Origin: Candidatus Tayloriibacteriota bacterium
Lineage (GTDB): Bacteria > Patescibacteriota > Minisyncoccia > Phycocordibacterales > SIBU01
Assembly (NCBI GenBank): GCA_009695005.1
Contig: SIBU01000005.1
Location: 1-48,627, forward strand
DNA: 48,627 bases
Reading direction: 5' to 3'
A program made the position numbers and the translations under genes. Below are positions 1 to 48,627 of this stretch, in pieces. The notes below the pieces were generated by a model. That model was not told where the DNA came from and did no database searches. It saw nothing but the letters and a program-made list of their open reading frames with translations. Each line of letters starts with the position of its first letter. Within the stretch, counting starts at the first letter, position 1.

Positions 1-1
1 G

Positions 2-388
2 GGGGATGATCGGCCTAGACAATTGGACGTTTCGTCCATGTTGCAAAGTAGAGCTGTAGTAACTCTTAAAAAGGCTACAAAAACTAACTGCAAAAACAGT
101 TGCAAAAGCCAAGGGAATTCTCTCGCCATACATGGCGGGCTTCCCCGCTTTCGCTTACGCGCGAGCCTAAGCGACATTCGACCGGCTGACTTCCGATAAG
201 TCGTCTCGGGTGTTATACATTCGGAATAAGATTTGTGTCGTTCCGCCACAAATCCCAAACTAAGGAACTCGGTACATTTTGTATTTTGCTTGTTTAGAGC
301 AAAACGGCTTAAAAAAATAAACAACCTAGACTTTGTAGACGCATGAACACTCACCTTTTGCACGCGCGTTCGATTCGCGCCATCTCCA
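2..388 (+). ncRNA. ssrA: tmRNA (transfer-messenger RNA)
   Basis: 5' GGGGATG (2-8) pairs with 3' CATCTCC (381-387). T-arm GCGCG-TTCGATT-CGCGC at 364-380. Internal tag ORF GCA..TAA at 90-170, preceded by an E. coli-like resume context (..aactGCAAAA..). Confidence 0.9.
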
Positions 389-445
389 CAAAATTTTCAA
401 AAGCGCCCTCTAGGGCGTTTTTGATTTGAAAATTTTGTGGAGATG
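381..445. repeat. 20-bp perfect inverted repeat around the terminator, including the tmRNA acceptor strand
   Basis: 381-400 catctccacaaaattttcaa and 426-445 ttgaaaattttgtggagatg are exact reverse complements. Confidence 0.9.
400..422 (+). terminator. Rho-independent terminator downstream of tmRNA
   Basis: aaGCGCCC-TCTA-GGGCGTTTTT hairpin followed by a T-tract, nested in a larger inverted repeat. Confidence 0.75.
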
Positions 446-469
446 AGTAAGCCAACTACTTGGCTTACT
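446..469. repeat. Perfect 10-bp palindromic hairpin
   Basis: agtaagccaa-ctac-ttggcttact. Confidence 0.9.
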
Positions 470-571
470 TGCGCGAATCGAAGCCCTTCTCCCATATTTT
501 TGAGCAACTGGTGTCGTGAAAAAATGGGAAAGGGGTACTGACCCTGTAAGGGTCGATAAATGTACTCATGG

Positions 572-588
572 TCGCGCCATCTCCACCA
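572..588 (+). repeat. Direct repeat of tmRNA 3' end, here with encoded CCA
   Basis: tcgcgccatctccac at 375-389 and again at 572-586; the second copy continues as CCA. Confidence 0.8.
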
Positions 589-735
589 AGAGAAACGTTT
601 GCAAAATTAGAAATTCGGGGCGTTTTTGCAATGCATCAAAAGCAGCCTGCTATCCGCGAATATGTTCTCGAATTTCTGAAAACTTCTTCTTCGGATTCTC
701 AAACCCCACGCTTTCATTGTATAATTAAAATTGTC

Positions 736-2220
736 ATGAAATCAATGGAATCAGCCGGGGCAATAAGAGATTGGAAAGAAGAGATTCGTCGCAAGTTAAA
801 TCTCTCTGTCGAAACATTTTCAGCGATACAAGACCTATCTAGGCAGGTACAGGCACAACTTGAAAAGACAGGTGCAAGCATCACAGAAAAACAGGAACAA
901 GTCCTTCTCCACAAACTCGGATTATTTGTAAGGGCGAACCATACCGAAAGTGTGGAAACGATTGCGGAGGCCATCAGTATCTCTCCGCAAGTACTGGAAC
1001 AAAAAGGAAAACTGGACATTAGCGAAGTTGTCGGACAGACACAACAACACTTCAACAAAAAAGAAGTGCGGTTGTGGGAACGACTGTCCGAAAGAAAAGA
1101 TGCCGTGCCGATGATTGCTGAGACCTCGCTCGGCGATGGAACATATTATCTTGGCAGACTATTCACGCGCGGGCATTTTATTGCGAACAGTACCGTGTTG
1201 GAACACTGCTTGGGAAAGAAAAGCATTGAGCGGTATTTTACGAAATCGAAGAATAAGGATATCGAAGTGTATGCGGTAATGGAACAATCGGACAGCGAGC
1301 CAGTAGCAACAGTAATATATGACACCAAACTAAAAAGCATTCTTCAGATCAAACAGGCGGGAGATCGACATCTAACCGGAACAGAACCGTATTTCGAAGC
1401 CGTCATAGAGTCGTTGTCGCGGTTAACAACACAGGAGAGTATCAACGAATCAGGACGCGCTTACCAAAGGCCGATTGAATCGGTGCAAGACCTTGAAAAC
1501 GTTTTTCGCGGCTTTCCCGAGGTGTTCGTGCGGAGTGGAACGCTTGTATCTATAAGCGATGCGCTCACTATGGATGCGAAAGAAGTTCTCGGTGGGAGCG
1601 CTTTCCCCGTTGACGAGGATACAGATCCGGAACTTGTTGTCCAGATAGCAGAAAAGCTACCTCTTGCTATAGACATGACAAAAGCCACGGAGGAACAACG
1701 CCAAACTGTTATCAGTATTGCTGGTACTTTGATAGACAACAGAGACGCTATTAGTGGCTTTTCCAACCTTAAGATCGTCAATGGTCAAATTCTAGTGAAT
1801 AATGCAAAGGAGGTACGATTTGATGCCTTGGAGGAAGTCGGGCGCGGATTATACGCGACTCAAACGGAACAGTTGTCTCTGCCTGCGCTTCGGAAGGTTG
1901 GTGGCAGGGTTGACGCTCCAGTCGCGCGTGTGATTGCGGCCGAACAATTGACCGAAGTTACGGGTAATATTGATGCGTCGTCTGCGTCCCAACTAACAAT
2001 GCCCGCTCTTCGCAAAGTCGGTTGGCACATTGAAGCGGGTATGGCGGAGCGCATAGATTTGCCCAACTTGGTGCATGTGGGAGGGAAGGTATACGGAGAT
2101 TCTGCATCCGTTATCAACCTACCGAACCTTAAAGATGCCCTCCTAGTTCAATGCAACGAAAAAACCGAGACAATAATCGGCAATAAAAATATTCCGATTG
2201 AACGCACCACTAAAATATAG
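736..2220 (+). CDS. Hypothetical protein with C-terminal beta-repeat (LPALRKVGG-type) region
   Basis: Long ORF. Probable start ATG 736 just after TATAAT (720-725). Repeated LPALRKVGGRV / MPALRKVGWHI / LPNLVHVGGKV units. Confidence 0.75.
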   Translation: MKSMESAGAIRDWKEEIRRKLNLSVETFSAIQDLSRQVQAQLEKTGASITEKQEQVLLHKLGLFVRANHTESVETIAEAISISPQVLEQKGKLDISEVVGQTQQHFNKKEVRLWERLSERKDAVPMIAETSLGDGTYYLGRLFTRGHFIANSTVLEHCLGKKSIERYFTKSKNKDIEVYAVMEQSDSEPVATVIYDTKLKSILQIKQAGDRHLTGTEPYFEAVIESLSRLTTQESINESGRAYQRPIESVQDLENVFRGFPEVFVRSGTLVSISDALTMDAKEVLGGSAFPVDEDTDPELVVQIAEKLPLAIDMTKATEEQRQTVISIAGTLIDNRDAISGFSNLKIVNGQILVNNAKEVRFDALEEVGRGLYATQTEQLSLPALRKVGGRVDAPVARVIAAEQLTEVTGNIDASSASQLTMPALRKVGWHIEAGMAERIDLPNLVHVGGKVYGDSASVINLPNLKDALLVQCNEKTETIIGNKNIPIERTTKI

Positions 2221-2225
2221 AGGTG

Positions 2226-3212
2226 TTATTCGCGAGGTTTAAGATGTTTTTTCACAATCGTTATAACTTGTTCAGGAGAAAGTTCGGAACTTTTTCCCTG
2301 AGGGCTGCCGATAATGTTAGGCGACCCGCCCCACCCTTCTTCGAGTTGTGCCAGCTCATTTTTTGCGGCAACAAGGTCGGCCCACGTGCCTTCATACTGA
2401 CATACTGTATATTTTCTGTATGCTTCGCCCGGACCTTGCTTGAACGCAGGATTAAAGGCCACAACGACAGGAGCCTGAGAATAGCCTAGAGATGTTCCTG
2501 CCCGATGCGAACTCTCCACGTATGCGATATTTCCACCGGCAAACATCTCTATTTTTATAGCACCCTTTTCAAGAGCCGCCGCCATGTCCGCTCGTTCTGC
2601 TTCTACCTTTTCTCGATAACCCGCAGGCTCGGTGCCAGTGGTTAGATACTCTTCCACGGATTTCATTCTGTCAGCCAAAGGCGCTTTGAAATCCATCACT
2701 CGTGCAGCAATAGCGGCAAGCGATTCAGTTTCAGACGCGCTTCCAGATTTTGGCCATGGCTGTTCTTTGCTTGGGAGATCAGTTTTGCCTGGCCACCCGC
2801 CGCGGGCGAATTTATCTGATGACGCAATATTCTGAATGCGAGCGATCATCTCCGACGTTACCTCGCCTCCGCTTGCGCGATGTTTCAAAAGGGCCATCGC
2901 TCCAAGGGCGTCGATGTCCGCTCTCACTGTAACCATAGAAGCTCCGCTTGGCGGTACTTCAAGAGTCTGGGCAACTTCAATAGCCGCAAGGTCTACATTT
3001 CCATCCGAGTGTTGAGGATCGATATTTCCGAGCGTACACTTTTCTGCATAGGCAGGAATGGTGACTTCAATACCCAGAACTCCATAGGGATTTTCAAAAA
3101 GCTTTTCGTTTGCAACCTTTGCCTCAGGGATCGACCGAGGGTCGATCAGTCCGAATTGATAATCTTTAAATTGCTCTTGTGGTTCAAAGCTTCTTGTGGG
3201 TTGTTTTTCCAT
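2226..3212 (-). CDS. Conserved hypothetical protein, possibly DHH-phosphoesterase-like
   Basis: Uninterrupted 328-aa ORF; motifs QHSDGNVDLAAI, RADIDALGA and C-terminal GGSPNIIGSPQG resemble DHH/DHHA1 motifs. Family assignment tentative. Confidence 0.6.
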   Translation of the reverse strand: MEKQPTRSFEPQEQFKDYQFGLIDPRSIPEAKVANEKLFENPYGVLGIEVTIPAYAEKCTLGNIDPQHSDGNVDLAAIEVAQTLEVPPSGASMVTVRADIDALGAMALLKHRASGGEVTSEMIARIQNIASSDKFARGGWPGKTDLPSKEQPWPKSGSASETESLAAIAARVMDFKAPLADRMKSVEEYLTTGTEPAGYREKVEAERADMAAALEKGAIKIEMFAGGNIAYVESSHRAGTSLGYSQAPVVVAFNPAFKQGPGEAYRKYTVCQYEGTWADLVAAKNELAQLEEGWGGSPNIIGSPQGKSSELSPEQVITIVKKHLKPRE

Positions 3213-3272
3213 AAAATTTTAATGTAAAAAATTAACTAATAATAAAACGCTGCCGACGTACTGTTTTCTATA

Positions 3273-5672
3273 TTAAAGTTTAGCCTTTATCAAGGCGCTT
3301 AATTTATCAGCCGCCGGAAGTAGCCAGCGCAATGAGGCGACCGAAGCGACATCCGCTTTCCAAATTTCCCGCACCATCGCCAAAGCCGATTCGTCGTCGA
3401 AGGCGGTTTTTGTTTTGAGTGCACGTACTTTCTCGCGAACCTTTTCCGGATCTAGAGCACCTTTATAGGCGGGCTGGGCGGTAACATCGAAATTAGGATC
3501 GCCTAGCTTCGCAGTTGCTTTTTCGGTTATGCCACGCGCCAATCTACCGAAGAGATCGTGGTTGCTAATAAGAAACTGCGCAAGTTCGGCCACATCATCG
3601 GGGACCCACGCGGGCTTATACTTCAGAAACATTTTCGCACCGGCTCCCTCATGAGCGCCTGGGGTATCCAGGTTAAGTAGTTTACCCACATCATGATATA
3701 GAAGAGCGACCCTTGATGCCAAACGAACCAACTCCTTTGTTTTTACATCCTCGATACCTTGCAACAAGGAGTCCGTGTCTAACTGCAACATGCTTTGTTT
3801 GAGGTGCATATAAAGCGGCCATCCTGCATGAGTCGCTTTCTGTTCCGCTTCAAAATTTTTTATTCTCTTATCCTCGGCGAACTTATTGAATGTCAGTACA
3901 CTCTCAATTTCCGGGTCTCTCCCTCCGACTGGTTGACGTGAGCGGGTTTGGTTAATGAGCCACTCTCGAAACTCTGCATCCGGCGCGGTCGCAGAAACAT
4001 AATGAAGCCAGTTCTCATAACCATCTGGAATTTGTTCAGGTTTGCGGATTCCAGCCCTCACTTCTTCAACAAGCGCGGGTAATTTTGATTTACGAGGAAC
4101 TGGCGGGGCGCTCTCGTTCCGTTCAGCAGATACATAAAAATTCACGATACCATCGGCAATACGACGCTCCTCCGGAGTCCAATCAACATAATTCCACCGC
4201 TCCTTTCCACCCTTCTCCATTTTGAGCACTTTCTGTTCTACTTTTGCCCACGATTCTTCAATTTGTGCGGGAGCATGCGTATAGCCGTACGCTTCCTTAA
4301 AAAGGACCGCGAGTTCTGGATCAAGCGTAAGGCCTGGATACTCATCAAGAAGTTTTTTTAAGGTTCCGATAGTTTTGCTCAGATGATACTCTCTATTTTC
4401 CGGCGAAAGCCGGTCAATGGCCACTTGATCCATTCGTACAATGCCGTTGCGAAGGTCGCTCTCCGCCTGAGGAGTCAGCTTGACTACAAGTTTACCTTTC
4501 TCAATTTTTGCCGCCCCTTGTCGGAACGTCAGCACACGGCTCTTGAGATCGTCCGTGAAGCTCAATTCGCCCTCGGTATTGTATTTGTCTCCGGCATGTT
4601 CCTGCCATGAATATACCGACCATCGCCGGTCAGGAAAATATTTTTCCAGATACACTTCCAGCTTTTTTGCCTGTTCCGGTGTATCCACTGTTACGTCAAT
4701 ATCAAGGGATTCCTGCGTCGGACCGTACTTTTTATTCCAAAAAGCGCGATAGATACTGCCGCTCGTAGCCCAAGCTTCTATACCGGTTTCTTGAGCGGCG
4801 TACTGAAGCTCTTGTAAAATATCTAACCGCCAAGGCAATTGTTCAAAGCCGAGACCTAGCCTTTCTCGTATGGCATCCGCTATCTCGTCGGGAGACTGCT
4901 GAGCATCTATGGTCAACGGTGCTTTATCCCGCCCGCGCAATTCTTTCACAACAGCCATGTCTTGTGCTAACGCGCGTTCTATTTTTCCAACGTATTTTTC
5001 ATGATCAGGTTCGCGCCCGCTTTTTGCATCTCTTTCCAATTGGCGAACATACGACTGCCGCACCTGATCTGTGCCAGAGACGCGAGCGCGCTCATCCTCC
5101 GATGTGAAAATCATAACCTCTCCTTCAACGGAAGGAACAAAGTCAAGAAATATAAATTCCATGTCTGCGCCTGCCTTCTGGGCTTCCATCTCAAGCAAAC
5201 GAAGTTGTTCAAGGCTACGTGGAAAACCATCGAGCACAACGCGGGGCGAGCTATCCTTGGCGATGGTTACGAGAAAATCCTCGTCCAAACCTTGTATCAG
5301 CGATCCCTTTCCGCCTTTTTCTATATTCTTATCACTTTTTTTCGCGAAAGCGCCCATGTGATAAGCTGGCGGTGCGCCAATGACAGAAGTCAGACGCTCA
5401 ATCTGGGTACTCTTACCCGCTCCCGGCATCCCCAAAAAAGATATCCATGTTTTTGAGGCAGGCGCTTTTTCAGTTTCCCGCTCATTTTTACGTTCCGGAC
5501 GATACAAAAGAAGACAGTTGCCTCTTCTGGCAGCTTCGCAATGCTCAAAACATGCGGGAACTGCCACGCGCGAAGTGGTCGGTGTTTTAGAAGGAGCTGT
5601 CTCCTGACTTTCCAATCCTAGTTTTTCTTTCTCAATTACTTCCAACGGAACTGATTTCGACACTCTTTCCAT
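3273..5672 (-). CDS. Three-domain protein: adenylate-kinase-like P-loop + nucleotidyltransferase + HD domain
   Basis: GMPGAGKSTQ Walker A and VVLDGFPRS lid-type motif; GSIYRAFW...SLDIDV NTase motif; HLKQ...LLYHDVGKLLNLD HD motif. Confidence 0.75.
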   Translation of the reverse strand: MERVSKSVPLEVIEKEKLGLESQETAPSKTPTTSRVAVPACFEHCEAARRGNCLLLYRPERKNERETEKAPASKTWISFLGMPGAGKSTQIERLTSVIGAPPAYHMGAFAKKSDKNIEKGGKGSLIQGLDEDFLVTIAKDSSPRVVLDGFPRSLEQLRLLEMEAQKAGADMEFIFLDFVPSVEGEVMIFTSEDERARVSGTDQVRQSYVRQLERDAKSGREPDHEKYVGKIERALAQDMAVVKELRGRDKAPLTIDAQQSPDEIADAIRERLGLGFEQLPWRLDILQELQYAAQETGIEAWATSGSIYRAFWNKKYGPTQESLDIDVTVDTPEQAKKLEVYLEKYFPDRRWSVYSWQEHAGDKYNTEGELSFTDDLKSRVLTFRQGAAKIEKGKLVVKLTPQAESDLRNGIVRMDQVAIDRLSPENREYHLSKTIGTLKKLLDEYPGLTLDPELAVLFKEAYGYTHAPAQIEESWAKVEQKVLKMEKGGKERWNYVDWTPEERRIADGIVNFYVSAERNESAPPVPRKSKLPALVEEVRAGIRKPEQIPDGYENWLHYVSATAPDAEFREWLINQTRSRQPVGGRDPEIESVLTFNKFAEDKRIKNFEAEQKATHAGWPLYMHLKQSMLQLDTDSLLQGIEDVKTKELVRLASRVALLYHDVGKLLNLDTPGAHEGAGAKMFLKYKPAWVPDDVAELAQFLISNHDLFGRLARGITEKATAKLGDPNFDVTAQPAYKGALDPEKVREKVRALKTKTAFDDESALAMVREIWKADVASVASLRWLLPAADKLSALIKAKL

Positions 5673-6055
5673 GACAATATTTTATCATATTTCTTAATGA
5701 GAGAACAACACACCCAGCAAAAATAAACTCCACCCATGATAAAGACATAATAGACTATCAAGCAAAACTCAGATTTTCTCCATACCTCTCCTCCCCCACA
5801 ATCACCCCAGACACCTCCAAAACCCAAGGATATAGTTGGTTCCAACTTTGACACACCATGTCCACAAAAATAACAAGCGGTATTCCTCGACTATATTTTT
5901 GTAGGATGCCGACAATTCTGATTGTCGTCGCCACAAACCAAAATCTGCCCTAATACTATATGCTTTTTTTTGCATAATATTAATATAAGAAGTGCGAAGA
6001 TGGAATTAAACTATAGAAAAGTGTAAACTTAAAGTATATAAATTATATTTTTAAT

Positions 6056-6874
6056 ATGAATCCCTTTGAACAAAGGAGTAGAGAAGAATTAAAAACTCCT
6101 CCCGTTGATGATGCTGTTGAGCTCAAACTTGCTCAGGACAATTCAGGTGAGGACAGGAAAGCGATTGCCAAAAGATTAGGCCTTAACGAAAATGCTCGTT
6201 GGGTCGATATCTATAGAGTAAAAGACGAGGAAATTAAAAAAGAGAAAGCAACAGCTCTGGAATCTTTGAACTTACAAAATAGTCCTGACGCGAGTGTTAC
6301 AACAAGTGATAACGGCTCGAAGCATGAAGCTGTTAGAAGACATTTAGACAGTTTGATAGAGCGTAAACTCGATCAACAGCAACTCATAATAGAACACGTA
6401 GGGTATATTGAAACATCTTCACGGCAATTGAGAAAGCGCATTCAAGTGGTACTCGAGCAAGCGCAAGCTAATTTTCAAGGGCTTGCTACAGGTACACTTA
6501 TACAGAACCTTGAAGAAGGTTTTAATAAATTGGAAAAATCAAGCTCTGTTTTAAGGGCTGGCAGTTTGTTAGCTACGGAAAAAAGCAATCAAATACGAGA
6601 ATTCGCATTGAGTCGACCGGAAAATATATCCGCCCTTGTTGAGCATGGCCTCGTCAAGCAACTCGAGAGTGATGTCGACGATGCGGATGCTACTCTTCCT
6701 GGAACTATTGCTAAGATAAGAGGCAACGCGGACAAATTTTTTCAACAAGTGAATGACCAGATCACTAAAATTGATAACCTTCTTACAGAGCGAAAATTGC
6801 CTGCCGATGAGCGAAAATTGAAAGAAAAATTGGAAAAACTTCTTAAATTCAACCCGGGTTTTGAAAATAACTAA
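6056..6874 (+). CDS. Hypothetical coiled-coil protein
   Basis: 272-aa ORF, charged, helical composition; AT-rich promoter-like TATATT just upstream. Confidence 0.65.
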   Translation: MNPFEQRSREELKTPPVDDAVELKLAQDNSGEDRKAIAKRLGLNENARWVDIYRVKDEEIKKEKATALESLNLQNSPDASVTTSDNGSKHEAVRRHLDSLIERKLDQQQLIIEHVGYIETSSRQLRKRIQVVLEQAQANFQGLATGTLIQNLEEGFNKLEKSSSVLRAGSLLATEKSNQIREFALSRPENISALVEHGLVKQLESDVDDADATLPGTIAKIRGNADKFFQQVNDQITKIDNLLTERKLPADERKLKEKLEKLLKFNPGFENN

Positions 6875-6998
6875 CTAGCAGGTTTGATGGTAAAGTACAT
6901 CCTACTGTCTGCCTCCCCAAATCCAGTATGTAAATATACCGATTCTCCTCTTAAAAAATAGTTCTGACGGCCGACACAGCGCTCCACAAAAACTTAAC

Positions 6999-8171
6999 CT
7001 ATTGATACTTTATATCACCATCTACAATAACCGCCGTATCAAAATATTTTTTAAGTAATTTAGGAGAATGAGTTATTCTAAAACCATCTATATTTGCCCT
7101 GTCCATGGCAACATTGTCCGGGAAATAATGTAAATATGAATCCATTCCAACACCGCAAAACATTTTAAAACCCTTTGAAACAAGATAAGCTCGTCTCGGA
7201 TCACTCGATTTGAATATATCCCCAAATGGTCCGACAAAGATATCCGTATCTCCAACCAAAGATTTAACTTCCCTATCCCACTGTTCGGTATCATTTTTCA
7301 AATTTTCTAAAGTAATCGAATCAGTCGAAAATGCTTTGCTGTGCGTATAACTATGACTGGCAAAACGCCAACCGGTAGCCTTTAGTTTATTAATCACAAC
7401 CTTTGCAAAAGCCAAGTCAAGAGGATATTTGGAAATGTCATCATAGTCCGTCCGATACCCAAGGATACCCTCAAAACCAGTAACGGCAATTACTCCTTTT
7501 GCACCTTTAAAAGAAAAATTCGGATGAGCCGACACGAAATCATCGAGAATTGGCACGACATCGCCATCTCTAGTTACTTGAGTAATACCCTCCGGAGTAA
7601 TAATTTGTGTAGAAACATTACCGTTTTTATCCAACACTAATTTGTCAGCAAAACCGTGACCTTTCATAGAAGAATAATAGGATTGATCGTCAAGTGAAAT
7701 GACCAAAGGTTTCTTATTGACAGGCAAATACAAAACCTTTCTTTCTACACTCCCATCATTACCGACATCGTACAGAGATTTTATATCTATCAATATATAA
7801 TTATTTTTATAGAGCTCTGGAAGAATTTTCTGAAAATCATCCCTAGTAATCATATAATCTTTATATACTTGATTGTTCGGACCCCCATCAAAAGCCAACT
7901 TAGGATAAACAATTAAACTATGAAAAAAAATGTGGCTGATTGCACCTTTATACAAAACATTCCCCAATTCATCCTTCTCCGGCAACATCACGTTCTGAAT
8001 ACTGGCAATCTGGTTTTTCAGATGCCAAGACACCAACTTATAATTGTTAGCGAACGAAAAAAATAAAACTGCCGACGTCACGACAGCCCCGAATACCGAA
8101 ATTAAATAAACTTTATTTTTCCTTTTCACAAAATGAAGTATATCAATATTGATATAAACTTCTAGGGACAA
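6999..8171 (-). CDS. Membrane-anchored polysaccharide deacetylase-like (NodB-type) protein
   Basis: N-terminal hydrophobic anchor; TDYDD, ATGWRFASHSYTHS, FVGPFGD motifs. Confidence 0.75.
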   Translation of the reverse strand: MSLEVYINIDILHFVKRKNKVYLISVFGAVVTSAVLFFSFANNYKLVSWHLKNQIASIQNVMLPEKDELGNVLYKGAISHIFFHSLIVYPKLAFDGGPNNQVYKDYMITRDDFQKILPELYKNNYILIDIKSLYDVGNDGSVERKVLYLPVNKKPLVISLDDQSYYSSMKGHGFADKLVLDKNGNVSTQIITPEGITQVTRDGDVVPILDDFVSAHPNFSFKGAKGVIAVTGFEGILGYRTDYDDISKYPLDLAFAKVVINKLKATGWRFASHSYTHSKAFSTDSITLENLKNDTEQWDREVKSLVGDTDIFVGPFGDIFKSSDPRRAYLVSKGFKMFCGVGMDSYLHYFPDNVAMDRANIDGFRITHSPKLLKKYFDTAVIVDGDIKYQ

Positions 8172-8230
8172 CCAAGAAAATTTAGAAAATCATATGTTCA
8201 ATAAATATAAAATAGTGTATAGTAGCATTT

Positions 8231-8338
8231 ATGGCAAAAAGATTATCACAAGATGTAAAAAATAAGACATCGCGCTCAAGAAAGACCAAGAAACGACTGT
8301 CTACCAAGTACGCAATGTTGGCTTCAAGAAAGAAGTAG
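8231..8338 (+). CDS. 35-aa highly basic small protein
   Basis: MAKRLSQDVKNKTSRSRKTKKRLSTKYAMLASRKK*; TATAGT (8218-8223) immediately upstream. Below the ORF-track size cut-off. Confidence 0.55.
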   Translation: MAKRLSQDVKNKTSRSRKTKKRLSTKYAMLASRKK

Positions 8339-8405
8339 TCCGTCGGATACCTCTTATTTTAAAGTAAGTGAAACAGACACAACCGTCTGCTTTTAATTTT
8401 GTATG

Positions 8406-8434
8406 TTGACAAAAAATTCAATATATGATAGGCT
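8406..8434 (+). promoter_or_regulatory. Promoter of csp gene
   Basis: TTGACA (8406-8411), 17-nt spacer, TAGGCT (8429-8434). Confidence 0.5.
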
Positions 8435-8512
8435 ATCTGTACACAAAGAGTGTTGTTATATAGAGTCGATCTCAACTTATTTTTGTCTTAATCATCTAAA
8501 CCATAAACTAAA

Positions 8513-8710
8513 ATGACTGGTACCATCAAGAAGCTCACAGATAAGGGCTTCGGATTTATCACCGGAGAAGGGTTGGCGAAAGATTTGTTCTTTCACAGCA
8601 ATGCTCTAGTTGGAGTTTCATTCAATGAACTTCACGAAGGTGACGCCGTTTCATTTGACACTGAAGAGTCCCCAAAGGGCCTTAACGCTGTCAATGTGAA
8701 GCGAGCATAA
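8513..8710 (+). CDS. Cold-shock-domain protein
   Basis: GTIKKLTDKGFGFITGEG..KDLFFHSNAL, CSD RNP-type motifs. Confidence 0.92.
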   Translation: MTGTIKKLTDKGFGFITGEGLAKDLFFHSNALVGVSFNELHEGDAVSFDTEESPKGLNAVNVKRA

Positions 8711-8715
8711 TCTAC

Positions 8716-8752
8716 CAAAACCGCCCCGACGCAAGTCGGGGCGGTTTTGTTT
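8716..8752 (+). terminator. Rho-independent terminator
   Basis: CCGCCCCGAC-GCAA-GTCGGGGCGG followed by TTTTGTTTT. Confidence 0.9.
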
Positions 8753-9049
8753 TGGGAAAACCAGATTGACATTCGAATGGATCAGCACCCCAGACTACAA
8801 AAAGATTGTTCGCGAAGTGCTCTGCGTCAAGATCAAAAAACCGCCACTACTGTTGGTTCCTAACCAAGCCTAGATACCATGTCTCATAGACGATAAAGCG
8901 GAAAACCTAATTATTATTCGAAATGGAAACCTAAATCCATTTCCACCGGAAACGCTTACTTTTGTGCGTTTTTTATTTAAAAAAGCACACTCATCTCGTG
9001 CTACAATTAAAATCGGTTAGTTCATCGTCAAACTCTCGCTTACACAAAT

Positions 9050-10036
9050 ATGAAAAATCTTCCTTTTGGTGCTTTCCGGAACGAAGAATCCGAGCAAGTA
9101 GAAACACTTTCATTCTTGAATAAATTCTTCACCTTCGCGGCGGTTTTTATACCGCCAACAGGAGTTCTCATAGCGATTATTCAGTGTTGGGGTTGGGGTG
9201 TTAATATCACCTGCCTCCTGCTTACCGGCCTCTTTTATTTCGTCACCGGTTTTGGCATCACGGTTGGATATCACCGCCTTTTCACTCACCGATCTTTTCA
9301 AGCCAAATCGTGGCTTCGTATTGCATTGGGTATTGCCGGTAGCATGGCTCTGGAAGGTTCGGTCTTTGACTGGACTACATGGCACGGCTGGCATCATGAT
9401 TACAGCGACACGGATAAGGACCAGCACTCCCCTCACCGAAACAGCAAGGGATTTCGGGGGAAGCTCAACGACTTCCTCCATGCTCATGTTGGATGGATAT
9501 TCCACACGTTACCGCCAAACGAAGTACTCAAACGCAAGTACATCCCACACCTCATCTCCGACCCTCTCATGGTATTTGTGAACAAATATTTTCCCCTGTG
9601 GGCTCTGCTTAGCTTGGCTCTGCCGACACTTCTGGGAGGACTTCTTGAGTGGTCATGGAAGGGGGCCTTTTTGGGATTTCTCTGGGGCGGACTGGTACGC
9701 ATCTTTCTTGTCCACCACATCACGTGGAGCATAAATTCAGTCTGTCACATATGGGGGAGACGTGAATACGGCACGGGAGACCAGAGCACAGATAACTGGT
9801 TTTGCAGAGTCTTTGGTCTGGGCGAAGGCGGACACTGTTACCATCATATGTGGCGTTACTCCGCGAGACACGGTTTCCGGTGGTGGGAATTCGACCCAAG
9901 TTACATCCTGATTAAAATTCTGGAAAAACTAGGTGCGGTTTCCAAACCACTCACTCCGAAACGCGAAGAAATTCTGAAAGAAATCGAGCGTTTCCGTTCC
10001 ATAAAAAACAAGCAATCGAACCGTCAACACAGATAA
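9050..10036 (+). CDS. Fatty acid (acyl-CoA-type delta-9) desaturase
   Basis: Three His boxes: HRLFTH, HGWHH, HCYHH; hydrophobic segments. Confidence 0.9.
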   Translation: MKNLPFGAFRNEESEQVETLSFLNKFFTFAAVFIPPTGVLIAIIQCWGWGVNITCLLLTGLFYFVTGFGITVGYHRLFTHRSFQAKSWLRIALGIAGSMALEGSVFDWTTWHGWHHDYSDTDKDQHSPHRNSKGFRGKLNDFLHAHVGWIFHTLPPNEVLKRKYIPHLISDPLMVFVNKYFPLWALLSLALPTLLGGLLEWSWKGAFLGFLWGGLVRIFLVHHITWSINSVCHIWGRREYGTGDQSTDNWFCRVFGLGEGGHCYHHMWRYSARHGFRWWEFDPSYILIKILEKLGAVSKPLTPKREEILKEIERFRSIKNKQSNRQHR

Positions 10037-10052
10037 TTGGCGGTTTTTTTAT
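10022..10052 (+). terminator. Terminator overlapping the desaturase stop codon
   Basis: AACCGTC ... GGCGGTTTTTTT; the 5' arm lies within the last codons. Confidence 0.6.
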
Positions 10053-10071
10053 TGATTGGTACAATGCAAAT

Positions 10072-11091
10072 GTGAAAAAATATATTCCATTCAACAATAC
10101 GTACCAGAAAGGCGGGGCTGGCATTTTTGTCATTCTACTGCTCGTAATTATTTCAAGCATAGTTTTTATCGTAAAAAGAAATGGTCTGGAAGGTGAAAAA
10201 GCATATGATACTCTGAAACGTACTGTATCAGAAAGTGAACTAGGAAAATTGCTCGGTATCGATAGCGCCTGCCGTTTCCCCATTCTTTGGAGCGCGGGAA
10301 GGATCGATTCGGGATTTAACGTGACGAAAGGCGAACTTGAAACGGCCGTTGAAAAAGCTTCTCTTCTTTGGGAAAAGTCCGTCGGCACAAAACTTTTCGA
10401 GGAAACTCCGACTGGTCCTCTAAAAATCGGATTGATTTACGACGAAAGACAAAAGGAAACAACGATGCTGGCTAAGCTTGGTCTTACGATAGACCAAAGT
10501 AAAGAATCTTTTACACGCCTGCAACAAGCCTACGACAATATGAAATCCGCATATATTGTCAAAAAAACATCATTTGGCGAAAAAATTGCTCAATTCCAAA
10601 GCAGAAGATTTGCCCTGGAAAAAGCCGTGGGGAGTTGGAATAAAAAAGACGGAGCGCCTGAAACAGAATATTCACGTCTACAACAAGAACAAGCTTCTCT
10701 ACAATCTTTATCTAAACAGCTCGAACAAGAACAGGCTAAGCTTAATAATGAAATCTTGGACATAAACAAATTGGGCGCAATCATCAATCAAACGGCGAAG
10801 GAATTGAACATTAAAGTTTCAGAGTACAACAGCGGAGGAGAAACCGTGAGAAATGTTTTTGAAGCCGGAGTTTACGAATCCGACCAAGCGGGAAAAAGAA
10901 TTTTCGTATATCAATTTGACGACAAAGATAAACTTTCGGGAGTATTGACCCACGAATTCGGTCACGCACTAGGTCTGGATCACAACGATGATCCCAAATC
11001 AATAATGTACAAACTAAACCAAGGTCAAGTGCAAGCAATAACAAAAACCGACGTCGAGGCTCTTAAATTAAGATGCCCAAATCTTAAATAA
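10072..11091 (+). CDS. Membrane-anchored matrixin-like zinc metalloprotease with coiled coil
   Basis: GTG start, N-terminal TM, HEFGHALGLDH (HExxHxxGxxH) followed by SIMY. Confidence 0.85.
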   Translation: MKKYIPFNNTYQKGGAGIFVILLLVIISSIVFIVKRNGLEGEKAYDTLKRTVSESELGKLLGIDSACRFPILWSAGRIDSGFNVTKGELETAVEKASLLWEKSVGTKLFEETPTGPLKIGLIYDERQKETTMLAKLGLTIDQSKESFTRLQQAYDNMKSAYIVKKTSFGEKIAQFQSRRFALEKAVGSWNKKDGAPETEYSRLQQEQASLQSLSKQLEQEQAKLNNEILDINKLGAIINQTAKELNIKVSEYNSGGETVRNVFEAGVYESDQAGKRIFVYQFDDKDKLSGVLTHEFGHALGLDHNDDPKSIMYKLNQGQVQAITKTDVEALKLRCPNLK

Positions 11092-11165
11092 TACAAATTG
11101 CTAATCTCTACAAATACGCAAATGGCGAAATACACAAAAGACTCTGCTTTGCATATTCGCAATCA

Positions 11166-12395
11166 TTAGTAATTCGTATTGAGCCGTGAAGCGGGAAATA
11201 CAACATCCCAAAGTTTTCCGGAGGGGTCGATTGGCTCGCCATACAAAGGCATGTGATGGAGATCAAGAAAAGGCAAGCTGTTACACTCTATAGCCCCACA
11301 AAGTTTTTGCTCAGTCCAAGGTTTTTCAATATCCTGCATTATAAAATCAACACCTACCAAAGGATCCCCTAATACCTTCACAAGCTTTTCAAACAACTTC
11401 ACATTTTCCGGATGTACATGTGGAAGCATTTCAGTGTTCGAACCACCCTGCCCTCTTCCAACTTTCTGATTAAGAGTTACAAACATGTTCTTCTCCGGCA
11501 CACTCTCCCATTTTAAACCCTGCCTTTTCAATTCTTCTACAGCTTCCGCATCCATCGGAATTTCATGAAAAACTCCATTATGTCTTTTAGGATTTTCATT
11601 TTCCTTTGTAACAAGTTCGCGAACAGTCGAAATACCGTTACCCATCACAAATGGTGGCTCTCGGCGAAGCGCTCCCGCCAGTTTTCCACCAATCAAAGTG
11701 ATTCTAAAAACAAATCCTTGGAGCTCTTCCTCAATCACTACCCATGGGCTAAGTTGTCGCGCCTTAAGAAAAGCCTTAAGGAAACTAACTTCGTCAGAGA
11801 GATGTGTTGTGGTGTGACGACTTCTTGATCCCAAGTTAGGTTTTGTAATCACGGGATGGTTCAAAAAATAAAACAATTTTTTTGCCCCAAGAATTGTCAT
11901 TGCCGTTCCACCTTTTGCCACAGGAATTCCACCTTTCTGGAATTTCTTCTTCATAATCCCTTTGTTATCCATCCACTCCAAGGACTCCCGACTTGCCCCC
12001 TTTGGTCTGGGCAATCCTTCGAAAATAATTTTTTGCCCACCAAACTCCGCCATAAAAATGATGGTTGGACGGTTAAAAATTCTAAATTGTTTCATCACAA
12101 TTCCCCGAGTAGTTGCCGCTTTCCAAATAAACTTGGTTCGGTCGATATTATCATCCTCCAACTTTTCTGTAATTCTACCCAATCGCAATAAAGATAAACC
12201 CTTAAAAAAATATGGCAAAAACGCCTCAAAGTGAGGCATAAAAACTGAAACTACGGCATCTTCCAGTTTAGCCAAAGGTCTGGTCATCACTCTAATCATG
12301 AAACCGATTATTAAAGTGGTTTTAGATACAACATGATTCACTGTGGCCGGCCCGCAGTCGGGACAGATTTTTTTATTTATTTGAGAATGAGACAT
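11166..12395 (-). CDS. ATP-grasp ligase (cyanophycin-synthetase/RimK-like)
   Basis: VITKPNLGSRSRHTTTHLSDEVSFLKAF..VVIEEELQGFVFRITLIGGKLAGALRREPP..GVDFIMQDIE motifs. Confidence 0.75.
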   Translation of the reverse strand: MSHSQINKKICPDCGPATVNHVVSKTTLIIGFMIRVMTRPLAKLEDAVVSVFMPHFEAFLPYFFKGLSLLRLGRITEKLEDDNIDRTKFIWKAATTRGIVMKQFRIFNRPTIIFMAEFGGQKIIFEGLPRPKGASRESLEWMDNKGIMKKKFQKGGIPVAKGGTAMTILGAKKLFYFLNHPVITKPNLGSRSRHTTTHLSDEVSFLKAFLKARQLSPWVVIEEELQGFVFRITLIGGKLAGALRREPPFVMGNGISTVRELVTKENENPKRHNGVFHEIPMDAEAVEELKRQGLKWESVPEKNMFVTLNQKVGRGQGGSNTEMLPHVHPENVKLFEKLVKVLGDPLVGVDFIMQDIEKPWTEQKLCGAIECNSLPFLDLHHMPLYGEPIDPSGKLWDVVFPASRLNTNY

Positions 12396-12569
12396 GCAGT
12401 CTAGTCTAGCAAAAGTGACGAAAAAATCATAGGTATTCCCCTATCTTTTGGCCGTTATTTAAAGGAAATAATCATAAAACTGTTACAGAATCTGAATCCA
12501 GCTACCGAGTTGATTAAAAATTGACAATATGCTTAAATATAGCTTCACGAAGCGGTACCAAGTATAAAA

Positions 12570-13085
12570 GTGGCATACGAACCTAGAATACGAATAAATC
12601 ACCAAATCCGCTCAGCGGAACTTAGAGTTATTGGTGATGAGGGCCAAAACTATGGAGTTATAAACCTTCAAGAAGCTTTGAAAAAAGCCCAGGAGCTGGG
12701 CCTTGATTTGATAGAAATATCACCCAATGCCAAGCCTCCGGTAGCCAAAATAATGGATTTTGGCAAGTATCAGTACGCCGAAAACAAAAAGCAAAAGGCT
12801 GCAAAAGCCAAATCGCACGTCACTGAAGTAAAGAGTATTCAAGTGAAAGTGGGCACTGGCGAACATGACCTCGCCCTCAAGGCCAAACAGGCTTCAGAGT
12901 GGCTTAAGGACGGTCATCGAGTACGCGTCAACCTTTTTCTTACAGGTAGAGCAAAATACATGGAAATGAAATTTTTCCAGGAAAGAATCGAGAGGGTTTT
13001 AAAACTTATTACCGAACAATATAAAATTAGTGACACCGCAAAAAAAGGTCCAAAAGGAGTATCACTTATGATTGAGAAAGCTTAA
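12570..13085 (+). CDS. infC: Translation initiation factor IF-3
   Basis: RINHQIRSAELRVIGDEGQNYGVINLQEAL; canonical infC-rpmI-rplT order. Confidence 0.97.
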   Translation: MAYEPRIRINHQIRSAELRVIGDEGQNYGVINLQEALKKAQELGLDLIEISPNAKPPVAKIMDFGKYQYAENKKQKAAKAKSHVTEVKSIQVKVGTGEHDLALKAKQASEWLKDGHRVRVNLFLTGRAKYMEMKFFQERIERVLKLITEQYKISDTAKKGPKGVSLMIEKA

Positions 13086-13089
13086 ATTT

Positions 13090-13269
13090 ATGAAAACAAA
13101 CAAATCATTTTCAAAACGACTTAAAGTTAGCAAGAACGGTAAAATTACCGCTCGCAAAGCCGGACAAAACCATTTTAACGCCAAGGAGTCAGGACGTGGA
13201 CAGCAAAACAGGAACCGTTCGGTACCAATCCACATGACCAAAGGAGCGATAGCAAGATTTTTACCATAA
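13090..13269 (+). CDS. rpmI: 50S ribosomal protein bL35
   Basis: MKTNKSFSKRLKVSKNGKITARKAGQNHFNAKES; position after infC. Confidence 0.92.
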   Translation: MKTNKSFSKRLKVSKNGKITARKAGQNHFNAKESGRGQQNRNRSVPIHMTKGAIARFLP

Positions 13270-13366
13270 TTATTAAGAATAAAAGAGTACAGAAGTAAGA
13301 GTCTAGTATGATTCCGAAAATTTTGGAAAACTAAACCCTCCTCCCCGTACCTTAAACCCCAATCCC

Positions 13367-13708
13367 ATGACCCGAGTCAAAAAAGCAGTAAACGCATTAA
13401 AGTCTCGCAAGAATATGTTGCGAAAGGTGAAAGGCTACCGTTTCGGTCGCTCCACCAAAGAGAAGATGGCTCAAGAAGCTATCTTTCACGCTGGTTCTTA
13501 TTCTTTCGCACACAGACGAGATAAGAAAAATGACTTCCGCAAATTGTGGACCGTCAAAATCAATGCCGCCCTCGGTGACACCATTTCGTACAGCAAGTTC
13601 ATGGGTGCAATGAAAAAGAAAAACATCGCCATCGACCGCAAAATTCTCGCCGAATTTGCAGAACATTCTCCCGAAACATTTAAGAAAATCCTAGCTCAGG
13701 TAGCATAG
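13367..13708 (+). CDS. rplT: 50S ribosomal protein bL20
   Basis: MTRVKKAVNALKSRKNMLRKVKGYRFGRSTKEKMAQEA. Confidence 0.96.
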   Translation: MTRVKKAVNALKSRKNMLRKVKGYRFGRSTKEKMAQEAIFHAGSYSFAHRRDKKNDFRKLWTVKINAALGDTISYSKFMGAMKKKNIAIDRKILAEFAEHSPETFKKILAQVA

Positions 13709-13735
13709 ATAGATTTAAATGATAGATTCATGATT

Positions 13736-13768
13736 CAAGAAAAGGCCCCGAGATAGGGGCTTTTTTGA
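13736..13768 (+). terminator. Terminator after rplT
   Basis: GGCCCC-GAGATA-GGGGCTTTTTT. Confidence 0.85.
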
Positions 13769-13909
13769 TGTCTTACGAACATTAACAAACATATTGCTCC
13801 CACCGCTTTAACAGGCAAATAACGAATTGACTCTAAATTGTCTAGCTCTTGGTATTCCAAATCCCACATCACACCACTTGAAGATACGTAACTACCTTTT
13901 ATTTTCATT

Positions 13910-15286
13910 TTAAATAAGTTCCACTCTCTCCCCCAATTCCGGATGCCTTGCCTCTACACCAAGATATTCGCGTAAACGTTGAACCAAAAATAGAGCTGAT
14001 TTTGGCTCGCCCATAACGGCAAAAACTTTTATTTTTGGATTGCTCTTAGCAGCCGTTTCCACAAACTCCACAAGATGATCGGAATCTTTATGGGATGAGT
14101 AACCGGAAATCGTTTCAATATGAGCACGAACAGAGACTTTTTGGCCGTTTATATGAACCTCCTTAACACCATCCTGCAACTGACGTCCCAAAGTGCCAGC
14201 CGCTTGATAACCAACGAGAAGCAACGTGTTTTGAGCTCCAGGAAGGTAGTTTATTTCATGGTGCAACACTCGCCCGCCGTTGGACATCCCAGAACCTGCA
14301 ATTACAATCTTTGGCGGAGGAACGTGCAATATCGCTTTTGATTCTTCCGAATGAACAACATGTTTCAGTCTTGGAAATTTGAAAATGTTTGGACCTTCGG
14401 AAAGAGCGGCGGAATTAAAATCTTTTTTCATACTTTGATAAACTTTTGTAATTTCTATAGCCAGAGGTGAGTCCAAAAACACGGGCAAGCTTGGAATAGC
14501 ATGTTGCTCTTCCAATTCATGGAATTCGTACAAAAGCGTTTGAGTTTTCTCCAATGAAAATGTCGGGATAACCAAAGTGCCTTTACGATTTGCGGTTTCA
14601 ACGATAACATCTTTCAAATGCTTTCGTCGTGAATCCCTATCCTCATGATTTCTATCACCGTATACACTTTCCATAACCAAATAATCAGCATCCGTGATAG
14701 TTTCAGTATCTTTCAAAAGCGGAGTCGGTGAATTACCCAAATCACCTGTAAAAACAATTTTTCGCGTTTCAAAGTCAGAATCTAAGAATGATATTTCATA
14801 CATGGCCGAACCGAGAACATGTCCCGCATCCTTCAAATAAACACTGACTCCTTCTACCAACTGTCGATTTTCATGATAAGGAATGTCGCTCCAAAGAGCT
14901 AAAGTTGCTGACACATCCCTCCGTTCATATAAAGGGAGAGTACCGTTCTGACGACATTCATCTTCAATCAACTTAAGAGCATCCTCAAGCATAATACTAA
15001 CCAGTGCGTGAGTTTCAGGAGTGCTATGGATTTTCCCCTTAAAACCACCGGCCACAAGACGCGGAATTCGGCCAATATGATCAATGTGAGCATGAGTAAC
15101 CAAAAGAAAATCAATTGTAGAAGGATCATAAAGAAAAGATCTGCGATTTTCTTCATCAGCAAAACGAGAACCTTGGACCATACCACAGTCTATAAGAATT
15201 TTTTTACCTGAAGTTTCAAGCAGAAAATTTGCCCCAGTAACACTTCCCACCCCTCCGCAAAAAGTAAGTGCAGTAGAATTAGACAT
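13910..15286 (-). CDS. Metallo-beta-lactamase fold, beta-CASP (CPSF/YSH1-like) RNase family
   Basis: HAHIDHIGR, GSAMYEI, FTGDLGN, TLVIPTFSLEKTQTLLYE, SGMSNGGRVLHH. Confidence 0.9.
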   Translation of the reverse strand: MSNSTALTFCGGVGSVTGANFLLETSGKKILIDCGMVQGSRFADEENRRSFLYDPSTIDFLLVTHAHIDHIGRIPRLVAGGFKGKIHSTPETHALVSIMLEDALKLIEDECRQNGTLPLYERRDVSATLALWSDIPYHENRQLVEGVSVYLKDAGHVLGSAMYEISFLDSDFETRKIVFTGDLGNSPTPLLKDTETITDADYLVMESVYGDRNHEDRDSRRKHLKDVIVETANRKGTLVIPTFSLEKTQTLLYEFHELEEQHAIPSLPVFLDSPLAIEITKVYQSMKKDFNSAALSEGPNIFKFPRLKHVVHSEESKAILHVPPPKIVIAGSGMSNGGRVLHHEINYLPGAQNTLLLVGYQAAGTLGRQLQDGVKEVHINGQKVSVRAHIETISGYSSHKDSDHLVEFVETAAKSNPKIKVFAVMGEPKSALFLVQRLREYLGVEARHPELGERVELI

Positions 15287-15291
15287 AATAT

Positions 15292-15699
15292 TTACATAGT
15301 TAATCTTTTATTTTTAATAGCAACCAAAACATGAGCTAAATATCCGCCCAGCATATCCACTATCAAATCTTTAACAGTATCTAAAGGATAACTTCCGATA
15401 GTGTTGAATGTAATTCCAGAAAAATACTCGAATATTTCCCAAGCAACCCCAAAAACAAAAGATCCTGCGACTGCCATAAAAAGAACAGTAGTTCTTCTCG
15501 GCACCCTTTTTCCAATCAAAATCAACGGATAAAATGACCACAGAGTCAGCGACGCCAAGCAAAAGCCACCAACAAAATGCAGGGGTATATCAAACCACCA
15601 ATAATATGAATACAAAAAAAGAGTCATAGCAGAAAAATGAAAAACGGCAATAAAAACAGCCGAGAGAAAGGTACATCGAAGTATGAATTGACGAATCAT
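15292..15699 (-). CDS. Small integral membrane protein (VanZ/DUF2238-like)
   Basis: Four hydrophobic segments; FDIPLHFVGGF, GVAWEIFEYFSG, DTVKDLIVDMLGGYLAH. Confidence 0.65.
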   Translation of the reverse strand: MIRQFILRCTFLSAVFIAVFHFSAMTLFLYSYYWWFDIPLHFVGGFCLASLTLWSFYPLILIGKRVPRRTTVLFMAVAGSFVFGVAWEIFEYFSGITFNTIGSYPLDTVKDLIVDMLGGYLAHVLVAIKNKRLTM

Positions 15700-15782
15700 A
15701 ACTTAAAGTATACTAGATAAAAGATTAATTCGATACAAAATCCGCACTGATTCTGGAAACAAATTAGAATGGAAAAGAAATC

Positions 15783-16079
15783 TTAAAGCAAAAAACCGTC
15801 CAAGGAAGGATCGGTATTTTGCTTAGGGCTACCAAGATATTTCCCTAAGTAATACTTAGGTGGGTGACCGCAATTACATCTGTCAGAACGCTTCTCGCTG
15901 TCTCGAAATGTTAAAATATCGGGACATCGAGAAGCGCTCATCGTGACGTAACAATGTAAGTCTCCCTGTTTAAATGTTATAGAGTAAATATCAAAAGTAA
16001 CCCTACAATCAATTGTACGCCGAGGTTTTAGTTCCGCAATATGCACAACATACTCCGACACAAAAATGCTTTGATGCAC
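15783..16079 (-). CDS. 98-aa Cys/His-containing protein, unknown
   Basis: GTG start with GGAGG Shine-Dalgarno 7 nt upstream (complement of 16087-16091); CNCGHPPKYYLGKYLG motif; terminator at its 3' end. Confidence 0.55.
   Translation of the reverse strand: MHQSIFVSEYVVHIAELKPRRTIDCRVTFDIYSITFKQGDLHCYVTMSASRCPDILTFRDSEKRSDRCNCGHPPKYYLGKYLGSPKQNTDPSLDGFLL
15789..15822 (-). terminator. Terminator overlapping the 3' end of the 98-aa CDS
   Basis: Minus strand ccgatcc-ttcctt-ggacGGTTTTTT. Confidence 0.55.
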
Positions 16080-16110
16080 AACTACGCCTCCGAAACGATT
16101 AGTAAACTAC

Positions 16111-16149
16111 AAGTAAAAACGCCATCCTCATAAAATAGCGTTTTTACTT
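16111..16149 (-). terminator. 12-bp inverted repeat with T-tract
   Basis: aagtaaaaacgc / gcgtttttactt. Confidence 0.6.
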
Positions 16150-16482
16150 ATCGGTCGCAGTAGCGAGTTGTGCCATACATTTAATATAGGTGGAACTGTA
16201 AGTGTAATCCAGAGATTACAACAATAACGGTGTTCCTTTTAAATTTATTTAATTTAAGATGGACAACCGCGAGTGAACCTTATACAAACAATACATCTGC
16301 AAGCCGATTTGTAAAGTTTAGAAGGTTTAAAAACCTGTTAGCAAGCTTCTAACAACCTGGGGAAAACGAGGGATAACTTTTGAACATGAACTTAAAGGCT
16401 GAAAAGTATTAACTTTGACTTTGACTTTGAAATATTTTCAATTACGTAACCTTGCTATTACTTTACTCCATTTAGTAAAAAA

Positions 16483-17088
16483 TTACTTCAATAAACCACC
16501 CAAGTTTACATCGTAGAGAATTCTTTCTTGAACCAAAGTATAATCGATAATTTCCTCTTTCTTGAACCAATGAGTAATTTCCATTTCTGCCTCTGCAGAA
16601 GAACCTGAAGCATGGATAAGGTTGCGCACCGCTCGTTTATCCGTATCCGCCATTTGATATGAGTCGAGCACAAAATCTCCTCGAATAGTTCCAACGCCTG
16701 AGGTCAGTGGTTCCGTGCCCCCGGTGATTTTTCTAGAAATTGCAACGGCATGAGCTCCCTCCCAAACCATAGCTATTACAGGTCCACTTGTCATGAATTT
16801 TCGGAGACTTTCCAAAACCACCTTACCCAATTTAACTGGATCATTTGATGGTGCTTTCAAACCTTTTTTCAAATACGCTTCAATGCTTTTCTCGCCAACA
16901 TTCCTGAGCCAGCTCGGATCGAGAGTGTAGTGTATTTCAACATGTTTATCTGTTGGAACAAGCATTTTAAGTGCCACAAGCTTAAGCCCTACGCGTTCAT
17001 AACGCTTTACAATTTCACCGACAAGGGTTCGCTGTATTCCGTCTGGCTTGATAACAACAAGAGTTCGTTCATTTTTTAAATGTTTCAT
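16483..17088 (-). CDS. ndk: Nucleoside diphosphate kinase (with insertion relative to the minimal fold)
   Basis: ERTLVVIKPDGIQRTLVGEIVKRYE; RNLIHASGSSAEAEMEI active-site region. Confidence 0.92.
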   Translation of the reverse strand: MKHLKNERTLVVIKPDGIQRTLVGEIVKRYERVGLKLVALKMLVPTDKHVEIHYTLDPSWLRNVGEKSIEAYLKKGLKAPSNDPVKLGKVVLESLRKFMTSGPVIAMVWEGAHAVAISRKITGGTEPLTSGVGTIRGDFVLDSYQMADTDKRAVRNLIHASGSSAEAEMEITHWFKKEEIIDYTLVQERILYDVNLGGLLK

Positions 17089-17147
17089 ACTAATGTAATT
17101 AAGTTAATAGCCCACAGCTTATAGCTTTTGAAAGAAAAAAGCAATTT

Positions 17148-17474
17148 CTATAACCCTAATAATATTTTCAATTTTTTATCGACATCCTTAATAAAAACTG
17201 CCTCTACCATGCCGAGCTCACCAAGTATGATTTTCTTTTGCAAGGTTGCAAGGTGGTCAAGCTTAATTATCGAATCGACAACAAGTCCGTTCTGTTTTGA
17301 AAAGACGACCGGCACATCAAATTCATATGACTTCTCTCTCTGTGTTGAGGTGATAAACGCGACGACACAATTTTCACCTTTCAGGGAACTAAAAAGTATC
17401 AATGCAGGTCTTACTTTTTGGCCGGACAAATCGGTAAACGGAAAAGGAACAAGTACAATTACTCCCTTACGCAT
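17148..17474 (-). CDS. MazF/PemK-type toxin
   Basis: KGVIVLVPFPFTDLSGQKVRPALIL signature; overlaps the antitoxin ORF end. Confidence 0.85.
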   Translation of the reverse strand: MRKGVIVLVPFPFTDLSGQKVRPALILFSSLKGENCVVAFITSTQREKSYEFDVPVVFSKQNGLVVDSIIKLDHLATLQKKIILGELGMVEAVFIKDVDKKLKILLGL

Positions 17475-17718
17475 ATTTTTTCTTTAGATCAGACAACGAA
17501 TATAAATCGGGTTCACCTTTCAAAAAATCGAAGCTTTTTGAGTACGCATTGATATTGGTGATATCATTCACCGCGCTGTTATACATTTCCGGAAATTTAA
17601 GCACAACCGCATCAATCGAATCGCGACGACCGATGCCGAACACTTCGCCGTGGTATTTTACTCGGTCTATAATGGCACTTATGTTCTTTCGAGCATTTGT
17701 AGTGGTTACTATCTTCAT
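17467..17718 (-). CDS. Phd/YefM-like antitoxin
   Basis: MKIVTTTNARKNISAIIDRVKYHGEVFGIGRRDSIDAVVLKFPE; start re-assigned to ATG 17718. Confidence 0.75.
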   Translation of the reverse strand: MKIVTTTNARKNISAIIDRVKYHGEVFGIGRRDSIDAVVLKFPEMYNSAVNDITNINAYSKSFDFLKGEPDLYSLSDLKKKYA

Positions 17719-17719
17719 T

Positions 17720-17734
17720 TGTACATATTGTACA
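17720..17734. promoter_or_regulatory. Candidate TA autoregulatory operator
   Basis: TGTACA-TAT-TGTACA, two self-complementary hexamers directly upstream of the antitoxin start. Confidence 0.55.
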
Positions 17735-17834
17735 CAATGTGACTTTTTATGCAAGCGATAGCATAAACCTCACTTCCTAGTTTTCTTTACCAAATATCAA
17801 AGCAAGTCAAAAAAACCTCGCCGTGCCTCATCAA

Positions 17835-18473
17835 CTAGAAATCCTTAAAATCCGGAGGGATGTATATCTTCTTCCTGCTTCCAGAGCTAGATCTTTCCAC
17901 CTTGTCTTTAAAAATCTTCTCCGCCATTGGACTAATTTTTTCACCATCTTTCTGATCAGAAGTTCGCCCTACAACACTTTCCCTTGACTCTGGAGTTCCC
18001 ACAACCATGCGCACAAGCCGCAATTCTTCTGCCGTATAGTCGTCCGGGCCAACCGGGATAAACTGCCCGTCAACTTTTATCTCAACTGGAACGGTACGGT
18101 ACGCTTTTGTTTCAATCGTGCTTCCTTTGTTTACCGACCCACCTTTCAAAATTATAATTTCTAACGCCCTCGCTACAATACGTTTATCCTGACCTTCCGC
18201 CGGAAAATTTCCTGTATGAATATTATGACGATACTCTGCAAGTAGAGCGCGATCTACAGACATGTAGCCTTTTTGCGCCTCAATTTGCTTATCCGGACCG
18301 CCTACTTGCTCCGCATCATTCCTATTGTCCTTCGAGCATGCCTCCCCCGCCAAAGCGGTAAATACTACGGCCCCGAGCATAGTGGCTTTTTGGAGCTTTT
18401 CTTTAAAACTCTCAGCCGATTTTTCGGCCAGCATACCACCATTCGACACTTTAAACTCTGGATTCTCAAGCAT
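17835..18473 (-). CDS. Hypothetical membrane-anchored protein
   Basis: 212-aa ORF with hydrophobic segment ATMLGAVVFTALAGEACS. Confidence 0.65.
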   Translation of the reverse strand: MLENPEFKVSNGGMLAEKSAESFKEKLQKATMLGAVVFTALAGEACSKDNRNDAEQVGGPDKQIEAQKGYMSVDRALLAEYRHNIHTGNFPAEGQDKRIVARALEIIILKGGSVNKGSTIETKAYRTVPVEIKVDGQFIPVGPDDYTAEELRLVRMVVGTPESRESVVGRTSDQKDGEKISPMAEKIFKDKVERSSSGSRKKIYIPPDFKDF

Positions 18474-18486
18474 TTTTTTTATTAAG

Positions 18487-21240
18487 TTATTTCTGATACT
18501 TCTTCATTATCTCCCCCTCCACCTCACTTCGATCTCGGCCAAATTTAAGATATGAAAGTTCTTTCAAGTTCGCAATGATGTCCTTGTTACCTGGTGGTGG
18601 TGCCATAGTTTCAATATTGAAAGGCTTCACAGGACTACCGTTGACCAAAAGTTTGAGATAGGCGTTGCGGTTGTCCAAATTGACAATGTCATGCTCGGTA
18701 AACACCGGCTCAAGCTGCTTCGCCAAAAATTCTGCATCCTCTGAACCGACTCGGAACACCGCAAGAGAACCAACGTTACCGAACACAGCATCGCGAATCT
18801 TTTCTTCAAGTTGCTTAATAAATTGGTGAGCAACATGAAGAGAAAGTTTGTACTTGCGTGCCTCCGAAAGAATCGTTGAGATTGAGTCGGTGGTAATGTT
18901 CTGGAACTCATCGATATAGAGATAAAATGCCGGTAAGTCCTTACCATAGGAATCAACACGAGAAAGAGCGGCCATCAAAATTTTACCGACAAGAATAAGC
19001 CCAATCAAGTTTGCGTTTATATCACCAAGCCTTCCCTTAGCCAAATTGACCAGGAGAATTTTCTTACTGTCCATAATCTCGCGAAAATTGAAACTGGATT
19101 GCTCCTGAGCAATAATGGGCCGCATGATATCGTTTGCCAAAAAGTTATCGAACTTTGAAACGATGTACGGCACAATATTTGCAAGCGACGCTTCCCCACC
19201 TGCCTTATCCGCCACCTCACGCCAAAACTGAACAACAATAGGGTTTTTACATTTCGAAAGTTTCATTTCTCGAAATGTTTTGTTGGCTAGCACTCTTGAA
19301 ACATCTAAAAGTGTATTTCCCGTAGTAGGATCTTCGATAGTCAAAAGAACCGCATTTCTAAAATACTGCTCAAACATCGGACCACCTGCGGTTTTCATAT
19401 CAAACAACTTATTGAAAATCGAAAGTAACTCATTTACCACAAACGTCTTCTGCTCTGGGAATCGGACGTCGTATTCGAGCATATTGAGCGCCATAGGGCG
19501 CGCGGTATAAGATGGATCAAAATAAATCAAATCCTCATATCTTTCAGGAGGGATGGAGGCCAAGATATCTTGAATGTCGGCTCCGTGCGGATCAATCATG
19601 CACACACCTTCACCGTTTTGAATATCCTGAACAATCATATTTTTAAGAAGTGTAGTCTTACCGGTTCCGGTCTGACCAATGACATAAAAGTGTCGAAGAC
19701 GATCTTCTTTATTCATAAACACCTTTGTCTCGGTTGTGCGATTACGATTTACGCCAAGAAGAACACCTTGCTGAGGTAAATCAATCGGCGCGGCTGCGCT
19801 TCCGGCCTTGGCACTTTTAAGTTGTGGGGAAGATTGAATACGACTAGATGGAAAATGCATCATGGTGGTTACTTCTTTTATATTCAAAGGTATAGCTTCA
19901 TCTTCTTCAAAAATTCTAAAAGAGTAATCGTGAAGCAAACGCTTAAATTTTCTACCCCCAAAAAATCTCTCGAATTTCAATTTATTGCCATGGGTATTCT
20001 CAAATTGGTTAAAAGCCGCCTCCAGATCACCCAAAATGGCCAGAGCAGAAGATTTGTCTTCTGCCGACGCAATCACCCTAATTGACACCAAAAGCATCGG
20101 GCTACTCACTTTATTTTTCACTTGCTCAATCGCCACATCATCTGTTTTTGAAGGCTCAGGATCATCTTTTTTCTTTTTAGTATCGGAATGACGCCCAGAC
20201 AAGGCGTCTTTAAAACCCTTTGCGAATTCTCCAAAAAAAGTCATTCGAATATCAGTTGCCCTCCTGACTGATACACCCTTCTGCAACTTCTTTAAAGCTT
20301 CCTGGTATTTTTCATGATACTTTTCCGGCGCAGTCCTGAAAACAAACTGGACCGCTGCACCTTGTCCATTTTTTTTTATTTTAGAAAAACTGTTAAGTAA
20401 AACATTTAACGGGTCGATTTCAAACTCATCGTAAACCTTAATCGGAAAAATACAGTTACGCGACGATTCGGCAAGAGAACCGACAGACACGCCAGTCTCA
20501 TTAAAAACATTGTAATCGTTTTTTGCCTCGCGGATTTTTGCATTATGAAAAATCGACAGTATTTGTTTTTCAAACAGTGGCCGTTTGGAATTCGGAACAG
20601 AAGCGTAAAAAATAAACTCCTCGCTACCGTTACTGTTGGCAATCTCAATTGAAAAAGATTGCTCGCTTGTGTCGGACTCGTGGGAAATACTGAGCATGCC
20701 TGCATAAAACTGTTCCATACCAGAAATAAGTTTTTTAAGCTCCTTCTCACCTTCCTCTTTGTTAATTTCGGGCAGAGTAATCTCATAAAGAGTGCTATTT
20801 AGAGCTTTGCCGAGCAGGTTTTTTTCATTTAGTCCTTTAACGGCAAAACCCGCCTTTATGTACTGAACCAAAAAACGATGAAAATCGTCCTCAAGATGGA
20901 AATCATTGATTTTTTGAATGATACTTAAGGTATTTTTTATCCCCTTTTGCTCGAGGATGCCAATCAGCTCCTCGATTTTTTTATCATGCGTTTCCGGAGA
21001 CAGGTCCAAAACAATAGCGTCCTGATGAAAATGTCCCATTTCAAGACTTGGAGAAATTACCTCCTTGGCAGGTATTGCAGAATACTCCTTAATAACTTCT
21101 TTTACTGCCTTGTCCTGACTGATTTCGTTACCTCTGGAAATCGCTTCCGCCTGATGACGGGAAACTTCTTGACGCAAAAAATTCAGCTCTTCTTCGGGTG
21201 ACGAAAAACTTTTTTTCTCTCGGCTAAATTGTTGCTCCAT
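18487..21240 (-). CDS. TraD/VirD4-like (type IV secretion coupling-type) AAA ATPase
   Basis: VIGQTGTGKTTLLKNM Walker A, GVCMIDPHGAD, FYLYIDEFQNITT Walker B, HVAHQFIKQL. Confidence 0.85.
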   Translation of the reverse strand: MEQQFSREKKSFSSPEEELNFLRQEVSRHQAEAISRGNEISQDKAVKEVIKEYSAIPAKEVISPSLEMGHFHQDAIVLDLSPETHDKKIEELIGILEQKGIKNTLSIIQKINDFHLEDDFHRFLVQYIKAGFAVKGLNEKNLLGKALNSTLYEITLPEINKEEGEKELKKLISGMEQFYAGMLSISHESDTSEQSFSIEIANSNGSEEFIFYASVPNSKRPLFEKQILSIFHNAKIREAKNDYNVFNETGVSVGSLAESSRNCIFPIKVYDEFEIDPLNVLLNSFSKIKKNGQGAAVQFVFRTAPEKYHEKYQEALKKLQKGVSVRRATDIRMTFFGEFAKGFKDALSGRHSDTKKKKDDPEPSKTDDVAIEQVKNKVSSPMLLVSIRVIASAEDKSSALAILGDLEAAFNQFENTHGNKLKFERFFGGRKFKRLLHDYSFRIFEEDEAIPLNIKEVTTMMHFPSSRIQSSPQLKSAKAGSAAAPIDLPQQGVLLGVNRNRTTETKVFMNKEDRLRHFYVIGQTGTGKTTLLKNMIVQDIQNGEGVCMIDPHGADIQDILASIPPERYEDLIYFDPSYTARPMALNMLEYDVRFPEQKTFVVNELLSIFNKLFDMKTAGGPMFEQYFRNAVLLTIEDPTTGNTLLDVSRVLANKTFREMKLSKCKNPIVVQFWREVADKAGGEASLANIVPYIVSKFDNFLANDIMRPIIAQEQSSFNFREIMDSKKILLVNLAKGRLGDINANLIGLILVGKILMAALSRVDSYGKDLPAFYLYIDEFQNITTDSISTILSEARKYKLSLHVAHQFIKQLEEKIRDAVFGNVGSLAVFRVGSEDAEFLAKQLEPVFTEHDIVNLDNRNAYLKLLVNGSPVKPFNIETMAPPPGNKDIIANLKELSYLKFGRDRSEVEGEIMKKYQK

Positions 21241-21306
21241 AATAAAAATTATACCCTATTACCGCTTTGGGTAACAGGGTTAATTTATAAATAAATTTGA
21301 AATACA

Positions 21307-22242
21307 TTACTTGCCTGGACGCCTCCCTTTTGATTCTGGTCTTGGCCCATTGTGATTGTCCCTTGATCCGCCCGGCCCTTTGGAGACTCCTCCGATTCCA
21401 AACGTAATAGTCTGAGATAGTTGAGGACCTGGAAAAATTTTTACTTTATGTACGACAGGGGCAGAATCAAAACCACCAACAACCTGACTGCTGTATCCAA
21501 TAGTTTGAGTTACAGCAGGTATTACCCTTATGCCTGGTTGCTGATTTGCTACCTCCACCTGAGGAACGGTGCTTTGATTAAAATTAGTAGCAGCTTGGAC
21601 AGAATAACCCGGTGTTTTCAATGCTTGAGATTCTGCTTGGGCTCGTTCCTCAAGCCATTTTCTAGCCTTTGCGGCATTTTCAAAATCTTTTTCAGTTGTT
21701 GGTTTCCACACACCAGCTTCTTCACCATACACAAACTTATTTGTACTAGCAGGCTGAGCCTCGGCTTGAAAAATCGGAACTTTATTCACTTGAGTCCCTG
21801 ATGGCACTTTATCACCAACCTTATAAATAGGTACACCTCCTGAACTATTTTTTGAGTGCGCCTTAACATCTTCCGCATGAAGCTCCTCACCTCCAATCAA
21901 ACCCAGAGTTGCAAGTCCTAAAACTGCCCACCTTCTAAATCTTGTTAGAAGAGTTTTATTTATCCTTTTACTTTCGAAAGATCCACTTTGCAAATCATTC
22001 TGCAGTGGTATAAATTCTTTCTCTGGTGGATAAAGAGGTACAAAACCTTTTTCCTTCAAATTTTTACGAACATTTCCAAGCAAAAGATCATCAACCTCTG
22101 ACTGGCCGACTAAACCTGACTCAGACTCCGCCTCAACCTCCTTTATTTGATTTAACGGTAAAACCTCTAATGGGATTTTCACTTCCTCAATCACTTCTCG
22201 AGCACCTGAATCAAAAGGTGAGACTTCCGATGAATTTTTCAT
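21307..22242 (-). CDS. Hypothetical protein with one internal TM segment
   Basis: 311-aa ORF; RFRRWAVLGLATLGLIGG; extended P/G/Q-rich C-terminus. Confidence 0.65.
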   Translation of the reverse strand: MKNSSEVSPFDSGAREVIEEVKIPLEVLPLNQIKEVEAESESGLVGQSEVDDLLLGNVRKNLKEKGFVPLYPPEKEFIPLQNDLQSGSFESKRINKTLLTRFRRWAVLGLATLGLIGGEELHAEDVKAHSKNSSGGVPIYKVGDKVPSGTQVNKVPIFQAEAQPASTNKFVYGEEAGVWKPTTEKDFENAAKARKWLEERAQAESQALKTPGYSVQAATNFNQSTVPQVEVANQQPGIRVIPAVTQTIGYSSQVVGGFDSAPVVHKVKIFPGPQLSQTITFGIGGVSKGPGGSRDNHNGPRPESKGRRPGK

Positions 22243-22284
22243 ATTACTAATATGATTATGAATATAGCATTAGAATATCACTAT

Positions 22285-22364
22285 TTGGTCAAAACTTCAG
22301 CCCCTCCTTCGGTTATGAGGATGGTTTTCTTGAAATGAGCGTTAGTTTAGCGTCTGCTTTGCGG
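22285..22364 (-). pseudogene. Degenerate remnant of the map 3' end
   Basis: About 80 nt near-identical to 25044-25124 (first ~46 nt identical), encodes ..AHFKKTILITEGGAEVLTK*, frameshifted upstream. Confidence 0.85.
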
Positions 22365-22421
22365 CATAAGTAGTCATTTACGATTAAAAGAACCCTCCTC
22401 TCGTCGCACAAAAAAAGAAAA

Positions 22422-22748
22422 TTATTTCGAGGATAGTGACAACCTTACCTTAGCTAAATTATACTTCTCATCAAAATTTTTACGCATCTCATCAAGTTTT
22501 TTCCACTCCCGCACCGTTTCCTCAAGAGACTGTTTGTAGTGAGCCAAAATATTATTCGTGACATCAAGATAAGCTTCCGCTATCGCAACATGGACCGCCC
22601 CAACTTCAGATTTTGAAAGCGGAGTTTGCCTGATATCAGCAATCAAGTCATCAATATTATTCCAATCAGCCACATCGCCCTCAACTTTATTTTTTGACTC
22701 TTTTTTACCAACAGGACTTATCGTCTTTATGTGATTATTTCTCTTCAT
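22422..22748 (-). CDS. Hypothetical small helical protein
   Basis: Start re-assigned to ATG 22748 (MKRNNHIKTISPVG), abutting the upstream gene stop. Confidence 0.6.
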   Translation of the reverse strand: MKRNNHIKTISPVGKKESKNKVEGDVADWNNIDDLIADIRQTPLSKSEVGAVHVAIAEAYLDVTNNILAHYKQSLEETVREWKKLDEMRKNFDEKYNLAKVRLSLSSK

Positions 22749-22749
22749 A

Positions 22750-25029
22750 TTATTTCTCTTGAACAATCGCCCTTTTCTGCTCCCCGACAAGAGCCTCCAA
22801 ATGAATCGCCTTCTGACGGGATTCTTGAGCTTGTTTTTTACCACTAATAGTTAATATATCAAATTTTACTTTGCTAATAACCCCTAACTCTTTCTCGAGT
22901 TTCATGACTATTAAACCCCTAACCTCCTCTCGCGATTTTGAACCCAATTTCTCCTTGGCAGTCAGCTTATCTAAGGCCTTCTGTAGGGTGCCAAATCGTC
23001 CTGAAGATAGCGCCATTGAGTGGCTAATGGCCTTTTCTACATCTCGTTCTATCCCACTATCCAGAGCCGTATCCAACCATTGTTTTAAAACACCTAAATC
23101 AACCGTCCCAGGCTCATCAAGATAATCTACACCTTTATCTAAACTTGCCTGAACAGCCCGCTCAAAAAGAGTGTGTGCCTCATCAATTTTTTCAGTATTC
23201 TCTGAACCACTTTTCACAGCAACAGTAATCTTTTCTCTAACCTTTGCACGAGCCAAACCGACGAGTTTTGCTTTCAATTCACTGTCTGCAAAAAGTTCAA
23301 TTTTCCCAGCATCTAATTTTCTACAAACTTCCACTCTTCTTGCCTCAAATTCCGCCATCTTCAGATTAGTGTTTTCAAAATTTTTAATTTCTTCAGCAAT
23401 CTGGATCTCAATCAGATTCAATCCAGTCCTAAGTTCCTTAGACGAAAGACCCTGACCAAAGGTGCTGATAAGCTCCAACCCACTCGAACGTGCCATTGTT
23501 TCTCTAACTTCTGAACGAATTCTTGCCTTTTCCGCGCTTGCCTCAGAACCGAAAAGAGCCGCGACGGAGTGCGTCCACCCAGCCCCAGTCCAAAAATCAT
23601 TTGTATCCAAAGCAACCTGAAAATTTCTTTGCCTTGCTCTAAGACATTGAACTGCCTGGTCATGTGCCTCTTGAGTTAGACAAGCCTTAAGAGCCGCTAC
23701 TTGGCTTTCCAATAAAGCAACCGAGTCTGAAAGTTCCTTGTTGGTTTTTAACTTCTCGCCGAGAACCCGTAGTGCTTCTGGATTATTATGTGCTTGTCGT
23801 TCTATATGCTCGCGTACAGCCTTCTTCCCTTCCCCATCAAGAGAAAGGCCTATATCCTTCGTAATGGCTTCCGCATACAAAGCGTGTACGCTATTCGCCA
23901 CAGCGTCTTTGGTCGCAAATACCTCAAACAATTTACGGACTGCTTCTTTGTCCTCCATATCTACATTTTTGCCAAACTTTTCCGACTCGATGATAAACGA
24001 ATCAAATCCTGGCACATCCATCGCCTTTCCAATATCAAAACCTGCCGGGTCTTCTAGGACAGCTTGGACAATTTCAACACTTGGTGAACTTATTATCTGA
24101 ATCGGCTGCTCGGTAGCTACTTTAGAAGCTTCAGGACGAGGAGGCGCATCAGGAGCAGGAGTTGATTTAGAATCAACTTTTGTTAGATACTCAACATAAA
24201 CCGAATGATTTTCCCTCATGCCAGGATCAACAGGATAAATTGGGTCATCCTCAAATCTCGCGGCTACTTTGCCATCACCGTCTTCCCAAAACGCAATAAT
24301 TTTCTTAGGACTTTTCCAAACAGGTAAACCTCCATTCTCAAGCACCATCACCTCATCCCCAACATTCAACCCCCTTCTCCTTTCCAGAGAAATTTCAGTT
24401 TTATTTTTTTCCTCTTCATTGGCTGGTTTAAGTACGGTTTCTTCGGAAGCCTTGATGGACATCAGGTATTCGATATACCCCTCAAATATTGTTACAGCTT
24501 TCAAATTAGCAATTCGCTCATCAATTTTCTTTAGGCTGTTTACAAAACTTTGTATTAAAATTGCCTTTTGGCCAGACTTCAATTTGCCGAAGTCGTCATT
24601 ATCAATATAAGCCAAATTCTTCTGAAGAGTATCCGCAACATCTTTACCTGGGTGCTTGCCAGATTCAAATGAAACCTCACTTAACTTCGAAATCTTAACA
24701 ATTAACTCCTGCATAGTTTCTGTCTCAGTAAGCTCGAGAGTCTCTGCATTATCAGTATTCCTATCAATCTTGCTTTCCATTAAAGTTCCAACTCCTTGAT
24801 TAAGTTGAAGTGCTTCTTCAAGACGTTTTATATCCGGTAAACCGGCAATTTTTGCATCAATGACTTCATCTACACTCAAATTATTAGGCAATTTTAATCC
24901 TTCAGCTGATGTGGGAACCTGGAGGTTAGGGTTTTCACCAACAATTTCCAACCTCTTCTCACGAAAAGCATCACTGACTTCATTTACACTTGGATTATTA
25001 TCAACTTTTTCAGAACTTTCCATGTGCAT
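22750..25029 (-). CDS. Large helical/coiled-coil hypothetical protein
   Basis: 759-aa uninterrupted ORF, highly charged. Confidence 0.75.
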   Translation of the reverse strand: MHMESSEKVDNNPSVNEVSDAFREKRLEIVGENPNLQVPTSAEGLKLPNNLSVDEVIDAKIAGLPDIKRLEEALQLNQGVGTLMESKIDRNTDNAETLELTETETMQELIVKISKLSEVSFESGKHPGKDVADTLQKNLAYIDNDDFGKLKSGQKAILIQSFVNSLKKIDERIANLKAVTIFEGYIEYLMSIKASEETVLKPANEEEKNKTEISLERRRGLNVGDEVMVLENGGLPVWKSPKKIIAFWEDGDGKVAARFEDDPIYPVDPGMRENHSVYVEYLTKVDSKSTPAPDAPPRPEASKVATEQPIQIISSPSVEIVQAVLEDPAGFDIGKAMDVPGFDSFIIESEKFGKNVDMEDKEAVRKLFEVFATKDAVANSVHALYAEAITKDIGLSLDGEGKKAVREHIERQAHNNPEALRVLGEKLKTNKELSDSVALLESQVAALKACLTQEAHDQAVQCLRARQRNFQVALDTNDFWTGAGWTHSVAALFGSEASAEKARIRSEVRETMARSSGLELISTFGQGLSSKELRTGLNLIEIQIAEEIKNFENTNLKMAEFEARRVEVCRKLDAGKIELFADSELKAKLVGLARAKVREKITVAVKSGSENTEKIDEAHTLFERAVQASLDKGVDYLDEPGTVDLGVLKQWLDTALDSGIERDVEKAISHSMALSSGRFGTLQKALDKLTAKEKLGSKSREEVRGLIVMKLEKELGVISKVKFDILTISGKKQAQESRQKAIHLEALVGEQKRAIVQEK

Positions 25030-25036
25030 AATGTTA

Positions 25037-25810
25037 TCACAACTTGGTCAAAACTTCAGCCCCTCCTTCGGTTATGAGGATGGTTTTCTCGAAATGGGCG
25101 CTACGTTTAGCATCTGCTGTGCGGTAGGTATAACCATCCGCGTCCAAAATAACGTTTTTTGTGCCCTCATTTACCATAGGCTCTATAGCAATCACCATAC
25201 CAGGCTTTAGAACTGGGCCTTGATTCTTTTTGCCATAATTCGGAACGTAAGGATCTTCATGGACCTTGTATCCAACGCCGTGACCAGCAAGCTCTTCAAC
25301 AATACCAAAACTGTGAGGTCTAATATAAGATTCTATAGCGTAACTAATATCCCCCACCTTACCCCCACCTCGAGCAGCCTTAATACCGACATCAAGAGCT
25401 TCCATGGTAACTTTTAAAAGTTTAACCGCAATCTCATCAACTTTTCCGACAGCCACAGTGGTTGCCATATCGGTGTATAAACCATTATGAATAAGCCCCA
25501 TATCTAAAGATACGATGTCACCTTCCTTCAAAACCTTTTCGCTTTCGTTTGGAATGCCATGCACAACTTCGTCATTTACAGAAACACAAAGAGACGCCGG
25601 ATAAGGACGCAGTGCGCCATAAGGTTTGTAGTTAAAAAAAGCAGATTTGTCTCCTCCCGCAGCGACAAGCTTTTCTGCTAAGGAATTGAGTTCGGCTGCG
25701 GTTCGCCCTGGGCGAACCGCAGCTTCTAGTTCGCGCAAAATTTTTGCCAGCCTCTTTCCCCCCTCCCTTAAAATTTTTATTTCCGATTCTGTTTTGATAG
25801 TAATATTCAT
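25037..25810 (-). CDS. map: Methionine aminopeptidase type I
   Basis: SVNDEVVHGIP, SLDMGLIHNGLYTDMATTVAVG, ELAGHGVGYKVHEDPYVPN, PGMVIAIEPMVNEG. Confidence 0.96.
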   Translation of the reverse strand: MNITIKTESEIKILREGGKRLAKILRELEAAVRPGRTAAELNSLAEKLVAAGGDKSAFFNYKPYGALRPYPASLCVSVNDEVVHGIPNESEKVLKEGDIVSLDMGLIHNGLYTDMATTVAVGKVDEIAVKLLKVTMEALDVGIKAARGGGKVGDISYAIESYIRPHSFGIVEELAGHGVGYKVHEDPYVPNYGKKNQGPVLKPGMVIAIEPMVNEGTKNVILDADGYTYRTADAKRSAHFEKTILITEGGAEVLTKL

Positions 25811-25942
25811 AAAATTGAAAACCAAAATCCTAAAAAACGATACTAAAGTTACAATACCAGAACCTCAAACAAATGCCAATCGTTTGTAATTTCTAATTTA
25901 TAACTCGTGATTTTTTTGGGTTTAGTGCTTGAATTTTGAGAT

Positions 25943-26632
25943 TTATCCTTTTATCACTGTTCCTTTAAACGGCGTACCTTCAATATAGTTTTTTAAATTA
26001 TCTATAGGTTTACCGTTCATCAAAGCAACTTCCAACCCAAGTTCTTGCGCTAATTTTGCAGCTATAGGATCAAACGGGGCATTAAGTCCCGGCTCCCATT
26101 TTTCCGGAATTATCTTTCTAAAATCACTCCATGATATTTTTTCAATTTTTTTGGCATCGGGATTATTTTTAGGATCCTTGTCATAAACGAAATCAATATT
26201 GGACAAATTTATAACCTGTTTAGCCCCAACTTCTTTGGCAAACAATACCGCAACATAATCCGTACTATGCCCAGGAGCTTGTGCACCGCCAACTACCAAT
26301 GGTTTAGTAGTCTTGGAAATATCCTTTGGATCAGTTACCACTTCTGGATGCGCAAGAGAGCCGAAAATAATACGGATAAACTCGGCATTCAAACGCAAGG
26401 AATAAATTCCCACCCAATCTAACTCGTCTGATGAAAGATTGGCAATTTCCTTACCTGCTGATTGGTAACGGCGCGCTGTCCTACCTCCTCCCGCAACCAA
26501 AATAAACTCTTTACCTTCCTTTATTTTAGATTCTAAAAAAACTTTTAAACAGGAAACAAAGTTAACATCCACAACGTCTGGAACAATCAGAGACCCACCA
26601 AGAGATATGACAATTTTTTGGTTACTAGCCAT
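25943..26632 (-). CDS. pyrH: UMP kinase (archaeal-type amino acid kinase fold)
   Basis: KIVISLGGSLIVPD, LVAGGGRTARRYQ, PGHSTDYVAVLFA, NLSNIDFVYDKDPK. Confidence 0.85.
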   Translation of the reverse strand: MASNQKIVISLGGSLIVPDVVDVNFVSCLKVFLESKIKEGKEFILVAGGGRTARRYQSAGKEIANLSSDELDWVGIYSLRLNAEFIRIIFGSLAHPEVVTDPKDISKTTKPLVVGGAQAPGHSTDYVAVLFAKEVGAKQVINLSNIDFVYDKDPKNNPDAKKIEKISWSDFRKIIPEKWEPGLNAPFDPIAAKLAQELGLEVALMNGKPIDNLKNYIEGTPFKGTVIKG

Positions 26633-27200
26633 TGTGTTCTGAAAGTTTTTTCAAAACTTCCTCGTGTATTTTTTCGGGAGTGCTCATTCCATCGATACCG
26701 ATCACCTTATTTATACTTTTAAAGAAATTGATGGCCTGTTCAGTGTAAGTACGATATTCATTCAAACGAACTTTTATTTTAGCTTCGTCATTGCTATCCA
26801 TTCGTCCGCGCAAAAGTTGACGCTTTATAACTTCTTCATCACTTACTACCAATTCGAAAACTATGTAATCGCGTTCAAGCCATTTGGCCACCTCATCAAA
26901 AAGTCTCGCCTCCGGCTCCTTCCTACCAATCCCCTCGCACACCAACCCCTTTGAAGGTTCTAGATTTAAAAATGCATTCTCAAAAAGATAAGATGCATAC
27001 CAATGAGGCATAAGAATTCCCTGATCATATTCACTGCGCACCCGCTCACCTAATGCATCTTTTCTGGCACGAAGTTTTCGAAATTCATCACCTGTGGAAA
27101 AAACCTCGAATCCAAGCTTTTTCGACAAAAGTTCGCTCTGTGTGCCCTTGCCCGAACCAGTCTTCCCCATCATTAAAATAGTGTTGACATTTGATTTCAT
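26625..27200 (-). CDS. adk: Adenylate kinase
   Basis: ILMMGKTGSGKGTQSELLSKKLG, FSTGDEFR, secY-adk order. Confidence 0.85.
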   Translation of the reverse strand: MKSNVNTILMMGKTGSGKGTQSELLSKKLGFEVFSTGDEFRKLRARKDALGERVRSEYDQGILMPHWYASYLFENAFLNLEPSKGLVCEGIGRKEPEARLFDEVAKWLERDYIVFELVVSDEEVIKRQLLRGRMDSNDEAKIKVRLNEYRTYTEQAINFFKSINKVIGIDGMSTPEKIHEEVLKKLSEHNG

Positions 27201-27298
27201 GACAAATTTATAGCACAAATACTTATCTTTTACTAATAGTAAAAAACATCCGGAATAATTATTTTCTGGATGTTCTCTATTCCAAACCCTAAACTCTT

Positions 27299-28588
27299 CT
27301 AGTATTCCCTCATTGAAAGCTGAGCATCCACCTTTTTAACCAAATCAAGCACCACAGAAACAACGATAAGAAGTGCAGTACCTCCGATAGCTAAAGATTG
27401 GTCCTGAGTGAAACCTTGAACAATAAACGGCAATACTGCAATAAATCCCAGAAACAACGCGCCGACAAGCGTGATACGAGTCAAAACTTTTGAAATATAA
27501 TTAGAAGTTGCCTGCCCTGGTCTGACACCCGGAATAAAAGCTCCGCTCTTCTGCAAATTTGTAGCGATTGAATCAGGATCAAAAGTAACCGCGGTGTAAA
27601 AGTATGTAAACAAAAATACCAGAAGGAAATAGCTTACTGAATGGAACCAACCATTTGCAAGAAGACCGAGCATAAAGGAAGAGAAATCCTTAACAAAAGA
27701 AATTGACACGTTAGATGACAGGAAGGTGAAAATCAATTGCGGGAAAAGCAAGATTGAAAGTGCAAAGATAATAGGAATAACTCCAGCCTGATTTACGCGA
27801 AGTGGAAGGTACGTTGAAACCCCTCCGTACACTTTATTACCCCTGACACGTTTGGCATAAGTTACGGGAATCGGTCTCTCGGCTTCAGTCACCAACACCA
27901 CGCCAAACACCACCACAAAAGCCACGATGATAAAGCCGATAGTCGTCGGTAAAACACTTGGATCAAAAGATGGGTAAATATATTTATATATAAATTGACT
28001 AATCTCCGTTGGAATACGAGAAACGATACCGGCAAAAATGATCATTGATAAACCATTACCAACACCAAATTCTGTCATAAGTTCACCTAGCCACATCAAA
28101 AGCACAGAACCTCCAGTAATAACTGTGATATTTACGATTCTTCCGAAAAAAGTAATATCTCCCAAAATCCCCTGCTTTTCCAAAAGCAAAAGAAACCCAA
28201 ATGACTGAAGAAGCGCTAAAGGAATTGTAATAATGCGAGAATATTGTGCAAATCTAAGTCTGCCAGCTTCACCCTCTTCATGGTAAAGAGCCTTTAACTT
28301 TGGCGACATCATGGTGGCCAACTGCATAATAATTGAACCCGTAATATAAGGACCAACTCCTAGCATAACAATCGAAAGATTTCCCAACCCTCCACCGGAA
28401 AAAACATCCAAAAGACCAAGAAATTGTTGACTGGCAAGTAGAGCGTGCAACCTTATAGCATCTACTCCAGGAATCGGAATCGAGGCCAACAAACGGAATA
28501 TCACCAAAAGCAGGAGCATAAAAATCACCTTCTTTCTTAGAAGTTTATCTTGAAATACTAATTTGGTTTTAGTGAGAAAATCTTGCAT
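27299..28588 (-). CDS. secY: Protein translocase subunit SecY
   Basis: LLLVIFRLLASIPIPGVD, GVGPYITGSIIMQL, GVGNGLSMIIFAGI. Confidence 0.97.
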   Translation of the reverse strand: MQDFLTKTKLVFQDKLLRKKVIFMLLLLVIFRLLASIPIPGVDAIRLHALLASQQFLGLLDVFSGGGLGNLSIVMLGVGPYITGSIIMQLATMMSPKLKALYHEEGEAGRLRFAQYSRIITIPLALLQSFGFLLLLEKQGILGDITFFGRIVNITVITGGSVLLMWLGELMTEFGVGNGLSMIIFAGIVSRIPTEISQFIYKYIYPSFDPSVLPTTIGFIIVAFVVVFGVVLVTEAERPIPVTYAKRVRGNKVYGGVSTYLPLRVNQAGVIPIIFALSILLFPQLIFTFLSSNVSISFVKDFSSFMLGLLANGWFHSVSYFLLVFLFTYFYTAVTFDPDSIATNLQKSGAFIPGVRPGQATSNYISKVLTRITLVGALFLGFIAVLPFIVQGFTQDQSLAIGGTALLIVVSVVLDLVKKVDAQLSMREY

Positions 28589-28682
28589 GTCGGGTAAAAT
28601 CAAAAATTAAAATCGAAATCTGAAACAATATCTATTTTCTAATTTTTAAAATTCTAAACATTTCGGGATTTGGAATTCTTTT

Positions 28683-29150
28683 TTATTTCGTACTCAGAGC
28701 TTCTGACTTACCTTCAATGGTCCCTCCGGCCTTTTCAATCTTTGCCTTTGCTGTGGCGGATACGGAACATTTTGAAATTATAAGCTTCTTGGTAATTTCA
28801 CCGGTTGCGAGAATTTTTACAAAAAATTTTCCTCCGGTATTACCTTGAACTAAACCTTTCTCAACAAGAATTTCCGGACTGACAGTATCCCCTGCTGAAA
28901 AGTGCTTTTCAAGCATATCCACATTAACAGGAGAAGCCTTGATCTGGAAAGAACGAAAACTGTTTTTGCCGCGTCCGCGAAGTTTCGGGATACGCTTAAT
29001 CATGTCGCGAATTTCTGGACGAATTTTATGACCAGCGCGAGCTGTTTGACCCTTGCCTCCACGTCCGGAAGTTTTACCGCGAGTACCGCCGCGTCCAACT
29101 TGGACACTTTTCTTATTAGGATGAACTCTTTGTAAGTTGTTGATTTGCAT
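28683..29150 (-). CDS. rplO: 50S ribosomal protein uL15
   Basis: KKSVQVGRGGTRGKTSGRGGKGQTARAGHKIRPEIRD. Confidence 0.95.
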   Translation of the reverse strand: MQINNLQRVHPNKKSVQVGRGGTRGKTSGRGGKGQTARAGHKIRPEIRDMIKRIPKLRGRGKNSFRSFQIKASPVNVDMLEKHFSAGDTVSPEILVEKGLVQGNTGGKFFVKILATGEITKKLIISKCSVSATAKAKIEKAGGTIEGKSEALSTK

Positions 29151-29159
29151 AGTGGTAAA

Positions 29160-29810
29160 TTATTTTGTGACGGCTATTTGAGGTACACCCGCAACAGCTA
29201 TTTTTTGTTCAATTTGTCTTAATGCTGGGAATTGACTCAGCGCCTTTACAGCAGCACGGGCAATATTAAGTTTATTCTTGCTTCCCGAAAAAATCTTCCC
29301 GGCGATATCGTGAATACCAGCCAACTCAAATACATCTCGGAGTGCGCTTCCAGCGATAAGACCGCGGCCCTTTGCTGGCATAATCATAATGCGAGCACTA
29401 GAATACTTAACGGAAACCTCGTATGGAATTGATAAATTTTTTGTAAGTGCTATTTTCAAAAGATTCTTTCTAGCATTTTTTGTGGCCTTATCGATAGCCA
29501 AAGAAGTGTCACCGGCCTTGCCTGTGCCAACTCCAACTGAACCCTTGCGATTACCGATAACAATGGCAACACTAAAACTGAATCGGCGTCCACCAGAGGC
29601 AACTCGAGTTACTCTTCGAATATTTAAAATCTTTTGATCGAATTCTGACTTAACTCTCTCCTCTCGTGGTCGTTTTCTGTCAGGGCGAGAACTTCGAAAA
29701 CCTCCTCGTGCCGGTTGAGCATCCTTTGAGGCGCCGACAACAGGAACACTCTTACTTATAACAGTAGCGACTACAGAAGGTACAGATGATTGTTTTGTTT
29801 CGTTTTCCAT
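29160..29810 (-). CDS. rpsE: 30S ribosomal protein uS5
   Basis: VTRVASGGRRFSFSVAIVIGNRKGSVGVGTGKAGD. Confidence 0.96.
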   Translation of the reverse strand: MENETKQSSVPSVVATVISKSVPVVGASKDAQPARGGFRSSRPDRKRPREERVKSEFDQKILNIRRVTRVASGGRRFSFSVAIVIGNRKGSVGVGTGKAGDTSLAIDKATKNARKNLLKIALTKNLSIPYEVSVKYSSARIMIMPAKGRGLIAGSALRDVFELAGIHDIAGKIFSGSKNKLNIARAAVKALSQFPALRQIEQKIAVAGVPQIAVTK

Positions 29811-29812
29811 AA

Positions 29813-30163
29813 TTAAAATTTAAGACCCCCTTCTCTTGCGCCGTCAGCCATCGCCTTAATACGGCCGGTGTAAACGTAACCACCACGATCAAACACCACC
29901 TTTTGAATTTTCTGCTCTACAGCCTTTTTTGCGATAGCCTTTCCTGTCTCACGTGCAGCCTCAGTCTTATTGGAAGCCTTAATGCCAAGAGAGGAAGCGG
30001 CAACAATGGTCACAGCCTTTTCATCATTGATAAGTTGGGCGTAAATGTAGCCGTTGGACTTGAAAGCCGAAAAACGAGGTATCAATGCAGTACCAGAAAT
30101 ACGAGAACGGATTCTCTTATGTCGTCTTATCCTTTTTTCAATTTTGATTTTGTTTTTATCCAT
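29813..30163 (-). CDS. rplR: 50S ribosomal protein uL18
   Basis: RRHKRIRSRISGTALIPRFSAFKSNGYIYAQLINDEKA. Confidence 0.95.
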   Translation of the reverse strand: MDKNKIKIEKRIRRHKRIRSRISGTALIPRFSAFKSNGYIYAQLINDEKAVTIVAASSLGIKASNKTEAARETGKAIAKKAVEQKIQKVVFDRGGYVYTGRIKAMADGAREGGLKF

Positions 30164-30257
30164 GTTTTTAGTTGAAAGTTGTTAGATTAAAGATTTAAGT
30201 TAAGATACGCAATTCTTGATTTTTCTCTTACTTTAATCTTTCAACTTTAATCCTGCT

Positions 30258-30791
30258 CTACGCTGTCTTCTTACCTTGCTTTCTTCTGATAACTTCATCG
30301 TGATATCTGATACCCTTACCTTTGTACGGCTCAGGCTTCTTCAAATCACGAATTTTAGCGGCAAATTGTCCAACCAATTCTGTATTAATTCCGGATATTA
30401 ACAAAGCACCTTTTTCAGCAACAACCTTAAGTCCCTCTGGAATTTTAACTTTTATCTGATGTGAAAAACCTAAGTTTAGCACCACTTCACTACCCTTCAC
30501 TTCGGCCTTAAAACCGATACCTTCAATAATCAATCTTTTCTGAAATGGTGTGGTAACACCTGCAATCATATTTGAAGCATGCGCAGAATAAGTTCCCCAT
30601 AGAGATTTAGACGCGCGGTCATTTTTTTGCAAAGAAACCTTAAGCGATCCATCTACAACTTCAAAGACCACAGCTGTACTGAAATCACGAGTGATTGTTC
30701 CTTGAGAACCTTTCACTGAAAGTGTCTGACCGGCTACTGTTACAGTAACGCCAGCTGGAATAGTTATTGGTTTTTTTCCAATTCGTGACAT
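30258..30791 (-). CDS. rplF: 50S ribosomal protein uL6
   Basis: MSRIGKKPITIPAGVTV ... KPEPYKGKGIRYHDEVIRRKQGKKTA. Confidence 0.97.
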   Translation of the reverse strand: MSRIGKKPITIPAGVTVTVAGQTLSVKGSQGTITRDFSTAVVFEVVDGSLKVSLQKNDRASKSLWGTYSAHASNMIAGVTTPFQKRLIIEGIGFKAEVKGSEVVLNLGFSHQIKVKIPEGLKVVAEKGALLISGINTELVGQFAAKIRDLKKPEPYKGKGIRYHDEVIRRKQGKKTA

Positions 30792-30796
30792 AAATT

Positions 30797-31192
30797 TTAC
30801 CAAATTAAAAACAAAGCTTCCCCACCAACATTCTCCTTGCGGGCTTCTTTATCGGTTAAAACACCCTTTGGTGTTGAAAGAATTAAACTACCAAAACCGC
30901 TCTTGATTGGCTTAACATCATCAATTTTCTTGTAGATTCTTTTTGAAGGCTTGGAAAGTCTTCGGGCACCCTTAAATCTTGGTGAGCCGTCAACAAGAAC
31001 AAGCTTTGCCTCAATTTGCTTGGTAACTTTTTTACCTTTCTTTGGAAGCACCTCAACGTACCCTGCTCTCTCCAAAGCAACGAGGACAGCCAAAACAAAC
31101 TTCGAGTGTTGAAAAACTACCTGCTCCTTGTTTGTAAGAGCGGCATTTTTGATCCGTACGATCATATCTGCAATTATATCTGTTGGTACCAT
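30797..31192 (-). CDS. rpsH: 30S ribosomal protein uS8
   Basis: DIIADMIVRIKNAALTNKEQV ... STPKGVLTDKEARKENVGGEALFLIW. Confidence 0.95.
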   Translation of the reverse strand: MVPTDIIADMIVRIKNAALTNKEQVVFQHSKFVLAVLVALERAGYVEVLPKKGKKVTKQIEAKLVLVDGSPRFKGARRLSKPSKRIYKKIDDVKPIKSGFGSLILSTPKGVLTDKEARKENVGGEALFLIW

Positions 31193-31268
31193 TGTTTTGA
31201 TTTTCTTATCTTTACCGCCGCGATTTCGACATTCAAATTATTAAATATCGGAATCGTGGCGAGAATTA

Positions 31269-31454
31269 CTACCATGACGATTTCTTAACTCCTGGAATCA
31301 TACCCTCGTTGGCATACTCTCTAAAACAAATACGGCACAAACCGAAATCTCTCATATATCCATGCTTTCGGCCACATCTAAAACAGCGTCGCACCAATCG
31401 TGTGCTAAATTTTGGTTTCTTCTGTGAACGCGCTATTACTGATGTTTTTGCCAT
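31269..31454 (-). CDS. rpsN: 30S ribosomal protein uS14 (zinc-binding type)
   Basis: [38 protein letters not shown]. Confidence 0.96.
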
Positions 31455-31596
31455 ATATATTTACTTTGAACTATATTTTTAGCTTTATTTTAACAAAGGT
31501 CGTCCCTTTAGAAAAAATAAAAGCTCTTCGAAAGCTTGGCCGTAATGCTATCAAAGGCCGAATGTCCTGTCAATCAAAAAACAAAGCAACTAAAGG

Positions 31597-32154
31597 TTAC
31601 TTTTTATCTTTTCCTACCGAAGCCTTCTTAAAAGGAAAGCCCAAGTGCTCAAAGAAAGCTTGCGCCTCTTTTCTGGATTTAGCGGTAGTAACTACGGTTA
31701 CGCCAATTCCAAAAACGTCCTTAAGTTCCTCATCGATAGTTTCAGGGAAAATAGTATGCTCCTTAAGTCCCAAGCTTATGTTTCCCATGTCATCAATAGA
31801 CGTAGTAGACAAACCTCGAAAGTCCTTTGTTCTTGGTAGAGCAATATTTAAAAGCTTATCCAAAAAACTAAACATCCGAGCTCCACGAAGAGTTACTTGA
31901 GTACCAACAGGGTCATTTTCACGAACCTTGAAAGAAGCGATAGATTTCTTGGCACCCTTAGTGGTGATTTTCTGGCCAGCAATTTTTGAAAGACGATCTT
32001 TAACAATTTCAATTTTTTTCTTATCTTTAAATGAACCTATACCAGAAGACAAGACAATCTTAACAAGCTTCGGTGCCTGCATAACATTGGTATAACTGAA
32101 ATCCTTTTTCAGTAGTTCAAATATTCCTTTTTCTATTTCTTTTACGGTTTTCAT
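31597..32154 (-). CDS. rplE: 50S ribosomal protein uL5
   Basis: NVMQAPKLVKIVLSSGIG ... GQKITTKGAKKSIASFKVRENDPVGTQVTLRG. Confidence 0.96.
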   Translation of the reverse strand: MKTVKEIEKGIFELLKKDFSYTNVMQAPKLVKIVLSSGIGSFKDKKKIEIVKDRLSKIAGQKITTKGAKKSIASFKVRENDPVGTQVTLRGARMFSFLDKLLNIALPRTKDFRGLSTTSIDDMGNISLGLKEHTIFPETIDEELKDVFGIGVTVVTTAKSRKEAQAFFEHLGFPFKKASVGKDKK

Positions 32155-32241
32155 AAATGTAGGGTTAGGGTGGGGAGTTTAGGGTTTAGTCTTTTCCGAA
32201 TCGGAGTAGATACTAGCCTCTCTCTCTTCCCTTCTGTAATC

Positions 32242-32547
32242 TTAAATTTCTTTTCCGCTCCTTCTGCTTATTCTGACAAATCGCTCTCCAACCAACTTCT
32301 TACCAACTCTCACTGCCTTTTTTGTATCCGGATCGGAAACCATCACGTTAGAAATATGAATCGGCATAGCCTTATCGATTATTTGCCCTTTCTCCCCTCC
32401 TTTTCTAGGCTTCTGATGTTTCTTGCGAAGATTAAGACCAGTTACAACAACCATATCCTTCTTTGGAATTGCAAGCGAAACCAAACCGGACTTTCCTTTG
32501 TCCTTACCTGCGATAATTATTACTTTGTCATTCTTTTTAATCTTCAT
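32242..32547 (-). CDS. rplX: 50S ribosomal protein uL24
   Basis: KKNDKVIIIAGKDKGKSGLV. Confidence 0.94.
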   Translation of the reverse strand: MKIKKNDKVIIIAGKDKGKSGLVSLAIPKKDMVVVTGLNLRKKHQKPRKGGEKGQIIDKAMPIHISNVMVSDPDTKKAVRVGKKLVGERFVRISRRSGKEI

Positions 32548-32561
32548 AAATCGTATGTTAT

Positions 32562-32933
32562 CTATACTATTTCAGGAGCTCTTGATGCAATCGTCTGGAA
32601 ACCAGCCTCACTTATCTCTCGTGGAATTGGACCGAAAACACGTCCAGCGATCGGTTCATTCTTTCCCTTTTCCAGAATCACAACCGCATTCTCGTCAAAG
32701 CGGATATAAGAACCATCCTTGCGCCTGTAAGCCTTTCTCTGTCGTACAACAACGGCATGGAGCACGTCCTTCTTCTTTACTGCCTTGCGTGGCTCAGCCT
32801 TTTGAACAGACAAAACAACAATCTCTCCTAACTCCGCATAGTGCTTCATTGAACCTCCAAGAACCTTGAAAATTCTTCCGATTTTTGCTCCGGAGTTATC
32901 AGCTATATTCACAATGGATCTTGGTTGAATCAT
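32562..32933 (-). CDS. rplN: 50S ribosomal protein uL14
   Basis: MIQPRSIVNIADNSGAKIGRIFKVLGG. Confidence 0.97.
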   Translation of the reverse strand: MIQPRSIVNIADNSGAKIGRIFKVLGGSMKHYAELGEIVVLSVQKAEPRKAVKKKDVLHAVVVRQRKAYRRKDGSYIRFDENAVVILEKGKNEPIAGRVFGPIPREISEAGFQTIASRAPEIV

Positions 32934-32950
32934 ATATTTAAATTAAAAAT

Positions 32951-33205
32951 CTATACAACCGTAAAATGCTTATCTTTAGAAATTGGACGACATTCAACAA
33001 TCGAAACAAGCTCTCCTTCTTTTTTGGTATTACCCGCATCATGAGCCTTGAATCGTTTCGTAACCTTAAAATACTTATCGTATTTAGGATGCTTAATAAA
33101 ACGATCAATCGCCACAACGATCGTATCCTTCATCTTAGTAGAAACAACCTTGCCGCGAAGTGGTTTTTTTGATGGCTCTGATTTTGTTACTTTTTTTGGT
33201 TCCAT
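32951..33205 (-). CDS. rpsQ: 30S ribosomal protein uS17
   Basis: LRGKVVSTKMKDTIVVAIDRFIKHPKYDKYFKVTKRFKAHD. Confidence 0.95.
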   Translation of the reverse strand: MEPKKVTKSEPSKKPLRGKVVSTKMKDTIVVAIDRFIKHPKYDKYFKVTKRFKAHDAGNTKKEGELVSIVECRPISKDKHFTVV

Positions 33206-33215
33206 ATATTTAAAA

Positions 33216-33401
33216 TTATTTTGTCTTCTGAATATTTAATTCAGTCAAAATCTGAGCAATGGCAGTGCGAATTGCCCGACCGGATTTCACATTTTTTATT
33301 TTGCCACCAGACATAGCAAAACGAAAAACACGAAGCTCTTCTCGCTTATCTGAAAGCACTTTGTTCAACTCATTTTCAGTTTTTCCTTTGAAATCTTTCA
33401 T
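33216..33401 (-). CDS. rpmC: 50S ribosomal protein uL29
   Basis: MKDFKGKTENELNKVLSDKREELRVFRFAMSGGKIKN. Confidence 0.9.
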   Translation of the reverse strand: MKDFKGKTENELNKVLSDKREELRVFRFAMSGGKIKNVKSGRAIRTAIAQILTELNIQKTK

Positions 33402-33410
33402 GTTGATAGT

Positions 33411-33836
33411 TTAAAATATCTCGCGACTTACTATCTTAATTTTCACGGGCAATTTAGTACCTGCCTTTCGCAAAGCCTCACGGGCGACAGCCTCAGGAAC
33501 TCCATCAATCTCGAAAATCATTCGCCCTGGTCTAACTTGTACACAGTAACCCTGGATATCACCCTTACCCTTTCCCATGCCTACTTCAGCGGCCTTTTGA
33601 GTAAATGGTCTATCGGGAAAAATACGAATCCAAATTTTACCGCCCTTACCGGCTGAACGTGACAAAACTTTTCGAGCGGCTTCTAATTGCTTTGACTCGA
33701 TACGCTCTGCAGCCATGGCTTTCACACCAAAAGAACCAAAACTTAATTCTGTTCCACGGGTTTCAACCCAAGCACGCTTGGCGTTTCGCCTTGAAGTGTG
33801 CCACTTTCTGTATTTTACTTTCTTTGGTACTAACAT
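33411..33836 (-). CDS. rplP: 50S ribosomal protein uL16
   Basis: MLVPKKVKYRKWH ... GKGKGDIQGYCVQVRPGRMIFEIDGV. Confidence 0.97.
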   Translation of the reverse strand: MLVPKKVKYRKWHTSRRNAKRAWVETRGTELSFGSFGVKAMAAERIESKQLEAARKVLSRSAGKGGKIWIRIFPDRPFTQKAAEVGMGKGKGDIQGYCVQVRPGRMIFEIDGVPEAVAREALRKAGTKLPVKIKIVSREIF

Positions 33837-33922
33837 GGTTTTTTACTTAAAACTGACAACCTGCAATCTCTAACAAAATATTCCTTTCGATTTTTTGTTA
33901 GTTGCAAGTCTTATGTCGTTGG

Positions 33923-34588
33923 TTATTTTTTATCTTTATCAAAAACATCGCCCTTATACACCCAAACCTTAATTCCGATATCGCCGTAGGTCATATGAGC
34001 CTTATCACGTGCAAAATCGATATCAGCGCGGAATGTTTGCAATGGAATTCTCCCTCTCTTGAGTTCCTCTGAACGTGCCATGTCGGCTCCTCCCAAACGA
34101 CCTCCAAGATAAATCTTCACTCCCTTAACGTCCCTGTTGGCCATAACCTTTTCAATGGTCTGCTTCATAACACGTCGGAAAGGCATACGCTTCTCCAAAC
34201 CTTCCGCCACCATCTGACAAACAATCGCGGAGTTAGACTCTGGTGAACGAACTTCCTCGATGTCGAGTTTAAGTTCTTGAGTCATTGGAACTTTTTCCTT
34301 ATTCAAAAGTTTTACTATTCCTGTCTTAAGTTTAGTTGCACCTTCGCCAACTTTGCCGATAATCATACCCGGTCTTGAAGTTTTAATGACAATTCTGTAG
34401 GTCTTCTGACTTCTCTCCAATTCAACACCAGCAACATACATGCCACGAAGTTTTTTATCCAAAAATTCTCGTACCAAAATATCAGCGCGAAGGAATTCCT
34501 TGTACTTCTTATCCATTGAAAACCAGCGGCTTTTCCAGTCGCGGATAATTCCTAGTCTATGTGAATATGGATGGACAGTGTGAGACAT
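33923..34588 (-). CDS. rpsC: 30S ribosomal protein uS3
   Basis: MSHTVHPYSHRLGIIRDWKSRWF; GMIIGKVGEGATKLK; KVMANRDVKGVKIYLGGRLGGADMAR. Confidence 0.97.
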   Translation of the reverse strand: MSHTVHPYSHRLGIIRDWKSRWFSMDKKYKEFLRADILVREFLDKKLRGMYVAGVELERSQKTYRIVIKTSRPGMIIGKVGEGATKLKTGIVKLLNKEKVPMTQELKLDIEEVRSPESNSAIVCQMVAEGLEKRMPFRRVMKQTIEKVMANRDVKGVKIYLGGRLGGADMARSEELKRGRIPLQTFRADIDFARDKAHMTYGDIGIKVWVYKGDVFDKDKK

Positions 34589-34598
34589 AAAATTAACT

Positions 34599-35012
34599 TT
34601 ACGACTTACTACCAACAACTGATAAAGGTTTTGATTGCATCTTTTTATTTGACTTCACTGTTGACTGATTATTATCAACCGTTTGTCGTTCATCCAAAAC
34701 AAGCGATACATGGCAAGTTCTTTTTAAAATTGGAAATGCACTTCCTCGAGCTCGGGGCATAGAGCGTTTCAAAGTCGCTCCCGCATCAACGCGAAATTCT
34801 TTAATGAACAAAGTTTTCTCGTCGATACTGTAAGTGTTCTTTGCACTTTGAATGGCTGACTTTATAAGTTTAACCAAAGGAAGAGCGGCTGCTTTTGTGG
34901 TCACTGACAAAATTTCAATGGCCTTTTCCACAGATTTTCCTTTTACCAAATCGCTTACCAACCGAACTTTTCGGGGTGACTGGCGGTAAGTTTTAAGTTG
35001 GGCGGTAATCAT
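34599..35012 (-). CDS. rplV: 50S ribosomal protein uL22
   Basis: YRQSPRKVRLVSDLVKGKSVEKAIEIL. Confidence 0.95.
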   Translation of the reverse strand: MITAQLKTYRQSPRKVRLVSDLVKGKSVEKAIEILSVTTKAAALPLVKLIKSAIQSAKNTYSIDEKTLFIKEFRVDAGATLKRSMPRARGSAFPILKRTCHVSLVLDERQTVDNNQSTVKSNKKMQSKPLSVVGSKS

Positions 35013-35017
35013 AAAAA

Positions 35018-35362
35018 TTATTTTTTAGCGTCCGAGGTGGCGGCTTTAGCTGCTTGAGCGGCGGCGATCTCACCTTCCTTGGCCTTGATTTCTATATCTT
35101 TTTGCATTTTACCTCCGTGCTTAATAAATTTTCGAGTCAAGGAAAATTCGCCCAAACGGTGTCCTACCATATCTTCCTCTACAAGCACTTCTGGAAAACT
35201 CTTGCCGTTATGTACTAAAAATTTAAAACCAACCATCTCAGGGGCAATCTGACAAGCTCTTGACCATGTCTTAATAGGCGCGGATTGTTCCGGTCTTTTG
35301 CCTGCAATCTTTTTCAAGAGTCGCGGGTCTACATATGGTCCTTTTGCGAGTGAACGTGTCAT
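35018..35362 (-). CDS. rpsS: 30S ribosomal protein uS19
   Basis: MTRSLAKGPYVDPRLLKKI ... VGHRLGEFSLTRKFIKHGGK; start re-assigned to 35362. Confidence 0.95.
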   Translation of the reverse strand: MTRSLAKGPYVDPRLLKKIAGKRPEQSAPIKTWSRACQIAPEMVGFKFLVHNGKSFPEVLVEEDMVGHRLGEFSLTRKFIKHGGKMQKDIEIKAKEGEIAAAQAAKAATSDAKK

Positions 35363-35399
35363 TTTTAAATTAAAAAGCCCCGTAAAGAGCGTGGCTACT

Positions 35400-35427
35400 A
35401 TCCTAACAGAATGGCAATAAAAGTCAA
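35400..35427 (-). promoter_or_regulatory. Candidate promoter for rpsS-downstream cluster
   Basis: Minus strand TTGACT-N16-TAGGAT. Confidence 0.55.
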
Positions 35428-35702
35428 ACTCCTTGCGACAACTCCGACCTATCAATTTTCCTCGTGATTTTTCCTCCCCTACAATGCGACAACACATCAA
35501 GATAGAAGACCAAATATTTAGGAGTTATTCTCACCAGTATTCGCCGTTTCGTCCTTGTCCGCAGTACCCGATAGTGCAGTAGTGTTGCACATCCCAGAAA
35601 ATCAACGTCTTACAGTAATTTTTTGACTTAAACTTCTAACCATTACCAACCGTTGCCCTGCTTCGCGGGGCCGACTGCACAGTCGTAAATTATTATATAA
35701 AG

Positions 35703-35750
35703 AAAATCCCCCTTCACAAATCCAAGAAGGGATTTTTGAAGAGGGATAGA
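35703..35750 (-). terminator. Terminator after the inserted ORF
   Basis: AAATCCC-CCTTC/GAAGG-GATTTTT inverted repeat. Confidence 0.65.
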
Positions 35751-35768
35751 AATCGAAGAAAATAAGGT

Positions 35769-36566
35769 TTAAGGTTTGAGGGAAAGGACAATTGCCTCAC
35801 GAAAAGCCATGTCGTCGGCCTCGTGGCCCGCGTCGTAGTCGCGGAACCACACATCGCCGTAAGTCGGACTGAAGAAGCCGTACGCGACGCGACCGTCGGG
35901 CAATGCGTTTTCCGGAAACCATGTCCGTGTCGGACCCGAGTCAAGAAGCTGCTCCTCAACCCCACGCCAGAGACTGGTACCGATGCCGTAGCCACGGAGG
36001 TGGAGCGGGTGAGTTTGCCTACCCGCAAACCAATGTTTGGCAAACTTAGGCGGAAGGCCCATGGTTGCCGGAGTCGGTGTGATAGAGCGCTCAACAAGAT
36101 ACAAACGTGGGGTGTCGAACGTACCCGAACCGCAGTACTTCATGACGTCCGTGCCTTCGTACACCGATAGCCCTCGCGATTTCAAAGCCTTGTCCACCAT
36201 GTCCCGATTTGTAAAACCAGGGTCAAAGATGGGCAAAACATGTTTCCATGGAAGCCGGGCCGGAAGCGGAAACTTATCACGGAGAATAATTTCCGTACCG
36301 AAGTGCTCCTTCGTGAACCGCTCCATATGATCAAACCACTGTATGCAATCGGTCTCTTCAATCGGGAAGCCTGTCGTTTCAACAGGAACTGCCGTGACAG
36401 GAATAGCCCCAGGAAGCGCGAAGGTCTGTTTTAGCCTTTGGGGAATCTGTGGCCGGTTTTCTCCCCGAAGATAATGTTTGCATTCTTCAGTGCCGGCCGC
36501 CCTAATGTGTGGAACAATCATAGCGAGCAGATCCACTTGCTCTTTCTGCAAGGTTGCCTCGTTCAT
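35769..36566 (-). CDS. Unknown 265-aa protein inserted between rplB and rpsS
   Basis: Long ORF, visibly more GC-rich than its neighbours; no family recognised. Confidence 0.7.
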   Translation of the reverse strand: MNEATLQKEQVDLLAMIVPHIRAAGTEECKHYLRGENRPQIPQRLKQTFALPGAIPVTAVPVETTGFPIEETDCIQWFDHMERFTKEHFGTEIILRDKFPLPARLPWKHVLPIFDPGFTNRDMVDKALKSRGLSVYEGTDVMKYCGSGTFDTPRLYLVERSITPTPATMGLPPKFAKHWFAGRQTHPLHLRGYGIGTSLWRGVEEQLLDSGPTRTWFPENALPDGRVAYGFFSPTYGDVWFRDYDAGHEADDMAFREAIVLSLKP

Positions 36567-36621
36567 AATGAGGATGCCTTTCTTCCTTTTGGCGAGTCGC
36601 GTATACGACTACTTTGTTTAT

Positions 36622-36670
36622 GCCGGGGATTTTTGGCCCCGAGTCTCCTCGAGAGGCAAAAATCCCCGGC
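36622..36670. repeat. 14-bp perfect inverted repeat in the leader of the inserted ORF
   Basis: gccggggatttttg / caaaaatccccggc. Confidence 0.85.
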
Positions 36671-36740
36671 CAAATTAATATTTAACCTTGTATTTGAAGG
36701 TACTTTTAGCTACCAATTTTTACCATATTTATAGTCAAAA

Positions 36741-36775
36741 GCAAGGCCGGTTCCGCTTTACGGAACCGGCCTTGC
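36741..36775 (-). terminator. Strong terminator directly after rplB
   Basis: GCAAGGCCGGTTCCG-loop-CGGAACCGGCCTTGC, followed by TTTT on the minus strand. Confidence 0.85.
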
Positions 36776-36785
36776 TTGATTAATT

Positions 36786-37640
36786 TTATTGATTACCCTT
36801 TCTTGACTTCCCAACCCTTCTTCTTGAAACAATAAACACGTTTGAGTATTTCTTCGGTGTTCGGGACTTTTGTCCTTTGCCGACATGCTTGCCCCAACGA
36901 GTTTTGGCAAAGCGAAGCCCACGACCTTGTTTACCTTCACCTCCTCCGTATGGGTGGTCAACAGGGTTTTGAGCGCTTGCTCGAACTGTCGGTCGGATAC
37001 CGAGCCATCGTGAACGCCCGGCCTTTCCGATGTTTACCAATCGATTTTCATCATTTGAAACTTCTCCGATTGATGCCCAAGCTGTATCTAAAATCTTTCG
37101 AACCTCAGTTGAAGGCATCTTAATATGAGTATAGCCGGCATCTTGAGCAATCACTTCAGCGTAATTCCCCGCCGAACGGCCAATCTTTGCGCCTCCAAAA
37201 GTTTTTAACTCAACGTTATAAACAAAAGTGTTGATTGGAATTTTTCTGAGTGGCAATCGGTTACCAGGGGTAAGAGGTGCATTTTCGGAAATTATAAATG
37301 AATCACCAACCTTGAGAGATTTCGGTAAAATAACATATCGTCTTTCACCGTCCTTATAACAAACAAGAGCGATAAAAGCAGTCCTATTAGGGTCATACTC
37401 AATGGTTTCAACTACGGCCGGAATATCTCGCTTTTCAAGAGTAAAATCAATTTCACGGAAAAGTCTTTTGTGACCGCCTCCTTTGTGACGTGTCGTCATT
37501 CTTCCACGATTGTTACGTCCTACATGGCGCTTAAAACCGCTGGTCAGAGACTTATGTGGCTCTGAAGCAGTCAGAATATCACCATACGAAATGGTGGTCA
37601 TGTGTCGGCGTGATTTACTTGTTGGTTTGTAGGATTTCAT
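36786..37640 (-). CDS. rplB: 50S ribosomal protein uL2
   Basis: KSYKPTSKSRRHMT ... GRNNRGRMTTRHKGGGHKRLFR ... NPVDHPYGGGEGKQGRG. Confidence 0.97.
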   Translation of the reverse strand: MKSYKPTSKSRRHMTTISYGDILTASEPHKSLTSGFKRHVGRNNRGRMTTRHKGGGHKRLFREIDFTLEKRDIPAVVETIEYDPNRTAFIALVCYKDGERRYVILPKSLKVGDSFIISENAPLTPGNRLPLRKIPINTFVYNVELKTFGGAKIGRSAGNYAEVIAQDAGYTHIKMPSTEVRKILDTAWASIGEVSNDENRLVNIGKAGRSRWLGIRPTVRASAQNPVDHPYGGGEGKQGRGLRFAKTRWGKHVGKGQKSRTPKKYSNVFIVSRRRVGKSRKGNQ

Positions 37641-37650
37641 AAAAAAATTA

Positions 37651-38073
37651 TTATGCCAATTCTATCTTATCTCCGGCTTGCAAATAGACATAAGCCTTGT
37701 AAGCGGTCTTGCCATAGGAAATATGACCGCGGACAAAAGATTTTTTAGGTGGTACTCTCAAAACTGCCACCTTTACCGGAACAACTTTATACAAAACCTG
37801 AACAGCTAATGAAACGTTTCGAGCGTTAGCTTTCTTTGTAACTTCAAAAACGCAAACCATTCTGCCTTGCTTCTCTGAAAGAATAGCTGGCTTTTCAGTA
37901 ATTCTTGGTCTTACGATAATGCTTGAAGCATCAACGTGTGATAAACCTAAACCCACAGCCATGTTAGTTTTAGGCTTCACTACTGATACTTTAGTCGCCT
38001 TAACAGCCTTGACTGTCTTCTTAGCAACTTTTTCAGAAGCGACTTTATTCTTTTTTAAATTGAGAATTGCCAT
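37651..38073 (-). CDS. rplW: 50S ribosomal protein uL23 with basic N-terminal extension
   Basis: IIVRPRITEKPAILSEKQGRMVCVFEVTKKANA; position. Confidence 0.92.
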   Translation of the reverse strand: MAILNLKKNKVASEKVAKKTVKAVKATKVSVVKPKTNMAVGLGLSHVDASSIIVRPRITEKPAILSEKQGRMVCVFEVTKKANARNVSLAVQVLYKVVPVKVAVLRVPPKKSFVRGHISYGKTAYKAYVYLQAGDKIELA

Positions 38074-38081
38074 GATATTTA

Positions 38082-38744
38082 TTATGCAACTTTAGCTTCC
38101 AAAGTCTTAAGTGCCTCTTTTGGTCCGACGACTACAAGATACTTGGTCTTCATAAGATCGAGCACATTCAAATTGCGGAACTCTCCAACCGAAACAGACC
38201 CTAAGTTCGCAAAACTTCTCTCAACGGCCACATCCTTGGTAGACAATGATAAACAAAGAGCGTTAGTCTTCTTCTTTGTTAAATATTCAAAACCTTTTAT
38301 ATTAGCAAGAGCAAAAAGCACCTCCTTGGCTTCCTTAGTTTTTGGTTTCGACAAGGCTAAATTTTCAAGGAAAAGAACTTCTCCATCTTTAAATTTCTTA
38401 GACAATACAACTGACAAAGCTTTTGCTCTTGTTGATTTGTTAATCTTTCGCGCAAAGACTTTTTCATTCGAAGGACCGTGAGTTACACCTCCACCAACCC
38501 AGATAGGGCTGCGGATAGAACCGTGACGAGCTCGGCCGGTACCTTTCTGTCTCCAAGGCTTCTTACCTCCACCACGAACAGCACTTCTGTCTTTAACATG
38601 AGCCACGGTAGTTCGGAGATTTGCTTGCATCGAAACAACAACCTGATGAACCAAGTCTGCATTCCAAGGCAATCCGAAAATACTCTCGGGAAGCTTAAGC
38701 TTTCCTACCTCTTTGCCTGTTTGATTGTAAACTACAGTTTCCAT
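38082..38744 (-). CDS. rplD: 50S ribosomal protein uL4
   Basis: RTTVAHVKDRSAVRGGGKKPWRQKGTGRARHGSIRSPIWVGGG. Confidence 0.97.
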   Translation of the reverse strand: METVVYNQTGKEVGKLKLPESIFGLPWNADLVHQVVVSMQANLRTTVAHVKDRSAVRGGGKKPWRQKGTGRARHGSIRSPIWVGGGVTHGPSNEKVFARKINKSTRAKALSVVLSKKFKDGEVLFLENLALSKPKTKEAKEVLFALANIKGFEYLTKKKTNALCLSLSTKDVAVERSFANLGSVSVGEFRNLNVLDLMKTKYLVVVGPKEALKTLEAKVA

Positions 38745-38762
38745 GGTAATTATTTATTTCGT

Positions 38763-39386
38763 TTAGGCATTTACACTTCGAATTTCAACAAACGTACCTC
38801 GTCGTCCCGGAACCGCTCCGCTAACCAATATAAGATTCTTTACTGGGTCAACTTGGACAATTCGAACACCTTTAATAGTTACTCGATCGCCTCCCATACG
38901 TCCTGCCATACGAATACCTTTCGCTACACGGCCTCCAGCTCGTCCTCCACCTCCGATACCTCCTGGTTCACGTTCTGAGTGCTTCTGACCGTGCGTACGT
39001 CGTCCTCCGTGGAAACCATGACGCTTTACACCTCCTTGGAAACCCTTACCTTTTGAAATTGAAGAAATGATAACATCGTCCCCCACTTTAAAAGCTGAGG
39101 CGTCGATCTTATCACCTAAAATTTGAGCTGGTGCGTCCTCCATTCTAAATTCTTTCAAAAGAGCAAAACTACCGAGAGTCTTTACGTGACCTTTGACAGC
39201 CTTACTTATGTTCTTAGCGTTTCGCTCTCCGAAACCTACCTGCAACGCGCAATAACCGTCTTTCTCGACAGTTCTAACCTGAGTAACAACATTCGGTCCT
39301 GCAGAGATAACAGTAACCGGAGTCACCTTTCCATCTTCGCCCCAAACTTGGGACATATTAATTTTTGTTCCTAGTATAAATCGCAT
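38763..39386 (-). CDS. rplC: 50S ribosomal protein uL3
   Basis: GKGFQGGVKRHGFHGGRRTHGQKHSEREPGGIGGGG. Confidence 0.96.
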   Translation of the reverse strand: MRFILGTKINMSQVWGEDGKVTPVTVISAGPNVVTQVRTVEKDGYCALQVGFGERNAKNISKAVKGHVKTLGSFALLKEFRMEDAPAQILGDKIDASAFKVGDDVIISSISKGKGFQGGVKRHGFHGGRRTHGQKHSEREPGGIGGGGRAGGRVAKGIRMAGRMGGDRVTIKGVRIVQVDPVKNLILVSGAVPGRRGTFVEIRSVNA

Positions 39387-39461
39387 ATGATTTTGAACTT
39401 AGCTCACGGCCAGAGGTTCCTTGTTCTTCCTTAAAACATCCGTAAAGTAGCAGTGGGTAGT

Positions 39462-39490
39462 AGCCTAACAAATAGTGATAAAAAAGTCAA
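39462..39490 (-). promoter_or_regulatory. Candidate promoter for rplC operon
   Basis: Minus strand TTGACT-N17-TAGGCT. Confidence 0.55.
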
Positions 39491-39519
39491 AAGTCATTAC
39501 TTTTGTTATACTTCTACAA

Positions 39520-40521
39520 ATGGATCATTTTCCAAAAAATGAACTAAGTAACATAACTTTCACAAACGAACCCTTGATGTCTAAGCATGAGGTGGACAAA
39601 GGTCGTAACGAACGTAAGACTGCTCTCGTTCCACAAATTAGAGAACTTCTTAACACCCACAAAAAATTTAAGGGTGAAAATATTAGTGTAACTTTTTCTC
39701 ATCGAGGAGTATCGTCTCTTGTCGCCTTTTTGGAATCTAAGGAAGGAAAATTTGTTTTAAAAATTCCTATAAGAAATGATTTGCCTCAAGGCGAAGCAAA
39801 ATTCTTGCAGGAATGGGAAAAAACTGGCGTCGAAGTTCCTCATATTCTTGAGGAAGGACTTATCGACGACCGTCCCTATCTACTTATGGAACAAGTGACA
39901 GAGAAAACTCTTTTTGAAACATTTAGTGAAAGAGAGATGATTGACAGAGGAATTTATCTTGAGATGGGTAAAACCTTGCACTCTATGCACCAACCTAAAA
40001 CAACCGGTTACGGTCAAATATTCAACGGCAAACCCGAGTACGATGATTTTGCATCATGGCTAAAATATACTACTGACAAAAGTCGTTTGTATACGGAAGA
40101 AAATCAACTTTTAGACGAAAATGAACACGGCTCAATAGATTTGGCGATTACAATACTTGAAGATTACGGAAGGAAGCAAAACCAAAGTTCATATTGTCAT
40201 TATGATTTTCATACTGAAAATATTTTCGCCACAGAACCGATTACAGTTTTCGATCCAGATTGTGTATTGAACTTACCGTATATCGACCTTGGAAGGAGTA
40301 TCGTAATCGGCCCAGCAAAAAGTAAGAACAATGATACCGTAAAACAAATGATTGAAGGGTACGAATCTGAAGGTGAGAAAGTTGATTTGAGAGTGTTGCA
40401 AGCCTCAATTCTAATAAATAGCATCCAGAAATTTCAGTATTGGAACAAAAAGAAGAGTACAGAAGGTATTCAAAAAGTTAAGAAATATCTGGCAGAGAAC
40501 AAACACCTATTGGAGTGTTAG
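39520..40521 (+). CDS. Aminoglycoside phosphotransferase/choline-kinase-family protein
   Basis: YCHYDFHTENIF ... FDPDCVLNLPYIDLGRS (HxDxxxxN, DPD); start re-assigned to ATG 39520 after TTATAC. Confidence 0.75.
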   Translation: MDHFPKNELSNITFTNEPLMSKHEVDKGRNERKTALVPQIRELLNTHKKFKGENISVTFSHRGVSSLVAFLESKEGKFVLKIPIRNDLPQGEAKFLQEWEKTGVEVPHILEEGLIDDRPYLLMEQVTEKTLFETFSEREMIDRGIYLEMGKTLHSMHQPKTTGYGQIFNGKPEYDDFASWLKYTTDKSRLYTEENQLLDENEHGSIDLAITILEDYGRKQNQSSYCHYDFHTENIFATEPITVFDPDCVLNLPYIDLGRSIVIGPAKSKNNDTVKQMIEGYESEGEKVDLRVLQASILINSIQKFQYWNKKKSTEGIQKVKKYLAENKHLLEC

Positions 40522-40563
40522 ATGTTTACTATCTCCCAACTTACCACAAAAATAATAAGAAAA

Positions 40564-40827
40564 TTATCTGTAAACATCGTGGTCGCCAATAGCGAGGAGC
40601 TCAACAAAATTTTTTGATACATGCCGAAATACAATCCGGATTTTATAGTTTACCGATAAACTCCAACGGCCAGAAAGTGCACCGTGCAATTTGTGAACCT
40701 TGAGAGCTTCGTGATTTTCGGGATTTTTAAACAACTCTATCTTTTCAAGAACTTCGGCAATCAATTCTTTCTCAAGATGCTTCATAGCCCGCACAAAAGA
40801 CGGCTTGAATCCGATTTCAAGTGCCAT
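40564..40827 (-). CDS. RelE/ParE-family toxin
   Basis: LHGALSGRWSLSVNYKIRIVFRHVSKNFVELLAIGDHDVYR. Confidence 0.85.
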   Translation of the reverse strand: MALEIGFKPSFVRAMKHLEKELIAEVLEKIELFKNPENHEALKVHKLHGALSGRWSLSVNYKIRIVFRHVSKNFVELLAIGDHDVYR

Positions 40828-41033
40828 TATATTTTCTTCATTAAATCCCGCAAATTTCCTTTAAGAGTGGTTTCGGTCTCGGCACGAAGCACAGCATTCA
40901 CCGCCTCTTCTTCAGAAAGACGTTTAAGAGCCCGGCGAACAACGTCAGCCTTATTAGAACCATAGCCACTTTTTACAAGCCGGTTTACAGTTTCTTCAAG
41001 TTGCGGAGTCAAAGGTACGGATAGAGTACTCAT
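40827..41033 (-). CDS. RHH (ParD/CopG-like) antitoxin
   Basis: MSTLSVPLTPQLEETVNRLVKSGYGSNKADVVRRALKRLSEEE; overlaps the toxin start; start re-assigned. Confidence 0.8.
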   Translation of the reverse strand: MSTLSVPLTPQLEETVNRLVKSGYGSNKADVVRRALKRLSEEEAVNAVLRAETETTLKGNLRDLMKKI

Positions 41034-41045
41034 AAAGTTTATGAT

Positions 41046-41077
41046 TATATGATAATATAATATTATATTATCATATA
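41046..41077. promoter_or_regulatory. 32-bp perfect AT palindrome upstream of TA module
   Basis: TATATGATAATATAAT/ATTATATTATCATATA. Confidence 0.8.
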
Positions 41078-41220
41078 TATTTTTGCGACGCAAGACACTA
41101 TCCCCCACTCCGCGCGGGGTAGCAGAGCGAGAATATTTTCCTTGCAGAACACTCACAGAAAAATCTGAGCATCCTCTCGCCCCGAAGGAATCGGAATCTG
41201 TCGTAGTAAAGGTTTTGCTA

Positions 41221-41254
41221 CCACAAAAAAACCGCCAAGTGGCGGTTTTTTGTG
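41221..41254 (-). terminator. Terminator after rpsJ
   Basis: ccacaaaaaaccgcc-aagt-ggcggttttttgtgg, 15-bp perfect. Confidence 0.85.
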
Positions 41255-41265
41255 GGCAAAACCCT

Positions 41266-41667
41266 TTACATCATCTTGACATCAATATTCACTCCAGAGG
41301 GAAGCGAAAGATTGGTCAAAGATTCAATAATTTTCGCGTTAGGATTCACAATATCAATCAAACGTTTATGAACTCTCATCTCAAACTGTTCTCGTGCATT
41401 TTTGTAAACGAAAGCTGAACGATTAACTGTGTATTTCTTAATTTCTGTTGGCAATGGAATTGGTCCCAAAATTGTAGCGTCAAATCGAAGCGCTGTATCA
41501 ATAATCTGCTTCACTGAGGCGTCTAGAATTTTGTGCTCGTAAGCGCGAACCCGAATTCTAAGTTTGGCAACCACATCCTTTTTTGGAATGGTTACAACCT
41601 TAGGCTTAGTTTTTGCTGGAGCCTTTGGCTTAACTGATTTTTCTGCTATTGGTTTGATTGGCATCAT
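41266..41667 (-). CDS. rpsJ: 30S ribosomal protein uS10 with N-terminal extension
   Basis: [47 protein letters not shown]. Confidence 0.95.
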
Positions 41668-41674
41668 AAACTGC

Positions 41675-42865
41675 TTAAGCAACAATCTTAGTAACAACCC
41701 CCGCTCCTACGGTCTTACCTCCCTCGCGGATAGCAAAACGCTGTTTCTCTTCCAGAGCTACTGGAGCTACAAGCTTAACTTTGAAAGTAATAGTGTCTCC
41801 TGGCATAACCATTTCAGTCTTTTCAGGCAAGGTAACATCACCGGTAACATCAGTGGTTCGAATGTAAAACTGCGGCTTATATCCTGAGAAGAATGGAGTG
41901 TGGCGACCACCTTCCTCTTTCTTCAAGATGTAAACTTCGGCTTCGAAATCAGTATGAGGAGTAACTGTACCAGTTTTAGCAAGAACCTGACCGCGGTGCA
42001 CATCTTCTTTCTTTGTACCTCGGAGCAAAATTCCTGCGTTATCCCCAGCCATACCTTCGGCAAGAGACTTATTGAACATTTCAATACCGGTGACAATTGT
42101 CTTACTTGTCGGCTTCAAACCAACAATTTCAATTTCCTCACCAACCTTAATCAAACCGCGTTCAATTCTACCAGTAACCACAGTACCACGGCCTTCAATA
42201 GAGAAGATGTCTTCGATTGGCATTAGAAACGGTTTGTCTGTCTCGCGAACAGGAACCGGAATATATGAATCAAGAGTATTAGTGAGTTCAAGTACTTTCT
42301 TAACCCATTCGTCATCCTTTGAAGTTGCCTCCAAAGCCTTTAGAGCGGATCCTCTGATAACTGGAGAGGCCTTACCGTCATAACCTTGCTTGGTCAAAAG
42401 TTCTCGAACTTCCTCCTCAACAAGATCAATCAACTCTGGATCTGGCACCATGTCCACCTTGTTCAAGAAAACAATGATTTTTGGAACACCAACTTGTTTT
42501 GCAAGCAAAACGTGTTCGCGAGTCTGAGGCATAACACCGTCGGTAGCTGCGATTACGAGAATAGCACCGTCCATCTGAGCGGCACCTGTAATCATGTTCT
42601 TAATGTAGTCAGCGTGACCTGGAGCATCGATGTGAGCGTAGTGACGATTGGCGGTCTCATACTCATTATGAGAAAGCGCAATAGTAATACCTCGAGCCTT
42701 TTCCTCTGGTGCGGAATCAATTTCGTCTACTTTTTTCAACTTAACAGTGAAACCGGCAAGATGAAGTGAATTCAAAATTGCGGCCGTTAAAGTTGTCTTG
42801 CCGTGGTCAACGTGGCCGATGGTGCCTACGTTTACGTGAGGCTTACTTCGATTAAATTCTGCCAT
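41675..42865 (-). CDS. tuf: Elongation factor Tu
   Basis: [46 protein letters not shown]. Confidence 0.98.
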
Positions 42866-43025
42866 ATTATTTTTAGTTTACTTGTCTAAATCAAACGCGC
42901 GAGAACTTGCTTGAACAAGACAATTAAACCCTAATTAAACTTATAAATAATAAATTAACCTTTAGGCTGTCCTTCGCCTAGTGGCGAGCGGCAGAGCAAA
43001 AAGAACGCGAGAAGCGATAGCAACC

Positions 43026-43053
43026 ATATTATCAGAACATAATACAATGTCAA
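43026..43053 (-). promoter_or_regulatory. Candidate tuf promoter
   Basis: Minus strand TTGACA-N16-TAATAT. Confidence 0.65.
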
Positions 43054-43087
43054 CGCCCCGGCTCGCAAAGCGAGTCGGGGCGTTGAC
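43049..43087. repeat. 18-bp near-perfect palindrome between surface-protein gene and tuf promoter
   Basis: gtcaacgccccggctcgc-aaa-gcgagtcggggcgttgac. Confidence 0.85.
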
Positions 43088-43110
43088 AAAATTAATCCCT
43101 AAATACCTTC

Positions 43111-46100
43111 CTATTTCAAGGAAGCCTTAATTCCCTCAAGCGCCACTCGAACACTTTCTAAGACACTCGCCATTTGAGTTGCCTTATCTTGCTTAAGTGA
43201 GGTAGATGATTTAATCACCTGGAATTCACTAGGTGATACACTTGAAACACCAGAGGAAATATCGGTAATGCGTATTTTCATTAAACCTTTTCCAACGTAT
43301 GCGTCGGCTGAATCAATAGCCCAATAATAACTTCCGCTAGAAGCGTTTGTACTGGAAGTAATAGTTGAACACTGACTCATGCTACTCCAGCATGCTTCTA
43401 TCTTAACCTGCGTCGCTCCGCTCGAAGTCCATGTTATTGAAGCGTTATATGGAGCGAAAAAGGAATTCAGAGGGCCAGTCACATTGATTGAAACACTTGA
43501 AGCTACTGGAGTGGCAATTTGAGCAGGAGTCACAGTAACATAAAGATTAGCTGAAATTTTTTCACCAACTACATTATGGCAAACAAGACCATAACTTGAG
43601 CTTACTGATGGTGTCAGAGTTAAACTACCGGACACACCTATACTGTTATTCCAATCACTCAAAGCAGTACAACTTGTTGTGTTTGAGCTACTCCATGTAA
43701 GAGCTACAGGGGTACCGGCGGTAACGCTAATAAAAGAAGCGGAACCATTAGCTCTAAAATAATTTATTGTTGGTGAAACTTGCACTGGTCTATTTTGAAC
43801 AGTCACATTACATGGCCATGACACAGAGCTGAACCCAGAGGTTACAGAAACGGAAGCGGTCTTGTATCCGGCAGTAGTGTAAGTAATAGTGGCGACAGGA
43901 CTGTTCCCCCCTGACAAGCCGTCACTACCTGTCCATGAGAACGTGTAAGAACCTGTTCCGCCTGAAGGATTAACTCCCCAGGTAACAACATCCCCAACGT
44001 AAGGACTTGAGGGAGCTGCGCTGCAAGAAACTGATAATGGAGCGGTTGTCTGGCTTGCTGGCAAATTTACCTGTTGGTTAGCTACTGCAGGAGCAGAAAC
44101 TACCACCGTGGTCGTCTGAACAACACTCCCCCCTTGTGTATCACTGGCTGTAAAGCTTAAAGCATAATTCCCTGCTGTTGAATAAGTATGACTAAAATTT
44201 CCGGGCAAATCTCCGCCATAATAACTGTACCCTACAGATCCTCCAGCGGAAGTTCCATCGCCCCAACTAACGGAGTAAAGAATGCTTGAACCGTCAGGAT
44301 CGTAGCTGTTTGTGCTCCAACTGCCACTTTGACCGGTGGTCAAAGTAGCTGGTCCAGTCGGAAAACCTCTAAAAATTGGTAACTTATTCGTAGTTGCCGA
44401 AGGGATAGTCGTTGTTGTAGTAACAGCAGCCACAGGTTTAACTGTCACAGGAATTAACAAATCCTTGGAATTAATTGCTCCTCTCGCATCAGTAACTGTT
44501 ATCCTTGTGGTGTAATTGTAATTTCCACTGACATAACTATGTGCAAAATCTGCACTCATTATCGAGTTCGCAGAAGATGTAGTAATCGTTCGAGTCTCCT
44601 CTGCAGTACCGTCACCCCAATTTACTTTTGCCGTGAGTATTGTTCCGTCAGGATCAGAAGCTGTTAAACTCCAAATTCCACTGACTCCAGCTTGGATCGT
44701 TGAGAGTCCATTCCATGTTCTTATTACTGGACTTTGATTTGCTACTACGGCTGTAGCTTGAGCAACATTCACCGTCACATCCCCACTTACTGAAGCTCCC
44801 GCACTATTGAAGCAGGTCACAGTAAAATGTTTAGTGCTGGTAATCGGGCCGTAAGTCGTTGCTCTGTTTGAAGTTACTCTATCTGGTGCGTTGAAATTGT
44901 TGGTGCAATAGGAAGCATTAGTTGAATTCCAACTTCCTGTGGCCCATTGACCACTTTGAATACTGAGTGGGCCTTTTGAACCGTCGACGGTTACATTGAC
45001 TGTGGGAGCAGGAACGGTTGCGGTAGTTGGTGCGGTAATGGTGAAATATGAATCGCTCCAATCAAAAATACCAATTTTCAGGTCACCTATTCTAATTTTA
45101 TAATTACCAGGACTCAAGGTGGTCTGCCCATTGCCATTAACTACACTACCTACATTCCACGAATAAGAATCAGGATAGACAGAATCTGACGGCAAACCAA
45201 CAATAGAAATGTCAGCGCCAGGACATAGGGTTGAGTATACACATGAACTATTTACGGGAGCAACAATGACGGACGTCCCCTCACCGCCAATTTTTTTCCA
45301 TCTAATTGACTGAACTGTGCCACTTTGCCATGACTCTCCTCCATTCGGACTGACAACAGTAACATCAACGGTGGGAGCAGGAACGGTTGCAACTGTTGGA
45401 TTAGAAAGTGTGAAGTAATTACTGTCCTTCCCCACTGCTCTACCGGCAATTGAATCCAACACTGCTTGACTGTAACTTGACGACTCGGAAAGAATTAAAC
45501 TGACCTTGTATGATCCTGAATCATTCACAGAGGCTGGAATGTTAGGACACTGATACCTACTAACGATACTTAACGTTGTTTGAAGATAAGAAGCCGGCAC
45601 AGAAGAAAGAAAACAACCTGAACCGTCAGCTAATTTCAGATACACATGAACGTAAGCACTTGAGGATATGCCACTGTATTGCCACCTTATCGGTACGGAG
45701 CCGTTAAAAGCAAAATTCTCTCCTCCGTTCGGTGACAATACCTTCAAAGTTAATTCCGGTCTTGTTGCAGTACAAACACCCGATGAATCCTGAACAAATC
45801 CAGAAATACAAGTTGAGGTTGAATGAGAAACGTTTTGATACTCTACACTTTCTAACATTGCCGATTTAATCTGATCAATGCTTGTACCTCCGTTGTAAAA
45901 ATAGTAGAAACCACTATTGTCAGGTTCACGATTTAAGATAGTTCTATAAAGCGAAATAATCTGTAGAGCGCGAGTATCGGATGGAAAAAGAGAAAAGGTA
46001 GTAGTGTTATTTACGGAAGAAACTGTAAAAGGTATAACTTTACTTCCTTGATCCCCCGGACCGTTTAAACCGTAACACGAACTACCTACCCTACTGCAAT

Positions 46101-47775
46101 AGAGACCTAGCTTTAAATTATATGAACCTGCGGCTGGAACATTCATGCTAACATTCCAATAACCTGTTGATGAGTTGTATGTTCCGTTGAATGAATCTCG
46201 AGGGTAAGGCACAACGTAATTGCCGGAAAAATTGGTGTCATTTACAGGAAATATATATGCTTGAATATTAAATCCTTTATCACTTGAGGCGATATTCCCC
46301 TTTCCATCTATCCCTTTAATCGTTAGATTGATTGTTGAACCTGGAGCGTAGTTAGACTGATTACCACTAACACTGGAAATAGTGAAGGGTGTAGTGGTGA
46401 TTGAATCGTTCTGAGTAGGAATTGTAGATTGGAATGTTAAAGTGTTTGTATAAACAACGGAACTATTGCCATTTTGGTCAATAAGAACTGTATTTAGTAT
46501 TTGCGACCCTGAGAAATTAAAGGTAAAAGCGTTTGGCACAGATACTGTTTTTTGAGCACCTGCTGCAAGCCCAGACACGACTACTGCAGTACCCTGTACA
46601 ACAACCCTAAATGGTGTATTTATGTCTACTGTACTTTTATTAAGCAAGACTACATCTGTTGTTATCCATTCATTTACTTTTGGAGAAGAGGGAGAATACT
46701 TCACGTCTGTTATAACCACACCTTGCAAGGAAGAAGAACTAGGATTACTAACTTGATTTTCCTTCTCTCGAACCTTAAAACCGTTCGAGCCAACCGAGAC
46801 ATATATTTTCTCGGTATCGGCGTTATTATTCTCCTTAGCACTCAAAATATACTCTTCTTGATTTAGCGGAAAATAAAAACTTCCGCTATTTGAGGTCAGA
46901 AGAATTGTTGTTCCAGATTTTTTGGTGACATCGAAAGAAAATTCGCTCCTATTGGCGCCTTCATTCACAACAGCTTTGACTTCATTACCATTTCTTGTAA
47001 GGAATACTTCTGCGTTAGCAGTTACACCATTTGAAATTAAGTTATAGAAATGATAACCGCTAGCTGAAACATCTGCCATCGCAGAAAGATTTTCAACACG
47101 ACTACCTTCTGTTTGAGAAATCAAAACCTTGTATCCAGAAAGAATAGGTAGATCTGGAAAACGTTGGGGATTTAACACGACAGGAGCTCCAGATGGAGTG
47201 AATACGGATATTTTAATTGTTGAATCAAGACTTCCATTTGAAGAATATACAGAAATTGAAAGGGGGTAATTTGCTTGATTTTTACCACAAGGGTACAAAC
47301 TATTTAGCTTAGCTCTCGTCATAGGTCCCACAGTACCGGTCTTTTTGATACCGTACTTTGCCTGAAAATCAATGACAGCAGAAGCAGTAGATTCGGTAAA
47401 ATTATACGTTTCCCTACCATCACCCGTAACAGAAGAAGATTCTAAAGGTTGGAAACCCTCTGAAAACAGAGCTTTGTGTAAAGCTTGAACATCAGCTCCG
47501 TAATCATCTAACTTTAAACTTTTATTCCACTTGTGACAAAAACCGTCTGAGGAAGATACAGAAGTTGTACCGGAATAGTCCCCAGTAGAACCACCCGAAG
47601 TAGCTGGAGTTCCTTGTGATGTATTAAGTTGTGCCTGAAGTCTCTGAATTTGCGCCATAATAGCACTTAATTGTGCCTGTAAATCCGAAGCAGTATCAGC
47701 GGATACTATTGGTACAAAAGGAGTAATTACAAAAGATAAAACCAACACACCAGCAAGGATAAATTTCTTAAACAT
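43111..47775 (-). CDS. Large secreted surface protein (signal peptide, PG-binding-like domain, DUF4214-like, PKD-like repeats)
   Basis: N-terminal signal FILAGVLVLSFVITPFVPIVSADT; ADVQALHKALF..TGTVGPMTRAKLNSLYPC; LYRTILNREPDNSGFYYF; repeated VSPNGGE.. and DPDG..WGDGT.. units. Confidence 0.85.
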   Translation of the reverse strand: MFKKFILAGVLVLSFVITPFVPIVSADTASDLQAQLSAIMAQIQRLQAQLNTSQGTPATSGGSTGDYSGTTSVSSSDGFCHKWNKSLKLDDYGADVQALHKALFSEGFQPLESSSVTGDGRETYNFTESTASAVIDFQAKYGIKKTGTVGPMTRAKLNSLYPCGKNQANYPLSISVYSSNGSLDSTIKISVFTPSGAPVVLNPQRFPDLPILSGYKVLISQTEGSRVENLSAMADVSASGYHFYNLISNGVTANAEVFLTRNGNEVKAVVNEGANRSEFSFDVTKKSGTTILLTSNSGSFYFPLNQEEYILSAKENNNADTEKIYVSVGSNGFKVREKENQVSNPSSSSLQGVVITDVKYSPSSPKVNEWITTDVVLLNKSTVDINTPFRVVVQGTAVVVSGLAAGAQKTVSVPNAFTFNFSGSQILNTVLIDQNGNSSVVYTNTLTFQSTIPTQNDSITTTPFTISSVSGNQSNYAPGSTINLTIKGIDGKGNIASSDKGFNIQAYIFPVNDTNFSGNYVVPYPRDSFNGTYNSSTGYWNVSMNVPAAGSYNLKLGLYCSRVGSSCYGLNGPGDQGSKVIPFTVSSVNNTTTFSLFPSDTRALQIISLYRTILNREPDNSGFYYFYNGGTSIDQIKSAMLESVEYQNVSHSTSTCISGFVQDSSGVCTATRPELTLKVLSPNGGENFAFNGSVPIRWQYSGISSSAYVHVYLKLADGSGCFLSSVPASYLQTTLSIVSRYQCPNIPASVNDSGSYKVSLILSESSSYSQAVLDSIAGRAVGKDSNYFTLSNPTVATVPAPTVDVTVVSPNGGESWQSGTVQSIRWKKIGGEGTSVIVAPVNSSCVYSTLCPGADISIVGLPSDSVYPDSYSWNVGSVVNGNGQTTLSPGNYKIRIGDLKIGIFDWSDSYFTITAPTTATVPAPTVNVTVDGSKGPLSIQSGQWATGSWNSTNASYCTNNFNAPDRVTSNRATTYGPITSTKHFTVTCFNSAGASVSGDVTVNVAQATAVVANQSPVIRTWNGLSTIQAGVSGIWSLTASDPDGTILTAKVNWGDGTAEETRTITTSSANSIMSADFAHSYVSGNYNYTTRITVTDARGAINSKDLLIPVTVKPVAAVTTTTTIPSATTNKLPIFRGFPTGPATLTTGQSGSWSTNSYDPDGSSILYSVSWGDGTSAGGSVGYSYYGGDLPGNFSHTYSTAGNYALSFTASDTQGGSVVQTTTVVVSAPAVANQQVNLPASQTTAPLSVSCSAAPSSPYVGDVVTWGVNPSGGTGSYTFSWTGSDGLSGGNSPVATITYTTAGYKTASVSVTSGFSSVSWPCNVTVQNRPVQVSPTINYFRANGSASFISVTAGTPVALTWSSSNTTSCTALSDWNNSIGVSGSLTLTPSVSSSYGLVCHNVVGEKISANLYVTVTPAQIATPVASSVSINVTGPLNSFFAPYNASITWTSSGATQVKIEACWSSMSQCSTITSSTNASSGSYYWAIDSADAYVGKGLMKIRITDISSGVSSVSPSEFQVIKSSTSLKQDKATQMASVLESVRVALEGIKASLK

Positions 47776-47884
47776 ATAATAAATATTACTTATAATTTGG
47801 GCACATTAATAAACATTAGTAGAAGTTTAACATTTATTTTTTCTAAAATATACTGGGGGGATAGAAATGGGGATAAAACAAACT

Positions 47885-47922
47885 CGCCTCAGCAACGAAG
47901 TTGCTGAGGCGAGTTTTAACTT
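47885..47922 (-). terminator. Terminator after the last surface-protein gene
   Basis: ACTCGCCTCAGCAAC-GAA-GTTGCTGAGGCGAGT, 15-bp perfect. Confidence 0.8.
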
Positions 47923-47937
47923 TAATTCTTTAATCCC

Positions 47938-48627
47938 TTATCTCCCAATCGAAGCCTTGATACTCTCGAGGGTAGCTTTCAAACTTTCCAAAGCACTCGC
48001 CATTTGATTAACGGCTCCCGCACTACTTGTCGGGTGAAGAGCTCTGTACTCAGCCGTACTCATGAAAACCGTGCGAATGTAATCTACACTGCTTCCTGTA
48101 CTGTCCCAATACTGGAGTCCTCCTTGATCTGGGTCTCTATTGAGCAAGGTTTTATACAAATCTGCAATGGCCTTCTGTCTATCTGTGGTAACGAAAGAAG
48201 GATATGAAGAAGTGGTAACTACAGGCGCCACAACTGGAGTAGGAGCTATACACTGAGAACCGGATAATAAGTACCCACTGTTGCAAGTAATACTGGAAGT
48301 TTCTGTACCCGCTGTAAATGTGCCGTTATTACAAATGAAAGTATTTGAAGCCAAACGATTACCGTTAGATATTGAATTTGTAACACTCACAGTGGCACTC
48401 TCCCCACTGTTTTTTGATGGAACTGAATAACTGTTCAAAGTTGTCGCGGCACATGCAATAGAGACAGATGTTTGAACTGGCGCCACAACTGGAGCTGGAG
48501 CAGCGACTGGAGCAACTACAGGAGTGGTAGAAACTGGATTGGCATTTCGATATTCAGCGGTGCTCATGAAGATATTACGGATGTAATCTACACTGCTTCC
48601 TGTACTGTCCCAATACTGGAGTCCTCC
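47938..48627 (-). CDS. Partial surface protein with tandem DUF4214-like domains (5' end beyond window)
   Basis: Frame stays open to 48627 (GGLQYWDSTGSSVDYIRNIFMSTAEYRN) and the unit recurs as DQGGLQYWDSTGSSVDYIRTVFMSTAEYRA. Confidence 0.85.
   Translation of the reverse strand, partial: GGLQYWDSTGSSVDYIRNIFMSTAEYRNANPVSTTPVVAPVAAPAPVVAPVQTSVSIACAATTLNSYSVPSKNSGESATVSVTNSISNGNRLASNTFICNNGTFTAGTETSSITCNSGYLLSGSQCIAPTPVVAPVVTTSSYPSFVTTDRQKAIADLYKTLLNRDPDQGGLQYWDSTGSSVDYIRTVFMSTAEYRALHPTSSAGAVNQMASALESLKATLESIKASIGR
48077..48123. repeat. 47-bp exact direct repeat, second copy at 48581-48627
   Basis: atgtaatctacactgcttcctgtactgtcccaatactggagtcctcc at both sites. Confidence 0.95.

Follow-up and report, generated by a model that had tools for sequence, protein, structure and literature searches.

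A duplicated map 3' end in a variable gene slot of a Candidatus Tayloriibacteriota genome

Why should a genome carry, two genes beyond an intact map gene, a second and partly decayed copy of that gene's 3' end? The question is raised by a stretch of 48,627 nucleotides from a Candidatus Tayloriibacteriota bacterium (contig SIBU01000005.1 of GCA_009695005.1), referred to here as the window, which is contig C12 of a draft genome, G000, of 794 kb in 24 contigs. The closest relatives of this genome in our collection are labelled Candidatus Taylorbacteria and related Parcubacteria. Patescibacteria have small genomes and fast-changing accessory genes, and little is established about how genes enter them when no mobile element is evident. 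Each gene-tail copy is a physical trace of one such gain.

Two copies of one gene end

Read along the minus strand, the genes of the locus run in the order secY, adk-like, a 229-aa gene, map, the 759-aa gene, the 108-aa gene, the map copy, the 311-aa gene, a 917-aa ATPase gene, a 212-aa gene, a PemK/MazF toxin gene and ndk (Table 1). The 759-aa and 108-aa genes thus lie between the two map copies, and the 311-aa gene follows the remnant. A local BLAST search within the window aligns 22276-22364 with 25035-25124 in direct orientation (90 columns, 91.1% identity, E = 2e-30), and this match includes an exact block of 46 nt of the map tail (22285-22330 = 25044-25089). Under optimal alignment the copy reaches a length of about 118 nt, with 22276-22393 paired to 25035-25153. 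The 5' extension is far more decayed, with 22/40 identities in a fixed register, a score that none of 20,000 shuffles reaches. A preliminary description of this DNA had reported that 22285-22364 repeats 25044-25124 with some 46 identical nucleotides, and that the two genes lie in between; its coordinates, orientation and exact block all stand. So does the peptide that it gave for the remnant, which ends in ...AHFKKTILITEGGAEVLTK followed by a stop codon; a single TTG-to-TAG change terminates the remnant one codon ahead of the stop of the intact gene.

Both copies share the same endpoint, right past the stop codon and within an extended -10-like motif. A whole-genome DNA search finds map-tail DNA at just two places in G000, which amounts to a single extra copy and rules out a dispersed intergenic repeat family as its source. 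The two repeats occupy the same locus in the same orientation and are locus-specific, as expected of a tandem duplication. They are also of the size expected of a direct target duplication of about 100 nt flanking genes (90 nt at 91%, or about 118 nt with the decayed part). Simple uniform decay does not account for the identity gradient, from 46 identical nucleotides to about 55% further upstream; the gradient suggests gene conversion or selection at a later stage. We also considered that CGAGAGGAG, a stretch between the 108-aa gene and the map copy that is common to the related genome G002, might be a remnant of the ATPase start or of its ribosome-binding site; we abandoned this reading, since in the alignment with map those nucleotides are in register.

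Table 1. Features of the map-ATPase locus and of the parallel MnmA/NrdR locus. Coordinates are those of the window unless a locus is named.
Feature	Coordinates	Strand	Evidence
917-aa TraG/VirD4/HerA-like ATPase, conserved right-hand neighbour of the slot	18487..21240	-	PF12696, PF01935, PF02534
311-aa gene, orphan	21307..22242	-	no family or homologue match
-10-like motif AGTGATATTCT, end of map-tail copy, upstream of 311-aa gene	22272..22282	-	consensus match only
Degenerate second map 3' end; strong part 22276-22364, decayed part to ~22393	22276..22393	-	BLAST, extended alignment
108-aa gene, directly downstream of the 759 family	22422..22748	-	phmmer, profile
759-aa gene	22750..25029	-	alignment A1, order-wide search, gene order, AlphaFold model
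Extended -10-like motif TGTGATAACAT, overlapping the map stop codon, 8 nt before the 759-aa gene	25031..25041	-	motif scan of map 3' ends, consensus match only
Duplicated map 3' end, homology with decay to ~25153	25035..25124	-	BLAST 91% over 90 nt, extended alignment
map, type I methionyl aminopeptidase, intact, 256 aa from ATG at 25807 (alternative TTG start: 262 aa, to 25825)	25037..25807	-	TIGR00500 E=1.7e-82, PF00557 E=5.4e-44
MnmA/NrdR scar	L163:3650-5720 = G000 contig C18:23650-25720	174-aa ORF minus	tandem-duplication-type junction

A variable slot and its old occupants

The frame of map, ATPase gene and ndk is kept in relatives, and the distance from map to the ATPase gene ranges from 10 nt to more than 7 kb, with differing genes inside (46 map-ATPase loci listed). 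Judged by gene order, the map-to-ATPase interval is a variable gene slot. Two genomes of the same genus show what it may hold. In G002 two genes, first one of 1162 aa and then one of 105 aa, separate map from the ATPase gene. The larger product shares homology, at its end, with the second half of the 759-aa protein (E ~1e-87), and the 105-aa protein is a homologue of the 108-aa protein (phmmer E=1.4e-19). In G001 the order is map, 305, 397, 94, ATPase, with the same two families. Neither genome has a map copy. G003 has a short gap only, without the 759-108 pair.

The C-terminal half of the 759-aa protein (residues 313-759) belongs to an all-helical family that adjoins the ATPase in relatives. 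Its AlphaFold model (pLDDT 79.5) has no match among solved structures, with a best E of 0.14. A profile of this second half, built from alignment A1, finds matches in 22 of the 397 genomes of the order. In the loci that we fetched, the 108 family, as judged by profile, follows the 759 family directly in 15/15, and the pair adjoins the ATPase gene in 14/15 (11 upstream, 3 downstream). Because of this double adjacency, we regard the pair as an old two-gene companion of the ATPase and, on comparative gene order, as the ancestral content of the slot in the genus. A map-tail copy occurs in two of these 15 loci (L273, which is the same record as L054, and L278), where it is found around a toxin-antitoxin module instead.

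These observations bear on the preliminary description, which had taken the 759-108 pair for cargo integrated at map. The pair is kept between map and the ATPase gene without a copy in G001 and G002, and it occurs without the map copy in most relatives examined. Conservation of the cargo in the absence of the remnant is what that description had named as refuting its reading. The pair as a mobile cassette is therefore rejected as a simple reading. The unusual element is the other one: the map copy and the 311-aa gene between the 108-aa gene and the ATPase gene are found in no relative examined and belong to the window genome only. The 311-aa protein, which by inspection has a predicted membrane segment at about residues 102-120, has no significant homologue in the 397 genomes of the order, nor as a slot gene elsewhere, and no family match in Pfam, PADLOC, NCBIfam or PHROGs.

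Some features of the neighbourhood deserve mention in their own right. Many genomes of the order keep the ATPase gene in its place between map and ndk. The protein resembles VirD4/TraD coupling proteins, although its TraD-type NCBIfam matches fall below cut-off, and a second, more distant homologue is encoded elsewhere in the genomes examined. VirD4 homologues located far from virB4 have been reported (PMC12102498). The ATPase-ndk interval is a second variable slot, which holds toxin-antitoxin genes in relatives; in the window it contains, at 17148-17474, the PemK/MazF toxin gene and a small upstream ORF that is a candidate antitoxin gene, without a tail copy.

Tail copies at other loci

Tail copies in relatives were sought by a scan of gene 3' ends, and the toxins were identified with Pfam, except for the HepT of L040, which was recognised by eye from its similarity to other HepT proteins. 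The preliminary description had proposed a search of the genome for further copies of the two cargo genes flanked by gene 3'-end duplications. Similar tail copies do surround added genes in the window's own genome and in its relatives. VapB/VapC stands between map and a map tail at L054 and L278, and an antitoxin/PemK pair between secY and a secY tail at L122. MNT/HepT lies between the ATPase gene and an ATPase tail at L077, L053, L276 and L040 (where the MNT gene is not resolved); these four loci probably represent one old event. L053 also has GNAT/HicB/HicA between the ATPase gene and an ATPase tail, as well as an MBL-fold gene followed by an AbiEii pair on the other strand and then by a tail. 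In the toxin-antitoxin cases that lie on the same strand, the start of the tail copy falls within a range from 3 nt ahead of the toxin stop to 23 nt beyond it. We note separately that at L053:9959-12146, in the ATPase-ndk slot, the ATPase tail is copied twice, behind MNT/HepT and behind GNAT-HicB-HicA, which gives two stacked toxin-antitoxin modules.

The window genome itself holds two further tail copies, of MnmA (95%, 170 nt) and of an SPFH-like gene (97%, 158 nt). The MnmA case is the more instructive. In G003 and G035, MnmA and an NrdR-like gene lie about 10 nt apart, an empty site of the kind that insertion with long target duplication should leave in relatives. In G000 the order is instead MnmA, a 227-aa gene, an NrdR head fragment fused to an MnmA tail fragment, a 174-aa gene on the minus strand, and NrdR. 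The fragments are fused at a shared GACGGAAC, a clear microhomology, whereas the corresponding junction in the window is too decayed to read. With an NrdR head followed by an MnmA tail and a different gene in each interval, the arrangement has, from its sequence, a junction of the tandem-duplication type. This layout is what stacking two alternative contents of one slot would give. At L217 (G035 contig C10:10479-11585), the MnmA homologue is split into two ORFs by one in-frame TGA, which may reflect a frameshift, a pseudogene or a sequencing error. At L168:15830-17777 (G000 contig C21:75830-77777), the SPFH-like gene is followed by an insert and then by the copy of its last 158 nt; the insert ends in a truncated transposase-like ORF that by eye resembles IS30.

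How common are such copies? They occur at 3/604 genes in G000 (711 kb) and at 1/357 in G001, and as controls at 0/391 genes in 400 kb of G005 and 0/263 in 300 kb of E. coli K-12, all of which are small numbers. A strong 3'-tail polarity is not upheld: across 126 loci we count 9 downstream tail copies and 5 upstream head copies (p = 0.42, not significant). Removal of dispersed or weak head matches leaves 9 against 1 (p = 0.02), with events that are not all independent, and the bias of tail over head copies is suggestive but not secure. Spaced repeats outside ORFs in G000 are direct in 19 cases and inverted in 4, some of them being dispersed families, tRNAs or terminators. A dispersed repeat family, with tRNA-like and terminator-like sequences included, accounts for most of the spaced repeats in G001 and for some in G000; a member of about 75 nt is repeated between genes at three places in G001 contig C2:41949-48855.

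Further repeat arrangements were seen. At L100:3016-5526 and L115:7076-9696, in the map/ATPase neighbourhood, a gene ends in a repeat pair and a reverse transcriptase gene lies downstream of it, which resembles a diversity-generating retroelement. Template and variable repeats of such an element were considered for the window and rejected; they fit the matches at L100 and L115. At L108:3451-4373, 40 nt from the tail of a RelE/ParE-like toxin gene recur (95%) beyond an ORF recognised by eye as an IS200-type transposase, and at L161:10180-10731 (G000 contig C16:30180-30731) a NUDIX hydrolase gene is closely flanked by two tRNA-like copies.

Origin of the scar and known systems

The second map copy is a map 3' end duplication that accompanied gene gain. 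We propose, with a probability of about one half, that it is the scar of two alternative slot contents stacked by one-sided or illegitimate recombination. Two versions of the locus, map-759-108-(ATPase) and map-311-(ATPase), would have been joined head to tail in series. Incoming DNA from a close relative would pair at one end only, in map, and its other end would be joined without homology; because of this asymmetry, the second content would have retained a short piece of the map 3' end at its front. It is likelier that the map tail with the 311-aa gene is the newcomer than that the 759-108 pair is, and the close likeness of the two map copies leaves donor and recipient indistinguishable. We infer both the stacking event and the uptake of DNA from a close relative by analogy; tandem duplications formed by transformation are documented in Streptococcus pneumoniae (PMC3784515). 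The preliminary description had suggested looking for relatives that lack 22370-25030 and in which map abuts the 311-aa gene. No genome with map directly before that gene was found, and the map-311 allele is hypothetical for that reason. Between the 108-aa gene and the map copy there is also no recognisable ATPase head fragment, which would be the counterpart of the NrdR head fragment.

The stacking proposal has to be weighed against accounts in which the flanked genes, rather than the 311-aa gene, moved. The 759-108 pair might have been lost from an ancestor with the order map-311-ATPase and then have re-entered by insertion with long target duplication, with some 90-120 nt of the map end being duplicated. 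The kind of event is known for restriction-modification genes in Helicobacter (PMC3874152), toxin-antitoxin modules of relatives show the same layout of host gene, insert and host tail copy, and G003 lacks the pair. We nonetheless consider this account rather unlikely. Since the pair is the ancestral ATPase companion in genus and order, re-entry needs loss and regain at the same place, and among close relatives no empty site lacking the flanked genes was found: G001 and G002 carry the pair without a copy, and G003 has neither the pair nor the 311-aa gene. A further account invokes an integrase, acting in trans or since lost, that would have inserted the segment site-specifically at the map 3' end and restored the target. 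This account would explain why the intact tail is proximal and the degenerate one distal in the same orientation, and why map tails are also duplicated around VapBC at L054 and L278. It is very improbable, given that the pair is conserved without the map copy, that Pfam, PADLOC, NCBIfam and PHROGs reveal no integrase or transposase in the segment or its neighbours, and that no attachment sequence is shared with other sites of the genome. The map tail occurs twice only and the other duplicated tails come from unrelated genes; the duplicated sequence differs from site to site, which speaks against a fixed attachment site. Of the two origins offered in the preliminary description, integration with restoration of the target thus loses ground, and tandem duplication with cargo is closer to the evidence. 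A broader account, which we regard as distinctly improbable, is that in this group of Patescibacteria small gene cassettes, chiefly toxin-antitoxin modules, are moved by an unrecognised process to gene 3' ends, where 40-170 nt of the host tail are copied behind them with the right boundary at or near the toxin stop, and that the window holds a non-toxin cassette handled likewise. Finally, the locus could be a chimera of two strains produced by metagenomic assembly. With 24 contigs the genome is a draft, and the structure does resemble two alleles in series, but the copies differ at many positions, the tail is decayed, and similar structures occur in independently assembled genomes, including the ATPase-MNT/HepT-tail arrangement common to several; we regard an artefact as scarcely credible.

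A different possibility is that the map 3' end was duplicated locally and selected as a portable promoter that now drives the 311-aa gene and perhaps the ATPase gene. In the window and in G002, L054 and L064, the stop codon of map falls within an extended -10-like motif (consensus match only). If the gene after map begins no more than about 50 nt away, a TGTGnTATAAT-like element is usually located at that stop codon and often overlaps it. Because this motif is so usual there, the map tail seems, on motif matches, to carry the promoter of the next gene, and the map copy may persist owing to a promoter for the gene downstream. In line with such selection, the motif is present at the end of both copies in the window, and L054 keeps it in both of its map-tail copies, directly before the start codon. 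The 46 identical nucleotides beside the stop, with a decayed part upstream, are also as expected if the stop-proximal end was selected or homogenised. On the other side, the motif scores are consensus matches only, the remnant has a weaker motif than the intact gene, the 311-aa gene has another possible -10 closer to its start, and the copy at L278 precedes a gene on the other strand. As an account of how the copy arose, local duplication for promoter use is improbable.

The scar merits a record as a member of a set of such traces in this lineage, several of which surround toxin-antitoxin modules. Since tail copies recur, mostly around addictive genes, and overlap promoter-like motifs, both a mode of gene gain and a constraint on landing sites become testable by sequence comparison.

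How does the locus compare with known systems? Integrative elements that restore a gene 3' end, such as islands at tRNA or guaA ends, likewise have an intact end on one side and a remnant on the other. Unlike them, the window has no integrase and no constant attachment site, and its insert consists of two conserved genes. The scar, a real recombination trace within a variable slot, belongs to the known kind called insertion with long target duplication, which restriction-modification genes exemplify (Nobusato et al., 2000; Furuta et al., 2010; both cited in PMC3874152). Shared with that kind are a direct target duplication of about 100 nt, the lack of a transposase and, often, selfish or addictive genes. 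In contrast to it, this clade duplicates mostly gene 3' tails, the inserts in relatives are mostly toxin-antitoxin modules, and in the window the 759-108 pair, as an ancestral neighbour, is not clearly an insert. A further comparison is with homology-facilitated illegitimate recombination in natural transformation (de Vries and Wackernagel, 2002; Prudhomme et al., 2002; cited in PMC3784515). One end is joined by homology and the other without, which can trap foreign DNA beside a conserved gene, as we infer here. To our knowledge, duplication of the anchor end is not its usual reported product. Merodiploids of Streptococcus pneumoniae likewise carry a tandem duplication, formed when the cell takes up DNA of its own or a closely related genome; those duplications span ~100-900 kb and are repeat-mediated (PMC3784515), whereas the ones described here measure tens to hundreds of nucleotides, with cargo between the copies.
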